DNA from: Labedella populi
GTDB taxonomy: Bacteria > Actinomycetota > Actinomycetes > Actinomycetales > Microbacteriaceae
Assembly: GCF_004078655.1 (NCBI RefSeq)
Contig: NZ_RZNC01000001.1
Span: 992,001-1,056,000 of the forward strand
Length of the DNA stretch: 64,000 nucleotides
Reading direction: 5' to 3'
Below, piece by piece: positions 1 to 64,000 of the stretch. Each line of letters begins with the position of its first letter. Position 1 is the stretch's first letter. A program made the position numbers and the translations under genes. The notes under the pieces were generated by a model. It was not told the DNA's origin. It saw only the letters and a list, made by a program, of their open reading frames with translations, and ran no database searches.

Positions 1-12
1 TCGATCATCCTA

Positions 13-48
13 ACGGGAGGGTCGAGGGGAGGACCTGTCGCCTCCCGT
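13..48 (-). terminator. hairpin downstream of the leftmost glycosyltransferase gene
   Basis: Arms ACGGGAGG (13-20) and CCTCCCGT (41-48) are perfect 8-base complements around a 20-base loop, just past the stop of the minus-strand gene. No U-tract is visible. A weak terminator or mRNA-stabilising stem is the likely role. Confidence 0.35.
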
Positions 49-52
49 GGGC

Positions 53-1189
53 TCAGAGGTCGGCGTGCAGCTGCCAGACACGTTCGGCCGAGTCGCGCCA
101 GCTGAACGCGCGCTCGCGGTCCTGGGCGAGGATGCCGAGTCGGCGCAACTGCTCGCCGTCTGCGAGGGTGTCGGAGAGTGCGGCCGCGAGGCGCTCCGGG
201 TAGCCCTTGCCGGTGAGCTCGACGGCGACCCCCGCGTTCGCCGACACCTCCACGAGAGCGGCATCATCGGAGTGTACGACGGGCGTCCCGAACCGGAACG
301 CCTCGACGATCGGGAGCCCGAAGCCCTCGTGCCGCCCGGGATGGACGAACACGGTGGCGCGATCGAGGAGGACGGCGAGGTCGGCGTCATCGACGACGCC
401 GAGGGCACGGACACGGTCGTCCGGGAGGCCGGCCTCGTCGGCGACGGAGGCGACCGTGAGCTCTCCCCACGAGTCGGGGCCGAGGATCAGGAGAGGCAGG
501 TCCGGCGCCCCGGGCAGGCCGAGGGCGGTGATCAGATCCGTGAGCCCGCGGCGGGGGTCGAGGCTTCCAATCGTCAGCAGGAAGGAGGAGGGCAGCCCCA
601 GCCGCTCGGCGCGCTCGTCGGCGTCGTCGGGGACGACGAGGTCCTCGCTCGCGGCACCGCCGATGACCCGGACCCGGTCGCCGAGGTCCACGATGTCGGC
701 GAGGCGCGCCGCGACCGCGTGCGAGGGGACGACGACGGCGTCGGCGTGCTTGCGAGCCCGCTTGAGCATCACCTTGTTCCAGGCGACGGTCGCGGGTGTG
801 AGCGACTTCGGGTGGGTCCACGCGAGGGTGTCGTGCACCGTGACGACGATCTGCGTGCCGTCGGTCGCGGTGTCGTGCTTCACGAGGGGCGCGAGGAGGC
901 CAGGGGCGTGGATCATGCCGGTGGCGAGCGTCGGGGCGATGCCGAGCTGCCAGGCTGTGGCGAGCTCTCGGCGCGGCAGGGTCGTGCGGTGGAGGTCCCC
1001 GAGCCCCGGCAGCCGATCGGTGAGCACGTCGATCTTGTCCTGCGGGAGTGCCGACACGATGCCCTCGACGCTGCAGCCCCGCGGAGCGGTCGCGATGAGC
1101 GCGCGAGTGAGTTCGTGCGTATACCGTCCGACGCCCGTCGGAGCGGGGGTCGCCATCTGGTCGACGACGACACGGAGGACGGTCGTCAC
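53..1189 (-). CDS. glycosyltransferase family 4 (GT-B fold)
   Basis: A 378-residue cytoplasmic glycosyltransferase expected to move a sugar from a nucleotide donor onto a lipid-linked polysaccharide. The N-terminal GVGRYTHEL (residues 19-27) is the acceptor-side glycine loop common in GT4 mannosyl/rhamnosyltransferases. The C-terminal half carries EGFGLPIVEAFRFGTPVV near residues 285-302, the family's E-x7-E nucleotide-sugar site. No signal peptide or membrane segment is seen. It overlaps rfbD upstream by 4 bases, so it is co-translated with dTDP-rhamnose synthesis. A rhamnosyl or mannosyl donor is plausible but the sequence does not fix it. Family assignment is firm; substrate is unknown. 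Confidence 0.85.
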   Translation of the reverse strand: MTTVLRVVVDQMATPAPTGVGRYTHELTRALIATAPRGCSVEGIVSALPQDKIDVLTDRLPGLGDLHRTTLPRRELATAWQLGIAPTLATGMIHAPGLLAPLVKHDTATDGTQIVVTVHDTLAWTHPKSLTPATVAWNKVMLKRARKHADAVVVPSHAVAARLADIVDLGDRVRVIGGAASEDLVVPDDADERAERLGLPSSFLLTIGSLDPRRGLTDLITALGLPGAPDLPLLILGPDSWGELTVASVADEAGLPDDRVRALGVVDDADLAVLLDRATVFVHPGRHEGFGLPIVEAFRFGTPVVHSDDAALVEVSANAGVAVELTGKGYPERLAAALSDTLADGEQLRRLGILAQDRERAFSWRDSAERVWQLHADL

Positions 1190-2052
1190 GACTGCGCCGG
1201 AGCGGCGGGAGCGATGGCGCCCTGCTGGACGGCGGCGTGGAGTGCTTCACGCCAGTCACGGAGGGGCGGGAGTCCCGCTCGGGCCCAGCCGTCGTGGCCG
1301 AGCACCGAGTAGGCGGGACGCGGTGCCGGTCGCACGAACGTGCGGCTGTCCGTCTCGAGCACGCGCTCCGGGTCGAGATCGAGCTCCTCGAAGATGGCGC
1401 GCGTGAAGCCGTGCCAGCTCGTGACGCCCGCGTTCGTACCGTGGTAGATGCCGGCGGGCGCGTGGGCGTCGAGAAGGGCGACGATGCGTTCGGCCAGATC
1501 CTTCGTCCACGTCGGCTGCCCGAGCTGGTCGTTCACGACCGACACCGTGTCGTGGCTCGCGGAGAGCCGCACCATGGTCGCCGCGAAATTGGGGCCGTGC
1601 TCGCCGTAGAGCCAGGCGGTGCGGACGACGAATGTGCCGTCGGGGTGTTCGGCGAGCGCGGCCTCCTCGCCGGCGGCCTTCGTCCGCCCGTAGGCGTTGA
1701 TCGGGTCGCGCGTCCTGTCCTCGGGGTACGGGGAGGTCGCGAAGCCGTCGAAGACGTAGTCGGTGGAGATCGTCACGAGCCTCGCCCCGCTCTCGTGGGC
1801 GGCGATCGCGAGGTTCGCCGGACCCGTCGCGTTGACGGCGAAGGCGGCGTCCTCGTTCGCCTCGGCGTCGTCGACCTTCGTGTACGCCGCCGCATTGATG
1901 ACGGCGTCGTGTCCCGCAACGGCCTCGCGCACCGCCTCGAGGTCGGTCACGTCGAGTTCGGCACGGCCGAGCGCCGTGACTTCGCGTCCCGCGAGGGCCT
2001 CCTGGAGGTCGCGACCGAGCATGCCGTTCGCGCCCGTGATGAGATACCGCAT
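1186..2052 (-). CDS. rfbD: dTDP-4-dehydrorhamnose reductase
   Basis: Last step of dTDP-L-rhamnose synthesis: NAD(P)H reduction of dTDP-6-deoxy-L-lyxo-4-hexulose. The 288-residue protein has the usual family length. It starts with the Rossmann motif GANGMLG (residues 7-13), has STDYVFDG at 96-103, and the catalytic Y121-x3-K125 in YGRTK. The start has a good Shine-Dalgarno (GAAGGAGC, complement of 2056-2063) and a TAGAAT box further upstream. rfbC and rfbA lie on the other strand within 3 kb; rfbB is not in the window. Identification is secure. Confidence 0.95.
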   Translation of the reverse strand: MRYLITGANGMLGRDLQEALAGREVTALGRAELDVTDLEAVREAVAGHDAVINAAAYTKVDDAEANEDAAFAVNATGPANLAIAAHESGARLVTISTDYVFDGFATSPYPEDRTRDPINAYGRTKAAGEEAALAEHPDGTFVVRTAWLYGEHGPNFAATMVRLSASHDTVSVVNDQLGQPTWTKDLAERIVALLDAHAPAGIYHGTNAGVTSWHGFTRAIFEELDLDPERVLETDSRTFVRPAPRPAYSVLGHDGWARAGLPPLRDWREALHAAVQQGAIAPAAPAQS

Positions 2053-2077
2053 CGTGCTCCTTCGTCTGAACGTGTCG

Positions 2078-2083
2078 ATTCTA
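2078..2083 (-). promoter_or_regulatory. -10 box (TAGAAT) for rfbD
   Basis: TAGAAT on the minus strand lies 25 bases upstream of the rfbD ATG, leaving room for the Shine-Dalgarno, so this transcript would carry a leader. No clear -35 was seen. Confidence 0.45.
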
Positions 2084-2123
2084 GGCGAGGGAGCCGCGTG
2101 GTCCCGGAGGTGGACGCGGGGTG

Positions 2124-2861
2124 CTAGCGGGCGATGACCGGCGTCGGCTTGCTCGTCCGTGTGACCGTCTTCCCACCGTAGGTGCCCGTGACCTTGGAGG
2201 TGAGGCGCTTACCGGCCTGCGATGCCAGGATCAGGTGCCGCTCCCCTCGAGCGCCCGGGATCCGGACTCCGTCCACGTACCACGAGTAGGAGAGCGTCAC
2301 GCCCCGCGGGCCCCAGGAGCCCGGGCTCGTGGTGATGATCTTGCCGACGCGCGAGTCGCCCGAGAGCCGAGGCACGGAACTCGTGATGGCCGTGTTCGGG
2401 TAGGTCGCGAAGACCTGCACCCAGAAGTTCCCCTTGGCGGCATAACCGACGCCGATGTGCGTGTAGCGGGTGTCGAGGATATTGGCACGGTGTCCCGTCG
2501 ATCCCATCCAGCCCTTCACGACGGCACCGGCACCCGTGTACCCGTACGCGATGTTCTCGCCGCAGCAGAGCGAGTAGCCCGGCGACGCCTTCGACGTCCG
2601 CCAGGCGTTGGTGCTGTGCTCCATGCGGTTCACCGAGGACATGTGGTTCGCCCAGGCCTGCGCCATGTTGTTGAGGCTCTGCTCCGGTGCCAGGGCCCGC
2701 CGGCCGTTCGCGGCGCGGTGCTCGTTCGTGATCCGGATCACGGACTGGACGGGGGTCTCGGCGGCGACCGCCGGACTCGTGAGGGGGGCGCTCGCGACGC
2801 CCGCGCTTCCCAGGAGAACGCCGATCGCGAGCGCGGCGGTGAGTCTGAGCATCCGATTCAT
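2124..2861 (-). CDS. secreted CAP/SCP-domain protein
   Basis: A 245-residue exported protein. ATG 2861 is chosen over the upstream in-frame ATG 2987 because it has a GAAGGA Shine-Dalgarno about 10 bases upstream and opens directly into a signal peptide (MNRMLRLTAALAIGVLL, cleavage likely near AVAAE). A bacterial CAP (SCP/PR-1-like) domain follows at about residues 38-150: NEHRAANGRRAL, MEHS, GENIAYGY, STGHRANILD and HIGVGYA. The two histidines (in MEHS and TGHR) and the GENIA motif are the conserved CAP cavity residues. The C-terminal 90 residues look like an Ig-like beta domain (SYSWYVDGVRI). Function of bacterial CAP proteins is poorly defined; wall association is inferred from the locus. 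It is transcribed toward rfbD but 72 bases away. Confidence 0.85.
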   Translation of the reverse strand: MNRMLRLTAALAIGVLLGSAGVASAPLTSPAVAAETPVQSVIRITNEHRAANGRRALAPEQSLNNMAQAWANHMSSVNRMEHSTNAWRTSKASPGYSLCCGENIAYGYTGAGAVVKGWMGSTGHRANILDTRYTHIGVGYAAKGNFWVQVFATYPNTAITSSVPRLSGDSRVGKIITTSPGSWGPRGVTLSYSWYVDGVRIPGARGERHLILASQAGKRLTSKVTGTYGGKTVTRTSKPTPVIAR

Positions 2862-3021
2862 GGTGACGGTGTCCTTCGTGCGGGGGTCCCCGGGTGAGGG
2901 ACGAGTCGACGGTCGACGGGTTCGGGTGCTTCGACGAGGGGGGCTAGACCTCATGACTACGGTATGCGGGCGGCTCGAAACGAGCAAGTCGACACCTCCG
3001 GGCGGGACCCGGTCGAACCGC

Positions 3022-3027
3022 TAGGCT
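3022..3027 (+). promoter_or_regulatory. -10 box (TAGGCT) for leaderless rfbC
   Basis: TAGGCT ends 6 bases before the GTG of rfbC and no Shine-Dalgarno is present. The predicted transcript start coincides with the start codon, as in leaderless actinobacterial mRNAs. No convincing -35. Confidence 0.5.
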
Positions 3028-3033
3028 GCACTC

Positions 3034-3639
3034 GTGAACATCCGCGAGCTCAGCATCCCCGACAGCTACGAGATCACGCCTCGCCTCATCGGCGACGACC
3101 GCGGCCTCTTCCTCGAGTCGTACAAGGCCGACGTCCTCCGCGAGGCGACGGGCCGCACGATCGATCTGGCGCAGACGAACACCTCCGTGTCGACGCGCGG
3201 CACGGTCCGCGGCATCCACTTCGCCGACATCCCGCCGAGCCAGGCGAAGTACGTCACGGCCCACCGGGGAGCCGTCCTCGACTTCGTCATCGACATCCGC
3301 GTGGGATCTCCGACGTTCGGGCAGTGGGATTCCGTGCTCCTCGACGACGTGGACCGTCGCGCGATCTTCATCTCCGAGGGTCTCGGCCACTGCTTCGTCG
3401 CACTCACGGATCACGCGACGGTCAACTACCTCGTGACGGACGTCTACCGTCCCGACCGCGAGCACGGGATCAACCCGCTCGACCCGGCGATCGGGCTCGA
3501 GTTCCCGGACGATGCTGGGGAACTGCTCCTCTCGCCGAAGGACACCGCTGCACCATCTCTGGACGAGGCCCGAGCCGCCGGGCTGCTGCCCGAGTGGGAC
3601 GCCGCGCGCGCCTTCTACGGCTCCCTCAGCACGTCATGA
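3034..3639 (+). CDS. rfbC: dTDP-4-dehydrorhamnose 3,5-epimerase
   Basis: Epimerises dTDP-4-keto-6-deoxy-D-glucose at C3 and C5, supplying the substrate of RfbD. The 201-residue protein carries the cupin-fold signature: FLESYKADVLREATGR near residues 26-41, RGIHF with the catalytic base His62, AKYVTAHRGAVLDFVIDIR, and EGLGHCFVAL. The length is slightly above the usual 180-190. GTG 3034 is the only start that keeps the conserved N-terminus; a TAGGCT box sits 6 bases upstream. Its stop overlaps the next ATG by 4 bases, coupling it to the methyltransferase. Confidence 0.95.
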   Translation: MNIRELSIPDSYEITPRLIGDDRGLFLESYKADVLREATGRTIDLAQTNTSVSTRGTVRGIHFADIPPSQAKYVTAHRGAVLDFVIDIRVGSPTFGQWDSVLLDDVDRRAIFISEGLGHCFVALTDHATVNYLVTDVYRPDREHGINPLDPAIGLEFPDDAGELLLSPKDTAAPSLDEARAAGLLPEWDAARAFYGSLSTS

Positions 3640-4580
3640 GCGCGGCCGTCCCCGTCTCCACGCGGGTCTCGCTGGCGAGCCACTGGCAGCCTCGCCACCT
3701 CGTGCAGTCGGCATGGACGGGGCACGCGCCCTTCGCGGCGGCCGTCGTCGAGGTGCTTCGTCCGGACACCCTCGTCGAGCTCGGCGCTCACATGGGCTTC
3801 TCGTACTTCGCGTTCTGCGAGACGGTCGCCCGATTGGGCATCGACACGCGAACCGTCGCGGTCGACTCGTGGGAGGGAGACGAGCACGCCGGGTACTACG
3901 GTGACGAGGTCTACGAGTCGGTCCGGCGCATCAACGAGGCATACGCGTCGTTCTCCACACTCACCCGCAGTTACTTCGACAAGGCGCTGCCGGGATTCGC
4001 CGATGGGTCGATCGATCTCCTCCACATCGACGGCCGGCACCGCTTCGAGGACGTCACGAGTGAGTTCGAAGCCTGGCTCCCGAAGATGTCGCCGCGCGGT
4101 GTGATGCTCTTCCACGACACCAACGAGTTCAAAGAGGGATTCGGCGTCCACCGGTTCTGGGCCGACGTGGAGTCGCGTTACCCGTCCTTCCACTTCCTGC
4201 ACTCGCACGGCCTCGGCGTACTCGGCGTCGGCTCCCAACTCGACCCGCGCGTCCGCGACATGTTCGCGATCCTGAACGATTCGCCGGACGCCTCGCGCGC
4301 GGCGTACGAGTCGCTCGCGGGCGACATCACGCACCGCGCGAAGCTCGAGGCGCTCCCCGCCCGGGTCCGGGAGCTCGACCGTCGCGCCCGCGACATCGGG
4401 TCGGAGCTCTCGAGCGAGACCCGGCACCGCGAAGAGGCGCAGGAACGGCTCGCGCAGTCCCGGCGCGAGCTTCGTGCCGCTCGCCGCGCTCTCGACGACG
4501 TGCTCTCGAGCACGAGCTGGAGGCTCACAGCACCCGTGAGAGCCCTGGGCGGGCTCGTCCCACGGCGGAGTCGTCGCTGA
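3636..4580 (+). CDS. class I SAM methyltransferase with C-terminal coiled coil
   Basis: 314 residues. The N-terminal two thirds is a Rossmann-type methyltransferase (Methyltransf_24-like): VELGAHMGFSYF at about 47-58 is the SAM-binding glycine loop, followed by AVDSWEGDEHAGYY and LLHIDGRHRFEDV. From about 232 to 290 the chain is charged and heptad-like (RVRELDRRARDIGSELSSETRHREEAQERLAQ), a predicted coiled coil. It ends in SSTSWRLTAPVRAL, a tail often seen at the ends of polysaccharide-locus proteins. The start ATG overlaps the rfbC stop. O-methylation of a sugar or chain end is the natural role. The methyltransferase-plus-coiled-coil layout recalls chain-length-setting terminators such as WbdD, but no kinase domain is present. 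Confidence 0.8.
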   Translation: MSAAVPVSTRVSLASHWQPRHLVQSAWTGHAPFAAAVVEVLRPDTLVELGAHMGFSYFAFCETVARLGIDTRTVAVDSWEGDEHAGYYGDEVYESVRRINEAYASFSTLTRSYFDKALPGFADGSIDLLHIDGRHRFEDVTSEFEAWLPKMSPRGVMLFHDTNEFKEGFGVHRFWADVESRYPSFHFLHSHGLGVLGVGSQLDPRVRDMFAILNDSPDASRAAYESLAGDITHRAKLEALPARVRELDRRARDIGSELSSETRHREEAQERLAQSRRELRAARRALDDVLSSTSWRLTAPVRALGGLVPRRSRR

Positions 4581-4688
4581 CCCCGCCACCGTCGAGCCGG
4601 GACACGCGGTGATCGTCGCCGACAGGTGCGGGAGGGAGCACATGCGCCGCCACCCGCGCGGTCGCGGCCGAGAACGGCGCCTAATGGG

Positions 4689-4694
4689 TAGGAT
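4689..4694 (+). promoter_or_regulatory. -10 box (TAGGAT) for rfbA
   Basis: TAGGAT lies 8 bases before the rfbA ATG with no Shine-Dalgarno between, so the transcript would be leaderless or nearly so. Confidence 0.5.
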
Positions 4695-4702
4695 GGCCGA
4701 CT

Positions 4703-5566
4703 ATGCGTGGCATTGTTCTCGCCGGAGGATCCGGCACCCGTCTGTGGCCGATCACCAAGGGTATCTCCAAGCAATTGATGCCCATCTACGACAAGCCGAT
4801 GATCTACTACCCCTTGTCGACCCTCATGATGGCGGGCATCGACGAGATCCTCATCATCACGACCCCGGAGTACAACGAGCAGTTCCGCGCCCTGCTCGGT
4901 GACGGGTCGGAGCTCGGAATCCGCCTCGAATACGCCGTGCAGCCGTCGCCCGACGGTCTCGCCCAGGCGTTCATCATCGGCGAGGAGTTCATCGGTGACG
5001 AGAGCGTCGCGCTCGTGCTCGGCGACAACATCTTCCACGGCACCGGTCTCGGTTCCTCCCTGCGCGGGAACACCGAGGTCGACGGTGCGACGATCTTCGC
5101 GTACCACGTCTCGAACCCCACCTCCTATGGCGTCGTCGAGTTCGACGACGACTTCCGCGCGGTGTCGATCGAGGAGAAGCCGACGGAGCCGAAGAGCAAC
5201 TACGCGGTGCCCGGTCTCTACTTCTACGACAACGACGTCGTGCGCATCGCGAAGACCATCGAGCCGAGCGCGCGCGGGGAGCTCGAGATCTCGACCGTCA
5301 ACGAGCGGTACCTCGAGGCCGACCGGTTGCACGTCCAGGTGCTCGACCGCGGCACGGCCTGGCTCGACACCGGGACGTTCGAGTCGATGATGCAGGCGTC
5401 GGAGTACGTGCGTGTGATCGAGGACCGACAGGGCTTCAAGGTCGGCTGCATCGAGGAGATCGCCTGGCGTGCCGGCTGGATCGACGACGCGCAGCTCGCG
5501 AAGCTCGCGGCTCCGCTCGTCAAGAGCGGGTACGGCCGCTACCTGCAGAGCCTGCTCGCCGACTGA
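4703..5566 (+). CDS. rfbA: glucose-1-phosphate thymidylyltransferase
   Basis: Makes dTDP-glucose from dTTP and glucose-1-phosphate, the first step toward dTDP-rhamnose. The 287-residue protein is full length for the short RmlA class. It opens with [11 protein letters not shown] (residues 6-16), the nucleotide-binding signature, then [28 protein letters not shown] with the metal-binding aspartate, and [26 protein letters not shown] box sits 8 bases upstream. A strong hairpin follows the stop. Identification is secure. Confidence 0.96.
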
Positions 5567-5602
5567 CGGCGACGGTCCACCGGCTCCCGGTTCGAGAGCG
5601 GA

Positions 5603-5633
5603 AGGGGGTGCGCGGCTCGGCTGCGCACCCCCT
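5603..5633. terminator. bidirectional hairpin between rfbA and the convergent glycosyltransferase
   Basis: Arms AGGGGGTGCGC (5603-5613) and GCGCACCCCCT (5623-5633) are perfect 11-base complements with a 9-base loop. It lies between two converging genes and can serve both. A U-tract is lacking, as is common in high-GC actinobacteria. Confidence 0.65.
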
Positions 5634-5654
5634 CGTCGTCTCCGGGTCGAGGCG

Positions 5655-7244
5655 TCAGCGCCCGAGCCGGCGGCGGGCGGCGCCGAGTGCTCGGCGGGCG
5701 GCCGCGGTCGGACCGGGCGCGATCGACTGAGCCCGCCGGGCGATGCGCGTGAGCCGCGGTTCGAGCGGCGTCGTCCCCGTGCCCTTCGCGGACGGGCGGG
5801 CGACCCGGAACCAGCGCTCGCGCAGTCGCGCCGTGTCCACCGGGCGTCGCGCCCAGTCCCCGAGCAGTCCCTCGAGGACGTGCTCGGGGGCGTCGAGCCC
5901 CGTCACCGTCCACTCGGCATGCGTCACGACGGGCGTCGCATCCAGGTAGTGCGTGAGATCGGCGTTCGCCTGCTCCGACGTTCCGACGATCACATCGGCG
6001 GCGGCGATGAGGTCGAGGACGGCCGTCCGGTCCTCGCCTCGCGGGTCCCGGCGGTCCCAGCGACGGAGGTAGGAGGGATCGTCGTTGACGTACACCCACC
6101 GCAGCGCGCTGCGGTTCATCCGCAACAACTGCTCGGCGGACGATGCGTCCGTCCCGATGGCGATGCCCACGTCGTGAAGCGAACGGAATTGCGAGTGCGG
6201 CACGACGGTCAGGCCGCGGAACCGCGTCGCCGTCGCGGCGGCGACGGCGTCGGGCACGGAGACCGTGAAACGTGCGGATGCCCCCGCCCGTTCCCGCGCG
6301 AGTTCGAGGAACCGGACGGCGCTCTCCGGCAGCACCTTGCCCTCGAGACGATCGATGTCGAGGAAGACGGTCGGTACGTCGTCTCCGGGGACCATCGCGT
6401 CCGCGAAGTGATCGACGGGGTCGATGTCACGCCAGAGGTACTGCTGGACCGCGTCGGTGTAGAACGGGTATCGAGAGACGACGATCTTCTCGTGCGCCGA
6501 TCGCAAGGCCATGCGCTTCTCGCCCTCGAAGCTCTTGGACCCGGCGTGGAAGGCCAGGGCGCGGTTCGCGATGAGGGACAGGTAGCCGTGGGCGTTGACG
6601 CGCAGGCAGAAGTCGTTCTCCTCGCCGTAACCGGGTGCGAAGATCTCGTCGAAGAGCCCGTAGGAGCGGATGAGCTCCCGGCGGACGAGGAAGCAGAATC
6701 CGTGCGCGACGGGGGAGATGCTGTAGCGGGGGAGCTCCGGTGCGAGCACGGCGTGCACCGCAGCCGTGCGCTCGATCGTCCGCGGCGTCTTGGGAACGCG
6801 CAGATAGTGGGGCATGCTCACGATCGTCGCGTTGTTGCTGCGCGCACACACGACGCCGTGCGTGTCGGACGCGTGCAGCACACTCGACATCTCCTCGAGG
6901 AAGCCCGGCGTCGCCATCGCGTCGCTGTTGAGCAGCAGGATGTCGTTGTCGGTCGTGTCGAGCTCGAGCGCCGCTCGGTTGCAGTTGCCGACGAAGCCGA
7001 GGTTCCGCGGGTTCCGTTCGTACCTGACGCCGGGGGCGCCGTCGATACGGGAGAGGAGCGCCCGCTCGATCTCGTCGGCGTCGGGCCCGACGTCGTTCAC
7101 GAGGAGGAGCGAGTTCCGCTCGAGGTCGACGTGCTCGATGACCGAGTCGACGCACTCGAGCAGCGTCGGGAGGTCTCCGTAGACGGGGACGACGATCGTG
7201 ACGGGCCATGCGGTGACGGCCGGAGGGGTGACGGCGGTGCTCAT
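5655..7244 (-). CDS. glycosyltransferase family 2 with C-terminal extension
   Basis: 529 residues. A GT-A domain fills roughly residues 14-265: VTIVVPVYGDLPTLLECVDS, NPRNLGFVGNCNRA, LLLNSDAMATPGFLEEM (metal/nucleotide-diphosphate site), GFCFLVRRELI and APGYGEENDFCLRVN. The remaining 260 residues (VPTVFLDIDRLEGKVL onwards, with VRGLT-type strands and a DVIVGTSEQANADL segment) resemble a degenerate GT-B half. That part may be a second transferase domain or a docking module. The ATG at 7244 overlaps the stop of the upstream GT4 gene by 4 bases. No membrane segment is obvious. Substrate unknown. Confidence 0.82.
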   Translation of the reverse strand: MSTAVTPPAVTAWPVTIVVPVYGDLPTLLECVDSVIEHVDLERNSLLLVNDVGPDADEIERALLSRIDGAPGVRYERNPRNLGFVGNCNRAALELDTTDNDILLLNSDAMATPGFLEEMSSVLHASDTHGVVCARSNNATIVSMPHYLRVPKTPRTIERTAAVHAVLAPELPRYSISPVAHGFCFLVRRELIRSYGLFDEIFAPGYGEENDFCLRVNAHGYLSLIANRALAFHAGSKSFEGEKRMALRSAHEKIVVSRYPFYTDAVQQYLWRDIDPVDHFADAMVPGDDVPTVFLDIDRLEGKVLPESAVRFLELARERAGASARFTVSVPDAVAAATATRFRGLTVVPHSQFRSLHDVGIAIGTDASSAEQLLRMNRSALRWVYVNDDPSYLRRWDRRDPRGEDRTAVLDLIAAADVIVGTSEQANADLTHYLDATPVVTHAEWTVTGLDAPEHVLEGLLGDWARRPVDTARLRERWFRVARPSAKGTGTTPLEPRLTRIARRAQSIAPGPTAAARRALGAARRRLGR

Positions 7245-8593
7245 CGTCCGACCACCCGCCGGACGGCCGCGACGGGCCGTTTCGCGAGGTTCCGCAATCG
7301 GCCCCTGATGCGTGTGGCGATGAATCGCACGGTCGTCATCCCTCCCGTCCTCATCATCTCGGAGTAGTGGCCGGGCAGGGCGAACCAGTAGCGCGCGATC
7401 TCCGGCAGTCGATAGGCGGGGCCGCCGACGAGGCCCGTGAGGGTGTCGATCGCTGCCGCGTTGCTGTACTCGTGCTCCGTCATGCGCAACGCGCGCTCGC
7501 GGGCGGCGGCGCCGTGTGCGGCGACGGCCGCGGGATCGGCGGCATAGCGGGCGATCGCGTCCACGAGCGTCTCCGGATCCTCGGGCGAGAACAGGCTGCC
7601 CGTCGCCCCGTCCTCGACGAGTTCGGCGCCACCGCCGTCGGAGGACGCGATCGCGGGCTTCGACAGCAGCATGTACTCGAGAGTCGTGCGGCCGAAGGCC
7701 TCGATACTGGAGGCGGTGACGCAGACGTCGGCGGCCGAGACGAAGGGGAAGGGGTTCTCCTGCTCCCCGACGATCGTGACGCGGTCGTCGATGCCGAGCG
7801 CCCGTGCGCGGGCGGTGAGCTGGACGTCGTAGTCGGGGTCGGTCCAGGAACCGACGAGGCACACGCTCGCACGGATGCCGCGCTTCTCGAGCTCCCCGAC
7901 GGCGTCGATCACACGCCACTGGCCCTTCGTGTCCGAGAGGCGACCGACGACGGCGATCCGCAGCCCCGGGTCCGCCGGGAACGGGGTGGGGTCGGCGATG
8001 GCCGACGCCTTCGCGTCGAGTGAGGTGACGTCGACCTTGGGGTAGACCACTTGGATCGGCTTGTCCATGTACTGGGCGATGTGATCGCGCACCGCGAGCG
8101 AGTTCGCGAACACCGCTTCCGAGAGGAGACCGACGTCGTGGAAGGTCCGCTCCCGGCCGATCTGGAATGCGAGGCCGTGGTCGAGGTCGCCGTACTCCCG
8201 GACGAACCAGGCGTGGGGGATGCCGAGGACCTTCGCCGCGAAGGCGCCCCACGGAGCGACGATCGAGTTCGTGACGACGAGGTCGGGGCGGCGGCGCTCC
8301 ATCATCTCGATGATGCGGCCCACCGAGGCGTAGTCCTCGCGGGCGAAGTAGGTGATCTCGGAGAGCGGGGCCTCGGGCTTCGGGATCGTCCAGCCGCGGT
8401 ACCGGAACGCCTCGTAGGCCCAGCCCTTCTCCTCGATCGCGGCGATGAACTGGCCGCGGGGGTGCTTCGTGATGAAGACCGCCTCGAACTCCGGATCACG
8501 GTCGTACCAGTCCTGGACGAGCTGGATGAGGGACCGCTCGGCGCCGCCGAGATTGATCGGAGCCGTACTGTGGTTCACGAAATAGACGAGCAC
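7241..8593 (-). CDS. glycosyltransferase family 4
   Basis: 450-residue GT-B enzyme. NLGGAERSLIQLVQDW near residues 15-30 is the GT4 glycine loop; VVTNSIVAPWGAFAAKVLGIPHAWFVREYGD forms the N-terminal Rossmann half. C-terminal RIAVVGRLSDTKGQ and EAFGRTTLEYMLLSKPAIAS (E-x7-E) mark the donor site. The GTG start has TAGAAT 8 bases upstream and no Shine-Dalgarno. First gene of a two-gene unit with the following GT2 gene (4-base overlap). Likely assembles the rhamnose-containing chain; donor not deducible. Confidence 0.85.
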   Translation of the reverse strand: MLVYFVNHSTAPINLGGAERSLIQLVQDWYDRDPEFEAVFITKHPRGQFIAAIEEKGWAYEAFRYRGWTIPKPEAPLSEITYFAREDYASVGRIIEMMERRRPDLVVTNSIVAPWGAFAAKVLGIPHAWFVREYGDLDHGLAFQIGRERTFHDVGLLSEAVFANSLAVRDHIAQYMDKPIQVVYPKVDVTSLDAKASAIADPTPFPADPGLRIAVVGRLSDTKGQWRVIDAVGELEKRGIRASVCLVGSWTDPDYDVQLTARARALGIDDRVTIVGEQENPFPFVSAADVCVTASSIEAFGRTTLEYMLLSKPAIASSDGGGAELVEDGATGSLFSPEDPETLVDAIARYAADPAAVAAHGAAARERALRMTEHEYSNAAAIDTLTGLVGGPAYRLPEIARYWFALPGHYSEMMRTGGMTTVRFIATRIRGRLRNLAKRPVAAVRRVVGR

Positions 8594-8601
8594 AACGACC
8601 G

Positions 8602-8607
8602 ATTCTA
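8602..8607 (-). promoter_or_regulatory. -10 box (TAGAAT), leaderless glycosyltransferase transcript
   Basis: Minus-strand TAGAAT followed by 8 bases and then the GTG start of the GT4 gene. No ribosome-binding site lies between. The box is in the 27-base gap between two minus-strand genes, so the second gene pair probably has its own promoter. Confidence 0.5.
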
Positions 8608-8620
8608 GGGCGTCGTGCTG

Positions 8621-9481
8621 TCAGGACCGCGGGAAGCGCGTCGCCAGGCGTGATCGCACCGCGAGCCCGGCCCGCAGCGCCCAGCGCACCGGCGCCCACA
8701 GCGGACCCGGGTACACGCGGGACACGTAGGTGTAGGCGCTGCGATGGTGCGCCCGCACCATCGCGGTCGAGGCGTGCGACGTCGAGTGGGCCCCGACGTG
8801 CGTGACGACGGCTCCCGGTACGTACCGGGAGCGGAACCCCGCCTCACCGATGCGCCGGCCGAGGTCGACGTCCTCGAAGTACATGAAGAACACCTCGTCG
8901 AACCCGCGGACGCGCTCGAAGACGGAGCGCCGGACGAGGAGACACGCGCCCGAGAGCCAGCCGGTGTCGAAGGGGGAGTCGACGGCCGCGAGATCCGTGG
9001 GGCGGTATCGCCTCGACCACGGATTGTCAGGGGCCACCGTGGACAGGACGCCGTGGCCGATTCCCAGGAACAAGCGGGGGAGGGGGCGGGCCGACGGGTA
9101 CGTCGCGCCGTCGGCGTCGAGGATCCGAGGACCGACGACACCGATGTCGTCGCGAGCGCTCGCCGCGTCGATGAGTGCGTCGATCGAGCCGGGGTGCAGG
9201 ACGACGTCGGGGTTGACGACGAGGATCCACTCCTCCGTCGCGCCCGCCGCCGCGCGGTTGACCGCCCGCCCGTACCCGAGGTTGTCGGCGTTCTCGAGCA
9301 CCTCGACGGCCGGACCGCGCCGGGCCGCTTCGCGCTGCGGGGCTCCGTCGACCGAGCCGTTGTCGCTGATGACGACGCGGAGGTCGTGAGTCGATGCGCC
9401 GTCGAGGGAATCGAGGAATGCGGTGAGGTGATCGCCGGAGTTGTACGTGACGGTCACGACGAGCACGGAGCCGCGCGTCAC
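8621..9481 (-). CDS. glycosyltransferase family 2, WbbL/rhamnosyltransferase-like
   Basis: 286 residues from a GTG that overlaps the previous gene's stop (GTGA). GT-A core: VLVVTVTYNSGDHLTAFLDS, VVISDNGSVDGA, NADNLGYGRAVNRAA, LVVNPDVVLHPGSIDALI, DTGWLSGACLLVRRS and FDEVFFMYFEDVDLGRR. The MYFEDVDL motif and length match the WbbL-type dTDP-rhamnosyl:GlcNAc-PP-prenol rhamnosyltransferase group, which would fit a rhamnose locus. Sequence alone cannot prove donor or acceptor. Cytoplasmic, membrane-associated at most through the C-terminus. Confidence 0.83.
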   Translation of the reverse strand: MTRGSVLVVTVTYNSGDHLTAFLDSLDGASTHDLRVVISDNGSVDGAPQREAARRGPAVEVLENADNLGYGRAVNRAAAGATEEWILVVNPDVVLHPGSIDALIDAASARDDIGVVGPRILDADGATYPSARPLPRLFLGIGHGVLSTVAPDNPWSRRYRPTDLAAVDSPFDTGWLSGACLLVRRSVFERVRGFDEVFFMYFEDVDLGRRIGEAGFRSRYVPGAVVTHVGAHSTSHASTAMVRAHHRSAYTYVSRVYPGPLWAPVRWALRAGLAVRSRLATRFPRS

Positions 9482-10599
9482 GATCGAGCCGCGCGTTCGT
9501 AGGCGCGGCGGTGGGCCGCGGCGCTCACCGCCCACGTGAACGTCGCGGCGCGCTCGCGCGCCCGGTGTCCCCGCTCGACACGACCGTCGCGGTCCGCGAC
9601 GACGCGGGCGATCGCGCTGCCGAGCGAGGAGACGTCCGTGCCCGCGTAGACGACGGTGTCGCCCCCGACCTCGGGAAGCGACGACTCCCGCGTCGTGATG
9701 ACGCTCGCGCCGCACGCCATGGCCTCGAGGACGGGCAGGCCGAAGCCCTCGCCCCTGCTCGGGTAGGCCACGGCGAGGGCGCCGCCGAGGAGGACGTGCA
9801 ACTCCTCGCGCGGCAGGTAACCGGGGAGGACGACGTTGAGGTCCGACGGCACCCGCTCGAGGTGCGCGTCGATGGTCGAGTCCCAACCGCGCGCTCCCGC
9901 GAGGACGAGAGCAGGGGGGGCCGTGGTCCCGGCATAGCGCTCGACGTAGGCGTCGATGAGCGCCGGGACGTTCTTGCGGGGTTCGAGAGTGCCGAGGAAG
10001 GCGATCCATCCCGACGTCGGCAGCTCGAGCCGGCGGCGGAAGGCCTCGACGGCACGGTCCTCCGGGGGCCGGAATGTCTCGAGGTCGACGCCGTGGTGGG
10101 CGACGACCGCGCGGTCCGACGCGACACGCGCGAACGGCGCGAGTTCATCGAAGGTCGCGGCGCTCGGCGCGACGAGGACGTCCGCGCGACGAGCGGCGAG
10201 GAGCGTCCACGCCCGGAAGAACCAGCGCTTCACGACGGAATGGTCGTGCGGGAGCGTGAAGAACGTCGCGTCGTGGATCGTCACGACGTGAGGCGCTCGG
10301 GACGACAGCGGGAAGGTGTAGTGGGGGGAGTGGATGACGTCGGCTCCGATCGCCCGGGCGATGCGGGGGAGTCGGACCTGCTCCCACAGCAGACGGAGAG
10401 GAGCGGAGCGGAAACGGTCGCCAACGATGACGCGTCCGTAGCCCGCTCCGGAGGCGAACACGGCCGATGCGAGAGACCGTCGCGTCACGACGGTGATGCG
10501 CATCCCGTCGCCGCGAAGTTCCGGTGCGATGCCTTCGAGGTACCTGCCGACTCCGCCGAGTTCATCGGGGATTGCGGTAGCGTCGAGCAATACGTGCAC
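9478..10599 (-). CDS. glycosyltransferase family 4
   Basis: 373 residues from GTG 10599. An in-frame ATG at 10608 abuts the GGGAGG Shine-Dalgarno with no spacer, while the GTG sits 9 bases after it, so GTG is preferred; MHVLLDATAIP is also the usual N-terminus. ELGGVGRYLEG near residues 13-23 is the acceptor loop; EPRKNVPALIDAY and RGEGFGLPVLEAMACGASVI (E-x7-E) form the donor half. Divergent from the ABC exporter genes, with which it shares overlapping -10 boxes. Likely a mannosyl- or rhamnosyltransferase acting before export. Confidence 0.85.
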   Translation of the reverse strand: MHVLLDATAIPDELGGVGRYLEGIAPELRGDGMRITVVTRRSLASAVFASGAGYGRVIVGDRFRSAPLRLLWEQVRLPRIARAIGADVIHSPHYTFPLSSRAPHVVTIHDATFFTLPHDHSVVKRWFFRAWTLLAARRADVLVAPSAATFDELAPFARVASDRAVVAHHGVDLETFRPPEDRAVEAFRRRLELPTSGWIAFLGTLEPRKNVPALIDAYVERYAGTTAPPALVLAGARGWDSTIDAHLERVPSDLNVVLPGYLPREELHVLLGGALAVAYPSRGEGFGLPVLEAMACGASVITTRESSLPEVGGDTVVYAGTDVSSLGSAIARVVADRDGRVERGHRARERAATFTWAVSAAAHRRAYERAARS

Positions 10600-10658
10600 G
10601 CTCTGCATCCTCCCGCGACCCACCTCGTCTGATTCGGCGGATTGCCCGCACAAATGTT

Positions 10659-10667
10659 TAGATTCTA
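10659..10667. promoter_or_regulatory. overlapping divergent -10 boxes (TAGATT / TAGAAT)
   Basis: TAGATTCTA holds TAGATT on the plus strand (10659-10664, toward the ABC exporter) and TAGAAT on the minus strand (10667-10662, toward the GT4 gene), sharing three base pairs. Polymerase could occupy only one at a time. No clear -35 elements. Confidence 0.45.
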
Positions 10668-10716
10668 GTCGAGCCGCGAAGGAATTCTCCTCCGCGTACC
10701 TTCCCGAAAGCACCGG

Positions 10717-11535
10717 ATGACCTACCTCTCAGAGCTTTTCGCCAGCCGCGAGCTCTTCTACAACCTCACGATGCGCGACGTGAAGGGGAAGTACCGTCGC
10801 ACCGTCCTCGGGCAGTTGTGGTCGCTCATCAACCCGCTCGCGACGATGCTCGTGTACACCCTCGTGTTCTCGTTCATCTTCCGCGCGAGGCCCTCGGAGG
10901 GTGACCCGAGCGGACTCGACATCTACCCGCTCTGGCTCATGACCGGGCTCCTGCCGTGGATGTTCTTCACGCGAGTGGTCAACGGGGGCATGTCGTCGGT
11001 CATCGGTAACGGCGGGCTCATCAAGAAGGTGTACTTCCCCCGGATGCACCTCCCGTTCTCCGTCGCGGGCTCCGTCGGTTACACCTGGGCCATCGAGATG
11101 GGAGTGCTGACCGTCGCCCTGACGGTCTTCGGCGGCATGCCGCTCATCTGGGTGCCCGTCGCGCTCGTCTTCATGGTGATGCTCGCGCTCTTCGCCCTGG
11201 GGCTCGCGATGCTCCTTGCAATCGGCAACGTCTACTTCCGGGATCTGCAGCACTTCACCACGATCGCTCTGCAGATGTGGATGTACCTGACGCCGATCAT
11301 CTACCCCATCCACCTCGTGGAGGACCAGGCCGAGCGTCACGGCCAGTGGATCCTCGACGTGTACAAGCTCAACCCGATGGAGCGCTTCGTCTCCGTCTTC
11401 CGCGAGCTCCTCTACGACAACCGGTGGCCCGACCTGAGCGATTCGCTCGTCTGCGTCGCCTGGACGGTCGTCATGTTCACCCTCGGATTCCTGGTGTTCA
11501 AGCGGAGCGAGAAGAGATTGGCCGAATTGCTGTGA
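10717..11535 (+). CDS. wzm: ABC-2 polysaccharide exporter, permease subunit
   Basis: 272 residues, ABC2_membrane family. An N-terminal amphipathic stretch (LFYNLTMRDVKGKYRRTVLGQLW) precedes about six membrane segments, including TMLVYTLVFSFIF, WLMTGLLPWMFFT and VALVFMVMLALFALGLAML. TPIIYPIHLV is the conserved periplasmic/extracellular loop of Wzm/TagG-type permeases. Moves a finished undecaprenyl-diphosphate-linked glycan across the membrane together with the overlapping ATPase (GTGA overlap). Could equally export a teichoic-acid-like polymer; the rhamnose genes favour a rhamnan. Confidence 0.9.
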   Translation: MTYLSELFASRELFYNLTMRDVKGKYRRTVLGQLWSLINPLATMLVYTLVFSFIFRARPSEGDPSGLDIYPLWLMTGLLPWMFFTRVVNGGMSSVIGNGGLIKKVYFPRMHLPFSVAGSVGYTWAIEMGVLTVALTVFGGMPLIWVPVALVFMVMLALFALGLAMLLAIGNVYFRDLQHFTTIALQMWMYLTPIIYPIHLVEDQAERHGQWILDVYKLNPMERFVSVFRELLYDNRWPDLSDSLVCVAWTVVMFTLGFLVFKRSEKRLAELL

Positions 11536-12275
11536 GTGAAGCCGCTGTCGTCGTCGACGACGTATCCAAGAAGTTCCGTCTCTACAAGGAGAAGAACGAT
11601 TCCCTGAAGACCGCACTCATGCGGGGCCGGCGCTCGGTGCACGAGGACTTCTGGGCGCTGCGTGACGTCTCGTTCGAGGTGCCCGAAGGGTCGACGTTCG
11701 GTCTCGTCGGGCGCAACGGGTCCGGGAAGTCGACTCTCCTGAAGTGTCTCGCGAAGATCCTCTACCCCAATTCGGGGTCCATCACCTCGAAGGGCAAGGT
11801 CGCTTCGCTGCTCGAGGTGGGGTCGGGATTCCACCCCGAATTGTCGGGTCGCGAGAACGTCTACCTCAACGGTTCGATCCTCGGGATGAGCCGGAAGGAC
11901 GTCGCCCGGAAGTTCGACGAGATCGTCGAGTTCAGCGGAGTGCGCAAGTTCATCGATCAGCCCGTCAAGAACTACTCCTCCGGCATGTACGTGCGGCTCG
12001 GCTTCAGTGTCGCCATCAATGTCGACCCCGATGTCCTCGTCGTCGACGAGATCCTCGCGGTGGGCGATGCGGCCTTCCAGGCGAAGTGCAAGGAGAAGTT
12101 CGCGGAGTTCCGTCGCGCCGGCAAAACAGTCATCCTCGTGACCCACTCGATGGGCAACATCCGGGACATGTGCGACCACGCGGCATGGCTGGACAACGGC
12201 ACGCTGCGTCAGGTGGGCGATGCCCAAAGCGTGATGAGCGCATACACTGCAGATATCGGTAAGGGAGACCGATGA
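11532..12275 (+). CDS. wzt: ABC-2 polysaccharide exporter, ATPase subunit (no carbohydrate-binding domain)
   Basis: 247 residues from GTG 11532, overlapping the permease stop. Walker A GRNGSGKS at 60-67; Q-loop region near LEVGSGFHPELSGREN; ABC signature NYSSGMYVRLGFS; Walker B VLVVDEIL near 168-175; switch His in LVTHSMGN. The protein ends about 60 residues after the switch, so the C-terminal Wzt domain that recognises chain-terminal modifications in O8/O9a systems is absent, as in RfbE/TagH-short types. Powers export of the lipid-linked glycan. Confidence 0.92.
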   Translation: MSEAAVVVDDVSKKFRLYKEKNDSLKTALMRGRRSVHEDFWALRDVSFEVPEGSTFGLVGRNGSGKSTLLKCLAKILYPNSGSITSKGKVASLLEVGSGFHPELSGRENVYLNGSILGMSRKDVARKFDEIVEFSGVRKFIDQPVKNYSSGMYVRLGFSVAINVDPDVLVVDEILAVGDAAFQAKCKEKFAEFRRAGKTVILVTHSMGNIRDMCDHAAWLDNGTLRQVGDAQSVMSAYTADIGKGDR

Positions 12276-12346
12276 TCGCGGGGTTCTGCGCCGCGGCGAC
12301 GTAGGGCCGGCTCGCACTCGGCTCGCCACACGGCTGAGGGAGAACC

Positions 12347-15025
12347 GTGGAAGCCAGATCGCGACGCATTGCGTCCCTCGCCGTTTGGGCACTCGTGCTC
12401 ACGATCCTGGTCCCGCTCGCGGGACTCATGGGGGCGGCCCCCGCCAAAGCCCTCGTAACCGACGGCTTCGACCCCGGTTACATCATCAGCGATGAGAAGT
12501 TCGCCGACTCGGGGTCGATGACGAACGCCCAGATCCACGAGTTCCTGCAGGCCAAGGGTGCGAAGTGCACCTCGAACTGCCTCAAGGACTACCGGATGGC
12601 GACGAGTGACCGTGACCCGGTCGCCGGCCGCTGCAACGGCTATACGGGCCGGAGCAGCGAGAACGTCGCGAACATCATCAAGAACGTCGCGGTCTCGTGC
12701 GGCATCAATCCGCAGGTGCTGCTCGTCATGCTCGAGAAGGAGCAGGGTCTCGTGACCGCGACGGCCCCGTCGGCGTCGCGGTACAAGATCGCGATGGGCT
12801 ACGCCTGCCCGGACACGGCCCCGTGCGACACGCGCTACTACGGCTTCTACAACCAGGTCTACATGGCGGCGTACCAGTACAAGGTCTACGCGACGTCGCC
12901 GTCATCGTTCCGGTACAAGGCCGGTCAGAACAACTCGATCCAGTGGCACCCGAACGCCTCCTGCGGCTCGTCGACGGTGTACATCCGCAACCAGGCGACC
13001 GCGAGCCTCTACAACTACACGCCGTACCGCCCGAACGCCGCGGCGCTCGCGAACCCGTACGGCATCGGCAACTCGTGCTCGTCCTATGGCAACCGCAACT
13101 TCTTCGTGAAGTTCACCGACTGGTTCGGGACGACGACGTCCTCGCTGCCGGAGGGTCGCATCAACTCGACCGTGGTGGATCCGGGCGTCGTCCGCGTGAC
13201 CGGGTGGGCTCTCGATCGCGACAGCTCCGAGTCGATCGGGTTGCACGTGTACGTGAACGGATCGATGTACAAGGCGGCGGAGGCGGACATCTCCCGACCG
13301 GACGTCGGTAGGGCGTTCCCCGGCTACGGTGACGACCACGGATTCGACCTGTTCCTCCGGCTCCCGGCGGGTCAGACGGAAGTGTGCGTCTACGGCCTCA
13401 ACGTCGGTGGCGGCAAGAACAACCTCATCGCCTGCCGCACCGTCGATCCCATTGCCGGCTCGCCCGTCGGCTCGCTGACCACAGCCCAGGTGGAGCCCGG
13501 TGGGGTCCGCCTCGCGGGATGGGCACTCGATCCCGACACCCTCGATGCCGCCTCGCTCTCGGTGACGTTCCAGGGCAAGAGCGTCGGGACGATCCGGGCG
13601 TCGTCGACCTCCGAGGGAGTCGTGACGTCGTATCCGACGCACGGCACCAATCGAGGCTTCGACACGGTCGTGCCGGTCGGGGTCGGTCGAGGGGACGTGT
13701 GTCTCACAGCAGTGAACGTCGGCGTCGGGAAGAACGTCTCTCTCGGGTGCCGAACGCTCGACGTCTTCGGCGACAACCCCATCGGCCGCGTCGACACGAT
13801 GTACACGGGCCCCGCCACCGTGCAGGTGAGCGGGTGGACCATCGACCGCAACACGACGGGCGGCGTCAACACCGAACTGCTCGTCGACGGCAAGGTCGTC
13901 GCGTCGAAGGTCGCCGCGGCGTCCCGGCCCGACGTGGCGCGTGTCTACCCCGGGTACGGCGAGTACCACGGCTACACGGTCTCGGGCGTCCTCCCGGCCG
14001 GTTCCCACACGGTGTGCGTCCGCTTCATCAACAGGGGGGACGGGACCGGCCAGACGACGATGGGCTGCCGGAGTGTCACTGCTCCGACGGGGTCGCCGAC
14101 GCTCGAGATCGAGAAGGTCGTGCGCACGGCCACCGGGTACACCTACACGGGCTATGCGATGGACCCGGACTCGACGAGCCCCGTGACGATCCGCGCGGTC
14201 ACGCCGAACGGGACCGTCCTCGCCTCCACGACGGCCTCCGCGAGCCGACCGGACCGCGGAGCGGCCTTCCCCCTCTACGGCGCCGACCAGGGGTTCACCC
14301 TGACCGTTCCGCTCGGAGCCAAGACCGCCGACTTCTGCGTCACGGCCGTGAACGTCGGAGCGGGATCCAACGCCGCGTCGTGCACGCGGTTCGGTCCCGA
14401 TCCGACCGCACGCCTGGACGCCGTCACCGCGGCCCCCGGCGGAGTCGACGTGCGCGGGTGGGCGCTCGACCCGGACACCCGCAACGCGATCGACGTGCAC
14501 GTCTACGTCGACGGGAGGCACACCTCGACGCTTACGGCCAACGGGACCCGCGCGGACATCGGGCGTGCGTACCCCGCGTACGGCGACGCGCACGGCTATT
14601 CGGCCCGGATCCAGATGTCGGCCGGCAGCCACAACGTGTGCGTGTACGCGCTGAACGTCGGCTCGGGCACGAACGTCCTCGTCCGCTGCCAGAAGGTCGT
14701 CGTGTCGGGCGGTCTCCCGTTCGGCCGCGTGGACTCGCTCGTCGCCTCGACGGGTGGCGCGACCGTCTCGGGCTGGGCTCTCGACTACGACACCGCGAAC
14801 CCCATCGACGTGCACGTGTACGTCGACGGGAAGATGCGCGTGGCCTCGACCGCTTCCGGCTCCCGTCCCGACGTCGCCCGTGTCTACCCGGCGTGGGGCG
14901 CGCAGCGTGGATACTCGGTGCCGCTCGCGCTCAGCTCGGGGACACACGAAGTGTGTGTCTACGGCATCAACGCCGGACCCGGGAAGAACGACAGGATCGG
15001 CTGCAGGACGATCACCGTCCGGTGA
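12347..15025 (+). CDS. secreted repeat protein with lysozyme-like N-terminal domain
   Basis: 892 residues from GTG 12347, which follows a GAGGGAGA Shine-Dalgarno. Residues 1-36 are a signal peptide (long Ala/Leu core ending APAKA). Residues about 40-262 form a cysteine-containing domain with AGRCNGYTGRSSENVANIIKN, INPQVLLVMLEKEQGLVT and YGFYNQVYMAAYQYKVY. The helix NPQVLL..LEKEQG looks like the glutamate-bearing helix of lysozyme/transglycosylase folds, but I infer that by eye. Residues 267-891 are six repeats of about 104 residues. Sits right after the ABC exporter and before a convergent rhamnosyltransferase gene. Likely a wall-bound or surface protein, possibly a muralytic enzyme or adhesin. 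Confidence 0.75.
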   Translation: MEARSRRIASLAVWALVLTILVPLAGLMGAAPAKALVTDGFDPGYIISDEKFADSGSMTNAQIHEFLQAKGAKCTSNCLKDYRMATSDRDPVAGRCNGYTGRSSENVANIIKNVAVSCGINPQVLLVMLEKEQGLVTATAPSASRYKIAMGYACPDTAPCDTRYYGFYNQVYMAAYQYKVYATSPSSFRYKAGQNNSIQWHPNASCGSSTVYIRNQATASLYNYTPYRPNAAALANPYGIGNSCSSYGNRNFFVKFTDWFGTTTSSLPEGRINSTVVDPGVVRVTGWALDRDSSESIGLHVYVNGSMYKAAEADISRPDVGRAFPGYGDDHGFDLFLRLPAGQTEVCVYGLNVGGGKNNLIACRTVDPIAGSPVGSLTTAQVEPGGVRLAGWALDPDTLDAASLSVTFQGKSVGTIRASSTSEGVVTSYPTHGTNRGFDTVVPVGVGRGDVCLTAVNVGVGKNVSLGCRTLDVFGDNPIGRVDTMYTGPATVQVSGWTIDRNTTGGVNTELLVDGKVVASKVAAASRPDVARVYPGYGEYHGYTVSGVLPAGSHTVCVRFINRGDGTGQTTMGCRSVTAPTGSPTLEIEKVVRTATGYTYTGYAMDPDSTSPVTIRAVTPNGTVLASTTASASRPDRGAAFPLYGADQGFTLTVPLGAKTADFCVTAVNVGAGSNAASCTRFGPDPTARLDAVTAAPGGVDVRGWALDPDTRNAIDVHVYVDGRHTSTLTANGTRADIGRAYPAYGDAHGYSARIQMSAGSHNVCVYALNVGSGTNVLVRCQKVVVSGGLPFGRVDSLVASTGGATVSGWALDYDTANPIDVHVYVDGKMRVASTASGSRPDVARVYPAWGAQRGYSVPLALSSGTHEVCVYGINAGPGKNDRIGCRTITVR
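13145..15022 (+). repeat. six tandem repeats of about 104 residues
   Basis: Each unit has the frame G-x-V/L-x2-V, GWALDPDT (degenerate in copies 3, 4 and 6), VHVYVDG, SRPDVARVYPxYG, HGY, then VCVYGLNVG-x-G-x-N and GCRTV. The last two motifs place a Cys pair 15-20 residues apart in every copy, probably one disulphide per domain. Copies 1, 5 and 6 are closest; copies 2 and 4 are most diverged. DNA identity between copies is moderate, so the expansion looks old. Confidence 0.85.
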
Positions 15026-15029
15026 CGGC

Positions 15030-15074
15030 GAGGAGGAGCGAGGCCACGTCCTGGTGACCGGTCCGCTCCTCCTC
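15030..15074. terminator. hairpin between the repeat protein and convergent WsaF-like gene
   Basis: Arms GAGGAGGAGCG (15030-15040) and CGCTCCTCCTC (15064-15074) are perfect complements around a 23-base loop, starting 5 bases after the stop. On the plus strand TTCCCTT follows. Serves both convergent genes. Confidence 0.55.
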
Positions 15075-15079
15075 TTCCC

Positions 15080-16393
15080 TTACGCGACGACGTCGGCGAT
15101 GGCCGTGAGCGCGTCCTCGAGCGGCCCGCCGATCCGGTCGCGGGTGATCGGCGAGAAGGACCCGGGGCCCTCTGCGCGTTCACGTCGGATCGCGGCGACG
15201 AGGGCAGCGCCGAGCGCGTCGGGCGATTCCGGGACGGCCGTGAGGCGCTCGTGCAGGTTCTGGCGCGTGCCGTAGAACTCGTTCGTGACGACGTGAGCCC
15301 CGGAGACCGCGGATTCGAGCGGAGGGTGGCTCGGGTGCGGACTCATCTGCAAGGAGAGCACGACGTTCGCCGTGGGGAGGAAGGTGAAGTAGTCGTCCCA
15401 CGCCATGCGGCCGAGGGGCGAGAGCGTGCGACCGCCGCCGAGATCGACCGGGGGGTGAGCCTCGCCGGCCGAGACGACGTCGACGGACGTGGCCTCGTCA
15501 CCGAGGATCTGCATCGCTCGCCGGAGCGAGGCGACGCCGAGCTCGAAGAGATTGCGGGGCTTGCTCGGTCGCCCGTAGAAGAGGACGGTCGTGCGGTCCC
15601 CCCGGCCGCGGCGAGCGGCGACGTCGGCGAGTCTGTCCCCGTCGAAGGCCGGCGCGAAGACGTGCTCGGGCGGGACGTCGAGTCCTTCCGTCCTCTCGAG
15701 ATGATCGAGCAGTGGACGGGAGTTCACGAGGGGCACGAATCCCGCGTGGTAGGTCGACCGGGCGGTCGTGAACGACGTCGACCACGGCGTGAATCCGGGC
15801 TCGTAGTCCTGGATCAGGTAGGTGACGGACGACCGATCGACGAGCTCGGCGTGGGCGGCGACGTCGAGCGCATGGGCGGTCGTCCAGTGCGTGGCGATCC
15901 AGCGGTCGCCGGGGTGGAAGCGCGACCCGGGGAGGTCCTGGCGCAGGAGGATCTCGACGTCGTCGAGTCCGAATGTCTCGCGGAGCAGAACGCGACCCGC
16001 GTCGGCGTCCGAGGCGATCTGGTTCCGGGCGAGGGCGATGACCCGCACCGGGAGGTTCACGCGGGCGGCGATCCCGGCGAGAACGTCGATCGCCGTCGCG
16101 ACTCCCGCGAAGACCGCATCGGCGCGGAACTCGGGGAGCACGAGGTTGACGTGACGCGGGACGTCGGACGCCGGTGTGAGGGTGCTGAGCGCGAGACTCG
16201 AGTCGACGAGGCCGAAGAACACTCGCGCCGCCGCTGGAGCGACGGCCTGCTCGCGCCGGTCGATCGCGTCACCCTGAGCGGCCGTGGTGCGGCCGTGGGC
16301 GTGCAGGACGGCTGCGCGGAACTCGGAGGAGCGCACGTACCCGATGTTCAGTTTGCCGAGGTCCGAGAGGAGCTGCAGGGGGCGTGGAGGCAT
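15080..16393 (-). CDS. WsaF-like rhamnosyltransferase (GT4)
   Basis: 437 residues from ATG 16393. Shows the layout of WsaF, the beta-1,2-rhamnosyltransferase of S-layer glycans: an N-terminal half with HVNLVLPEFRADAVFAGVATAI, RWIATHWTTAHAL and VTYLIQDYEPGFTPWS (the family hallmark), then a C-terminal donor half with TVLFYGRPSKPRNLFELG and SLQMSPHPSHPPLESAVSGAHVV. It would use dTDP-rhamnose made by the rfb genes. Divergent from the 1054-residue glycosyltransferase gene; the two -10 boxes lie 6 bases apart. The family call is good; linkage specificity is unknown. Confidence 0.85.
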   Translation of the reverse strand: MPPRPLQLLSDLGKLNIGYVRSSEFRAAVLHAHGRTTAAQGDAIDRREQAVAPAAARVFFGLVDSSLALSTLTPASDVPRHVNLVLPEFRADAVFAGVATAIDVLAGIAARVNLPVRVIALARNQIASDADAGRVLLRETFGLDDVEILLRQDLPGSRFHPGDRWIATHWTTAHALDVAAHAELVDRSSVTYLIQDYEPGFTPWSTSFTTARSTYHAGFVPLVNSRPLLDHLERTEGLDVPPEHVFAPAFDGDRLADVAARRGRGDRTTVLFYGRPSKPRNLFELGVASLRRAMQILGDEATSVDVVSAGEAHPPVDLGGGRTLSPLGRMAWDDYFTFLPTANVVLSLQMSPHPSHPPLESAVSGAHVVTNEFYGTRQNLHERLTAVPESPDALGAALVAAIRRERAEGPGSFSPITRDRIGGPLEDALTAIADVVA

Positions 16394-16428
16394 GGACACA
16401 CTTTCGGCCGAGGGCAGGAACCCGCCAC

Positions 16429-16446
16429 AGTCTATTTTGTTAGGCT
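16429..16446. promoter_or_regulatory. closely spaced divergent -10 boxes (TAGACT / TAGGCT)
   Basis: Minus-strand TAGACT (16434-16429) serves the WsaF-like gene, with a leader of about 30 bases. Plus-strand TAGGCT (16441-16446) serves the large glycosyltransferase, with a leader of about 115 bases. The boxes are 6 bases apart, so the two promoters probably exclude each other. Confidence 0.45.
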
Positions 16447-16569
16447 GTGTCGTCGCGCCGGGCACCGTGGTCGGGCCCGCACAGCGGACCGACGGGTGCG
16501 ACTGGCTGGTCGAGAATCACGGGTCGACCGCCCTCGAGCTGAGTCAATCGACGGAAGAGACCAACCACC

Positions 16570-19500
16570 ATGAATCGACGGGCGATCGCGCGCCGCGTGC
16601 TCGACAGGATCCCGCTCCTCGACGCGAGGATCATCACCCCGATCCGTGTGGAGCGTCGGAAGCGCCAGCTCCGGGAGCTCGGGCGTACCGGACTCATCGA
16701 CGCCGCGTACGTCGCCCTTCAGGCCCCCGTGCCCATCCGGTCGTCCCGGGATGCCGTCCGATTCCTCGCGACAGCGCCCAATCACTTCTCGCCCCATCCC
16801 ATCGTGGAGCCTCGCTGGATCTCGAGTCGGGTGAAGGGGCGCGACTGGCTCGCGACGCTCCTCGACCCGTCCGTCCCGCCGATCTCGGTCGGACCGGTCT
16901 TCGACGTCGCGGTGCTCCCCGAGGCGGAGCGCTCGGGCTCGCTCGCCGAGACCATCGGGCGGTTCCTCTCCGCGTCGAGCGGTGCGACGCCGCTGCCGCT
17001 GCCCGAGGGCACTCGTGGCCCCGTCACTCTCGGGGACGCGCGCGCCGACGCCTTCCGTCTCGCCGAGGAGCGCGCCGCGACGGCCGACTGGGTCGCCGTC
17101 CGCGGGAGCCGCGAGTGGGACGCCGACGCCGAGCGACGCTACATCGAGACGCACCACGCGCGCGCGGACCGGTGGCTCGACCGGCCGCACGACCGCCCGG
17201 CCGTATCGATCGTCATGCCCGTCTTCAATCGCGCGAACGTCGTCGGCGCCGCGATCGACTCGGTCATCGCCCAGACCTTCCCCGCATGGGAGCTCGTCAT
17301 CGTCGACGACGGATCGAGCGACGCGACGGCGGACGTGGTGCGCGAGTACTCCGCTCGCGACGAGCGCGTCCGCCTCGTCACGGGTGATCACGCGGGCGTC
17401 TCGGCCGCCCGCAATCTCGGGATCGGAGCCTCCCGCGCAGACGTCCTCGCCTTCATCGACTCCGACAACACGTGGACGCCGCACCTCCTCGCCCTGTCCC
17501 TCAATGAGATCCTGAGCGGGCGCGCCGACCTCGTCTACTCCGCGATCGAAATCGACGAGGGTGGGGAGAAGCCGCGCTACCTCGGCATGGAAGGCACGGC
17601 GGAGCACCTCCTCCACGGCAGCAGCTTCATCGATCAGAACACGCTCGTCGTGAGGAAGGACCTCGTCGAGGAGGTCGGGGCGTTCGACGAGTCGCTGCGG
17701 CGCTGGGTCGACTTCGACCTCTTCATCCGGCTCTTCCGACGCACCGATCGGATCTCCTACCTCCCCTTCATCGGGGTCCGCTACGACCACCGCGACGACG
17801 CCGTCGACCGCATCACGACGAGCGAGTCGCCCCACTGGCGCGAGATCGTGCTCAAGAAGTACGTCCTCGACGAGTATGCGGCGACAGCCCCCGAGCGGGT
17901 CGACGGGCGTGTCTCCGTCGTCATCTCGACGGTCGGGGAGTGGGAGTGGCCCGTGCGTGCGGTCGACGCGGTCCTCGCGACGACCGAGGGCTCGGACGTC
18001 GAGGTCGTGCTCGTGGTGTCGGGTTCGCAGCGGGAGGTCCCGGCGATCCTCGGAGCCCGCTACACCCACGATCCGCGGGTGCGGGTGATCGTCCGGCGCG
18101 GCCGTCTCAAGCGGCCGCTCGCGCACGACATCGGTTTCGCTGCTTCGAGTGGCGAAACCGTCGTCTTCCTCGAACGCACGGTCGAGGTGCGCCCGGGCTG
18201 GCTCGAGCCCCTCGTCGCCGCGCTCGACGACGAGCGCGTCTTCGCCGCGCAGCCCGTGCCGGTCGGACCCGGCGGGGCCGCGCGTCATGCGGGCATCGTG
18301 TTCGGGGGGCCGGGCGTGCTCCCGATGCGCTACCTCGCGGAGCACCCGGTCGAGGACCTCGTCGCCTCGCGCCAACGCGAGTTCCTCGCCGTCGGCGACG
18401 GGGCGATCGCGGTACGTGCGTCGTCGTTCTCGGCCGTCGGCGGGTACGACCCGCTGTTCCAGGGCGCGTTCGAGGACGTCGATCTGTGCCTCCGCGCCGC
18501 ACGCGAGCTCGGGACGGTCAACGTCGTCGTGCCCGAGTCCCGCGTCTTCCTCCAGGGTGAGCGGGGACGCGTCGTCCAAGTGGGGCGACGCGAGAACGCG
18601 CGCCGCTTCGAGGACCGCTGGGGCGCCACTGTGCCCGACGAGATCGAGGAACGGTATGGGGCTGCGGGCTTCGACGTCGTCGAGCGCCGAGGCGCCCCCT
18701 CCGAGGACGTCGACGGTGACGACGGGGCCGAGTCGGCGGGCCCGGTCGACATCGAACTCGTGCTCTCCCGACGTGAACGACTCGTCGAATCCGGTCCCTT
18801 CGCCGGACGGCCCGCCTTGCGCTGGGCCATTCGGATCGCCTCTCCCGCCGAGCCGCGGGGCGACGTCTGGGGTGACACCTTCTTCGCCGCCGAGATGAGG
18901 ACGGCCCTCGAACGGCTCGGTCAGGAGGTCGTCGTCGATCGCACGAGCCGCCGGGTCCGAGCGACGGCGTATCTCGACGACGTCGTTCTCACGATCCGCG
19001 GCCTCGCCGGCGCTCGCATGCAGGACGGCGCCGTCAACGTGCTCTGGGTCATCAGCCACCCCGACCGCGTCGGCGAGGCGGAGGTCGTGCCGCAGGATCT
19101 CGTCTACGCGGCGAGCGAGTCGTGGGCCCGTGAGGCGTCCGAGCGCTTCGGCCGACCCGTGCGGCCGCTCCTGCAGGCGACGGACCCCGAGCTCTTCAAT
19201 CCCGAGCGCGCCACGCCCGGAACGGGGCACGACGTGCTGTTCGTGGGGACGACCCGCAAACTGTACCGGCCGATCGTGCGGATGGCGCGCGAGGCGGGGG
19301 CGCGTCCGGCCATCTACGGTCACGGCTGGGAGGAGTTCCTCCCCGAGGAGGAGATCGCCGGGCAGTCCATGGACCGCGCGGAGGCCGGTGCGGCGTACCG
19401 GGCGGCCGGCGTCGTCCTCAACGACCACTGGGAGGACATGGCGACGGAGGGCTTCCTCTCGAACAGGCTGTTCGACGGCGTCGCCGCCGGGGCCCGCATG

Positions 19501-19734
19501 ATCTCGGATCCCGCCGTCGGTCTCGGTGAGGTGTTCGGCGACGTCGTGACCGTCGTCACCTCCACCGAGGAGATGGCCGCGGCACTCGCCGACGTCCGGG
19601 AGCGGGTCTCGGAGGAGGCCGTTCTCGCCGCGTCCGCCCTCGTGCGGGAGAAGCACTCGTTCGACGCGCGCGCGTCGACCCTCGTGACGGATGTCTACGC
19701 GCTGCGCGAGGAGCGGGGACAGACCGCCTCATGA
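16570..19734 (+). CDS. multi-domain glycosyltransferase (two GT2 domains plus CgeB-like GT-B domain)
   Basis: 1054 residues, probably three transferase modules. After about 200 residues of helical N-terminus, a first GT-A domain (about 211-420) has VSIVMPVFNRANVVGAAIDS, IVDDGSSDATADVV and FIDSDNTWTPHLLALSL. A second, more degenerate GT-A domain (about 448-690) has VSVVISTVGEWEWPVRAV, with an aspartate-poor ERTVEVRPGWLEP in place of the usual D-x-D region, and FQGAFEDVDLCLRAARELG. The C-terminus (about 750-1054) has VLWVISHPDRVGE, DVLFVGTTRKLYRPIVR and GFLSNRLFDGVAAGARMISD, typical of the Glyco_trans_1_2/CgeB group. Probably builds several linkages of one repeat unit. A short acidic linker (residues 714-726) separates modules. 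ATGA overlap with the acyltransferase. Confidence 0.85.
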   Translation: MNRRAIARRVLDRIPLLDARIITPIRVERRKRQLRELGRTGLIDAAYVALQAPVPIRSSRDAVRFLATAPNHFSPHPIVEPRWISSRVKGRDWLATLLDPSVPPISVGPVFDVAVLPEAERSGSLAETIGRFLSASSGATPLPLPEGTRGPVTLGDARADAFRLAEERAATADWVAVRGSREWDADAERRYIETHHARADRWLDRPHDRPAVSIVMPVFNRANVVGAAIDSVIAQTFPAWELVIVDDGSSDATADVVREYSARDERVRLVTGDHAGVSAARNLGIGASRADVLAFIDSDNTWTPHLLALSLNEILSGRADLVYSAIEIDEGGEKPRYLGMEGTAEHLLHGSSFIDQNTLVVRKDLVEEVGAFDESLRRWVDFDLFIRLFRRTDRISYLPFIGVRYDHRDDAVDRITTSESPHWREIVLKKYVLDEYAATAPERVDGRVSVVISTVGEWEWPVRAVDAVLATTEGSDVEVVLVVSGSQREVPAILGARYTHDPRVRVIVRRGRLKRPLAHDIGFAASSGETVVFLERTVEVRPGWLEPLVAALDDERVFAAQPVPVGPGGAARHAGIVFGGPGVLPMRYLAEHPVEDLVASRQREFLAVGDGAIAVRASSFSAVGGYDPLFQGAFEDVDLCLRAARELGTVNVVVPESRVFLQGERGRVVQVGRRENARRFEDRWGATVPDEIEERYGAAGFDVVERRGAPSEDVDGDDGAESAGPVDIELVLSRRERLVESGPFAGRPALRWAIRIASPAEPRGDVWGDTFFAAEMRTALERLGQEVVVDRTSRRVRATAYLDDVVLTIRGLAGARMQDGAVNVLWVISHPDRVGEAEVVPQDLVYAASESWAREASERFGRPVRPLLQATDPELFNPERATPGTGHDVLFVGTTRKLYRPIVRMAREAGARPAIYGHGWEEFLPEEEIAGQSMDRAEAGAAYRAAGVVLNDHWEDMATEGFLSNRLFDGVAAGARMISDPAVGLGEVFGDVVTVVTSTEEMAAALADVRERVSEEAVLAASALVREKHSFDARASTLVTDVYALREERGQTAS

Positions 19735-21818
19735 GCGGGTCCCGACGGGTCGAGGGCGGGCGCCGCGAGCCGGACGGGTTCCGTCCCGAGATCCAGGCGC
19801 TGCGCGCGGTCGCGGTTCTCGCCGTCGTCGTCTACCACTTATGGCCAGCCCGGCTCCCCGGCGGGTACGCGGGCGTCGACGTCTTCTTCGTGATCTCGGG
19901 TTTCCTCATCACGGCCCACCTCGTGAAGGAAGCGGAGCGCTCGGGCCGGATCCGGTTGCCGTCGTTCTATGCGAGACGGGCGAGACGGCTGCTGCCCGCG
20001 GCCCTCGTCGTCCTGCTCGCGACGGCGATCGGGACCGCGATCGTGCTGCCGCTGCAGAACTGGCCGCAGGTCGTGGGCGAGATCCTCGCCGCGACGTTCT
20101 ACGTGGAGAACTGGGTGCTCGCGGCGGACTCGGTCGATTATCTCGCGCAGAACGCCAACATCGCGAGTCCCGTCCAGCACTTCTGGTCGCTCTCCGTCGA
20201 GGAGCAGTTCTACCTCGTCTGGCCACTCCTCGTGATCGCCGCTCTCGTGCTCGTCCGGCGCCGGGGCCATGGACCCGTGCGTCGGATCCTGGTGTTCCTC
20301 TTCGGGGCCGTCGCGGTCGCCTCGCTCCTGCACAGCGTCGTGCTCACGACGGTCGACCCTGGCCCCGCCTACTTCGCGACCACGACGCGCGCCTGGGAGT
20401 TCGCGGCGGGTGGTCTGCTCGCGCTCGTGCCGGCCGCGCGCCGGCTCCCGGCCGCCGTGCGAGTCGGCTCCTCATGGCTCGGCCTCGTGCTCATCGTCCT
20501 GACGCTCGTGACCTTCACAGAGCTCACGCCGTTCCCCGGTTGGGCGGCACTCCTTCCCGTCATCGGGACGCTCCTCGTGATCGCCGCCGGCGCGAGCGGC
20601 GGACTGCTCGGCACCGCCCGTCTCTTCCGGCTCCGACCCGTCCAAGCGCTCGGCTCAATCTCCTACAGCCTCTATCTCTGGCACTGGCCGATCGTCGTGC
20701 TGGCTGCCGCTGCTGTCGACGGTGAGCTGTCGACCCCCGCCCGCCTCGGCCTGCTCGCCCTCTCCCTGCTGCTCGGCTGGCTCACGAAGCTCCTGGTCGA
20801 GGACCCCGCGCGCACATGGGCGGTCCTCGCCGGCGCGCGCCCCCGCCGCACCCTCGCGGCGACGTCGCTCGCTCTCGTGCCCGTCGTCGTGGCCTCGCTC
20901 GCCGTAGGCGGAACGGCGTCGGCGCGGATCGCGACGGAGGAGGCCCGTGTGGTCGCGGCTGTGAACGGCGACATCGACTGCTTCGGCGCGGCCGCGCTGA
21001 TCGACGCGGGATGCGACGCCGATGCGGCGCCGGCGGGCGACCTCGTGCCGTCGACGATCGCGGCGCCCTCCGACGACGTCAACACGCCGGAGTGCTGGAG
21101 CCGCAACGGCGAGGCCGAGCTCAAGGTCTGCTCGTTCGGACCGGACGCGGCTCAGGCCGAGGTCCGCATCGCTCTCGTCGGGGACTCGCACAGCAACCAG
21201 TACCTGTCGGCCGTGCAGTGGCTCGCCGAGGAACGCGGCTGGGCCGTCGACGTCATCGGCAAGACGGGGTGCATCTGGACGGCGGCGAGCCAGGACAACG
21301 ACCCGGCCTGGCTCGCGAACTGCGCCGAGTGGAAGCGATCGCTCGACACGTACCTGCGGGGTGACGTCGAGTACGACGCGGTCGTGACGAGCGCATCGGC
21401 GGAGTCGCCGATCGCCCCGGAGGGTGAGGACCTCGCGACGGCGACGGTGCGCGGCTTCGTCGAGGCCTGGGCACCCGTCGCCGACCGAGGCACGGTCATC
21501 GTCGCGATCCGGGACAACCCGCACACGCGGGGCGACTACCTCGAATGCATCGCCGATGACCCTGCTTCGGCGGCCGCTCGCTGCGCGGTGCCCATAGACG
21601 ACGCCTTCCCCTTCTTCGACGGTCTCCCGGGAGCGGTCGAGCGCACCCCGGGAGCGACGCTCGTCGACTTCACGCCCTACTTCTGCGACGGTGACGTCTG
21701 CCCACCCGTCATCGGGGGCAGCATCGTCTACCGCGACCCGGGACACCTGACCTCGACGTACGCCCGGACCCTCGCGCCGCTGCTCGGCGACGCGATCCAA
21801 CAGGCCATCGGCTCCTGA
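19731..21818 (+). CDS. OafA/YrhL-type acyltransferase with extracytoplasmic SGNH domain
   Basis: 695 residues. The N-terminal acyltransferase-3 membrane domain (about 10-375) has LRAVAVLAVVVYHLWP with the conserved histidine, GGYAGVDVFFVISGFLIT, FYARRARRLLPA, HFWSLSVEEQFYLVWPL and SISYSLYLWHWP; about 10-11 membrane segments. The C-terminal SGNH domain outside the membrane (about 400-695) has VGDSHSNQ near residue 484 (nucleophile Ser) and DPGHLT near 668 (catalytic Asp/His). This pairing transfers acyl groups, usually acetyl, onto extracellular glycans. Coupled to the large glycosyltransferase, so its likely target is the locus polysaccharide; peptidoglycan is the alternative. Confidence 0.92.
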   Translation: MSGSRRVEGGRREPDGFRPEIQALRAVAVLAVVVYHLWPARLPGGYAGVDVFFVISGFLITAHLVKEAERSGRIRLPSFYARRARRLLPAALVVLLATAIGTAIVLPLQNWPQVVGEILAATFYVENWVLAADSVDYLAQNANIASPVQHFWSLSVEEQFYLVWPLLVIAALVLVRRRGHGPVRRILVFLFGAVAVASLLHSVVLTTVDPGPAYFATTTRAWEFAAGGLLALVPAARRLPAAVRVGSSWLGLVLIVLTLVTFTELTPFPGWAALLPVIGTLLVIAAGASGGLLGTARLFRLRPVQALGSISYSLYLWHWPIVVLAAAAVDGELSTPARLGLLALSLLLGWLTKLLVEDPARTWAVLAGARPRRTLAATSLALVPVVVASLAVGGTASARIATEEARVVAAVNGDIDCFGAAALIDAGCDADAAPAGDLVPSTIAAPSDDVNTPECWSRNGEAELKVCSFGPDAAQAEVRIALVGDSHSNQYLSAVQWLAEERGWAVDVIGKTGCIWTAASQDNDPAWLANCAEWKRSLDTYLRGDVEYDAVVTSASAESPIAPEGEDLATATVRGFVEAWAPVADRGTVIVAIRDNPHTRGDYLECIADDPASAAARCAVPIDDAFPFFDGLPGAVERTPGATLVDFTPYFCDGDVCPPVIGGSIVYRDPGHLTSTYARTLAPLLGDAIQQAIGS

Positions 21819-21842
21819 CCCGTCCTCCACCCGTCTCATTGC

Positions 21843-21848
21843 TAGGCT
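21843..21848 (+). promoter_or_regulatory. -10 box (TAGGCT) for ugd
   Basis: TAGGCT ends 10 bases before the ugd ATG; no Shine-Dalgarno intervenes. The transcript would start about 3 bases before the codon. Confidence 0.5.
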
Positions 21849-21858
21849 GATCCACGAT

Positions 21859-23157
21859 ATGAAGCTCTCAGTTATCGGTTGCGGCTACCTCGGAGCCGTC
21901 CACGCAGCCGCCATGGCGTCCATCGGCCACTCCGTCGTCGGCATCGACGTCGACGCGGACAAGATCGCTCTCCTGAATTCGGGCCGCGCCCCGTTCTTCG
22001 AGCCCGGTCTCACCGAGCTCCTCTCCGAGGCCCTCGCCACCGGCAACCTGCGGTTCTCCACCGACTTCGCCGATGCGGCCGCGGCCGAGGTGCACTTCGT
22101 CGCCGTGGGCACTCCGCAGTCGAAAGACGGTCTCGGAGCCGACCTCCGCTACGTGAACTCGGCCGTCGACGCCCTGCTGCCCCACGTCGCCCCCGGCGAC
22201 GTGATCGTCGGGAAGTCGACCGTCCCGGTCGGCACGGCGGAAGGTCTTGCGGAACGGATCACGCCCACCGGGGCGATCCTCGCGTGGAATCCCGAGTTCT
22301 TGCGTGAGGGCTTCGCCGTCGAGGACACGCTGCGTCCCGATCGGCTCGTCTACGGCGTCGGAGACGGCGCCGAGCGCGCCGAGAGCGTGCTCGACGGCGT
22401 CTACCACGTGGCGCTCGCCGCGGACACGCCGAAGATCGTCACGGGCTACGCGACGGCCGAGCTCGTCAAGGTCTCCGCCAACGCCTTCCTCGCCACCAAG
22501 ATCTCCTTCATCAATGCCATGGCCGAGATCTCCGAGGTCACGGGAGCCGACGTCACCGCCCTCGCCGACGCGATCGGGATGGATGCGCGCATCGGTCGCC
22601 GATTCCTGAACGCGGGAGTCGGCTTCGGCGGCGGGTGCCTCCCGAAGGACATCCGGGCCTTCCGCGCCCGTGCGGAGGAGCTCGGCGTCGGTCGCTCCGT
22701 CGCGTTCCTCGGGGAGGTCGACGCGATCAACCTGCGCCGCCGGGACCGGGTCGTCGACCTCACGACGGCCCTCCTCGACGGCGACGTCGCGGGTCGGAAG
22801 ATCGCCGTTCTCGGCATCGCCTTCAAGCCGAACAGTGACGACATCCGTGACTCGCCCGCCCTCGACATCGCGTCGCGCCTCGCGGCCCTCGGCGCCGACG
22901 TCGTCGCGACCGACCCCGAGGCGATCGAGAACGCTCGCCGCATGGAGCCGGACCTGACCTTCGGCACCGTCGAGGAGGCCCTCACGGACGCCGACATCGT
23001 CCTCCTCCTCACGGAGTGGAAGGACTTCACGGGCATCGACCCCGTCTGGGCCGCCTCGCTCGTGAAGACCCCGCTCATCATCGACGGACGCAACGCCCTG
23101 CCGCACACGCAGTGGATCGATGCGCTCTGGGAGTACCACGGCCTCGGCCGTCGCTGA
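21859..23157 (+). CDS. ugd: UDP-glucose 6-dehydrogenase
   Basis: Oxidises UDP-glucose twice to UDP-glucuronate. 432 residues. NAD-binding VIGCGYLGAVHAAAMASIGH at the N-terminus, FFEPGLTELL, VGTPQSKDG, STVPVGTAE, NPEFLREGFAVEDTLRPDR, catalytic Cys260 in FGGGCLPKD, then the UDP-binding C-terminal domain with GIAFKPNSDDIRDSPALD. All active-site motifs are intact. Supplies glucuronic acid to the polysaccharide locus, making an acidic polymer likely. A strong hairpin separates it from the convergent membrane-protein pair. Confidence 0.95.
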   Translation: MKLSVIGCGYLGAVHAAAMASIGHSVVGIDVDADKIALLNSGRAPFFEPGLTELLSEALATGNLRFSTDFADAAAAEVHFVAVGTPQSKDGLGADLRYVNSAVDALLPHVAPGDVIVGKSTVPVGTAEGLAERITPTGAILAWNPEFLREGFAVEDTLRPDRLVYGVGDGAERAESVLDGVYHVALAADTPKIVTGYATAELVKVSANAFLATKISFINAMAEISEVTGADVTALADAIGMDARIGRRFLNAGVGFGGGCLPKDIRAFRARAEELGVGRSVAFLGEVDAINLRRRDRVVDLTTALLDGDVAGRKIAVLGIAFKPNSDDIRDSPALDIASRLAALGADVVATDPEAIENARRMEPDLTFGTVEEALTDADIVLLLTEWKDFTGIDPVWAASLVKTPLIIDGRNALPHTQWIDALWEYHGLGRR

Positions 23158-23193
23158 AGCCGGAACCGTTGAACCGCCGGCCCACGGGCTCGC

Positions 23194-23227
23194 CGCGACC
23201 GTCGACCCGCCCGGGTCGGCGGTCGCG
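23194..23227. terminator. hairpin between ugd and the convergent Wzy-like gene
   Basis: Fifteen-base arms (23194-23208 and 23213-23227, CGCGACCG-T-CGACCC against its complement with one T/G wobble) close a 4-base GCCC loop. Centred between two convergent stops. No U-tract. Confidence 0.65.
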
Positions 23228-23232
23228 GTCGT

Positions 23233-24504
23233 TCAGGCCGGGAGCCGCGACCGCCAGCTCTGGCTCTCGGAGGCCTTCACTGCACAGATGACGAGCAGCA
23301 GCCAGCCCGACTCCACGAGCGGGAAGCTCTCGGCGACACCCGTCGTGAGGAGCGCGACGAGGATGAGCGCCGGCCAGGCGTACGTGACGGTCCGGCGGTT
23401 CGACGCGAGCAGCCACGAACGGATGACCGCGAAGGCGCAGAGGGCCCCGAAGAGGGCGAGCCCGACGATGCCCACTTGCAGCGCCACATCGATGTACGCG
23501 TTGAGCGCCGACGCGTGCTCCCGCTGCACGGACCAGTTGATCCCGGCGAACGGGAGGATCGAGTCGCGCCAGATGCCGGTCCAGCCCCAGCCCTCGATCG
23601 GATTGACGTCGACCGCGCGCAGCGTCGAGAGCCAGAGCGCGTAGCGCACCTGGAACTCGCCTCCCGCGTTGAGGAGGTCGATCACGCGGGAGCGCCCGAC
23701 ATAGGTGGCGACGAGCGTGACGACGACGAGCGCGAGGAGGGCGTACTGCAGCATCGGCCGGCGCTCCGTCGGCGTGCGCCGCACGGCGAAGAGGGCGGAG
23801 GTGGCGGCGAGGATGACGATGGCCACGACGGCCGTGACGGGTGAACCGCTGAAGAAGAGGCACGTACCGGCGAGGACGATCGAGACGATCCCGAGACCGC
23901 GCTGCACCGACCGTGTCCGCAATTCGATGATGTGCGTCACGAGCGCGAGCACGGCGACGAGGCCGAGGAGGTTCCGCGTTCCGAAGACACCCTGGATCGG
24001 CCCGCCGACGGCGAGATCGCCGGCGATGCCGAGGACGGGGATCGGGGTATCGATGAGGATGCCGCTCAGGATCTCGAGCCCGAGCGAGAGTCCGAGCACG
24101 GCGCGGAAGACGCTGCCGGCGGCTCGGACGATCTGGATGAGGTCACGGCAGAGGGCGATCGTGACGCCGAGCAGGGCGATCGCCACTTGGAACAGCCAGC
24201 CGGCGAGCGAGATCCACTGTGCACCGCTCCAGACGATGGAAGCGCCGCACCAGATGACGAACCCGAGGATCGTGAGCGGGAGCACCCCCCGCCACTCGAT
24301 GAGTTCACGCCGCGCGATCAGGATCGCGATCGCGAGCACGCACAGCCCGGCGATGACGGCGATGTAGCCGGGCCATCCGATGAGCGAGCGGGTGAGGTGG
24401 CCGGTGAAGCCCGCGGTGATCGCCGTGACGGTGAACGCCTGGGCGACGGGAGCCGACTCGAGGAACGATCGCAGAGAGTCGCGCGGCACGGGGCGGGAGC
24501 TCAC
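23233..24504 (-). CDS. O-antigen ligase/polymerase (Wzy-like) membrane protein, second of a pair
   Basis: 423 residues from GTG 24504, which overlaps the upstream stop (GTGA). About 11-12 membrane segments. The large extracytoplasmic loop holds YALWLSTLRAVDVNPIEGWGWTG and REHASALNAYIDVALQVGIVGL, the Wzy_C pattern (conserved R in the loop, then the H/N-containing segment). Either polymerises lipid-linked repeat units or ligates a finished chain to an acceptor. The pairing with a paralogous upstream gene suggests one of each, or a heterodimer. Confidence 0.82.
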   Translation of the reverse strand: MSSRPVPRDSLRSFLESAPVAQAFTVTAITAGFTGHLTRSLIGWPGYIAVIAGLCVLAIAILIARRELIEWRGVLPLTILGFVIWCGASIVWSGAQWISLAGWLFQVAIALLGVTIALCRDLIQIVRAAGSVFRAVLGLSLGLEILSGILIDTPIPVLGIAGDLAVGGPIQGVFGTRNLLGLVAVLALVTHIIELRTRSVQRGLGIVSIVLAGTCLFFSGSPVTAVVAIVILAATSALFAVRRTPTERRPMLQYALLALVVVTLVATYVGRSRVIDLLNAGGEFQVRYALWLSTLRAVDVNPIEGWGWTGIWRDSILPFAGINWSVQREHASALNAYIDVALQVGIVGLALFGALCAFAVIRSWLLASNRRTVTYAWPALILVALLTTGVAESFPLVESGWLLLVICAVKASESQSWRSRLPA

Positions 24505-25838
24505 GCCGCGACACCGCCGCGGCGCTCGATGACGGGGCGCGCCTTCGTGGCGACGGCGAGGGCGACGAGCAGGACCCAACCGGACTCGATGAGGATGCGG
24601 CTCTCCATGAGTGACTGCACGACGAGCACGACGGCCACGAGGACGGGCAGGAGCGCGCTGATGGAGTAGGGGGAATCGTCGGCGAGACCGGTGCGCGGGC
24701 GGTCGATCGCGATGAACCAGGACCTCCAGAGGACGGACACGATGACGGCGGCGAAGAGGACGAGCCCCACGACCCCGAGCTGCAGCCACACGTCGAGCCA
24801 GGCGTTGTGCGCTTGCAGTTGCTCGACGCCGTTGCGCACGATCGGCTCGTCGAAGGGGACGGCCCCCGGGAGCCACGGACTCGAATAGCCCCAACCGAAC
24901 CATGGGCGCCTCGCGGCGAGTTCCGTGACGCCGGCCCAGATGTCGACGCGCCCTGTGAGGTCGGCGCTCTTGCCGAGGAGGTCGAGTGCGGCTCCGCGGA
25001 AACCGACGGCCACGACGACGACGACCGCCGCGACCGCGGCTCCCGCCCCGTACAGCGCGAGTCGGCCGCGCGGCGACGCCCGGCGAGCGAGCAGTGCGGC
25101 GCACAGGACGATGATGCACGCCACGGCGGCGATCATCATGGTGCTCGACCGGGTGAGGCCGAAGGTGATCGCGGCGAGCGCCAACCAGACGTAGCCGCTC
25201 GAGCGACGGACGGAGCCGTCGGCGAGCTGTACCGCGAAGACGATGATTCCGAGTAGGGCGATGATGCCGAGGAGGTTCGCATTGCCGACCCAGCCCTGGA
25301 TGCGGTCGCCCTCGAAGAGCACGTCGCGGGACCAGAGGTCCATGAGGGGGGCGTCGGCGCCGCGTGGGTCCCACGGTCGGGGGAGCGGTGCGCGCACGAT
25401 CGTCGCGACGACGAGCTCGAAGACGAGCGACAGGCCGATCAGCCAACGCAACGAGGATCCGAGCACGCGTTCGACGCCGTGCCAGTCGAGGGACAGTGCG
25501 ACGGTGCACCCGACGATCGTGGTCATGAGGGTGCCGACGAGAGTCGCCGCCGTCGGCCCGGGGTACGCGGACCACGCGAGCGAGACGACCGCGAGGGCGA
25601 GGAACGCGACGAGCGACTTCGGCGTCGTCGACCAGCGCAGTCGTGGCCGGGACCGGACGAGGACGACGGCGCACGAGGTGGAGACGACGATGCAGAGGGC
25701 GATGTAACCGGGCCAGGTCAGGAGGTTCCGCCACCCGTCTCCGCCGAAGGCGACGACGAGCCCGAGCGTCGAGACGGCCGTGGCCACGACGGTCCGGGTG
25801 TCCTGATCGCGCGGAGGCGAGACGGTCTGCACGCTCAT
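24501..25838 (-). CDS. O-antigen ligase/polymerase (Wzy-like) membrane protein, first of a pair
   Basis: 445 residues from ATG 25838; an upstream in-frame ATG at 25904 would add 22 uncharacteristic residues. About 12 membrane segments. The loop motif DLTGRVDIWAGVTELAARRPWFGWGYSSPW followed by QLQAHNAWLDVWLQLGVVGL is the classic Wzy_C signature (R-x-x-x-W and H-N-x-x-L). It is more canonical than its downstream partner. A minus-strand TACCCT box lies 7 bases before the ATG, with no Shine-Dalgarno. Acts on the outer face of the membrane on lipid-linked glycans. Confidence 0.85.
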   Translation of the reverse strand: MSVQTVSPPRDQDTRTVVATAVSTLGLVVAFGGDGWRNLLTWPGYIALCIVVSTSCAVVLVRSRPRLRWSTTPKSLVAFLALAVVSLAWSAYPGPTAATLVGTLMTTIVGCTVALSLDWHGVERVLGSSLRWLIGLSLVFELVVATIVRAPLPRPWDPRGADAPLMDLWSRDVLFEGDRIQGWVGNANLLGIIALLGIIVFAVQLADGSVRRSSGYVWLALAAITFGLTRSSTMMIAAVACIIVLCAALLARRASPRGRLALYGAGAAVAAVVVVVAVGFRGAALDLLGKSADLTGRVDIWAGVTELAARRPWFGWGYSSPWLPGAVPFDEPIVRNGVEQLQAHNAWLDVWLQLGVVGLVLFAAVIVSVLWRSWFIAIDRPRTGLADDSPYSISALLPVLVAVVLVVQSLMESRILIESGWVLLVALAVATKARPVIERRGGVAA

Positions 25839-25845
25839 GGGGTCA

Positions 25846-25851
25846 AGGGTA
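25846..25851 (-). promoter_or_regulatory. possible -10 box (TACCCT), leaderless Wzy-like transcript
   Basis: Minus-strand TACCCT is 7 bases before the ATG. It fits TAnnnT but is GC-rich, so support is weaker than for the TAGnnT boxes elsewhere. Confidence 0.3.
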
Positions 25852-25900
25852 ACGTGACGCGCCGTCACCGAGCCTCGTTCGGGATCGCCGGCGCGACGAC

Positions 25901-27079
25901 TCACACGAACGCGGCGGACCCGGTGATGGCGCGTCCGACGATGAGGGCGTTCATCTCTCGCGTGCCCTCATAGGAGTACAGCGCCTCGGCGTCGGCGAAG
26001 AAGCGCGCGGCACCGTAGTCGAGGACGATGCCGTTCCCGCCCATCGCCTCCCGCGCCCATGCCACGGTCTCGCGCATGCGAGCGGTGCAATACGCCTTCG
26101 CGAGAGCCGAATGCTCGTCGCGCTGCGTGCCCTCGTCGTGCATCTGGGAAACGCGCACGCACATCGCCATGGAGGCCGTGATGTTGCCGAGGCACTTCGA
26201 CAGCAGGTCCTGGACGAGCTGGTGCGACGCGATCGGCTTGCCGAACTGCACGCGCTCCTTGGCGTAGGCGAGGGCGGCCTCATACGCGCCGATCGAGACC
26301 CCGACACTCGACCACGCGACGCCGGCGCGCGTGAGCCGGAGGACCTTGGCGGTGTCGCGGAAGGAGGACGCGCACTGCAGACGGTGCGACTCGGGGACGA
26401 CGACGCCGTCGAGCACGATGTCGGCGTTCTGCACCGCACGCAGACTGATCTTGCGTTCGATGGCCGTCGCCGAATACCCCGGGGTGGACGTCGGGACGAT
26501 GAAGCCCTTGACCTGCCCGTCCTCGACGTCCTTCGCCCACACGATGGTGATGTCGGAGAACGTCGCATTGCCGATCCACCGCTTCGCACCGTCGAGCACC
26601 CAGTTCTCCCCGTCACGACGCGCGGTCGTCCGCAGGCCCTGTGCGCTGTCGCTGCCGGAGAGGGGCTCGGTGAGGGCGAAGGCCCCCGTCACCTCGCCGC
26701 TCGCGAGCCGGGGGAGCCACTCGGCCTTCTGCTCCTCCGAGCCGCACACGCCGATGGAGCCCATCGCGAGCCCCTCCTGCACACCGACGAACGTCGAGAT
26801 CGAGGCGTCGACGCGGGAGAGCTCCATCGACACGAGGCCGCGGAAGACGGCCGAGTTCTCGAACGGTGTCGTCTCGGGCCAGGCGAAGCGGCCGACGTCC
26901 GTCGCCATGAGCGGCGCGATGAGGTCGTACGGGAACTCCGCACGCTCCCAGTAGTCGTCGATCGTCGGCCGCACGTGCTCCTCGAGGAAGGCGCGGATGC
27001 CGGTGATGGCGTCCTTCTCCCGGTCGGTGAGAAGGGTCTCGAAGCCGAGGAAGTCGCTCGCGAGGGGCTCGAAGGACAT
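25901..27079 (-). CDS. acyl-CoA dehydrogenase, glutaryl-CoA dehydrogenase-like
   Basis: 392 residues, FAD-dependent. N-terminal helical domain, then FALTEPLSGSDSAQGLRTTA (FAD/substrate strand region), WVLDGAKRWIGNATFSDITIVWA, GVSIGAYEAALAYAKERVQFGKPIASHQLVQDLL, EAMGGNGI and the catalytic base Glu371 in YSYEGTREMN. That Glu position and the sequence style match the glutaryl-CoA dehydrogenase branch, which oxidises and may decarboxylate. A simpler short-chain acyl-CoA dehydrogenase role is possible. No beta-oxidation or lysine/tryptophan catabolic genes lie beside it. Separated by 62 bases from the Wzy-like genes and divergent from manA. Confidence 0.88.
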   Translation of the reverse strand: MSFEPLASDFLGFETLLTDREKDAITGIRAFLEEHVRPTIDDYWERAEFPYDLIAPLMATDVGRFAWPETTPFENSAVFRGLVSMELSRVDASISTFVGVQEGLAMGSIGVCGSEEQKAEWLPRLASGEVTGAFALTEPLSGSDSAQGLRTTARRDGENWVLDGAKRWIGNATFSDITIVWAKDVEDGQVKGFIVPTSTPGYSATAIERKISLRAVQNADIVLDGVVVPESHRLQCASSFRDTAKVLRLTRAGVAWSSVGVSIGAYEAALAYAKERVQFGKPIASHQLVQDLLSKCLGNITASMAMCVRVSQMHDEGTQRDEHSALAKAYCTARMRETVAWAREAMGGNGIVLDYGAARFFADAEALYSYEGTREMNALIVGRAITGSAAFV

Positions 27080-27220
27080 GTCGCTGCTTTCGTTGCTCGA
27101 TGGTCGTCGCGCGTCGGCGTCGGGCGCCGTCGCACCTCGACCCTACGGCCGCTCCGCTCGCGCCGGGAACGCTTGGTAGATTCGCTCCAGCCGCGACGCG
27201 AAGCCGTCCGGCGTCTTTTG

Positions 27221-27226
27221 TAGGGT
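27221..27226 (+). promoter_or_regulatory. -10 box (TAGGGT) for manA
   Basis: TAGGGT lies 20 bases before the manA ATG, and a GAGGAG Shine-Dalgarno follows it, so this transcript has a short conventional leader, unlike many others here. Confidence 0.45.
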
Positions 27227-27246
27227 CGCCCAGAGGAGAGTGCCGC

Positions 27247-28455
27247 ATGTTCCTGCCCATCGACAACGTCCCGCGGGACTACGCGTGGGGGTCGACGAGC
27301 GCTATCGCCGAACTCCGGGGGATGGAGCCATCCGGGGGACCCGAGGCGGAGCTCTGGCTCGGCGCCCACCCGGGCTCTCCCGCACGAATCCTGTCGCCGG
27401 AGAGCGTCGGCGGCGCGACGGACCTCGCCGAGTGGATCGCCGCTTCGCCGTCGCACGCGGGGCTCGCGGGCCCTCGTCTCCCCTTCCTCCTCAAGCTGCT
27501 CGCCGCTGCCGCGCCGCTCTCCCTGCAGGCTCACCCGTCGCTCGAGCAGGCGGACGCGGGCTTCGCGCGCGAGAACGCCGCCGGCGTGCCCATCGACGCT
27601 CCGCATCGCAACTACAAGGACGCGTTCCACAAGCCGGAGCTCGTCGTCGCGTTGAGCGAGACGTACTCGGCACTGTGCGGCTTCCGCGCCGTGGGGGAGA
27701 CGCGCGCACTGCTCGCGGCGATCGACGACGGCGCCGCCCCGCTCGCCGCGCTCTCGGCCTCCCTCGGGGAGGACAGCGACGCAGACGCCGAGGTCCTCCG
27801 GCGCACCGTCCGCGACCTCCTCGACGGACGGCTCGGCGCCGTGGTCCCCGCGCTCGTCGCCGCTGCCGACGCGGCTCTCGCTCGCGGCACCCTCGATGCG
27901 GACGAGGAGACGGTCCTCCGCACCGTCGCCTCCCTCGCCGACGCGTACCCGGGCGACGCGGGCGTCGCCGTCGCGTTCCTCCTCAACCGCGTCACCCTCC
28001 AGCGGGGAGAGGCGCTGTACCTCCCCGCCGGCAACATCCACGCGTACCTCGAGGGATTCGGCGTCGAACTGATGGCCTCGAGCGACAACGTCCTGCGGGG
28101 CGGGCTCACCCCGAAGCACGTCGACGTCGACGAACTGCTCGCGGTCCTCGACTTCGAACCGCTCCCCGTCCCTCTGCTGCGCCCGCTCGCGGTCGGCCCG
28201 GGCATCGACGTGTTCCGGCCGGACGTCCCGGACTTCGAGCTCTTGCGCGTCGACGCGGCGCTCGCCGCGGACACCCCGATCGACCTGCCGGGTCCCGCGA
28301 TCGCCGTCGTGACGCAGGGGACCGTCCGGCTGACCGCGTCGACGGAGATCACTCTCCCGGTCGGCGCGGCCGCGTACATCGTGCCGGAGGAGCAGCCCCT
28401 CAGGGTGTCGGGAGACGGAGAGGTGTTCGTCGCCACGACGCATCTCGACCGCTGA
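27247..28455 (+). CDS. manA: mannose-6-phosphate isomerase, class I
   Basis: Interconverts fructose-6-phosphate and mannose-6-phosphate. 402 residues. PRDYAWGST near the N-terminus; zinc ligands in SLQAHPS (Gln/His) and the conserved KPELVVAL; GNIHAYLEGFGVELMASSDNVLRGGLTPKHVD is the full class I signature with His and Arg of the active site. ATG 27247 follows GAGGAG with a proper spacer. Feeds ManB in the same block to give mannose-1-phosphate for GDP-mannose. Convergent with the AraC-type gene (18-base gap). Confidence 0.94.
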   Translation: MFLPIDNVPRDYAWGSTSAIAELRGMEPSGGPEAELWLGAHPGSPARILSPESVGGATDLAEWIAASPSHAGLAGPRLPFLLKLLAAAAPLSLQAHPSLEQADAGFARENAAGVPIDAPHRNYKDAFHKPELVVALSETYSALCGFRAVGETRALLAAIDDGAAPLAALSASLGEDSDADAEVLRRTVRDLLDGRLGAVVPALVAAADAALARGTLDADEETVLRTVASLADAYPGDAGVAVAFLLNRVTLQRGEALYLPAGNIHAYLEGFGVELMASSDNVLRGGLTPKHVDVDELLAVLDFEPLPVPLLRPLAVGPGIDVFRPDVPDFELLRVDAALAADTPIDLPGPAIAVVTQGTVRLTASTEITLPVGAAAYIVPEEQPLRVSGDGEVFVATTHLDR

Positions 28456-28473
28456 GCGCCGGTCGCGGGGTCC

Positions 28474-29448
28474 TCAGCCCGTCAGGAGGACGCCGTCGTC
28501 GATGCAGGAGAATGCCCGTCGGTAGGCGTTCGGGGTCGTCTTGAGGGTGCGCACGAAGTGGTGCCGCATGACCGAAGCGCTCCCGAAGCCGCTCTCGTCG
28601 GCGATCTGCTCGAGGCCGAGGTCGGTTCGTTCGAGCAGTTGTTGTGCGCGGATGAGGCGTTGCCGATTGAGCCAGGCCGCCGGAGTGGCCCCCAGTTCGG
28701 CGCGGAAGCGTCGCGCGAACGTGCGCTCCGACATGTGCGCCCGGCGTGCGAGGACCGCGACGGACTGATCCTCGGTGAGGTTCTCGACCATCCACGTCGT
28801 GACCGCAGCGAGGGACGAGATCCGCTCGTGCTCCGGCGGTGTCTGGATGAATTGCGCCTGGCCGCCGTCCCGCTGCGGCGGAACGACCATGCGCCGCGCG
28901 ATGATGTTGGCCGCCGCCGCTCCGAGCTCCGTGCGGACGAGGTGCAGGCACGCATCGATGCCGGCGGCCGTCCCCGCGCCCGTGATGACGCGTCGGTCCT
29001 CGACGAAGAGGACGTCGGGGTCGACGTGCGTCCCCGGGAAGCGGCGCGTCAGCTCGCCGGCGTGCATCCAGTGCGTCGTCGACCTCCTCCCGTCGAGCAG
29101 TCCGGCGGCCGCGAGGGCGAACGCGCCGCTGCAGACGCTCAGGACCCACGCTCCCCGGCGCTCGGCGTCCCGCAGCGCCTCAACGATGCGCGGGTCGATG
29201 TCCGTCTCGCCGGAGCCGAAGGCGGGCACCGCGACGAGGTCGGCGGTCGCCGTCGCCTCGAGTCCCTCGGACACGACGAGACCGAGCCCGTTCTTCATGG
29301 TCACGACGCCGGGCTCCGCCGCGACCACGTGGAAGTCGAACACCGGGCCGCCCTGAGCGCTCCGGTCGATGCCGAACACCTCGGCGAGGACGCCGAACTC
29401 GAACGGGGCGACCTCCGGAATGGCGATGACGGCGACCGAGCGGAGCAT
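28474..29448 (-). CDS. GlxA-type AraC regulator with DJ-1/PfpI domain
   Basis: 324 residues. The N-terminal DJ-1/PfpI-like sensor domain (about 4-190) has the nucleophile-elbow motif SVCSGAFALAAAGLLDGR with Cys106, and THW after it. The C-terminal double helix-turn-helix AraC domain (about 215-315) has SVAVLARRAHMSERTFARRF and LEQIADESGFGSASVMRHHF. A strong AAGGAGG precedes the start. Family members sense small metabolites and activate or repress neighbouring genes. The only divergent neighbour is a 45-residue membrane peptide, with a long dyad between them. Effector unknown. Confidence 0.9.
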   Translation of the reverse strand: MLRSVAVIAIPEVAPFEFGVLAEVFGIDRSAQGGPVFDFHVVAAEPGVVTMKNGLGLVVSEGLEATATADLVAVPAFGSGETDIDPRIVEALRDAERRGAWVLSVCSGAFALAAAGLLDGRRSTTHWMHAGELTRRFPGTHVDPDVLFVEDRRVITGAGTAAGIDACLHLVRTELGAAAANIIARRMVVPPQRDGGQAQFIQTPPEHERISSLAAVTTWMVENLTEDQSVAVLARRAHMSERTFARRFRAELGATPAAWLNRQRLIRAQQLLERTDLGLEQIADESGFGSASVMRHHFVRTLKTTPNAYRRAFSCIDDGVLLTG

Positions 29449-29472
29449 TGCGCCTCCTTGGCGGAAATGAGT

Positions 29473-29518
29473 CGATTTCTGACCATCCTGCCACTGGTGG
29501 CAGGATCACTCAAAATCG
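29473..29518. promoter_or_regulatory. 46-base symmetrical dyad, candidate operator
   Basis: Nested arms are exactly symmetrical: CGATTT (29473-29478), 6 bases, ATCCTGCCAC (29485-29494), 2-base centre, GTGGCAGGAT (29497-29506), 6 bases, AAATCG (29513-29518). It ends one base before a TAGTTT -10 box of the small membrane gene and lies 24-70 bases upstream of the GlxA-type regulator, so it covers the -35 region of the first. A dimeric-regulator operator is the best reading. A stem-loop in RNA is unlikely because neither predicted transcript includes it. Confidence 0.6.
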
Positions 29519-29524
29519 TAGTTT
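29519..29524 (+). promoter_or_regulatory. -10 box (TAGTTT), leaderless small-protein transcript
   Basis: TAGTTT is followed by 6 bases and the ATG at 29531, with no Shine-Dalgarno. It abuts the large dyad. Confidence 0.4.
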
Positions 29525-29530
29525 TCTGCC

Positions 29531-29668
29531 ATGGCACTCTTCCTCATCCTCCTGGCCCTCATCCTCGTCACAGGCGTCGTCTGGACGCTCGTCGTCACCG
29601 CTCGCGACGGGTATCGCCGCATCCCGAATCGGGGCTCTACGCGTGTCGATCGGATCGTCGACGACTGA
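29531..29668 (+). CDS. 45-residue single-pass membrane peptide
   Basis: Begins MALFLILLALILVTGVVW, one hydrophobic helix (residues 2-23), then a basic tail with TARDGYRRIPNR and VDRIVDD. Third-position G/C usage matches coding DNA. No Shine-Dalgarno; TAGTTT lies 6 bases upstream. Similar tiny proteins with a membrane helix and a DGYRR-type motif are, to my recollection, common in Microbacteriaceae with unknown function. Orientation is probably N-out, C-in from the basic tail. It may be the regulated partner of the divergent GlxA-type regulator. Confidence 0.6.
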   Translation: MALFLILLALILVTGVVWTLVVTARDGYRRIPNRGSTRVDRIVDD

Positions 29669-29727
29669 CGGGCGTCGCGCCTCCGTGCTCGTCGAGGTCA
29701 CGGCCTGCATACGACTCGCCGTGTCGC

Positions 29728-29752
29728 AACCCTCGATTGGGGGTCGAGGGTT
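29728..29752 (+). terminator. hairpin after the small membrane gene
   Basis: Arms AACCCTCGA (29728-29736) and TCGAGGGTT (29744-29752), 7-base loop, followed by only one or two T residues. It lies 60 bases past the small gene and just before the whiB promoter, so it may insulate the two. Confidence 0.45.
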
Positions 29753-29765
29753 TACGATCCCCGAC

Positions 29766-29794
29766 TTGACCCGCGCGAACTACACGGGTGTAAT
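29766..29794 (+). promoter_or_regulatory. near-consensus promoter of whiB
   Basis: TTGACC (29766-29771), 17-base spacer, TGTAAT (29789-29794). This is the most consensus-like housekeeping-type promoter in the window. It gives a leader of about 120 bases before the whiB ATG, long enough for regulation; no riboswitch-like fold was recognised in it. Confidence 0.7.
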
Positions 29795-29923
29795 TAGGTG
29801 TCGGCGGTGAAACGCCGGTGATCGTGAGATCGGATGTTCACTCCGCCTCGATCGCGGCGGCCGGTGCGAGACAGTGCACCGCTGCTGCAGAGTCAGTAAG
29901 CGCAACGTAGGTGGGGAGACGGT

Positions 29924-30250
29924 ATGGGCATTCCGAACGAACATTCCGGTGTCCCGGACGACTGGTTCGTCGACCCCGTTCAGCTCGGTGTCCCCGGCGT
30001 CCGCAAGAACATCGCCGCAGAGGACGACAACCCTCTCTCATGGCAGTCGGACTCCCTCTGCGCTCAGACGGACCCCGAGGCGTTCTTCCCCGAGAAGGGC
30101 GGATCCACTCGCGACGCCAAGCGCATCTGCTCTTCGTGCGAGGTGCGCAGCCAATGCCTCGAGTACGCACTGCAGAACGACGAGCGGTTCGGGATCTGGG
30201 GCGGGCTCTCGGAGCGCGAGCGACGCAAGCTGAAGAAGCGCGCGGTCTGA
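29924..30250 (+). CDS. whiB: WhiB-family iron-sulphur regulator (WhiB2/WhmD-like)
   Basis: 108 residues. Four cluster-ligating cysteines C46, C69, C72, C78 (C-x22-C-x2-C-x5-C), the GIWGG turn at 90-94, and a basic C-terminal tail RERRKLKKRA for DNA contact. In Mycobacterium the whiB2 gene stands at the same place relative to manB, DUF3499 and secA, and controls septation together with sigma factor partners. The N-terminal 40 residues are acidic and variable, as in WhiB2 proteins. Start chosen for the only ATG before the first conserved segment; GGTGGGGAG lies upstream. A degenerate 15-base repeat starts at its last codons. Confidence 0.93.
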   Translation: MGIPNEHSGVPDDWFVDPVQLGVPGVRKNIAAEDDNPLSWQSDSLCAQTDPEAFFPEKGGSTRDAKRICSSCEVRSQCLEYALQNDERFGIWGGLSERERRKLKKRAV

Positions 30251-30344
30251 GATCCCGAGGTCGGGGTTTCCGCGGTCTCGTTTCCGCGGTCGGAGTCTCC
30301 GAGGTGTGAGACTCCGCGGTCTGGGTTTTCGAAGTTCCGGGTCG
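30241..30344 (+). repeat. seven degenerate 15-base tandem repeats after whiB
   Basis: Units begin at 30241, 30256, 30271 (14 bases), 30285, 30300, 30315 and 30330, all close to CGCGGTCTGGGTTTC or CGAGGTCGGAGTCTC. The first covers the whiB stop codon. Units alternate partly between CGCGG and CGAGG. No open reading frame of its own is supported. Confidence 0.7.
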
Positions 30345-30404
30345 TGCGGTGGACGGGAATCGACCACGCCCGACGATGGAGCGGTCGCCGCTCCCTGACC
30401 CGCT

Positions 30405-30410
30405 TAGGCT
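30405..30410 (+). promoter_or_regulatory. -10 box (TAGGCT) for the large glycosyltransferase
   Basis: TAGGCT ends 9 bases before the ATG and no Shine-Dalgarno is seen. The same hexamer precedes rfbC and ugd. Confidence 0.5.
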
Positions 30411-30419
30411 GAACGCGCT

Positions 30420-33400
30420 ATGGAGACCCGCGTAACCGTCCTCGTCGTCGCGCGCTCGAACGCCGACCGCCTTCACCGCACTCTCGACGCGATCAGGGGC
30501 CAGACGCGGATGCCCGACCGGATCGTCGGGATCGCCGTCGACGCGAAGGACGACGTGGTGCGGGCGTTCGAGGACGCCGGCGTCGAACGCATCGTGACCG
30601 TGTCGGAGAACCTCGTATTCGGTCGTGCGATCGCCGCGGGCGTCCGCGAACTCGGCGAACCGGGCGACGACGACTTCCTCTGGCTACTCGCGCAGGACAC
30701 GGTGCCGAACCCGACCGCACTCGCGCGGCTCCTCGCGGGCGTCGAGGTCGCTCCGTCCGTCGCCGTCGCGGGGCCCAAGGTCGTCGACGCCGACGACCCC
30801 GGGCGCATCCGCTCGCTCGGCGAGACCGTGACGACCTTCGGGCGGACCGTCGAGCTCGTGAGCGACGAGCTCGACCAGGGCCAGCACGACGCCGACTCCG
30901 ACGTGCTCGGCGTCTCGCCGATCGGGATGCTCGTGCGGGCTCGTGTATTCGCAGAACTCGGCGGTTTCGACCCGGCCCTCGGCCCCGTCGACGACGGCCT
31001 CGACTTCTCCATCCGTGTCCGTCTCGCGGGGAGTCGCGTGACGCTCATCCCCGCCGCCGTCGTCTCGTCCGCCGGTGACGGGGTCGCAGGCGCGCCTCGC
31101 GGCCGTCGATTCGGAACCGCTCAGCGACGCGCGCGCCTCTTCCGCAGCGCCGAGCTCCATCGCCGCTTGGTGTACGCCCCAGCGGCGCTCCTGCCCCTGC
31201 ACTGGCTCGCCATTCTCCCGCTCGCCGTCGTGCGAGCCGTCGTCCACCTCGTCCTCAAGCGTCCGGCCCTCGTGGGGGCGGAGTTCCGCGCGGCCTTCCG
31301 TGCCGCCTTCGCGGATCCGCGGGTGCTGTCGTCCCGAGCGACCCTCGCGCGCTCCCGTCGTGTGGGCTGGTCGACGATCTCCGACCTCCGTATGCCGTGG
31401 CGGGAACTCCGCCGCCGCCGACAGCTCGAACGTGAGGTCGCGGGCGACGACGATGCCTGGACCGAACGTACGGACCTGCGTTTCCTCGCGGGCGGTGGAG
31501 CGTGGCTCGTTCTCGCGTCGACCGTCGCCGGAGTGCTCCTCCTGCTGCCTCTCGTGCCGGCGACCGTGCTCGACGGCGGGGCACTCCTGCCCTTGTCCCA
31601 CTCCGTCGGTGAACTGTGGGCGAATGTCGGTTGGGGCTGGCGCGACGTGGGCTCCGGCTTCGTGGGGGCCTCGGACCCCTTCGCCGTCGTCGTCGCGTTG
31701 CTCGGAACGCTCACCTTCTGGGACCCGTCGTTCTCTCTCGTGCTCGTGTGGCTCATCGCCTTCCCGGTCGCGACGCTCGGCGGCTGGTTCGCGGCCACGC
31801 GATTGAGTGAGCGCGGGGGATACCGCATGCTCGGGGCGGTGCTGTGGACGCTCTCGCCCGCCTTCCTCGCCGCCCTCGCCGAGGGACGACCGGCCGCCGT
31901 GATCGTGCACCTCGCCCTGCCATGGCTGTTCCTCACCGGCACCGCAGCCGCCAAGTCCTGGGCCTCGGCGGCGACGACGGCGATCCTCCTCGCCGTGGTC
32001 CTCGCATGTGCTCCGATCCTCGTCGGTGCGCTCGGCGTCGTGTGGCTTCTCGCCCTCGTCTCGGCCGGTCGGGGCGCCCTCCGGGTGCTCCTCGTCCCCA
32101 TCCCGTCGCTCGTGCTGTTCGCGCCACTCGTCTGGCAGCAGGGCGTGCAGGCCGGCCGGTGGATCGCGCTCCTCGTCGACCCGGGGGCACCCGCGGCGAC
32201 GACCGCCGTCGGTCCCGCTTCCCTCCTGTCGGGTTTCCCGGTCGATCGTGACGGCACGTGGGCGGCGCTCGCGTCCGGATGGCCGGTCGTGACGACAGCG
32301 CTCCCCGTGGCGCTGCCGCTGTTGCTCGCCCCGCTCGCCGTGCTCGCGCTCGCGGGACTGTTCGTGCGTGGGCAGCGCCGTACCCTCGTCCTGCTCGGCG
32401 TCGCCCTGCTCGGTCTCGGAACGGCCGTGCTCGCCGGCTCGCTCACGATCGCGTCGATCGACGGTGTCCTCGTCGCGGTATGGCAGGGGACGGCGCTCAG
32501 CCTGTACTGGTTGGGGCTCGGGGGTGCAGCGGTCTCCGGACTCGAAGGCCTCGGGCGGCGTGGAGCGGTACCGGCCGTCGTCGCGGCGGTCGCGCTCGCG
32601 CTCGTCGTCGTCCCGCTCGCGGCCGCGAAACCGCTGGGGACCTCCGTCGTGACGGCGGGTTCCGGCCGGACGGTGCCGGCGTACGTCGATGCGGCGGCGG
32701 GAGAGGATCGGCGCATCGGCACACTGCAGATCACCCCGCTCGCGGACGGCTCCATCGCGGTCCGCTTCCTCCCGGGACGCGGCGACGTGCTCGACGGGCA
32801 GTCGACGATCGTCCGCACCGCCGATCCGACCCGGGAGACGGACGCCCGCATCGCCGAACTCGCGGGCAACCTGGTCTCCCGATCGGGTCTCGACACGGCT
32901 CCGGAGCTCGCGGCGCTCGGGATCGACTACGTCCTCCTCGCGACCGAGCCGGCGAGCATCGCCGAGGCCGAAGCCGAGGCCGCGGAGGCGAACCCCGGCG
33001 ACGCGCTCGCGGACCCGGCGCCGACCGCTCGTGGGCCCGTCGACCTCACGGCCGACGCGATCGCCGCCCTCACAGCGAATCCGGCCGTCGACTACGTGGG
33101 ACCGACCGACGCCGGGGAGCTGTGGCGGAACGTCGCGGCCGCCGAGCGACCCGCCCCCACTTCCGTCGACCCCTTCTGGTCTCGCGCGGTCCCCGTGGCG
33201 TGGGCCGTCGTGTTCCTCCTCGCTCTGCTCATCGCGGTCCCCACATCGGCATCGCGCGAGGCGGCACGGCGGCGACCCCGCACGGTCGGTGTCAAGCCGG
33301 CGACTCAGCCGCGACGGTCGCCGGACGCCGAGGAGGACGCCGTCGACGTGCTGCCCGATCTCGCGACGGCGCCCGACGGTCAGTCGGAACCCGACTGGGC

Positions 33401-33671
33401 GGACGAGTCCGTGTCCGGCACTGATGACACTGATGACACTGATGGCACCGATGGCGCCGATTACGACGACGAGGACTCCGATGACGGCTCCGGCGCCGAA
33501 AGCGGCGCCGGACCGGAGAACGAGGCCGGATCCGAGAAGGATCCGCGTCCTGCCGATTCAGACGACGCCGACGCGGCCGAGTCGGGTCGGTACACCGACG
33601 GCACCGCCACAGCGGAACCGGGAACCGGGAACACCACCCGTCCCGTGCGTATGACGAAGGGGACGCCATGA
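30420..33671 (+). CDS. large membrane glycosyltransferase (GT2 plus polytopic domain)
   Basis: 1083 residues. The GT-A domain (about 5-250) has VTVLVVARSNADRLHRTLDAI, FLWLLAQDTVPNPTALARLL and IGMLVRARVFAELGGFDPAL. About a dozen membrane segments follow between 255 and 950 (for example FLAGGGAWLVLASTVAGVLLLL, VVALLGTLTFWD, TTAILLAVVLACAPILVGAL), with an extracytoplasmic domain at about 745-930. The last 120 residues are an acidic tail rich in Thr-Asp, encoded by 9-base repeats near 33421-33465. Conserved next to whiB and DUF5719 in many actinobacteria. Probably uses a polyprenyl-phosphate or nucleotide sugar for a wall glycoconjugate; product unknown. Its stop overlaps the DUF5719 start (ATGA). 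Confidence 0.85.
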   Translation: METRVTVLVVARSNADRLHRTLDAIRGQTRMPDRIVGIAVDAKDDVVRAFEDAGVERIVTVSENLVFGRAIAAGVRELGEPGDDDFLWLLAQDTVPNPTALARLLAGVEVAPSVAVAGPKVVDADDPGRIRSLGETVTTFGRTVELVSDELDQGQHDADSDVLGVSPIGMLVRARVFAELGGFDPALGPVDDGLDFSIRVRLAGSRVTLIPAAVVSSAGDGVAGAPRGRRFGTAQRRARLFRSAELHRRLVYAPAALLPLHWLAILPLAVVRAVVHLVLKRPALVGAEFRAAFRAAFADPRVLSSRATLARSRRVGWSTISDLRMPWRELRRRRQLEREVAGDDDAWTERTDLRFLAGGGAWLVLASTVAGVLLLLPLVPATVLDGGALLPLSHSVGELWANVGWGWRDVGSGFVGASDPFAVVVALLGTLTFWDPSFSLVLVWLIAFPVATLGGWFAATRLSERGGYRMLGAVLWTLSPAFLAALAEGRPAAVIVHLALPWLFLTGTAAAKSWASAATTAILLAVVLACAPILVGALGVVWLLALVSAGRGALRVLLVPIPSLVLFAPLVWQQGVQAGRWIALLVDPGAPAATTAVGPASLLSGFPVDRDGTWAALASGWPVVTTALPVALPLLLAPLAVLALAGLFVRGQRRTLVLLGVALLGLGTAVLAGSLTIASIDGVLVAVWQGTALSLYWLGLGGAAVSGLEGLGRRGAVPAVVAAVALALVVVPLAAAKPLGTSVVTAGSGRTVPAYVDAAAGEDRRIGTLQITPLADGSIAVRFLPGRGDVLDGQSTIVRTADPTRETDARIAELAGNLVSRSGLDTAPELAALGIDYVLLATEPASIAEAEAEAAEANPGDALADPAPTARGPVDLTADAIAALTANPAVDYVGPTDAGELWRNVAAAERPAPTSVDPFWSRAVPVAWAVVFLLALLIAVPTSASREAARRRPRTVGVKPATQPRRSPDAEEDAVDVLPDLATAPDGQSEPDWADESVSGTDDTDDTDGTDGADYDDEDSDDGSGAESGAGPENEAGSEKDPRPADSDDADAAESGRYTDGTATAEPGTGNTTRPVRMTKGTP

Positions 33672-35080
33672 GCAGGAGACCGACAGCGACCCGCGTGATC
33701 CGGACCGTGATCGGCGTCGCGGGCGTTGCGGCGGCCGTCGCGACGGTGCTCGTCGCCGGCCGTCTCGACGTCCAACCCATCGGTTCGGAGCCCGCGAGCG
33801 TGACGGTGACCCCGGTCCCCGCCGCGCAGTCACGTGTGTGCGCCGGCCCGGTCGTGGAGGTCGGTGGCGACGCCTCGGCGGCCACCGCGGTGGCCTCTGT
33901 GGGCGTGCCCGTCATCACGGCCGGTGACGGCCTCGACATCGCGGCCGATGTCTCCGCCGTCGCGGCACCCGACGACGTCGCCGGAGGCGCCGGCCCGTCG
34001 GTCCTGTCGGCGCCGCCGGCCGAGGACGGGACAGCCCTCGCGGGTTCCCAGGCGCAGAGCGTGACGGGCGAGCGTCTCGCGGGCTTCGCAGCCTCCTCGT
34101 GCATCGAGGCGAGACCCGAGGCCTGGCTCGTCGGCGGCTCGACCGACGTGGGCCAATCGACGGTGGTCCTCCTCACGAACCCCTCGAACGTCGAGGCGAA
34201 TGTCACGATCGAGGTCTTCGGTGAGGCGGGACCGGTCGACGCGCCGGGAGCTTCCGGCATCGTCGTGGGCCCGTCGTCGCAGCGGATCGTCCCGCTCGCC
34301 GGGATCGCGCCCAACATCCAGATCCCCGCTCTCCGTGTCACGAGCATCGGCGCTCCCATCGCGGCGAGCCTGCAGCAGTCTGCTCTGCGTGCGATCACCC
34401 CGGAAGGGCTCGACGTGATCGGCGCGACGACGGCGCCGGGCGTCGAGCACGTCGTGCCCGGGTTCACCGTTCCGGCCTCCCGGCCCGCGGACGGCGCGAC
34501 CGGGTACGACTATCGCGTCCCGGGAGTCCGTGTGCTCGCCCCCGGCACCTTCGACAGCGAGGTCACCATCACCGCGACGCCCGTAGGAGGAACGGCCTTG
34601 GAGCCGCGGATCGCGACCGTGCCGGCCGGTTCCGTCGTCGAGGTTCCGCTCGACGATCTCGCGCCCGGCGGCTACAGCCTGACGGTGACATCGGACGTCC
34701 CCGTCGTCGCCGCCGCCCACGCGGCGTCCACGGCGGACGGGGCGACGGACTTCGCGTGGTTCGCGGCCGCTGAGCCGCTCGATGACGCAGCGACGGTCGC
34801 CGTGGCCGGGGACCAGGGTGCGAGTGCGGTCCTCTACCTCGTGAACACCGGGACAGAGGATCGGCCAGCGACCATCGTCGGTCCGTCCGGTGAACGCCGC
34901 TTCGTCGTCGCGGCCGGCGGTACGCCGAAGCCGATCGGGCGGGTCGCGGGGATCAGCACGTTGGCGAGCGTCGAGGGACTGACCGCCGCCGTCGTGTACC
35001 CCGGAGCCGCCGAGTTCGCGTCCTTCGTGATCGCGCCTCCCGGGGCGGCGTCGGATCCCGTCGTCGTCCGCCCGCGCTGA
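33668..35080 (+). CDS. DUF5719 family extracytoplasmic membrane-anchored protein
   Basis: 470 residues. One membrane helix at about 12-30 (VIRTVIGVAGVAAAVATVLVA), then an all-beta extracytoplasmic part with regular segments such as VVLLTNPSNVEANVTIEVFG, SSQRIVPLAGIAPN and SVVEVPLDDLAPGGYSLTV. It matches my memory of DUF5719, which accompanies the large glycosyltransferase and whiB. No catalytic motif seen. Coupled translation with the glycosyltransferase suggests a complex at the cell surface. Confidence 0.8.
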   Translation: MSRRPTATRVIRTVIGVAGVAAAVATVLVAGRLDVQPIGSEPASVTVTPVPAAQSRVCAGPVVEVGGDASAATAVASVGVPVITAGDGLDIAADVSAVAAPDDVAGGAGPSVLSAPPAEDGTALAGSQAQSVTGERLAGFAASSCIEARPEAWLVGGSTDVGQSTVVLLTNPSNVEANVTIEVFGEAGPVDAPGASGIVVGPSSQRIVPLAGIAPNIQIPALRVTSIGAPIAASLQQSALRAITPEGLDVIGATTAPGVEHVVPGFTVPASRPADGATGYDYRVPGVRVLAPGTFDSEVTITATPVGGTALEPRIATVPAGSVVEVPLDDLAPGGYSLTVTSDVPVVAAAHAASTADGATDFAWFAAAEPLDDAATVAVAGDQGASAVLYLVNTGTEDRPATIVGPSGERRFVVAAGGTPKPIGRVAGISTLASVEGLTAAVVYPGAAEFASFVIAPPGAASDPVVVRPR

Positions 35081-35102
35081 GCGAGTCGAGGACGGATCGG
35101 GT

Positions 35103-35555
35103 TCAGAGGAAGCGGAACCGCTCCGGGCCGAGATCCCACGGATCCTTCCCGAGGAACTCCGCCGTGGCGCGGAAGACGCAACTCTCGATCATCATCCGCT
35201 GGTGCAGCTCGTCGTTGCGGTGGAGGTGGCTCAGCCGCTGGATCGGGATGCGGAAGATCGTGATTCGTCGGGTCGCGGCGTCCGTCTGCCACCGGTCGAC
35301 ACCGTCGTTCGAGTCGAGGGACGGCGGCATGGCCTGGACCTCGTAGCGGACGCCCGCGAGCTCGTCGGGCCAGGAGCCCCGGAGGAAGTCGGCCGTCGTC
35401 GCGACGGTCTGCTCGAAGAGGTCGACGCGCGACCGGAGCAGCGGAAGCGGGGGTCGGAGGACCGAGCTGCGTCCGGCGCGGCCGTGGCGGTCGCGCCGAA
35501 CGGCCTGGCGCCCCGGCTCGTCGAGCGGGGACTTCCGTGCCGTACGCCTCACCAT
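35103..35555 (-). CDS. metallopeptidase-fold protein, zinc motif degenerate (Rv3259-like)
   Basis: 150 residues. RVDLFEQTVATTADFLRG, LAGVRYEVQAMPP, ITIFRIPIQRLSHL and a C-terminal helix MMIESCVFRATAEFLGKDP follow the minimal zincin-like family to which M. tuberculosis Rv3259 belongs. In zinc-binding relatives the helix reads HExxHxxG; here it is IESCVFRATAEFLG, without the histidines, so protease activity is doubtful. The gene keeps its conserved place between the DUF5719 gene and DUF3499, on the opposite strand, as in M. tuberculosis. Function unknown. Confidence 0.75.
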   Translation of the reverse strand: MVRRTARKSPLDEPGRQAVRRDRHGRAGRSSVLRPPLPLLRSRVDLFEQTVATTADFLRGSWPDELAGVRYEVQAMPPSLDSNDGVDRWQTDAATRRITIFRIPIQRLSHLHRNDELHQRMMIESCVFRATAEFLGKDPWDLGPERFRFL

Positions 35556-35630
35556 CCCGTCATCCTACGCGCGCGGGGAGCCTCGCGGTCCTCGGCGGCG
35601 CGGTGCCGCCTCGGTGTCGGCGGCTGCTCG

Positions 35631-35636
35631 TAGACT
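35631..35636 (+). promoter_or_regulatory. -10 box (TAGACT) for the DUF3499-manB transcript
   Basis: TAGACT is followed by 7 bases and then ATG, with no Shine-Dalgarno; a leaderless start is predicted. Confidence 0.5.
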
Positions 35637-35643
35637 GACGCCG

Positions 35644-35856
35644 ATGGACGACAGGAACTGCTCGAAGGTCGGGTGCACACGCGAGGCCGTGTCCACCCTC
35701 AGCTACGACTACGGCGACCAGATGGCGGTGCTCGGCCCCCTGGGTCTCACGCGCGACCCGCACACGTATGACCTCTGTTCCATCCACTCGGAGCGACTCT
35801 CCGTACCGAAGGGCTGGCAGGTCATCCGCCACGCGCTCCTCGGCGAAGTATTCTGA
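35644..35856 (+). CDS. DUF3499 family small zinc-ribbon-like protein
   Basis: 70 residues. NCSKVGC (C6, C11) and DLCSIHSERL (C45, H48) make a plausible Cys3-His metal site; LSYDYGDQMAVLGPL lies between. This is DUF3499, the homologue of Rv3258c, found next to manB across actinobacteria. ATG 35644 is chosen because it fits the TAGACT box and gives the usual N-terminus; the in-frame upstream start adds ten atypical residues. Five bases separate it from manB. Function unknown. Confidence 0.88.
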   Translation: MDDRNCSKVGCTREAVSTLSYDYGDQMAVLGPLGLTRDPHTYDLCSIHSERLSVPKGWQVIRHALLGEVF

Positions 35857-35861
35857 TCCCC

Positions 35862-37307
35862 ATGGCTTCGGAATCGGTAGACGGTGCACCACGGATCGAT
35901 GAACGCGTGAAGGCGGTCGTGGGCGCGTACGACGTCCGCGGCGTCGTGGGAGACGATCTCACGGAAGAGGTCGTGGAGGCGCTCGCCGCGGCGTTCGTCG
36001 ACGAGGTCGGAGCGGCGGGTACCGCCGTGGTCGTCGGTCACGACATGCGCGACTCCTCACCCGTCTTCGCCGCGGCGTTCGCGCGTGGCGCGACGGCACG
36101 CGGCGCCGACGTCCTCTCCATCGGACTCTGCTCCACGGACGAGAGCTACTTCGCCTCGGGACGTCTCGGCCTCCCGGCCGCCATGTTCACGGCGAGCCAC
36201 AACCCCGCGACCTACAACGGCATCAAGTTCTCCCGCGCCGGTGCCGAGGCGATCTCGCGCGCGACGGGTCTCGCCTCCATCAGCGAGAGGGCCTCGCGAT
36301 TCCTCGCCGACGGTATCCGCGCCGTCGAGACGACGGGTTCCGTCGAGGAGCGCGACGTCCTCGCGGACTACGCGGCGTACCTCCGTTCGCTCGTCCCCCT
36401 CGACGCCGTCCGGCCGCTGACCATCGTCGTCGATGCCGGTAACGGCATGGGTGGTCTCACGGTCCCCGCCGTGCTCGAGACCGCCGCGGGGCTCCCGTCG
36501 CTGCCGCTCACGATCATCCCGCTCTACTTCGAGCTCGACGGCACCTTCCCCAACCACGAGGCCAACCCTCTCGAGCCGAAGAACCTCGTCGACCTGCAGA
36601 AGGCCGTGGTCGAGCACGGCGCCGACCTCGGACTCGCGTTCGATGGGGACGCCGACCGCTGCTTCGTCATCGACGAGCGCGGAGACGCCGTCACACCGTC
36701 GGCGGTGGCGGCGATCGTGGCCGTCCGTGAGATCGCCCGGGCGCGACGCGAATCGACCGACGAGCAGATCCACGTCATCCACAACCTGATCACCTCACGC
36801 ATCGTGCCCGAGACGATCGAGGCGGCGGGGGCGATCCCCGTCCGGACGAAGGTCGGCCACTCGCTCATCAAGGACGAGATGCGCCGCACGGGAGCCGTCT
36901 TCGGGGGCGAGCACTCCGCGCACTACTACTTCCGCGACTTCTGGAGCGCCGACAACGGCATGCTCGCAGCGATGCACGTTCTCGCCGAGTTCGGAATGCA
37001 GGACGAGCCCCTTTCCGCCTTCGCGGCCGAGTACTCGCCGTACGCCGCGTCCGGCGAGATCAACTCGACGGTGGCCGATGTCCCCACCGCCTTCGCCCGC
37101 GTCGTCGAGGCGTTCTCCGGCCGAGCCGACTTCGACGAGCTCGACGGCCTCACGGTGAGCGGCAACGCGAGTATGGACGACGACTTCTGGTGGTTCAGTG
37201 TCCGGCCATCGAACACGGAGCCGCTCTTGCGTCTCAACGTCGAGGCCGCGACGAGGAGCCGCATGCAGTCGATCCGCGACGAGGTCCTTGCCCTCATCCG
37301 GTCCTGA
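35862..37307 (+). CDS. manB: phosphomannomutase/phosphoglucomutase
   Basis: Interconverts mannose-6-phosphate and mannose-1-phosphate. 481 residues. [14 protein letters not shown] at the N-terminus, phosphoserine loop [15 protein letters not shown] near 110-124, metal-binding GDADRCF near 263-269, [13 protein letters not shown], and phosphate-binding [12 protein letters not shown] at the C-terminus. All four alpha-D-phosphohexomutase domain motifs are intact. Five bases downstream of DUF3499, so co-transcribed. With ManA it supplies GDP-mannose precursors for mannosylated lipids or proteins. Confidence 0.94.
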
Positions 37308-37383
37308 TCCACCGACCGTTCCCGCTGATCGTTCCCGCCGACACACGGGCGGTGCAGAGCGTCGCGAGTGCGACAATGGAGAC

Positions 37384-38886
37384 ATGACGATCACCTCTCC
37401 CGCGGCGCCGAGTGCCGAGTCCCCGTCGACCGCTCCGTTCGCCGTCGCCGACCTGTCCCTCGCGGAGGCGGGCCGTCACCAGATCCGCCTCGCGGAGAAC
37501 GAGATGCCGGGGCTCATGGCCCTCCGTGAGGAGTTCGGCCCCACCCAGCCTCTGGCGGGAGCCCGGATCGCGGGTTCGCTCCACATGACGGTGCAGACGG
37601 CCGTCCTCATCGAGACGCTCGTCGCCCTCGGTGCGCAGGTCCGATGGGCGAGCTGCAACATCTTCTCCACGCAGGACGAGGCCGCCGCGGCGATCGCCGT
37701 CGGGCCGAACGGCACCGCCGACGCACCCGCGGGCGTGCCCGTCTTCGCCTGGAAGGGTGAGACGCTCACCGAGTACTGGTGGGCGACGAGCCGCATCTTC
37801 GACTGGTCGGCGGAGGCCGCCGAGGCCGGCGGCGACTGGACCGGCCCGAACCTCATCCTCGATGACGGCGGCGACGCGACCCTCCTCGTGCACAAGGGTG
37901 TCGAGTTCGAGGCGGCCGGCTCGGTTCCCGCGGCGGCCGAAGGCGACAGTGAGGAGTACCGCGTGATCCTCGACGTCCTCCGTCGCTCGCTCTCGGAGAG
38001 CGACGACCGGTGGACGCGGATCTCGCGTGATCTCCTCGGTGTCACGGAGGAGACGACGACCGGTGTGCACCGTCTCTACGAGCTCCACCGCGACGGCGAC
38101 CTGCTCTTCCCCGCGATCAACGTCAACGACTCCGTCACGAAGTCGAAGTTCGACAACAAGTACGGCATCCGCCATTCGTTGCCCGACGGACTCAATCGCG
38201 CGACCGACGTCCTCATTGGCGGCAAGGTCGCCCTCGTTGCCGGCTACGGCGACGTCGGCAAGGGAGCGGCGGAGGCCCTCCGCGGTCAGGGTGCTCGCGT
38301 CATCGTCACGGAGGTCGACCCGATCTGCGCGCTCCAGGCGGCCATGGACGGATACCAGGTCGCGCGCCTCGAATCGGTCGTCGGCGACGTCGACATCTTC
38401 GTCTCGGGCACCGGCAACAAGTCGGTCATCACGACGGAGCACATGCTCGCCATGAAGCACCTCGCCATCGTCGCGAACGTCGGTCACTTCGACAACGAGA
38501 TCGACATGGACGGACTCGCGCACGTCGACGGCGCCGAGCGTGTCGAGATCAAGCCGCAGGTCCACGAGTGGAGGTTCCCGACGGGGCGCTCGATCCTCGT
38601 GCTCTCCGAGGGCCGGCTCATGAACCTCGGCAACGCCACGGGGCACCCCTCGTTCGTCATGAGCAACTCCTTCACGAACCAGGTGCTCGCGCAGATCGAG
38701 CTCTACACGCGCCGCGAGGAGTACCCGATCGGCGTCTACGTCCTGCCGAAGCACCTCGATGAGAAGGTCGCGCGTCTCCACCTCGACGCGCTCGGCGTCG
38801 AGCTCACGGAGCTGACGCCCGAGCAGGCCGCGTACATCGGTGTGCCGACGGACGGCCCCTTCAAGGTCGACCACTACCGCTACTGA
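37384..38886 (+). CDS. ahcY: adenosylhomocysteinase
   Basis: Hydrolyses S-adenosylhomocysteine to adenosine and homocysteine, clearing the product of methyltransferases. 500 residues, the longer actinobacterial form. [56 protein letters not shown]-binding [15 protein letters not shown] near 285-299, [10 protein letters not shown] and C-terminal KVDHYRY are all typical. GGAG lies only 2 bases before the ATG and GACAAT 6 bases before it, so translation may not depend on a normal Shine-Dalgarno. Keeps its place between manB and mtrA as in mycobacteria. Confidence 0.97.
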
Positions 38887-38893
38887 CCCCGGT

Positions 38894-38924
38894 CGTTCCC
38901 GCTCCTCGGGGAGGGGCGGGAACG
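38894..38924. terminator. hairpin between ahcY and the convergent RDD gene
   Basis: CGTTCCCGC (38894-38902) pairs with GCGGGAACG (38916-38924); the stem continues inward through CCTC/GAGG to about 14 pairs with a 3-base loop. Lies 7 bases past the ahcY stop. No U-tract. Confidence 0.65.
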
Positions 38925-38940
38925 GTGGGACGAGAGACGG

Positions 38941-39780
38941 TCAGCGCTCGGGGAAGTGATGCGGGTTGCCCTCGAGCGTCGGCCGCAACCGGTCGAGGCG
39001 CTCGCGTTCCAGCGTCAGCCGTCGGAACTCCCGGTCGCGCCGGATCGCGGCGACGGCGAAGAGGAAACGTTCGGCGGGCACGTTCGGGAGCGGGGAGACG
39101 TACGGCGCCGCCTCGGCCGCGAGTTCGCCCCCGAGGCGCTCGCGCGCTCCGGGGGAGAGCCGCTCCACGTGCTTCAGGTACTGGGCGATGCGTCGTGCGA
39201 GCCGGTCCGGCAGCCGGCCGACGTCCGCTGTCGAGGCCCACTCGGTGAGTTCGGGTGGTACGCCGTGGACCGGCTCGACGACCCGCGGGACGCGCTCGTG
39301 CTGCGAATAGGTTCCGGCGAGTAGATCGCCGAGGCGCTTCGATCGGTCGCTCAGGAGCCCGACGAGAGCGGCGACTCCGCCGAAGGTCATGTAGATCTCG
39401 AAGAAGGCGACGAGCGAGCGGATGAAGGCGTGCCGGAATCCGATCGCACCACCGTCGTCGCGGACGATCCGGGCCCCGATCGCGAGCTTCCCGAGGGACC
39501 GCCCCCGGCTCGCGAGTTCGACGGCCGTCGGAGCGACGATGAAGGACAGGACGACGATCACGATGAGACCGGCCTGCAGCGCCGCTTCGTCGAGCGCGAC
39601 CGCCTCCGCTGCGACGAAAAGCAGGTAAAGCAGGCCGAGGGCGAGCAGCACGTGCGCGATCAGGTCGATGATCGCTCCCGCGGCGCGGAGGATGAAGCTC
39701 GCGGGGCGGACGTCGAGGGCGACGGCCTCGCCCGTGACGAGCTCGTGCGGATCGGCGGTCGTGTGCGCGCTCGAGCTCAT
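38941..39780 (-). CDS. RDD family membrane protein
   Basis: 279 residues from ATG 39780 (another in-frame ATG at 39789 would add three residues). RDD domain at about 25-165: PASFILRAAGAIIDLIAHVL with the Arg/Asp signature, then ASRGRSLGKLAIGARIVRDDGG and SDRSKRLGDLLAGT. Three to four membrane helices, then a soluble Arg-rich C-terminus of about 110 residues. TACGAT lies 7 bases before the ATG, predicting a leaderless mRNA. Only 18 bases separate it from the divergent SpoIIM-type gene; the pair is commonly linked in actinobacteria, suggesting a shared membrane role. Confidence 0.88.
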   Translation of the reverse strand: MSSSAHTTADPHELVTGEAVALDVRPASFILRAAGAIIDLIAHVLLALGLLYLLFVAAEAVALDEAALQAGLIVIVVLSFIVAPTAVELASRGRSLGKLAIGARIVRDDGGAIGFRHAFIRSLVAFFEIYMTFGGVAALVGLLSDRSKRLGDLLAGTYSQHERVPRVVEPVHGVPPELTEWASTADVGRLPDRLARRIAQYLKHVERLSPGARERLGGELAAEAAPYVSPLPNVPAERFLFAVAAIRRDREFRRLTLERERLDRLRPTLEGNPHHFPER

Positions 39781-39783
39781 GGA

Positions 39784-39793
39784 TATCATCGTA
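39784..39793. promoter_or_regulatory. overlapping divergent -10 boxes (TATCAT / TACGAT)
   Basis: Plus-strand TATCAT (39784-39789) is 9 bases before the SpoIIM-type ATG. Minus-strand TACGAT (39793-39788) is 7 bases before the RDD ATG. They share two base pairs in an 18-base intergenic gap, so both -35 regions would lie inside the neighbour's coding sequence. Confidence 0.5.
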
Positions 39794-39798
39794 ACCGG

Positions 39799-40794
39799 AT
39801 GGATCTCGACGCCTACGCAGCCGCGCATCGCGCGGAATGGGACCGCCTGGACGCGCTCGCCCGCCAGGGGTCGCTGTCCGGCGCGGACGCGGACGAGTTG
39901 ATCCACCGCTACCAGTCGGGAGCAACGCAGCTGTCGGCGATCAAATCGACGGCGGGATCGACCGTCGTGGGCGACCGGTTGAGCGTCTCGCTCTCGCGAG
40001 CGCGGTTGCGGTTCACGGCCGCGGGACGCAACGTCCTTTCGCAGATCCCCCGCTTCTTCGTCCTGCAACTCCCGGCGGCGCTCTACCGATTGCGGTGGGT
40101 CACGCTCGGCGTGTTCCTCGCCTTCACGGTCGTCGCGTCGCTCTACGCGACCTGGATCGCCACGAATCCTCAAGCGCTCGCGGCGCTCGGTGACGAGGAG
40201 ACGCTGCGCCAGACGGCCGAACAGGGCTTCGTGTCGTACTACTCCGAGAATCCCGCGACGTCGTTCGCCGGCCGCGTGTGGACCAACAACGCCTGGATCG
40301 CAGCGCAATGCATCGCCTTCGGCATCACGGGCGTCTGGGTGCCGTACGTGATCGCCGGCAACGCGCAAGGGATCGGCCTCACGGCGGGCATCATGTTCGC
40401 GTTCGACGAGGGCGACACATTCTTCCTCTACATCCTCCCGCACGGCTTGCTCGAGCTCACGAGCGTCTTCGTCGCGGGAGCGGCGGGCCTCCGGATCTTC
40501 TGGGCCTGGGTGGCACCGGGGCGGGACTCACGAGCGCATGCGCTCGCCCGCGAGGCGCGCGCCCTCTTCACGGTCGTCATCGGCCTCATCATCGCCCTCT
40601 TCGTGTCGGGCGTCATCGAGGGCTTCGTCACGCCGGCGCCGTGGCACCCCGCGGTGAAGATCGCCATCGGTGCCGCAGCCCTCGGTGCATTCCTCGCCTA
40701 CATGCTCATCGTGGGCCGACGCGCGACGCGAGCGGGCGAGACGGGTGACCTCGACGAGTTCGAGCGCGGGGCGACGACCCTCGTCGCGGGCTGA
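39799..40794 (+). CDS. SpoIIM-like (DUF95) membrane protein
   Basis: 331 residues. N-terminal 95 residues are soluble and basic (LIHRYQSGATQLSAIKSTAG); then about six membrane helices with FGITGVWVPYVIAGNAQGIGL and FLYILPHGLLELTSVFVAGAAGLRI, the conserved stage II sporulation protein M/DUF95 core. Non-sporulating actinobacteria keep it beside RDD and MoxR/DUF58 genes. ATG 39799 fits the TATCAT box. Role unknown; not evidence for sporulation. Confidence 0.9.
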   Translation: MDLDAYAAAHRAEWDRLDALARQGSLSGADADELIHRYQSGATQLSAIKSTAGSTVVGDRLSVSLSRARLRFTAAGRNVLSQIPRFFVLQLPAALYRLRWVTLGVFLAFTVVASLYATWIATNPQALAALGDEETLRQTAEQGFVSYYSENPATSFAGRVWTNNAWIAAQCIAFGITGVWVPYVIAGNAQGIGLTAGIMFAFDEGDTFFLYILPHGLLELTSVFVAGAAGLRIFWAWVAPGRDSRAHALAREARALFTVVIGLIIALFVSGVIEGFVTPAPWHPAVKIAIGAAALGAFLAYMLIVGRRATRAGETGDLDEFERGATTLVAG

Positions 40795-40812
40795 GCGGCG
40801 AGCGCCCGGTCG

Positions 40813-41568
40813 TCAGTCGGACTCGGTCATCCGCCGGCGCGGGACCCGACGTGCCCACCGTGTCGCGAGCGCCGCGAGCGCCGCACCGAGGAGCGGGAAG
40901 ACGATGAACACCCACACCTGCGCGAGCCGGTCGGGACCCGCGAAGAGCGCGGTGGCGAGCGAACGGGCCGGGTTGAACGACGCGTTCGAGACCGGGAGCG
41001 CGAGAAGGGTGATCGCGACGAGCGTCGCACCGACGAGGGCCGCCGCCGGGGAGCGGTCGCGGGCCCCGTCCCCGTGTCGTCCGTCCGCCACGAGGTATGC
41101 CCCGACCAGGGCGGCGGTGAGGAGCGTCTCCACGAGGGCGACGGCGAGCAGCCCGTAACCGTCGGGGGAACCCCCGACGCCGAAGCCGCCCGCCGCGAAA
41201 CCGACGCGTTGCGCCTCCTGGAGTGCGCCGGGAGGCCCGTCCGCGACGATCGTTAGGACCACGGCGGCCCCGAGGGTCGCGCCGACGAGCTGCGCGATCA
41301 CGTAGGTCGAGACGTCCCTCCACGGGAACCGCCCGGCGAGCGCGAGACCGATCGTCACGGCGGGATTGACGTGACCGCCCGAGACACGCCCCACCGTGGC
41401 GACCACGGCGAGGAGCGCGAAACCCGTCGCCGTCGCGATCCCGAGCGGACCGAGGACCACCGCTCCGATGACCGACGTCCCGACGACGACGGTCGTCACG
41501 ATGAGGGTTCCGACGATCTCGGCGGCGACGACGGCGGCGAAACGGGGGTCGGGATCTGAACCGGTCAT
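40813..41568 (-). CDS. aquaporin/MIP family channel
   Basis: 251 residues from ATG 41568, chosen because TACTGT lies 6 bases upstream and it opens the first helix properly. Six membrane helices with the two half-helix motifs GHVNPAVTIG and SFNPARSLAT both intact. VNPAVT and the Arg after the second NPA (ar/R filter) fit a water-selective AqpZ-like pore or a glycerol facilitator. The region between helices 3 and 4 is glycine-rich. Convergent with the SpoIIM-type gene, 18 bases apart. Confidence 0.92.
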   Translation of the reverse strand: MTGSDPDPRFAAVVAAEIVGTLIVTTVVVGTSVIGAVVLGPLGIATATGFALLAVVATVGRVSGGHVNPAVTIGLALAGRFPWRDVSTYVIAQLVGATLGAAVVLTIVADGPPGALQEAQRVGFAAGGFGVGGSPDGYGLLAVALVETLLTAALVGAYLVADGRHGDGARDRSPAAALVGATLVAITLLALPVSNASFNPARSLATALFAGPDRLAQVWVFIVFPLLGAALAALATRWARRVPRRRMTESD

Positions 41569-41574
41569 GCATCG

Positions 41575-41580
41575 ACAGTA
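41575..41580 (-). promoter_or_regulatory. -10 box (TACTGT) for the aquaporin gene
   Basis: Minus-strand TACTGT is followed by 6 bases and the ATG; no Shine-Dalgarno. A leaderless transcript is predicted. Confidence 0.45.
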
Positions 41581-41631
41581 GCGAGGTGCTCCGGGCTCTC
41601 GGTGCCGCACGCGCCGGGGCCGCCGCGCGGG

Positions 41632-42939
41632 TCAGAGTCGGCCAGCGGCCTTGAGCGCGAGGTAGTGGTCGGCGAGTGCCGGTGGGAGGTCGCTCGGGGA
41701 CCCCGTGACGACATCCGCCCCCGATCGACGGACGGCGGCCGCGACGCGTGCCGCGTCGAGGACGGCCCGCTCCGCCGCCGCCGCCCGGTACACGGCCTCC
41801 CGATCGCCACGATCCGCTCGTGCCTCGAGGACGGCGGGATCGGTCACGGAGACGACGGCGACGGTGTGGTCACGCGTGAGTTGCGGCAGCACTGAGAGGA
41901 GGCCGGTGGAGGAACCGGGCGTCTCGATGGACGTCAGGAGGACGACGAAGGCGTGATGACTCGTGATCTGGCGGACGTGACCGGGGACGGCGTCCCAGTC
42001 CATCTCGATCAGGTCGGGATCGATGTCGGCCATGGCGTCGACGAGCTTCGCGAGCAGGTCGGCGCCCGTTGCGCCCGTGACGCGGCCGCGGACACGGCGG
42101 TCGACGGCGAGGAAGTCGACGCGATCGTCTGCTCTCGTCGCGAGCGCGGACAGCAGGAGCGTCGCCTCGAAGGCGGTGTCGAGCCGCACCTCGTCGGCGA
42201 TCCGGGCGGCCGACGTCCTGGCCGTGTCGACGACCACCACGACGCGGCGGTCGCGCTCCGGGCGCCAGGTCCGGACGACGAGCTCGGAACGCCGAGCGGT
42301 CGCTCGCCAGTCGATCGAGCGCACGTCGTCGCCGCGCACGTACTCGCGCAGCGAGTCGAACTCGGTGCCCTGACCGCGCACCATGACGCTCGTCGCGCCG
42401 TCGAGCTCCCGTAATCGCGCCAACCTGCTGGGCAGGTGCTTCCGGGCGTTGAAAGGGGGAAGGACGCGCAGGACGCCCCGCGAGGCGATCGTCGCTTGGC
42501 GGGCACCCAAGTGGAGCGGTCCGACCGAGCGCACGGTCACGTGCTCGGATCGGCGTTCGCCGCGGCGGAAGGGGCGCAGCGTCTGCTCGATGCGCCGTCG
42601 CTCCCCGGGAGGGATCACGACGCGGCTCCGCTCGGACGGCGCACCGGCCGTCGGCTGCCAGCCGTCCCGGACGATCCCGCGCACGGTGCGGCGCCCCGTG
42701 TTCACGAGGAGGAGTTCGCTCGTCGTCGTCTCTCCGAGCCGGACCCGATCCGCGAGCGATCGCGTGATGCGCAGGGAGCGCGGGGATCCCGCGAGCACGA
42801 CGTCGACCGCGAGCAGCACGATCGAGAGCACGATCCAGCCGGCGAGGACGGTGAACGCGCGCCCCTCGTCGACGCCGACCACGACGACGGGCACGATCCC
42901 GGCGAGCAGGAGCGCGACGAACCAGCCGGTGACCGCCAT
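41632..42939 (-). CDS. DUF58 protein, last gene of MoxR operon
   Basis: 435 residues. Two N-terminal membrane helices (about 4-20 and 30-50), a beta domain with the TTSELLLVNTGRRTVRG-type segment, and the DUF58 signature YVRGDDVRSIDWRATARRSE near 204-223, then a von Willebrand-A-like region beginning VVVVVDTARTSA (a degenerate MIDAS). Starts directly next to the MoxR stop with no gap. Family members act with MoxR ATPases in envelope assembly or stress, by unclear mechanism. Confidence 0.9.
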   Translation of the reverse strand: MAVTGWFVALLLAGIVPVVVVGVDEGRAFTVLAGWIVLSIVLLAVDVVLAGSPRSLRITRSLADRVRLGETTTSELLLVNTGRRTVRGIVRDGWQPTAGAPSERSRVVIPPGERRRIEQTLRPFRRGERRSEHVTVRSVGPLHLGARQATIASRGVLRVLPPFNARKHLPSRLARLRELDGATSVMVRGQGTEFDSLREYVRGDDVRSIDWRATARRSELVVRTWRPERDRRVVVVVDTARTSAARIADEVRLDTAFEATLLLSALATRADDRVDFLAVDRRVRGRVTGATGADLLAKLVDAMADIDPDLIEMDWDAVPGHVRQITSHHAFVVLLTSIETPGSSTGLLSVLPQLTRDHTVAVVSVTDPAVLEARADRGDREAVYRAAAAERAVLDAARVAAAVRRSGADVVTGSPSDLPPALADHYLALKAAGRL

Positions 42940-43950
42940 CTAGATCGGGACCTGGACCTGCTGGAGGATCGATCGCAGGATCGCGTCCGTGGCGACGCCC
43001 TCGAGCTCGGCCTCCGGCCGCAACTGCAAGCGGTGCCGCCACACGGGGATGACCATGGCCTGGACGTGGTCCGGAGTGATGGACGCGTAGCCACTCAGCC
43101 AGGCCCAGGCCTTCGCCGAGGCGAGGAGCGCCGTCGTCGCACGGGGGCTCACGCCCATGCGCACCGACGGACTCCGGCGCGTCGCCCGCGCGAGATCGAC
43201 GATGTAGGCGAGAACGTCACCACCGACGGCGGTGCGGGCGGCGGCTGCCTGCGCGGCGGTGAGCTGCTCGCTCGAGAGCACGGGGGAGACCCCGGCACCC
43301 GCGAGGTCGCGCGGGTCGAATCCCGCGGCATGCCGCCGGAGCACCTCGACCTCGGTGTCCCGCTCCGGGAGGTCGAGCACGAGCTTCAGGAGGAAACGGT
43401 CGAGTTGCGCCTCGGGGAGCGTGTACGTGCCCTCGTATTCGATGGGGTTCTGCGTCGCGGCGACGAGGAACGGATTCGGGAGGGGACGCGTGACACCGTC
43501 GACGGAGACCTGTCGCTCCTCCATCGCCTCGAGAAGCGACGACTGCGTCTTGGGAGGCGTCCGGTTGATCTCGTCGGCGAGGAGGATGTTCGTGAAGACG
43601 GGCCCCTCGCGGAACTCGAACTCCCCGCGCTTGCCGTCGTACACGAGCGAGCCCGTCACGTCGCCCGGCATGAGGTCCGGCGTGAACTGCACGCGCTTGG
43701 TGTCGAGCTGGAGCGCGTGGCTCAACGTGCGCACGAGGAGCGTCTTCGCGACGCCCGGGACGCCCTCGAGGAGGACGTGTCCGCGCGCGAGCAGGGCGAT
43801 GATGAGCCCCGTGACGGCGGCGTCCTGACCGACGACGGCCTTTCCGACCTCGGTGCGGACGCGGGCGAGCGATGCGCGCAGCTCGGCGGACGGGTCGGCC
43901 GAGCCGGCGTGCGCCGCCGCGTCGGGTGCTGTGGGGTACTGGTCGCTCAT
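42940..43950 (-). CDS. MoxR-family AAA+ ATPase
   Basis: 336 residues. Walker A GVPGVAKT near 60-67, Walker B NILLADEINRTPPKTQ, sensor 1 region LVAATQNPIEYEGTYTLPEAQLDRF, arginine finger and sensor 2 in the C-terminal lid. All are intact. Forms hexameric chaperone-like rings that act on DUF58/VWA partners; the partner gene follows immediately. Overlaps the DUF4350 gene by 4 bases. Confidence 0.94.
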   Translation of the reverse strand: MSDQYPTAPDAAAHAGSADPSAELRASLARVRTEVGKAVVGQDAAVTGLIIALLARGHVLLEGVPGVAKTLLVRTLSHALQLDTKRVQFTPDLMPGDVTGSLVYDGKRGEFEFREGPVFTNILLADEINRTPPKTQSSLLEAMEERQVSVDGVTRPLPNPFLVAATQNPIEYEGTYTLPEAQLDRFLLKLVLDLPERDTEVEVLRRHAAGFDPRDLAGAGVSPVLSSEQLTAAQAAAARTAVGGDVLAYIVDLARATRRSPSVRMGVSPRATTALLASAKAWAWLSGYASITPDHVQAMVIPVWRHRLQLRPEAELEGVATDAILRSILQQVQVPI

Positions 43951-45170
43951 CGTGCAGGTCTCCCGGTGGGGTCAGTGAGGGTGCGGATCTGGGTCTCGAG
44001 GGTCGTGAGGGCGTCGGAGAGGGCCACGAGGTCGGCGTCGCTGCGAGGCACGGCCTCGACGAGGACCGCGCGGACCTCCGCGCCGGTCCGTCCGGTGAGG
44101 GACGCCGCTGCTGCCGCGACGGCGTCGACGTCGGCGTGGCGGGAGAGCGCCAGCAGGGAGGCGATCCGCTCGACCGAGCCGATGCGGAGCGCGTCGAGCG
44201 CACGCGTCCGCGCCGATGTCCGCTGGTAGAGCCGGGCGCGGCCCTCCATCGTCTCGCCGGCCCGCACGGTCACCGGGAGGGGTTCGACCACGAGGGGGCC
44301 GAACCTCCGACCGCGCCAGATCCCCGCGGCGATCGTCGCCACGAGGACCAGCAGGAGGGACGGCACGACCCAACCGGGGGTGAGCTCGCCGATCGTCGGG
44401 GGAGCATCGGCTTCGACGTCGGCGAGCCCCGGGACGTACCAGACGAGGTCCGTCGCCTGGCCGAGGAGACCGAGGGCGAGGGCCGCGTTGCCGTGTTCGG
44501 TGACCGAGCCGTTCGCGAACACGGCGGGGGAGCCGACGATCGTCACGGGGATCTCGCCGGGAACGCTCACGACACCGAACCGGTCGTCGCCGACCGGGAA
44601 GCACCCGCTCGCGTCCCCGTCGATCCGGTACGTGTTCTCGACCGTTGCCCGCTCGGCTCGCGCCATCACGGCGTCCCCGCACTCGGCGTCGACACCGTCG
44701 CCGGTCGCACTCCCCGCGAGGCGGACGTCCGGGGAGAGCTCCTGCAGGGTCTGGAAGGACGGAGCGACGACGACGACGCGAGCGGCGCTCGCTCTGAGGT
44801 CCTCGAGGCGAGCGGGATCGAGGTAGACGTTGTCGACGACGAACAGGGTCGCGCCGCCGTCGGCGACGGCGTCGAGCGCACCGATCGCCTCGGTCGCGCT
44901 GTACGCCGTGACGACGTCCACTCCTTCGGCGGCGAGCACCTCGGCCACGGCCTTGCCGCCGTCGGGGTTCGCGCTCGTGGGATCGAGCGGAGGCGCGGCC
45001 GGAGAACCGGCCCCGGCGAGGGAGTAGACGACCGCGACCACGAGCAGGCCGAACGCCGCCATGACGATCCAGAAGAGCGCGCGCCGGAGGCGTGTGCGCA
45101 CGCGCGGGGTGATGACGTCCCCGTCGGCCCCCGTGGCGTCCGTCCGGTCGCTCGTGAGCGTCGCGGTCAC
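43947..45170 (-). CDS. DUF4350 membrane protein
   Basis: 407 residues. Helix at about 32-52 (ALFWIVMAAFGLLVVAVVYSLAG), an extracytoplasmic domain with ADGGATLFVVDNVYLDPARLEDL and ADLVWYVPGLAD (GATase-like fold in DUF4350), a second helix near 265-285, then about 120 cytoplasmic residues with RFGPLVVEPLPVTVRAGETMEGRARLY. Overlaps both neighbours by 4 bases. Always seen with MoxR and DUF4129, so likely part of one membrane machine. Confidence 0.87.
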   Translation of the reverse strand: MTATLTSDRTDATGADGDVITPRVRTRLRRALFWIVMAAFGLLVVAVVYSLAGAGSPAAPPLDPTSANPDGGKAVAEVLAAEGVDVVTAYSATEAIGALDAVADGGATLFVVDNVYLDPARLEDLRASAARVVVVAPSFQTLQELSPDVRLAGSATGDGVDAECGDAVMARAERATVENTYRIDGDASGCFPVGDDRFGVVSVPGEIPVTIVGSPAVFANGSVTEHGNAALALGLLGQATDLVWYVPGLADVEADAPPTIGELTPGWVVPSLLLVLVATIAAGIWRGRRFGPLVVEPLPVTVRAGETMEGRARLYQRTSARTRALDALRIGSVERIASLLALSRHADVDAVAAAAASLTGRTGAEVRAVLVEAVPRSDADLVALSDALTTLETQIRTLTDPTGRPAR

Positions 45171-45829
45171 GCGGACACCTCGTCGGGAGCGTCGGTGAAG
45201 TCGGGCGAGCGCCGGGAGAGCGACGCGTCGAGGTCGACGATGGACCGATAGAGCGCGGGCGTGCCCGACGCTCCGGCGTAGCGCACCGAGTCGAAGCCGT
45301 CGGCGGCGGCGGTCACGGCGGCGGAGAGATCCGGGAAGGCGGCGGACGCCTGCCCGGCGAACTCGTGCGCCGTCGTTCCAGGGAGCATCGTGACGACGGT
45401 CCGCTCCTGCAAGCCGCGAGCGAGGGCACGGAAGGCGTCGAGCGTCGCCGCCGTGTGGTCGCCGCGGGCGGCGGCGTCGGCCGCATCGGCGCGGAGCCGC
45501 GCGGCCGACCGGCGTTCATCGGCACCGAAGAGGCCGTCGTCCGCGCGACTGCGTCGATTGATTCGAGGCACGCCCCAGACGAGGAACGCGACGACGATGC
45601 CGACGGCGAGGAGCACGGCGATCACGAGCGGGACGAGGCCATCGAGGGAACCGTCCGTGGGTGCGACGAGCGACTGCAGCCACTCGGAGATCGCCTGACC
45701 GATGAGGTCGAGCAGAGTCGGTTGCGCCGCCTGGTACTCCGGGTCCGACAGTTCCCGGATGAGCAGCTCGCGCGCGTCGGGGGGCGAGGGGTCGACGGGC
45801 ACGTCGACCGGCCAGGGGAGGGCGCGCAC
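45167..45829 (-). CDS. DUF4129 membrane protein
   Basis: 220 residues. N-terminal PWPVDVPVDPSPPDARELLIRELSDPEYQ, one membrane helix at about 65-90 (LVPLVIAVLLAVGIVVAFLVWGV), then the DUF4129 helical domain with HTAATLDAFRALARGLQERTVV and LPGTTAHEFAGQASAAFPDL, related to transglutaminase C-terminal extensions. Overlaps DUF4350 by 4 bases and starts 4 bases after the preceding gene. Partner of the MoxR system. Confidence 0.87.
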   Translation of the reverse strand: MRALPWPVDVPVDPSPPDARELLIRELSDPEYQAAQPTLLDLIGQAISEWLQSLVAPTDGSLDGLVPLVIAVLLAVGIVVAFLVWGVPRINRRSRADDGLFGADERRSAARLRADAADAAARGDHTAATLDAFRALARGLQERTVVTMLPGTTAHEFAGQASAAFPDLSAAVTAAADGFDSVRYAGASGTPALYRSIVDLDASLSRRSPDFTDAPDEVSA

Positions 45830-45833
45830 GCGG

Positions 45834-47288
45834 TCAGGCCTCGCCGCGGGACGAGCGCACGGCCAACGGGAACGGGTCGGCGACCTCCGGGTCGCCCGAT
45901 TGCCGCGCCTCCACGAATCGGACGAGCTCGAGATCGAGCCCTTCCTTCCGCATGCGCAGATCGATGTACACGAGGGCGATCGCGGCGGCCTGGACGACGG
46001 AGGTAATCGCCGTCACGACGAGGGTGACGAGGAGCAGGAGGATGTAGGTCACCACGAACGTCGTGAGCGCCGCGCCCTCGCTGCTCTGCGTCGGGTCGAC
46101 GAGGCCGCCCCCGATGCCCATGATCATGCTGATCGGGAACGTGACGACTTGTGCGGCGGTGCTCAGGATGATGGAGACCAGGGCGAGGACGCCGAACGTG
46201 CGCCAGAAGTAGCCGCGTGTGAGGGACCAGGAGCGGGACACCGCTCGGAACACCGGTGCGCGCTCGAGCACGATGAGGCTCGGGACGATCGAGAGCTTCG
46301 TCGACAACCACGCGAAGAGGACGACGAGGCCGAGCGCGCCGAGGACGGCGATCCCGATCCCGAGTCCGAGGAAGTCCGTGTCGATCGCGATCGTCGCCCA
46401 GACGATACCCACGAGGGCCCCGATGGCAAGGGCGATCGCGACCGTCGTGATGAGAGTCCAGCCGACGAGGGCCCAGAGGCGCGGCAGCGCTCCCTTCCAG
46501 ACCTGTCCGAGGGTGAGCTTCTCGCCGAGGGTCGAGCGTGCGACCTCGGCGACGACGACGCCCTGCACCATGACCGTCCCGATCACGGAGATGACCACGG
46601 GGACGAGGGCGGCGAGGATGATCGCGAGGATCGACCCCGCGGTGATGGCGTCGCGGTCCTCCGGGGCGGCCGAGGCGATGCGGTCGGTCGCGAACCACGT
46701 GACGGACCCGAGCACGAGCACCGTGATGACGATCACGAGGCCCTGCACGAGCATCGCGCTTCCGAACGTGGCCTTCGGATTGCGCCGCAACGCCTGGAAC
46801 GGCGCTCCGAGCAGGGTGCCGAATGCGAGCGGACGGAGTGGGATGAGACCGGGCTTCGGCGGGGGAGCCCACCCGGAGGTCGCCGGCCCCGCCGCGGTCC
46901 CGGCCCACGAGGGCGTCCCGGCGAACGCTTGTCCGAAGGCGGGCTGCTGTCCGTACGGGGGCTGCTGTCCGTAGGAGGGCTGCTGTCCGTAGGAGGGCTG
47001 CTGCCCGTAGGAGGGCTGCTGCCCGTAGGAGGACTGCTGCCCGTACGGGGCCCCGTTTGCCGACGTGCTCTGCGGAGGGGCGCTCGTCGGCGCCGCCTGC
47101 CCCCACGGGGAGCCGGCCGGTGGGGGGACGGATGCCGGAGCGGCCCAGGGGGTCGCCGACGGTCCGGGTTGCGGGACCACGCCGCTCGGACCGCCGCTCC
47201 GACCGGGATCGTACCCTCCGGCCTCCGTGCGCCCGTCCGTCTCCGGGGGCGTCCCGGCGTTCTCCCGCTCGCGCTCGTCCTCGGCCAT
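45834..47288 (-). CDS. membrane protein with YGQQP-repeat N-terminus, first gene of MoxR operon
   Basis: 484 residues. Residues 1-130 are a disordered Pro/Gln/Gly region with six YGQQ(P/S) units at 82-117. Residues about 155-460 form about six long membrane segments with VQGLVIVITVLVLGSVTWFA, VMVQGVVVAEVARSTLGEKLTLGQVW and RSWSLTRGYFWRTFGVLALVSII, matching the glycerophosphoryl diester phosphodiesterase membrane-domain/DUF7847 group; no phosphodiesterase catalytic domain is present. A conserved actinobacterial gene before DUF4129. Probably anchors or localises the MoxR-associated machinery. Confidence 0.82.
   Translation of the reverse strand: MAEDERERENAGTPPETDGRTEAGGYDPGRSGGPSGVVPQPGPSATPWAAPASVPPPAGSPWGQAAPTSAPPQSTSANGAPYGQQSSYGQQPSYGQQPSYGQQPSYGQQPPYGQQPAFGQAFAGTPSWAGTAAGPATSGWAPPPKPGLIPLRPLAFGTLLGAPFQALRRNPKATFGSAMLVQGLVIVITVLVLGSVTWFATDRIASAAPEDRDAITAGSILAIILAALVPVVISVIGTVMVQGVVVAEVARSTLGEKLTLGQVWKGALPRLWALVGWTLITTVAIALAIGALVGIVWATIAIDTDFLGLGIGIAVLGALGLVVLFAWLSTKLSIVPSLIVLERAPVFRAVSRSWSLTRGYFWRTFGVLALVSIILSTAAQVVTFPISMIMGIGGGLVDPTQSSEGAALTTFVVTYILLLLVTLVVTAITSVVQAAAIALVYIDLRMRKEGLDLELVRFVEARQSGDPEVADPFPLAVRSSRGEA
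46938..47045 (-). repeat. six 18-base repeats encoding YGQQPS
   Basis: Six in-frame copies of an 18-base unit (TACGGACAGCAGCCCTCC-type) encode YGQQPS with Pro/Ala variants. Copies are close to identical at the DNA level, so copy number may vary between strains. Confidence 0.85.
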
Positions 47289-47400
47289 GTGGCAGACCCT
47301 TCCCCGTCACCGTGAGATTCCGTGGCTCCATGCTTTCACACGGGGACGGCGCACACGTGGTCTCACGGCGTCGTGATGCGCCGTCCCGGGGCTCCTCGGC

Positions 47401-47406
47401 TACTCT
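47401..47406 (+). promoter_or_regulatory. possible -10 box (TACTCT) for mtrA
   Basis: TACTCT sits 62 bases before the mtrA ATG in the 180-base divergent gap. No good -35. No MtrA-box repeats were recognised with confidence. Confidence 0.3.
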
Positions 47407-47468
47407 GGGGGGAATATCGCGGGTGCGATCGGGCATCGCGGCCCGCGTGAGAAACGAGAACGGGGCCC

Positions 47469-48155
47469 ATGAGCGCACGAATCCTGGTCGTCGACGACGA
47501 CACGGCTCTCGCCGAGATGATCGGCATCGTCTTGCGCACCGAGGGCTTCGACACGGTGTTCTGCGCGGACGGGGCGCTCGCGGTGGAGACCTTCCAGCGG
47601 GAGAAGCCCGATCTCGTGCTCCTCGACCTCATGCTCCCCGGCATGGACGGGATCGAGATCTGCTCCCTCATCCGCCAGGAGTCCGGCGTCCCCATCATCA
47701 TGCTCACCGCGAAGTCCGATACGGCCGACATCGTCGGGGGACTCGAATCCGGTGCCGACGACTACATCGTGAAGCCCTTCAATCCGAAGGAACTCGTCGC
47801 CCGCATCCGCACGCGCCTGCGGCCGGCAGCGGAGTCGGCGAGTGACATCGTGCGGATCGGCGACCTCACGCTCGACGTCGCCGCCCACGAGGTCATGCGT
47901 GCGGCGGAGCGCATCTCGCTCACTCCGCTCGAATTCGACCTCCTCCTCACACTCGCGTCGAAGCCGCAGCAGGTGTTCACGCGGGAGATGCTGCTCGAGC
48001 AGGTGTGGGGCTACCACTACAAGGCGGACACCCGTCTCGTGAACGTCCACGTGCAGCGCTTGCGGGCCAAGGTCGAGGTCGACCCCGACAACCCCCGCAT
48101 CGTCATGACCGTGCGGGGAGTCGGCTACCGCGCGGGCGCCACCGACAGCGCGTGA
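47469..48155 (+). CDS. mtrA: two-component response regulator MtrA
   Basis: 228 residues, OmpR/PhoB class. Receiver: acidic pair D9-D11, phospho-acceptor D53 in LLDLMLPGMDG, T80 and K102 in DDYIVKPF. The winged-helix domain has LTPLEFDLLLTLASKPQQVF and the recognition region RLVNVHVQRLRAKVE. Essential regulator of cell-wall turnover and division genes in actinobacteria. GTGA overlap with mtrB. The match to MtrA is strong from sequence and from the mtrA-mtrB-lpqB order. Confidence 0.97.
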   Translation: MSARILVVDDDTALAEMIGIVLRTEGFDTVFCADGALAVETFQREKPDLVLLDLMLPGMDGIEICSLIRQESGVPIIMLTAKSDTADIVGGLESGADDYIVKPFNPKELVARIRTRLRPAAESASDIVRIGDLTLDVAAHEVMRAAERISLTPLEFDLLLTLASKPQQVFTREMLLEQVWGYHYKADTRLVNVHVQRLRAKVEVDPDNPRIVMTVRGVGYRAGATDSA

Positions 48156-49813
48156 CCGGCGTGACCGACGTCGGTCTCGATCCGCAGCGGCTCGTGCGCG
48201 AGATCCGCGCCCTCCCCCGACGGGTCGCATCGGTGTGGCGACGGTCGTTGCAGTTCAAGACCGTGGTCGTCACGCTCGGACTCACGGGTCTCGCCGTCTT
48301 CATCGCGGGCGCGTACATGTCCGTGAGCATCGGCAACGACCTGTTCCAGTCGCGGCTCGAGCAGGTCCTCGTCGATTCGGCGCGAGCGCAGCTGGCCGCC
48401 CAGCGCACGTTCGACGCCGCCGAGACGGGGGAGGCCGTCAACCTCGACGGCGTGATGGGTTCGGCGCGCAATGACATCGCGACGGTCTCCTCGAGCCGTC
48501 TCATCACCGTCTACCGTGTGCCCGGCCAGGAATTCGACCCGGCGGCGCCTCAGGACTTCGAGAGCCCGGGGCTCGATGGTGCGGTCATCTCAGCCGGACT
48601 CCGCGAAGAGGTCGCGGAGAACGCGGACGGGCAGTGGTGGCAATCGGTCGAACTCTCCCAATCACGTGGGGGATCGCCCGCAATCGTCGTCGGGCAGCGC
48701 ATCACCGTGCCGGGAGCCGGCGACTACGAGCTCTACATGGGGTACGACCTGAGCGACCAGGAGGAGACCCTGCAATTCGTGCAGCGCACTCTGCTCCTCG
48801 CGGGCCTCGCCCTGCTCGCCCTCATCGGTGCCGTCGCGTGGGCGGTCGTCCGCATCGTCGTCCTTCCCATCCGGATCGCCGCCGAGACGAGCGAGAGACT
48901 CGCGGCGGGAGAGCTCGAGGTACGTATCGATCGTCGCGGGGAGGACGAGATCGCGACCCTCGCGCGCTCCTTCAACGAGATGGCGGAGAGCCTGCAGTCG
49001 CGGATCAAGGAACTCGCCGAGCTCTCCCTCGTCCAGCAGCGGTTCGTGTCGGACGTCTCGCACGAGTTGAGGACGCCGCTCACGACGATCCGGCTCGCGG
49101 GCGACGTCCTCTACGACCAGAGGACCGACTTCCCCCCGTCGACCGCTCGAACCGCGGAACTCCTCCACACGCAGGTCGAGCGGTTCGAGCTGCTGCTCGC
49201 CGACCTGCTCGAGATCAGCCGGTACGACGCCGGGTCCGCCGAGCTCGAGACCGAACCCACGAGCATCGCCCGGCTCGCCGAGGACTCCGTCGAGGAGCTC
49301 GGTGAACTCGCGCGCCAGCACGGCTCGGACCTGCGATTCGTCGCTCCCGGCGGGTACACCGAGATCGACGTCGACCCGCGTCGTATCCGGCGCATCGTGA
49401 GGAACCTCGTCGGTAACGCGATCGAGCACGGTGAGGGTCGCCCGATCGTGGTCTCCGTCGACAGCTCGGAGACGGCGGTGGCTCTCGGCGTCCGCGATTA
49501 CGGGCTCGGTATGGCCGAGGTCGACGCCGAGCGCGTCTTCGACCGCTTCTGGAGAGCCGACCCGTCTCGACGACGCACGATCGGCGGAACGGGGCTCGGG
49601 CTGTCGATCGCGATGAGCGACACGAAGCTGCACGGGGGAGCACTCGAGGTGTGGTCGCGGCCTGGTGAGGGCAGTCTCTTCCGGCTGACGCTGCCGCGTA
49701 CGCCGGGCGCGGCGCTCGGAGAGTCACCCGTCCCGCTGCCGCCGGTCGACGCCGATTCACCGGGGGCGGCGTCCCTGACCGTCGATCCCCCGTCGAGAGA
49801 GGTGACGCCATGA
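48152..49813 (+). CDS. mtrB: sensor histidine kinase MtrB
   Basis: 553 residues from GTG 48152. Membrane helix at about 35-57, extracytoplasmic sensor domain to about 210, second helix about 212-233, HAMP domain, then the H-box FVSDVSHELRTPLTT with phospho-accepting His304, N-box RNLVGNAIEHGEG, and ATP-lid motifs DYGLGMAE and GGTGLGLSIAMSDTKLHGG. Phosphorylates MtrA. The C-terminal 45 residues are Pro-rich and variable. ATGA overlap with lpqB. Confidence 0.96.
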   Translation: MTGVTDVGLDPQRLVREIRALPRRVASVWRRSLQFKTVVVTLGLTGLAVFIAGAYMSVSIGNDLFQSRLEQVLVDSARAQLAAQRTFDAAETGEAVNLDGVMGSARNDIATVSSSRLITVYRVPGQEFDPAAPQDFESPGLDGAVISAGLREEVAENADGQWWQSVELSQSRGGSPAIVVGQRITVPGAGDYELYMGYDLSDQEETLQFVQRTLLLAGLALLALIGAVAWAVVRIVVLPIRIAAETSERLAAGELEVRIDRRGEDEIATLARSFNEMAESLQSRIKELAELSLVQQRFVSDVSHELRTPLTTIRLAGDVLYDQRTDFPPSTARTAELLHTQVERFELLLADLLEISRYDAGSAELETEPTSIARLAEDSVEELGELARQHGSDLRFVAPGGYTEIDVDPRRIRRIVRNLVGNAIEHGEGRPIVVSVDSSETAVALGVRDYGLGMAEVDAERVFDRFWRADPSRRRTIGGTGLGLSIAMSDTKLHGGALEVWSRPGEGSLFRLTLPRTPGAALGESPVPLPPVDADSPGAASLTVDPPSREVTP

Positions 49814-51489
49814 AGCGCATCGTCGCATCGATCCTCGCCGCGTTCCTCGTGATCGTGTGTGCGGGTTGCGTCGGGATCCCCCGGAGTGGCGTGGTGCAGG
49901 AGGGCAAGCCGATCACCGCGGACGACGGCCTCGACATCACCTTCATCCCGAGCGGACCACAACCCGGGTCCACCCCCGAGCAGGTTCTCAGGGGCTTCAT
50001 CGCTGCGGCCACCGGGCCGCAGAACAACTACGCGGTGGCCCGCGAGTACCTCGCCCCCGGGATCGAGCGCGAGTGGAGACCGGACGTGAGCGTGCTCGTC
50101 GACGCCTCCGCCGACCGGCGGTTCGAGGCGGAGGGCGACGCCGTCCAGCTCTTGAGCGTCTACCCGGAGGCGCAAGTGGATGCGAGCGGCCTCTACGAGC
50201 GGAACCCGTCGGACAACCCCGTGGTGCTCACGTACGGCTTCGAGCAGGTAGAGGGGGAATGGCGCATCAGTTCGGCGCCCGACGGCATCGTGCTCGACGC
50301 CAGTACATTCACGACGGTGTTCGGCGCGCACGCGCTCATGTTCTTCGACCCCACGTGGACGTACCTCGTGCCGGATATCCGCTGGTTCCCGACGCGCGCC
50401 TCGACCGCGACAACGGTCGTCAAGGAACTCCTCGACGGTCCCGCTCCGTGGCTGAGCGGCGGGGTGAGGACGGCGTTCCCCGATGGGACGGCCCTCTCGA
50501 CGCAATCGGTGACGGTGGACGGGGACGTGGTCCGGATGGACTTCTCGAGCGGATTCACGGGGGAGAACGCGGTCGCGCAATCGAGGATGAGGGCGCAATT
50601 GAGCGCGAGCCTGACGGGAATCGGGATGCTCGGTCCGGACAGCATCTCCTCGCAAGGCGCGGTCGTGGACATCGACATCCTCACGGTTCCGTCCCCGCGC
50701 GTCGACGCGCGCGCCCTCGTGCTCGCCGAGGAGGGCTTCGGGTTCCTCTCGGGCGACGTCGTCGAACGGATCGACGGGCTCTCGCCCGCCGTCGAGGGCC
50801 TCGCACCCTCAGCGGTCTCGGTCGGTGTGGGTCTCGCCTTCGCGGCGGCGCTCACCACCGACGGGGTCTTCGTGGTGCCGTCGGGGGGCGAAGACCCACT
50901 GCGGGTGGACGCGAGAGGTCGCCTTATCGCCCCGACCGTCGATCCCTTCGGGTACACGTGGAGCGTCCCGCAGGATGACCCCGGAGCCATCCTGGCGTTC
51001 CGGCGCGACGGCAGTTCGACGCCGGTCGAGACGCCGTGGCCCGAGGCCTCGAGCATCACCTCTCTCCAGGTGTCGCGAGACGGCACGCGCATCGCGGCGC
51101 TCGTGACGACCGCGTCGACGACCCGCCTCGTCGTCGCCGCCGTCACACGATCGGAGCCCGCGGGTCCTCCGACGGCGATCGGCGACCTCTACGAACTCGA
51201 TGAGACGCTCGGCAGCCCGCTCGCGGTGACGTGGGTGGACGATCGCACGGTCGCGTCCCTCACCGAGGACGAGGAAGGCGATGGGGAGATCGAGGTCTAC
51301 ACGATCGGCTCGAGCAGTACGATCGCTCCGGCGCTCGCCGGAGCCACGACGGTCGTCGGCGCGAACACGCCGCAGCAGATCCGTGCTCTGCTCGAGACGG
51401 GCGAGATCCGGGTGCGCAGCGGATCGGGCTGGCAGACCCGGGCGACCGGCATCCTCGTCCTCGCGACGCAACTCGCGACCCTCGGCTGA
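49810..51489 (+). CDS. lpqB: lipoprotein LpqB
   Basis: 559 residues. Signal peptide ending in VCAGC with acyl-acceptor Cys20; the -3 residue is Cys17 instead of the usual Leu. LpqB N-terminal domain (GIPRSGVVQEGKPI), GerMN-type domain near 170-290 (DPTWTYLVPDIRWFPTRA, RMDFSSGF), and a C-terminal beta-propeller from about 300 (VSRDGTRIAALV, LGSPLAVTWVDDRTVASL). Binds the sensor part of MtrB and tunes its activity. Order and overlap with mtrB confirm it. Confidence 0.95.
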   Translation: MKRIVASILAAFLVIVCAGCVGIPRSGVVQEGKPITADDGLDITFIPSGPQPGSTPEQVLRGFIAAATGPQNNYAVAREYLAPGIEREWRPDVSVLVDASADRRFEAEGDAVQLLSVYPEAQVDASGLYERNPSDNPVVLTYGFEQVEGEWRISSAPDGIVLDASTFTTVFGAHALMFFDPTWTYLVPDIRWFPTRASTATTVVKELLDGPAPWLSGGVRTAFPDGTALSTQSVTVDGDVVRMDFSSGFTGENAVAQSRMRAQLSASLTGIGMLGPDSISSQGAVVDIDILTVPSPRVDARALVLAEEGFGFLSGDVVERIDGLSPAVEGLAPSAVSVGVGLAFAAALTTDGVFVVPSGGEDPLRVDARGRLIAPTVDPFGYTWSVPQDDPGAILAFRRDGSSTPVETPWPEASSITSLQVSRDGTRIAALVTTASTTRLVVAAVTRSEPAGPPTAIGDLYELDETLGSPLAVTWVDDRTVASLTEDEEGDGEIEVYTIGSSSTIAPALAGATTVVGANTPQQIRALLETGEIRVRSGSGWQTRATGILVLATQLATLG

Positions 51490-51554
51490 CGCGTCCACCC
51501 GATCTCAGGATGGTCGCGAGCCCGGGGGACAGTGCTAGGTGACTCCGTGTCCAC

Positions 51555-51577
51555 AGCACGGCGGTGATCGCCGTGCT
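51555..51577 (+). terminator. hairpin between lpqB and the comF-like gene
   Basis: AGCACGGCG (51555-51563) and CGCCGTGCT (51569-51577), 5-base loop, 66 bases after lpqB. No U-tract. May terminate lpqB or attenuate the next gene. Confidence 0.4.
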
Positions 51578-51636
51578 CCACGGGCGCCACGGACAGTCGA
51601 GTGCGGAAGCCGCCGTCGTGCGAGCGTGGGCCCGTG

Positions 51637-52311
51637 ATGAGCGAGCTGCCCCCGGCCCTCGCGCGAGCACTGCGGGAAGCGCTCGCCGTCGTCCTCCCGG
51701 TCGCGTGCCCCGGGTGCGGCTGTCCGGACACCGGGGCGTGCGACGACTGCCGAGTTGCCTGCACGGCGGTCGTCAGGTGCGAGACGGTCGGCGACGTCCC
51801 GGTGTGGTCGGCGCTCGAATACGCGGGGCCCGTCGCCCGTCTGGTCACGGCGTTCAAGAACGAGGGCCGGACGGGACTCGCACGCGTGCTGGGCACGTCG
51901 TTCGGCCGGAGCGTCGCCGCGGCCGTCGATCCGGACGCCGTCGCTTCGGGTTCCGTCGTGGTCGTCGCGATACCCGGCCGTCGCTCCTCCCTCCGGAGAA
52001 GGGGATACCGCCCGGTGCACCTCCTTGCTCGGCACGCCGGGGTGCAGCTCACCCGGGGCCTGCGTTTCGTCCGTCAGCCGCGCGATCAGGTTCGACTGGG
52101 TCGTGTGGATCGTGCGGAGAATCTCGCCTTCGCGATGCGCGGGACCCCCGTCCTGAACGGTCGCGACGTCCTCATCGTCGACGACGTCCTCACGACAGGC
52201 GCGACGGTCGCCGAGGCCGCGCGGGCTGTGCACGTCGCGGGCGGACGGCTCGTCGGGGCGGCGGTGCTCGCGCGCACGCTGCGGGGCCGGAGACGATCGG
52301 CGCCTCCCTGA
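51637..52311 (+). CDS. ComF/GntX-like phosphoribosyltransferase
   Basis: 224 residues from ATG 51637; a GTG at 51601 would add 12 residues without homology-like features. N-terminal zinc ribbon CPGCGCPDTGACDDC, then LVTAFKNEGRTGLARVLG, VVAIPGRRSSLRRRGYRPVHLLAR, and the PRPP-binding loop VLIVDDVLTTGATVAEA. This is the Rv3242c position between lpqB and hpf. In naturally competent bacteria ComFC helps DNA uptake; here no competence genes are near, and a nucleotide-salvage or housekeeping role is as likely. Confidence 0.9.
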   Translation: MSELPPALARALREALAVVLPVACPGCGCPDTGACDDCRVACTAVVRCETVGDVPVWSALEYAGPVARLVTAFKNEGRTGLARVLGTSFGRSVAAAVDPDAVASGSVVVVAIPGRRSSLRRRGYRPVHLLARHAGVQLTRGLRFVRQPRDQVRLGRVDRAENLAFAMRGTPVLNGRDVLIVDDVLTTGATVAEAARAVHVAGGRLVGAAVLARTLRGRRRSAPP

Positions 52312-52330
52312 GAGGTGGGTCAGAAGTCCC

Positions 52331-52359
52331 GTGACAAGCATTGGCGGCGGCGCTAGTGT
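52331..52359 (+). promoter_or_regulatory. promoter of hpf
   Basis: GTGACA (52331-52336), exactly 17 bases, TAGTGT (52354-52359). This gives a leader of about 60 bases that contains a GGGGAGG Shine-Dalgarno 5 bases before the GTG. Confidence 0.55.
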
Positions 52360-52425
52360 CGAACGACACGGCGTGGAAGAACCGTCCGAATCGTCAGGCG
52401 GCACGCCGAGAACGGGGAGGTCGCT

Positions 52426-53091
52426 GTGGAAACCAACATCGTCGGTCTGGGGCTGGGGATCACGGATCGCTTCCGGGACTACGTCGAGGAGAAGTCCGAG
52501 AAGCTCGGCAATCTCGCCGATCGCGCTCTCGCCTTCGACGTCAAGGTCAGCCGTCATCATGACAAGAGCGGGAAGCCGGGGGACGACCGCGTCGAGCTCA
52601 CGCTCGTGGGCCCGGGACCGCTCGTTCGGGCCGAGGCCTCCGGGTCGGACAAGTATGTCGCCTTCGACCTCGCCATCGCGAAGATCCTCGAGCGGGTGAG
52701 ACGCTCGAAGGACCGGAAGAAGGTGCACCGCGGTCGTGGCCGTACGCCACTCCGGGCGGCGAGCGAGCAGGGCTTCGCGAACGCCGGCCTGCAGGCGGCC
52801 CCCGTCGAGGTCCTCGCAGCGGTCCAGACGGGCTCCGTGCCGGTCACGGGCGGCGATGAGGAACCCGATGAAGAGGACTACAGCCCTGTCGTCATCCGCG
52901 AGAAGGAGTTCCCCGCCGAGTGGATGACCGTCGACGAGGCCGTCGACCGGATGGAGCTCGTGGGGCACGACTTCTTCCTGTTCATCGACGCCCGGACCGA
53001 CCAGCCGAGCGTCGTCTACCGTCGGAAGGGCTGGGACTACGGCGTGATCGAGCTCGTGGACGAGGCGAAGACCAAGGCGAAGCGAGCCTGA
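52426..53091 (+). CDS. hpf: long-form ribosome hibernation promoting factor
   Basis: 221 residues from GTG 52426, set by GGGGAGG at 52414-52420. N-terminal S30AE domain (about 1-100: GITDRFRDYVEEKSEKLGNL, FDLAIAKILERVRRSKDRKK), a linker, and the C-terminal dimerisation domain (about 160-215: VVIREKEFPAEWMTVDEAVDRM, HDFFLFIDARTDQPSVVYRRKGWDYGVIEL). The long form pairs 70S ribosomes into inactive 100S dimers in stationary phase or stress. Homologue of Rv3241c, normally directly upstream of secA; here 8 kb of accessory genes intervene. Confidence 0.95.
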   Translation: METNIVGLGLGITDRFRDYVEEKSEKLGNLADRALAFDVKVSRHHDKSGKPGDDRVELTLVGPGPLVRAEASGSDKYVAFDLAIAKILERVRRSKDRKKVHRGRGRTPLRAASEQGFANAGLQAAPVEVLAAVQTGSVPVTGGDEEPDEEDYSPVVIREKEFPAEWMTVDEAVDRMELVGHDFFLFIDARTDQPSVVYRRKGWDYGVIELVDEAKTKAKRA

Positions 53092-53103
53092 CCTCTCACC
53101 CTC

Positions 53104-53141
53104 ACGACGGCGATGGTGCGTCCGCGCACCATCGCCGTCGT
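53104..53141. terminator. 17-pair hairpin with TCCG loop between hpf and convergent PadR gene
   Basis: Arms 53104-53120 (ACGACGGCGATGGTGCG) and 53125-53141 are perfect complements closing a UCCG loop of the stable UNCG type. It starts 12 bases after the hpf stop and ends 14 bases before the PadR stop. No U-tract on either side. Confidence 0.75.
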
Positions 53142-53155
53142 CGTGTCCGCGCTCC

Positions 53156-53800
53156 TCAGATGGGCCGTGTGGTGGTGGGTCGTGTCGCGGCGGGTCGTGC
53201 CGCGGCCGGTCGTGCCGGGGCGGGTCCGGCTTTCGCCGGCCGGCCCCGTCGCGGCTTCTCCGTCGACAGGGGGACGGGCTGCGCCGGGGTCTCCTCGAGC
53301 ACACGTGCGCAGTGGTCGAGCCACGCGAGCTCCGCTTCGGCGTCGAAAGCGAGCCCGTCGCGAATGAGTCGCCTCGAGAGCGCGGAGGCGGAGCCGGTGG
53401 CTCCCTCGTCCTCGCGGCGGAGCTCCTCGAGTCGAGACTGCGTCGCGGCTCTCTGAGTGCGGAGGACGGCGCCGACGTCCGAGCCGGGAAGGGTGGCCGC
53501 GATCGCGACCTTGATCGCGAGTTCGTCGCGCGTGCCCCGCGCCGGAGGCGTCGGGTCGGCGAGCCATGCTGATGCCGAACTCCGCCCCTCGTCGGTGATC
53601 TCCCAGTAGAGATGCCCGTCGGTGTCCGTGTCCCCGCGGCGCACGAGCCCGTCCCGTTCGAGGCGCTCGAGCGTCGTGTACGTCTGCCCGACGTTGAGGC
53701 CCCACGTCGATCCGGTCCGCCGGTCGAACTCCGCACGCAGCTGGTACCCGTAGCAGGGTCCGATCGAGAGGATCGCGAGCAGGCTCTGTCTGACGGTCAT
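53156..53800 (-). CDS. PadR-family regulator with Ala-Arg-Pro tail
   Basis: 214 residues. Winged helix at about 1-80 (LLAILSIGPCYGYQLRAEFDRRTG, GQTYTTLERLERDGLVRR, YWEITDEGRSSASAWL), then the PadR C-terminal dimerisation helices (LDHCARVLEE). The last 35 residues are a basic pentapeptide repeat (RPAKA, ARPAA, ARPAA, TRPTT, TRPI), encoded by 15-base units, and may add non-specific DNA binding. PadR proteins usually repress an adjacent transporter; none is adjacent here. Upstream AT-richer bases include ACATATACG near 53840. Confidence 0.88.
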   Translation of the reverse strand: MTVRQSLLAILSIGPCYGYQLRAEFDRRTGSTWGLNVGQTYTTLERLERDGLVRRGDTDTDGHLYWEITDEGRSSASAWLADPTPPARGTRDELAIKVAIAATLPGSDVGAVLRTQRAATQSRLEELRREDEGATGSASALSRRLIRDGLAFDAEAELAWLDHCARVLEETPAQPVPLSTEKPRRGRPAKAGPAPARPAAARPAATRPTTTRPI

Positions 53801-53881
53801 GGCGCTCCGGAAGTCGACGGATAGGGATACGCGGTAAACATATACGACCTCCGCGGTCGCAGGGTCCTGCCGCCCCGGTGG

Positions 53882-54649
53882 TCAGCCGAGGAATCCCCGG
53901 AGGAGCGCCGCCGAGCCATCGAGATGCTCCGCCATGGCGCGGTCCGCCGCCTGGGCATCGCCGGTCAGGATCGCGATGACGATCGCCTCGTGCTGTTCGT
54001 CGGAGTGCCGGATGTTGCGGTCGAGCAGCGGGATGTCGTCGAGCAGCCGATTCACACGCATCCGGTTGTCCGCGAGCAGCGGGAGCAATGACGGCGAGCC
54101 GGTCAGCTCTCCGATGACGAGGTGCAAGCGGGAATCGAGCCGGCGATAGTCGTCGCCCGTGACCGACCGCGTCTCGGTGAGGCTCGTCCAGAGCAACTCC
54201 CGTTCGGCGGCCGTCAGCGGGCGCGAGGCGGCGGCGCGTGCTGCCCCCACTTCGAGGATCGACCGGAGGCCGAGCACGTCGTCGATCTCCGCCGGTGACG
54301 CGGCGACGGGTTGAGGCTCTCCCGCCGTGGCGGGCCCACGCCCACGTTCGGGAAGCGGATCCCGCACGAAGGTACCGCCGTACCGACCACGACGCGAGAG
54401 GAGGTAGCCGGCGGCCGTGAGTTCCTTGATGGCATCCCGCACGGTGTCGCGGCTCACTGCGAGACGGACGGCGAGGTCACGTTCCGGTGGCAGTGCGCCG
54501 CCGGGCGAGACAAGTCCCAGGCGGATCGTCTGGAGGAGTCTGTTGACGGTCTCCTCGAACGCGTTCTGTTCGTGGACCGGGCGAAGCACCGCGTCGCCCG
54601 CCGTCGTGCTGCGCGCCGACCCGCTGTCGTCGAGCGGCAGCTCGGTCAC
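53882..54649 (-). CDS. GntR-family regulator, FadR subfamily
   Basis: 255 residues, last gene of the gamma-glutamyl operon (4-base overlap). Winged helix at about 33-100: LVSPGGALPPERDLAVRLAVSRDTVRDAIKELTAAGYLLSRRG. FCD ligand domain at about 120-245 (IDDVLGLRSILEVGAARAAA, LDSRLHLVIGELTGSP, DEQHEAIVIAILTGD) with the Asp/His residues that bind a metal and carboxylate ligand. Likely represses its own operon and the divergent permease, responding to a carboxylated intermediate. Candidate operator at 59077-59103. Confidence 0.9.
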   Translation of the reverse strand: MTELPLDDSGSARSTTAGDAVLRPVHEQNAFEETVNRLLQTIRLGLVSPGGALPPERDLAVRLAVSRDTVRDAIKELTAAGYLLSRRGRYGGTFVRDPLPERGRGPATAGEPQPVAASPAEIDDVLGLRSILEVGAARAAASRPLTAAERELLWTSLTETRSVTGDDYRRLDSRLHLVIGELTGSPSLLPLLADNRMRVNRLLDDIPLLDRNIRHSDEQHEAIVIAILTGDAQAADRAMAEHLDGSAALLRGFLG

Positions 54650-55434
54650 AGGGGTGTCACGTAGGCCGACCCGATTCCGCCGTCGACCATGAAGCTCGAC
54701 GCCGTGATGAAGGAAGCGTCGTCACTCGCGAGGAATGCGACGGCCGCGGCGAGCTCCTCAGGCTCGGCGAAGCGGCCGACCGGGACGTGCACGAGGCGGC
54801 GGGCGGCGCGCTCGGGGTCGGAGGCGAAGAGCTCGGTGAGCAGCGGCGTGTTCACGGGGCCCGGGCAGAGCGCGTTGACGCGGATGCCCTGCCGCGCGAA
54901 CTGCACACCGAGTTCGCGCGTGAGCGCGAGCACGCCGCCCTTCGATGCGGTGTAGGAGATCTGCGACGTGGCCGACCCGAGCACGGCGACGAAGGACGCC
55001 GTGTTGATGATGGATCCGGACTGCTGGCGCACCATGTGGCGGAGGGCGGCGCGCGAGCACAGGTACACCGACGTGAGGTTGACGTCCTGGACGCGCTGCC
55101 ACGCGGGAAGCTCTGTCGTCTCGATGGAATCGTCGTCAGGAGGGGAGATGCCAGCGTTGTTGAAGGCGATGTCGAGCCGGCCGAACCGTGCGACGGTCGC
55201 GTCGAACAGATGGTCGACCGAGTCCTGATCGGCCACGTCGCAGCGGATGAAGACGCCGTCGACCTCATCGGCCGCCGCGGCGCCCGCGCGTTCGTCGAGG
55301 TCCGCGATGACGACGGTCGCCCCCTCTGCGGCGAAACGGCGGGCGGTCGCGAGCCCGATGCCACTCCCTCCCCCCGTGACGACGGCGATCCGCCCGCCGA
55401 GGCGGCGGGTGAGGTCGATGGGGGGCACGGTCAT
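54646..55434 (-). CDS. short-chain dehydrogenase/reductase
   Basis: 262 residues. Cofactor motif TGGGSGIG at 20-27, Asp45 after VVIAD pointing to NAD(H), NNAG at 92-95, catalytic Ser146 region, Y161-x3-K165 in YTASK. Classical SDR, complete. In this operon an alcohol-to-aldehyde oxidation would link a gamma-glutamylated amino alcohol to the aldehyde dehydrogenase. A 3-oxoacyl-ACP reductase name would be generic. Overlaps both neighbours by 4 bases. Confidence 0.9.
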   Translation of the reverse strand: MTVPPIDLTRRLGGRIAVVTGGGSGIGLATARRFAAEGATVVIADLDERAGAAAADEVDGVFIRCDVADQDSVDHLFDATVARFGRLDIAFNNAGISPPDDDSIETTELPAWQRVQDVNLTSVYLCSRAALRHMVRQQSGSIINTASFVAVLGSATSQISYTASKGGVLALTRELGVQFARQGIRVNALCPGPVNTPLLTELFASDPERAARRLVHVPVGRFAEPEELAAAVAFLASDDASFITASSFMVDGGIGSAYVTPL

Positions 55435-56825
55435 GGGGTCTCCTCCGGTGCATCGGTGATGGGTGCGTCATCGATGGCGAAGAACACGTTCTTCGTCTCC
55501 GTGAATGACAGCGGCGCGTCGGGGCCGAGCTCGCGGCCCAGGCCAGACTGCTTGAACCCTCCGAACGGTGTCGAGAACCGCACGGACGAGTGCGAGTTCA
55601 CCGACAAATTGCCGGACTCGACCGCGCGTGAGACCCGGACGGCGCGCGACAGGTCACGTGTCCAGATCGAGCCGGACAGGCCGTAGTCGGTCGCGTTGGC
55701 GAGGGCGATCGCGTCGGCCTCGTCGTCGAACGGCACGACCGAGACGACGGGACCGAAGATCTCCTCCCGGAAGGCGCGGTCGGTGCGCGCCGGCGTGAGG
55801 ACCGTCGGCGCGAACCAGAAGCCGTCCCCCGACGGTGCCGAGCCACGGAACGCCACGGCGCTGTCGTCGGGAACGTATCCGCTCACCTTCGCGAGGTGCT
55901 CACGGGAGACGAGCGGACCCATCTCGGTCGCGGGATCGAAGGGGTCGCCGACGATCACAGCCGTGACCGCCGGCTCGAGCAGCTCGAGAAAGCGATCGAA
56001 GACACGACGCTCGACGAGGATGCGGCTGCGCGCGCAGCAGTCCTGGCCGGCGTTCTCGAAGACCCCGGACGGAGCGGTGGCGGCGGCTCGCTCGAGGTCC
56101 GAGTCCGCGAAGATGATGTTCGCGCTCTTGCCTCCGAGTTCGAGGGTGACCCGTTTCAGCTGGTCGGCGGCGCGAGCCGCGATGAGCTTGCCCGTCGCCG
56201 TCGACCCGGTGAAGACGATCTTCCGCACATCCGGATGGGTCACGAGCCGGTCCCCGACCACCGATCCGAGCCCCGGCACCACTTGGAGGAGGTGCTCCGG
56301 CAGCCCGGCGGCCACGCCGATCTCGGCAAGCCGGAGCGACGTGAGCGGGGTCCACTCGGCGGGTTTCAGCACGACGGCGTTTCCGGCGGCGAGTGCCGGG
56401 GCGAATGCCCACGACGCGATCGTCATGGGGAAGTTCCACGGAGTGATCACTCCCACGACGCCGATCGGCTCGTGGAAGGTGATGTCGAGGCCCCCGGCCA
56501 CGGGGATCTGCGAACCGGCGAGACGCTCAGGAGCGGCGGCGTAGTAGTGGAGGACGTCACGGACGTGGCCCGCCTCCCATCGCGCTTGCGAGATCGGGTG
56601 CCCCGAGTTGCGCGCCTCGAGTTGCGCGAGCTCCTCGACGGCGCCGTCGACGGCGAGAGCGAACGACCGCAGCCCGGCGGCACGATCAGCGGGGGAGAGT
56701 CGGGCCCAGCCGCGCTGGGCCGTCACGGCCCGGGCGACGGCGGCGTCGGTGTCCTCGACGTCGGCGAAGTCCACCGCGGTGAACGGTGCGCCCGTCGAGG
56801 GGTCGATGAGGCTCGTCGCGGTCAT
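55431..56825 (-). CDS. aldehyde dehydrogenase (PuuC/gamma-glutamyl-aldehyde type)
   Basis: 464 residues from ATG 56825, which overlaps the amidotransferase stop. NAD site PWNFPMTIASWAFAPALAAGN and GSTATGKLIAA; general base in LELGGKSANIIF; nucleophile Cys in AGQDCCARSR near residue 262; EIFGPVVSVVPFDDEADAIALAN and the C-terminal FKQSGLGRELG. Full-length ALDH. Expected to oxidise a gamma-glutamyl-amino-aldehyde to the acid before hydrolysis by the next-upstream hydrolase. Confidence 0.93.
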   Translation of the reverse strand: MTATSLIDPSTGAPFTAVDFADVEDTDAAVARAVTAQRGWARLSPADRAAGLRSFALAVDGAVEELAQLEARNSGHPISQARWEAGHVRDVLHYYAAAPERLAGSQIPVAGGLDITFHEPIGVVGVITPWNFPMTIASWAFAPALAAGNAVVLKPAEWTPLTSLRLAEIGVAAGLPEHLLQVVPGLGSVVGDRLVTHPDVRKIVFTGSTATGKLIAARAADQLKRVTLELGGKSANIIFADSDLERAAATAPSGVFENAGQDCCARSRILVERRVFDRFLELLEPAVTAVIVGDPFDPATEMGPLVSREHLAKVSGYVPDDSAVAFRGSAPSGDGFWFAPTVLTPARTDRAFREEIFGPVVSVVPFDDEADAIALANATDYGLSGSIWTRDLSRAVRVSRAVESGNLSVNSHSSVRFSTPFGGFKQSGLGRELGPDAPLSFTETKNVFFAIDDAPITDAPEETP

Positions 56826-57619
56826 GCCGGTACTCCTTCTCTGCCTCGCGGCCCGTCCGCGTGCGGCTCCAACGATCGCCGCTGCGCGACGGTCCGCGCG
56901 GCGGTGACGGTGGCCTCGAAGAGGCGGAGGTCGTCGAGGTCCTCCTCCGGGTGCCACTGGACGGCGACGACGAACGTCGCTCCGGGGAGCTCGACGGCCT
57001 CGATGACACCGTCGGTCGTGTGAGCGCTTGCGACGAGCCCGTCGCCCAGCCCGTCGACGGCCTGATGGTGGTAGAGCTTCACGCCGACGCGGTGCCCGAC
57101 GATCCGCTCGAGCACGCTGTCCTGCCGCACTGACACCTGCGCCTCTGAGAAGACGCCGCCACCGAGCTGGTAGCGGTCGTCCCCGATGATGTCGGGGAGG
57201 TGCTGGTGCAGGGTCCCTCCCCGCAGCACGTTGAGGATCTGCGCTCCGCGGCAGATCCCGAGGACGGGGAGATCATGATCGAGGGCCGCCTCGAGGAGGT
57301 CGAACTCCCACGCGTCGCGGTCCGGCCGGGGGTCGTCGGTGTGGGAATGCGGCGCCTGACCGTAGCGGGCCGGCTCCACGTCCTTCCCGCCCGTGACGAC
57401 CAGTGCGTCGAGACCTGCGACGACGCGCCGCGCGATGCCCGGGCCTGTGGGTTGCGGAGGCAGCAGGACGACCGTTCCGCCCGCTCGCGTGATGGCCTCG
57501 ATGTACACCTTCGGCAGGAACGACGCCGGAACGTCCCAGACCCCGGTCCTCGACTGCTCGAGGTAGGTTGTCATTCCGATGATCGGTCGGTACGGTTCGG
57601 CCTCATCCGGACCGGCCAT
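56822..57619 (-). CDS. class I glutamine amidotransferase-type gamma-glutamyl hydrolase (PuuD-like)
   Basis: 265 residues from ATG 57619, 7 bases after the ligase gene. An alternative GTG at 57646 has GGAGAGGG upstream but lies inside the ligase gene, where that sequence encodes conserved residues, so it is less favoured. Nucleophile Cys in LGICRGAQILNV near residue 123; His-Glu in VAVQWHPEED near 220; RPIIGMTTYLE at the N-terminus; GGKDVEPARYG. Peptidase C26 family: cleaves gamma-glutamyl amides to release glutamate. Final step of a gamma-glutamylation pathway. Confidence 0.9.
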   Translation of the reverse strand: MAGPDEAEPYRPIIGMTTYLEQSRTGVWDVPASFLPKVYIEAITRAGGTVVLLPPQPTGPGIARRVVAGLDALVVTGGKDVEPARYGQAPHSHTDDPRPDRDAWEFDLLEAALDHDLPVLGICRGAQILNVLRGGTLHQHLPDIIGDDRYQLGGGVFSEAQVSVRQDSVLERIVGHRVGVKLYHHQAVDGLGDGLVASAHTTDGVIEAVELPGATFVVAVQWHPEEDLDDLRLFEATVTAARTVAQRRSLEPHADGPRGREGVPA

Positions 57620-57626
57620 CGTCGAA

Positions 57627-58991
57627 TCAGAGGCGCTCGAAACCACGGACCCTCTCCCAATCGGTCACGGCGGCGTCGAAGGCGCTCTGCTCGACCCGCG
57701 CGGCGTTCAGGTAGTGCTCGACGACGTCGTCGCCGAAGGCCTCACGAGCGACGGTCGACGCGCCGAAGAGCGTTGCGGCGTCACGCAGGGTCGACGGTAC
57801 GCGCTCGGCGTCGCTCTCGTACGCGTTGCCCGCGAGGGGCTCGCCGAGCTCGAGCTCCTGGTCGATCCCGTGCAGACCGCCCGCGATCAACGCCGCGACC
57901 GCGAGGTATTGGTTGACGTCGCCGCCGGGCACCCGGTTCTCCATCCGCATGGAGGGTCCGCGGCCGACGACGCGCACGGAACACGTCCGGTTGTCGAAGC
58001 CCCACGCGACGGCTGTCGGCGCGAAGCTCCCGTCGGCGAAGCGCTTGTACGAGTTGATGTTGGGGGCGAGGAAGAGGGTGAGTTCGCGCAGGGTCGCGAG
58101 CTGCCCGGCGATGAAGTGGCGGAACATCGGCGACATCCCGTCGGCCGCATTCGCGTCCGCGAAGACGAACGCGCCGTCCGATCCGCGGAGGGAGAGGTGG
58201 ATGTGGCAGCTGTTCCCCTCCCGCTCGTTGAACTTGGCCATGAACGTGATGCTCTTGCCGTGTGCGTCGGCGATCTCCTTCGCCCCGTTCTTGTAGACGG
58301 AGTGGTTGTCGCAGGTCGCGAGGGCGTCGGTGTACCGGAAGGCGATCTCCTGCTGGCCGAGGTTGCACTCGCCCTTGACGCCCTCGCAGTACATCCCGGC
58401 GCCGTCCATACTCACGCGGATGTCGCGGAGCAGCGGCTCCATCCGCGTCGAGGCGTGCAGGGCGTAGTCGACGTTGTAATCGCTCGCCGGCGTGAGGTCG
58501 CGGTAGCCGCGCTTCCAGGCGTCCCGGTACCCGTCGTCGAAGACGATGAACTCGAGCTCCGTGCCGACGTACGGCACGAGCCCCCGCTCGGCGAGCCGCT
58601 CGATCTGGCGCTCGAGGATCCGGCGGGGCGACTGCTCGACGGGGCGCTCGTCGAGCCAGTGCAGGTCGGCCGTCACGATCGCGGTGCCGGGGAGCCACGG
58701 CGCCAGTCGCAGCGTGTCGAGATCGGGGATCATCGCCATGTCGCCGTAGCCGGTCTCCCAGCTCGACATGCTGTAGCCACCCACCGTGTTCATCTCGACG
58801 TCGACGGCGAGCAAGTAGTTGCAGCACTCGGCTCCGTGTTCGGCGACCTCCTCGACGAAGAGGCGCGCCGACACGCGTTTACCGACGAGGCGGCCCTGCA
58901 TGTCCGTGAAGGCGACCACGACGGTGTCGATGTCTCCTGTCGCGCTCAACGCCGAGAGGCGCTCGAGGGTGAGGTTGCCTGTCGTCGTCAT
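57627..58991 (-). CDS. glutamine-synthetase-like gamma-glutamyl-amine ligase
   Basis: 454 residues from ATG 58991 (GGGAGCAG upstream). Beta-grasp N-terminus with DIDTVVVAFTDMQGRLVGKR; catalytic domain with GTELEFIVFDD (metal Glu), EGVKGECNLGQQEIAFRYTDAL, NEREGNSCHIHLSLR (metal/His loop), NINSYKRFADGSFAPTAVAWGFDNRT and RMENRVPGGDVNQYLAVA (Glu that closes the active site). It resembles GlnA3/GlnA4/PuuA ligases rather than housekeeping GlnA; no adenylylation Tyr motif was noticed. First gene of the operon. ATP-dependent coupling of glutamate to a primary amine is expected; ethanolamine is favoured by context. Confidence 0.92.
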   Translation of the reverse strand: MTTTGNLTLERLSALSATGDIDTVVVAFTDMQGRLVGKRVSARLFVEEVAEHGAECCNYLLAVDVEMNTVGGYSMSSWETGYGDMAMIPDLDTLRLAPWLPGTAIVTADLHWLDERPVEQSPRRILERQIERLAERGLVPYVGTELEFIVFDDGYRDAWKRGYRDLTPASDYNVDYALHASTRMEPLLRDIRVSMDGAGMYCEGVKGECNLGQQEIAFRYTDALATCDNHSVYKNGAKEIADAHGKSITFMAKFNEREGNSCHIHLSLRGSDGAFVFADANAADGMSPMFRHFIAGQLATLRELTLFLAPNINSYKRFADGSFAPTAVAWGFDNRTCSVRVVGRGPSMRMENRVPGGDVNQYLAVAALIAGGLHGIDQELELGEPLAGNAYESDAERVPSTLRDAATLFGASTVAREAFGDDVVEHYLNAARVEQSAFDAAVTDWERVRGFERL

Positions 58992-59076
58992 GGCTGCTCC
59001 CGCGGTTAAGGTCGGTTCGCGCTCATTCAAGCACACGGAGACAGCCGCCGGAGCCGCTTCTGTTACACGATGTTTA

Positions 59077-59103
59077 CAACCAAAGGTTGGTCAGGGGTAC
59101 CAA
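59077..59103. promoter_or_regulatory. overlapping inverted repeats, candidate GntR operator
   Basis: CAACC-AAA-GGTTG (59077-59089) overlaps TTGGT-N7-ACCAA (59087-59103). The second contains TGGT...ACCA, similar in symmetry to FadR-subfamily operators (TNGTNNNACNA) but with a longer spacer. It lies in the divergent gap between the ligase operon and the permease, in locally AT-richer DNA. Confidence 0.5.
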
Positions 59104-59149
59104 TCCAGGAATAGTCTCTCGCTCAATCGCTCCGCCTCAACTCGATCCC

Positions 59150-59193
59150 AGTTCTCCGCTCCACCGCAGTTCTCCGCTCCACCGCAGTTCTCC
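59150..59193 (+). repeat. 18-base tandem repeat, 2.4 copies, in the permease leader
   Basis: AGTTCTCCGCTCCACCGC occurs at 59150-59167 and 59168-59185, followed by AGTTCTCC at 59186-59193. The copies are identical. They end 26 bases before the permease ATG. Confidence 0.85.
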
Positions 59194-59219
59194 CCGACCA
59201 CGCAGAGAAAGAGGACCAG

Positions 59220-60749
59220 ATGGCCGCAGCAGACAAAGTGAGCGTCTCGGGAGTGAGCTACAGCCGCGCAGAGGCCGGCTACTTCGAGAAGCGCAGCCTC
59301 AAGCGAACCGCCGGCTTCTGGGGGATCTGGGGCATCGGCATCGCTGCCGTCATCTCGGGCGACTTCTCGGGCTGGAACGGCGGCCTCGCCGTCGCGGGCT
59401 GGGGCGGTCTCGTCATCGCCTTCGGCCTCGTCATCGTCATGTTCCTGCTGATGATCAACAGCATCGCGGAGATGGCCGCGGCGATGCCGCACACCGGTGG
59501 GGCCTACTCGTTCGCGCGCGCCGCGATGGGGCCATGGGGCGGATTCGTCACGGGCTTCGCCGAGACGATCGAGTACGTCATGACGACGGCCGTCGTCACG
59601 TACTTCTCCGCGCAGTACGCCGACCAGATCCTCGACACCCTCGTGGGCGTCAGTCTTCAGGATCAGTCGATGATGTGGGTCTGGTGGGTCGTGTTGTACG
59701 GGATCTTCGTCGGTCTCAACTCCATCGGAGCGAACACGTCGTTCCGTTTCGCCGTCATCGTCGCGATCATCTCGCTCGGCATCCTCCTCGTCTTCGCGGT
59801 CCTCTCGGTCACTTCCGGAGCCTTCGACGTCGCGAAGCTCTTCGACCAGCCGGTGCAGGAGGGTGGCTCGGTTTTCCTCCCGTTCGGTTTCTGGGCCGTG
59901 ATCGCGGCGATGCCGTTCGCGATGTGGTTCTTCCTCGGCATCGAGGAGCTCCCGCTCGTGGCCGAGGAGGCGCACGACCCGGAGAAGGACATCCCGCGCG
60001 CGAGCATCTGGGGGTTCGTCACCCTCATCGTCACGGGCGCAACGGTCCTCCTCCTCAACCCCGGCGTGCTCGGCGCCGAGGCGACGGCCGGCTCGCTCGA
60101 ACCGCTCCTCGAAGGATTCCGCTCCGTCATCCCGGCAGAACTCGCGGCCGTGCTCTCTGCCTTCGCGCTCATCGGTCTGCTCGCGTCGCTGCAGGGCATC
60201 ATGTTCGCCTACGGCCGCAACGTGTACTCGCTGTCCCGTGCCGGCTACTACCCGAAGTTCCTCTCGCTCACCGGTGCCCGGCAGACGCCCTACGTCGCGC
60301 TCATCGCGGGAGCGCTCGTCGGCTTCCTGTCACTCTTCCTCGCGGAGTACGGCGGCGCGACAGCCGGTGGCATCGTGCTCAACATCGCGGTGTGGGGAGC
60401 GGTCATCGCCTACATGCTGCAGATGGTGTCCTACGTCATCCTTCGGCGCCGGTTCCCGAACGCCCGGCGACCGTTCCGCAGCGTGTTCGGGGTGCCGGGC
60501 GCGATCATCGCGGGCGTGCTCGCGTTCGTCATCTGGATGGGGGAGAACCTCAACCCCGCCTACACGCCGGCCATCGTCGCCGCGATCGTCGTCTACGTCG
60601 TCGCCCTCGTCCTGTTCGCCCTCTTCAGCCGCCGCAACCTCGTGCTGTCGCCGGAGGAGGAGTACGCGATGTCGGGGGGTCTTCACGGCGACCCGGCCGC
60701 GGAGGGGTACGGGGGAGCCGTCGAGGACGAGATCCTCGGCCGGCGCTGA
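59220..60749 (+). CDS. APC-family permease, ethanolamine-permease type
   Basis: 509 residues, about 12 membrane helices. GFWGIWGIGIAAVISGDFSG and GWNGGLAVAGWGG near 40-65 contain the APC unwound helix 1; AAAMPHTGGAYSFARAAMG and GFVTGFAETIEYVMTTAV are characteristic of the ethanolamine permease group (TIGR00908-like); WFFLGIEELPLVAEEAHDPEKD is the conserved cytoplasmic loop. The C-terminal 40 residues are soluble. Shine-Dalgarno AGAAAGAGG precedes the ATG. Divergent from the ligase operon, so it probably imports that pathway's substrate. Confidence 0.88.
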   Translation: MAAADKVSVSGVSYSRAEAGYFEKRSLKRTAGFWGIWGIGIAAVISGDFSGWNGGLAVAGWGGLVIAFGLVIVMFLLMINSIAEMAAAMPHTGGAYSFARAAMGPWGGFVTGFAETIEYVMTTAVVTYFSAQYADQILDTLVGVSLQDQSMMWVWWVVLYGIFVGLNSIGANTSFRFAVIVAIISLGILLVFAVLSVTSGAFDVAKLFDQPVQEGGSVFLPFGFWAVIAAMPFAMWFFLGIEELPLVAEEAHDPEKDIPRASIWGFVTLIVTGATVLLLNPGVLGAEATAGSLEPLLEGFRSVIPAELAAVLSAFALIGLLASLQGIMFAYGRNVYSLSRAGYYPKFLSLTGARQTPYVALIAGALVGFLSLFLAEYGGATAGGIVLNIAVWGAVIAYMLQMVSYVILRRRFPNARRPFRSVFGVPGAIIAGVLAFVIWMGENLNPAYTPAIVAAIVVYVVALVLFALFSRRNLVLSPEEEYAMSGGLHGDPAAEGYGGAVEDEILGRR

Positions 60750-60774
60750 CCGTCCGCGCTCCGCCGGATCGCGC

Positions 60775-60819
60775 AGTGCCGGTCCTCCCAGTGCCGGTCC
60801 TCCCAGTGCCGGTCCTCGT
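60775..60819 (+). repeat. three 15-base tandem repeats before secA
   Basis: AGTGCCGGTCCTCCC at 60775-60789 and 60790-60804 is identical; 60805-60819 differs only at the last two bases. Lies 26 bases after the permease stop and about 50 bases before a possible secA -10 box (TAGCAT, 60868-60873). Confidence 0.85.
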
Positions 60820-60950
60820 CGTCACAGGCGATCCGCCCGTTTTCAGCGTGTGGTGAGCCGCCCGGACTAGCATGGGACGGTGCGGGGTGACGCCCTGCCC
60901 GAGAACATGCACCGGCCGACGATAGAGGTCGATGTCGACGACGCACGAGT

Positions 60951-60954
60951 GGAG
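60951..60954 (+). promoter_or_regulatory. Shine-Dalgarno that sets the secA start
   Basis: GGAG is 7 bases before GTG 60962 but only 1 base before the in-frame ATG 60956. The GTG also gives the standard [10 protein letters not shown]-terminus, so it is taken as the start. Confidence 0.6.
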
Positions 60955-60961
60955 TATGTCC

Positions 60962-63823
<2,862 letters not shown>

Positions 63824-63839
63824 CACGTCGCTGCGAGAG

Positions 63840-63870
63840 GAAGCGGTGGTCCCGATGGGGCCACCGCTTC
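63840..63870. terminator. hairpin between secA and the convergent Rv3235-like gene
   Basis: GAAGCGGTGG (63840-63849) pairs with CCACCGCTTC (63861-63870); the stem continues inward through TCCC/GGGG to 14 pairs with a 3-base loop. TTC follows on the plus strand. Lies 17 bases past secA. Confidence 0.7.
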
Positions 63871-63877
63871 TTCGTCG

Positions 63878-64000
63878 TCAGAGCACGTGGATGGCGACGG
63901 CTCGCCAGCGCCGATCGACGCCCTCGAGTCGGATGGCGATGGCACGGCTCCGGCGACGTGAGTGGGCGACGACGACTCCCTCGACGACGCCGTCGCGGGG
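63878..64000 (-). CDS. partial Rv3235-family protein (C-terminal 40 residues)
   Basis: An open frame enters from the right edge and ends at TGA (63880-63878). The visible residues include DGVVEGVVVAHSRRRSRAIA, IRLEGVDRRWRAVAI and a final HVL. The RAIAIRLEG...RWR pattern matches my memory of Rv3235-family proteins, small actinobacterial proteins encoded near secA. The N-terminus is outside the window. Function unknown. Confidence 0.6.
   Translation of the reverse strand, partial: PRDGVVEGVVVAHSRRRSRAIAIRLEGVDRRWRAVAIHVL

Follow-up and report, generated by a model that had tools for sequence, protein, structure and literature searches.

A probable GlnA4-type ethanolamine catabolic gene cluster in Labedella populi

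Organization of the gene cluster

The window, a 64,000-nucleotide stretch of DNA from Labedella populi, contains a cluster of six genes (positions 53882-60749) that was defined by open reading frames and family searches. Five of the genes lie on the minus strand and encode, in order, a GS-like ligase, a Peptidase_C26 or glutamine amidotransferase-type hydrolase, an aldehyde dehydrogenase (ALDH), a short-chain dehydrogenase (SDR) and a GntR/FCD regulator, and the sixth is a divergent plus-strand gene for an APC-family permease. The ligase gene (57627-58991, minus strand) begins with an ATG at 58991, with a GTG at 59036 also possible, and its product matches PF00120 with 332 bits. The hydrolase gene (56822-57646, minus strand) starts either at a GTG at 57646, which overlaps the ligase gene by 20 bases, or at an ATG at 57619, and encodes a protein that matches PF07722 with 211 bits and carries the motifs GICRG and WHPE. 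The genes for the ALDH (55431-56825, minus strand; PF00171, 509 bits; motifs ELGGK and GQDC), the SDR (54646-55434, minus strand; NF004713, 485.5 bits against a cut-off of 404; motifs TGGGSGIG and YTASK) and the regulator (53882-54649, minus strand; PF00392 and PF07729) follow, and the hydrolase/ALDH, ALDH/SDR and SDR/regulator pairs each overlap by 4 bases. The permease (59220-60749, plus strand) reaches 340.9 bits against the TIGR00908 model "ethanolamine permease", for which the curated cut-off is 381.75.

The first-pass annotation described five overlapping or near-touching genes divergent from an ethanolamine-type permease, and the open reading frames and families confirm this layout. "Ethanolamine-type" is a fair description of the permease, although the score misses formal assignment to TIGR00908. 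The span given there, 57627-60749, is limited to the ligase and the permease, but the system begins at 53882. The next open reading frame beyond the permease (60932-63823, also on the plus strand) we take to be SecA, judging by the sequence and not by a family search.

The segment between the divergent genes (58992-59219) would be the promoter and operator region, and it holds an AAAGGT-n11-ACCA block as well as 2.5 copies of an 18-bp tandem repeat. The block is present in the window and four relatives, as seen in an alignment of 5 of the 18 extracted intergenic regions, and can be put forward as a candidate operator, as a lead only. No exact dyad upstream of the ligase was common to most of the 43 sequences searched; the best dyad occurred in 9 of the 43, with a maximum of 3 in 20 mononucleotide shuffles. 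Within groups, the best dyads were found in 8 of 12 Streptomyces-type sequences (shuffles ≤3) and in 5 of 18 permease-divergent ones (shuffles ≤2), and no conclusion was drawn from these counts because the searched stretches extend into coding sequence and are related by descent.

The reference genome

The comparison with Streptomyces coelicolor was made through a reference genome, G624, whose tie to that organism is through primers and residue numbers only. It emerged when primers were searched for in 392 genomes of the genus of G018, 12 of which matched, and two of the 12 matched regions (L062 and L065) matched no window protein and were excluded from later counts. Nine stretches from the cluster primers in Table 2 of PMC6529630 were compared, with SCO1614_r left out, and G624 carries all nine with 0 mismatches. 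One primer labelled SCO1614_f maps to the ALDH region of G624, and the SCO1614 primer site sits further inside the gene than first estimated. Two contig scans gave no match, one with the SCO1614 start taken from the cloning primer and prefixed with ATG, the other with a two-primer pattern in which the gap was mis-estimated. The identities of the window proteins to the G624 cluster homologues are 64% for the ligase, 68% for the ALDH (homologue bearing the published SCO1612 primers), 72% for the SDR (homologue equated with SCO1611 by position), 47% for the regulator (homologue bearing the published SCO1614 primers) and 47% for the hydrolase (homologue taken as SCO1615).

Identity of the ligase

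A phylogeny of the ligase had been proposed as a check in the first-pass annotation. In the resulting tree the window ligase falls within a 44-row clade that includes GlnA4 (support 99/93) and excludes PuuA as well as the GlnA1-, GlnA2- and GlnA3-like proteins. GlnA1-3 of G624 were assigned through similarity and place only, and a fifth GS-family match of that genome (L105) was left out of the tree. A 462-residue GS-like open reading frame of G624 has the published GlnA4 residues, in the published numbering, at 15 of the 17 positions checked and reads N and V at the published D69 and D81. At these 15 positions the window ligase matches the G624 sequence apart from L in place of V189. It retains the metal, glutamate and ATP residues together with F331, which replaces E327 of GS. 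All 44 clade rows have F at position 331, PuuA has Y there, and of the G624 proteins the GlnA3-like one has W and both the GlnA1-like and the GlnA2-like one have E.

These features indicate that the ligase is very probably a GlnA4-type gamma-glutamylethanolamide synthetase. Ethanolamine is put forward as the substrate because the ligase is orthologous to the assayed GlnA4, which has been called ethanolamine-specific among the amines tried (PMC6529630).

Conservation of the gene set

Of the 38 ligase-bearing genome loci examined, 37 have the SDR and ALDH alongside, 37 the C26 hydrolase, 35 the GntR regulator and 17 the permease. The single locus without an SDR and ALDH stops at a contig edge. 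The grouping of these genes exceeds chance. In 16 of the 38 fetched loci a permease homologue with 60-65% identity is divergent from the ligase, and one further homologue (39%) is on the ligase's strand. No homologue of the window permease was found near the ligase in the 11 Streptomyces-type loci fetched, 10 of which were chosen via an S. coelicolor primer; S. coelicolor is without the permease, which has been reported in several Streptomyces (PMC6529630). Ligase matches at E ≤ 1e-60 occur in 209 of 394 genomes sampled across the class, the weakest of which may be other ligases, a pattern suggesting that the GlnA4 ethanolamine cluster is widely distributed among actinobacteria.

An orthologue of the SDR is present in 15 of 15 ligase-bearing genomes and in 0 of 20 ligase-free genomes. 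The NF004713 family carries the name "3-oxoacyl-ACP reductase" and is close to PDB entry 4wec; a literature search returned nothing related by title for 4wec or 5dm3. We propose that this family is probably gamma-glutamylethanolamide dehydrogenase and that the enzyme is probably NAD-dependent. The second step of the pathway, so far a proposal, would thereby gain a specific candidate enzyme from an SDR family whose presence follows that of the ligase.

Proposed pathway and alternatives

It is highly likely that the cluster is a GlnA4-type ethanolamine catabolic operon in which ethanolamine is used after prior attachment to glutamate. The APC permease is predicted to import ethanolamine, and the ligase would use ATP to join it to the gamma-carboxyl group of glutamate, a reaction shown for S. 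coelicolor GlnA4 and expected here from orthology. The SDR would oxidize the alcohol group of gamma-glutamylethanolamide, and the resulting aldehyde is predicted to be converted by the ALDH to gamma-glutamylglycine. The C26 enzyme, a predicted gamma-glutamylglycine hydrolase, would release glycine and recycle glutamate; these last three steps are in print as proposals. The regulator appears to be EpuRI-type and may act as a repressor by analogy with EpuRI, the repressor of glnA4 in S. coelicolor. Such a route would require no ammonia-lyase, no cobalamin and no microcompartment. The earlier proposal, ethanolamine gamma-glutamylation with an SDR standing in for the amine oxidase, is supported and was not refuted by its own sequence-based check: the ligase belongs to the GlnA4 clade, and none of the 42 cluster loci contains a PuuB-like sequence.

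Relatives of the ligase have varied neighbors. Thermomicrobium combines a 51% ligase with an SDR and with a gene that carries the annotation eat, and Ruegeria has a 45% ligase together with TRAP, ALDH and iron-containing alcohol dehydrogenase (Fe-ADH) genes; both cases support the proposed pathway. Against it, a Paenarthrobacter ligase (L013, 51%) lies beside an aminotransferase without an SDR. GS-like ligases vary in their partner genes and probably also in their substrates. An alternative is that the same chemistry acts on another small amino alcohol (for example alaninol, serinol or 1-amino-2-propanol) with ethanolamine as a secondary substrate. The replacement of an amine oxidase by an SDR demands only an amino alcohol, the GS-like relatives at 41-51% have different partner genes, and the window permease is only 40% identical to that of Embleya, which is encoded between the regulator and the C26 hydrolase. 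However, the ligase shares a clade with the assayed GlnA4 and keeps the checked residues, and given the ethanolamine specificity of GlnA4 among the amines tried we regard this reading as improbable; 1-amino-2-propanol fits poorly because the ALDH step needs a primary alcohol. There is likewise a slim chance that the branch of the system in the family of the window and its relatives, with its divergent permease about 40% like that of Embleya, was re-tuned to another primary amino alcohol such as serinol or alaninol. If so, the pathway would be related but distinct and the SDR would define a new family of gamma-glutamyl amino-alcohol dehydrogenases.

A polyamine route of the Puu or GlnA3-like type, drawing its oxidase from another part of the genome, is very improbable. 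The C26 hydrolase and ALDH do match the PuuD and PuuC models, below their cut-offs, and 28 matches to PF01266 (FAD oxidases of the PuuB superfamily) are present in the genome of the window. Outside the cluster there are two genes resembling PuuB (32%) and one further, short match, and the two long genes sit in a locus without a ligase, near Pot-type polyamine-transport genes and an aminotransferase (G000:C9:156819-161540). The GlnA4-clade ligase and the lack of PuuB-like sequences in the 42 cluster loci nevertheless count against the route, which has no place for an SDR that tracks the ligase. Additionally, the genome encodes a separate protein that groups with the GlnA2-like protein of G624, and GlnA2 of S. 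coelicolor is described as a polyamine ligase in an excerpt of PMC8998196. The eut route was rejected since EutB was not found in the genome of the window by a search whose control gave a match in 1 of 14 genomes, that of E. coli.

Comparison with known systems

The cluster adds another example to a kind of ethanolamine cluster already published from Streptomyces and does not constitute a new system. A study by Krysenko in 2019 proposed a route consisting of GlnA4, the dehydrogenase SCO1611, the ALDH SCO1612 and the amidohydrolase SCO1615, of which only the first step, ligation by GlnA4, was shown in S. coelicolor (PMC6529630). The SDR, ALDH, GlnA4, GntR/FCD regulator and C26-type hydrolase of SCO1611-SCO1615 are homologous to those of the window (47-72%), and all six published components (SDR, ALDH, ligase, regulator, permease and amidotransferase) are present in the window. 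The order differs: the window has ligase, C26, ALDH, SDR and GntR in one direction plus a divergent permease, whereas in Streptomyces the regulator and C26 genes are divergent from ligase, ALDH and SDR. The published Streptomyces figure also includes an orf1 membrane protein, SCO1610 (PMC6529630). No literature joining ethanolamine, GlnA4 and the search stem Microbacteri- was found.

According to an excerpt of PMC10132767, Phaeobacter MED193 has an ethanolamine gamma-glutamylation cluster whose proteins rise on phosphorylethanolamine and whose gene order is that of Ruegeria (ligase, TRAP, ALDH, Fe-ADH). It resembles the window cluster in its GS-like ligase (45% for the Ruegeria counterpart), ALDH and intermediates. 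The Ruegeria and Aminobacter counterparts differ in having an iron-containing ADH in place of the SDR, an N-formylglutamate amidohydrolase in place of the C26 hydrolase and an RpiR regulator, and that of Ruegeria has a TRAP transporter. The eut ammonia-lyase route shares with the window cluster the substrate predicted for it and an ethanolamine-type permease. The Puu pathway of E. coli shares the logic of glutamylation, ALDH and C26 hydrolase but differs in the PuuB FAD oxidase, which acts on a diamine, and in PuuA, whose residue 331 is Y and which the tree places outside the GlnA4 clade.

Organization of the gene cluster

Five minus-strand genes (58991 down to 53882), identified by ORF and family profile reading, are divergent from an APC permease gene on the plus strand (59220-60749). 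They encode a GS-like ligase (57627-58991), a peptidase C26 protein, an aldehyde dehydrogenase (ALDH), a short-chain dehydrogenase (SDR, 54646-55434, NCBIfam NF004713) and a GntR/FCD regulator. Three of the junctions have a 4-base overlap and the ligase/C26 junction is overlapping or almost touching, so the five genes are read as one operon, the arrangement that the first-pass annotation had described. The permease scores below the cut-off of the ethanolamine permease model TIGR00908, a point against the ethanolamine reading. A perfect 18-bp tandem repeat of 2.5 copies (59149-59193) is located directly upstream of the permease gene, and four relatives aligned over this intergenic region have a gap across much of the repeat. 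The ORF starting at 60932, recognized by eye, presumably encodes a SecA-like protein.

Phylogeny of the ligase

The comparison with S. coelicolor was made through oligonucleotides given in Krysenko 2019 (PMC6529630). One primer matched 12 of the 392 sampled genomes of one genus, presumably Streptomyces. One of these 12, G624, served as the anchor genome: nine stretches of primers bearing the labels glnA4, SCO1612 or SCO1614 match it without mismatch. The GS-like ORF of this genome has the published GlnA4 residues at the exact numbers (E156, E158, D186, V189, E219, E226, E269, G270, H274, H276, R325, F331, R348, E359, and R361), but N69 and V81 stand where D69 and D81 were published. The window genes are 47% (C26), 47% (GntR), 64% (GS), 68% (ALDH) and 72% (SDR) identical to their G624 counterparts, which cluster at this GS-like ORF and of which the C26 and SDR genes would, from their position, be SCO1615 and SCO1611.

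In a tree of 58 rows, 56 of them different (IQ-TREE, LG+C20), the window ligase falls within a 44-row clade together with the G624 GlnA4 (support 99/93), which answers the question of placement against PuuA and GlnA3 that the first-pass annotation had raised. PuuA, three further G624 proteins (five PF00120 matches, four of them in the tree) and the other two GS-family proteins of the window's own genome all lie outside the clade. By similarity and place, the three G624 proteins are probably GlnA1-, GlnA2- and GlnA3-like; of the three PF00120 matches in the window's genome, one pairs with the GlnA1-like protein, one with the GlnA2-like protein, and the third is the window ligase. The GlnA3-like protein and PuuA have long branches and their exact place is unsure, yet neither falls in the clade. 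All 44 clade rows have F at position 331; outside the clade the residue is Y in PuuA, W in the GlnA3-like protein and E in the GlnA2- and GlnA1-like proteins. The best solved-structure matches of the ligase are 11zs (437.6 bits) and 5dm3 (409 bits), both of which bear only the name glutamine synthetase.

Conservation of the partner genes

In a class-wide search of 394 genomes, 209 had a ligase match at E <= 1e-60. Forty regions were fetched: 28 were hand-picked from these genomes and the other 12 were the primer matches, among which G018 and G112 had a ligase match in the class-wide search as well. Two primer-matched regions had no ligase, leaving 38 loci that are not a random sample; in these, SDR and ALDH accompany the ligase 37 times, C26 also 37 times, GntR 35 times and the permease 17 times. 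The sole locus without SDR and ALDH stops at a contig edge, and that genome has an SDR orthologue on another contig. A match was present in 309 plasmid records, of which four loci were compared (Nonomuraea, Embleya, and two from Arthrobacter): GS, C26, ALDH and SDR are present in all four, GntR in three and the permease in two. On the conjugative-typed plasmid of Arthrobacter sp. U41, an amidase and an inositol monophosphatase-type gene precede GS-C26-ALDH-SDR; a choline kinase-type gene is close by, and the stretch has no homologue of the window permease.

The SDR and its probable function

The window SDR probably belongs to the ligase pathway. It was searched in 20 of the 185 genomes without a ligase match and in all 15 genomes from the window's family and order, its own excluded, that carry the ligase. 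The best match was at least 379 bits (71-83%) in 15 of 15 ligase-bearing genomes, and the top match in the 20 ligase-free genomes was just 168 bits (41%). The model NF004713 is named 3-oxoacyl-ACP reductase, a name that looks wrong as the family tracks the GlnA4-type ligase in these 35 genomes. Among solved structures, 4wec, from Mycobacterium smegmatis, comes closest (437.5 bits). Gamma-glutamylethanolamide dehydrogenase would be a more fitting description of NF004713 and 4wec, and it may be possible to assign PDB 4wec a function. An acidic DLD after the second strand suggests, by the SDR rules, that NAD is the cofactor. No assay of a gamma-glutamylethanolamide dehydrogenase was found in the literature passages searched. 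SCO1611 is also named in PMC11356490.

PuuB, EutB and polyamine genes

The cluster had been described as carrying an SDR in place of PuuB, and this is borne out: no PuuB-like sequence (E <= 1e-5) was found in the 42 cluster loci (38 and the 4 on plasmids), in a search that, as positive controls, recovered puuB of E. coli and a PuuB-like gene from elsewhere in the window's genome. There is no match to EutB in this genome. As a point against the proposed route, it has 28 PF01266 matches, among them two PuuB-like oxidases (32%); a short third match to PuuB was also found. Both long oxidases are on another contig, C9, in a Pot-transporter/aminotransferase locus, and probably serve polyamines; no GS-family gene was found on C9. 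This locus (C9, 149000-168500) encodes a Pot-type ABC transporter, a class III aminotransferase (NF005102, above cut-off), the two FAD oxidases, an amidohydrolase and an APC permease, and is likely a polyamine-use locus without a GS-like ligase.

Comparison with known systems

In Ruegeria and Aminobacter plasmids, a 45-50% ligase is accompanied by ALDH, an RpiR regulator, an iron-containing alcohol dehydrogenase and an N-formylglutamate amidohydrolase. In that lineage the places of the window cluster's SDR and C26 hydrolase are thus taken by other enzyme families, which supports the proposed chemistry. Phaeobacter genes whose proteins rise on phosphorylethanolamine (PMC10132767) have the gene order seen in Ruegeria. 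On Aminobacter aminovorans pAA03 the ligase, ALDH and iron-containing alcohol dehydrogenase genes immediately precede bhcRABCD; this beta-hydroxyaspartate cycle could carry ethanolamine carbon further, via glycine and glyoxylate. Ligases that are ~51% alike can have other partners, since Paenarthrobacter pYJN5-2 has a 51% ligase with ALDH, a class III aminotransferase and PxpA, without an SDR, which counts against the ethanolamine reading; this route may glutamylate a different amine. The plasmid carries the locus twice, in inverted orientation, and the two ligases are identical. In a Rhodococcus pyridinivorans plasmid, two GS-like ligases (41% and 31% to the window ligase) lie next to each other, with several SDRs and an acetate-CoA ligase.

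The Streptomyces cluster, as described in Krysenko 2019 (PMC6529630), contains genes for a membrane protein, an SDR, an ALDH, GlnA4, a regulator, a putative ethanolamine transporter and a glutamine amidotransferase. That study showed that GlnA4 produces gamma-glutamylethanolamide, that in liquid medium ethanolamine does not support growth of a glnA4 mutant, and that EpuRI is a repressor of glnA4. It was proposed that SCO1611 and SCO1612 carry out the oxidations and SCO1615 the hydrolysis; a 2022 review (PMC9397018) repeats the route and bases these later steps on bioinformatical and transcriptional analysis. S. coelicolor is without the cluster's transporter (PMC6529630), and none of the 11 Streptomyces-type loci examined, 10 of them selected with an S. 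coelicolor primer, has a homologue of the window permease close to the ligase. The route to which the window genes had been assigned coincides with the one proposed in PMC6529630. The analysis shows directly the gene set, its homology with the Streptomyces cluster, the clade of the ligase, the co-occurrence of SDR and ligase, and the lack of an EutB match and of a linked PuuB. We infer the substrate, the order of steps, repression and transport for the window cluster, which is a further case of a system already published; the route itself is not new.
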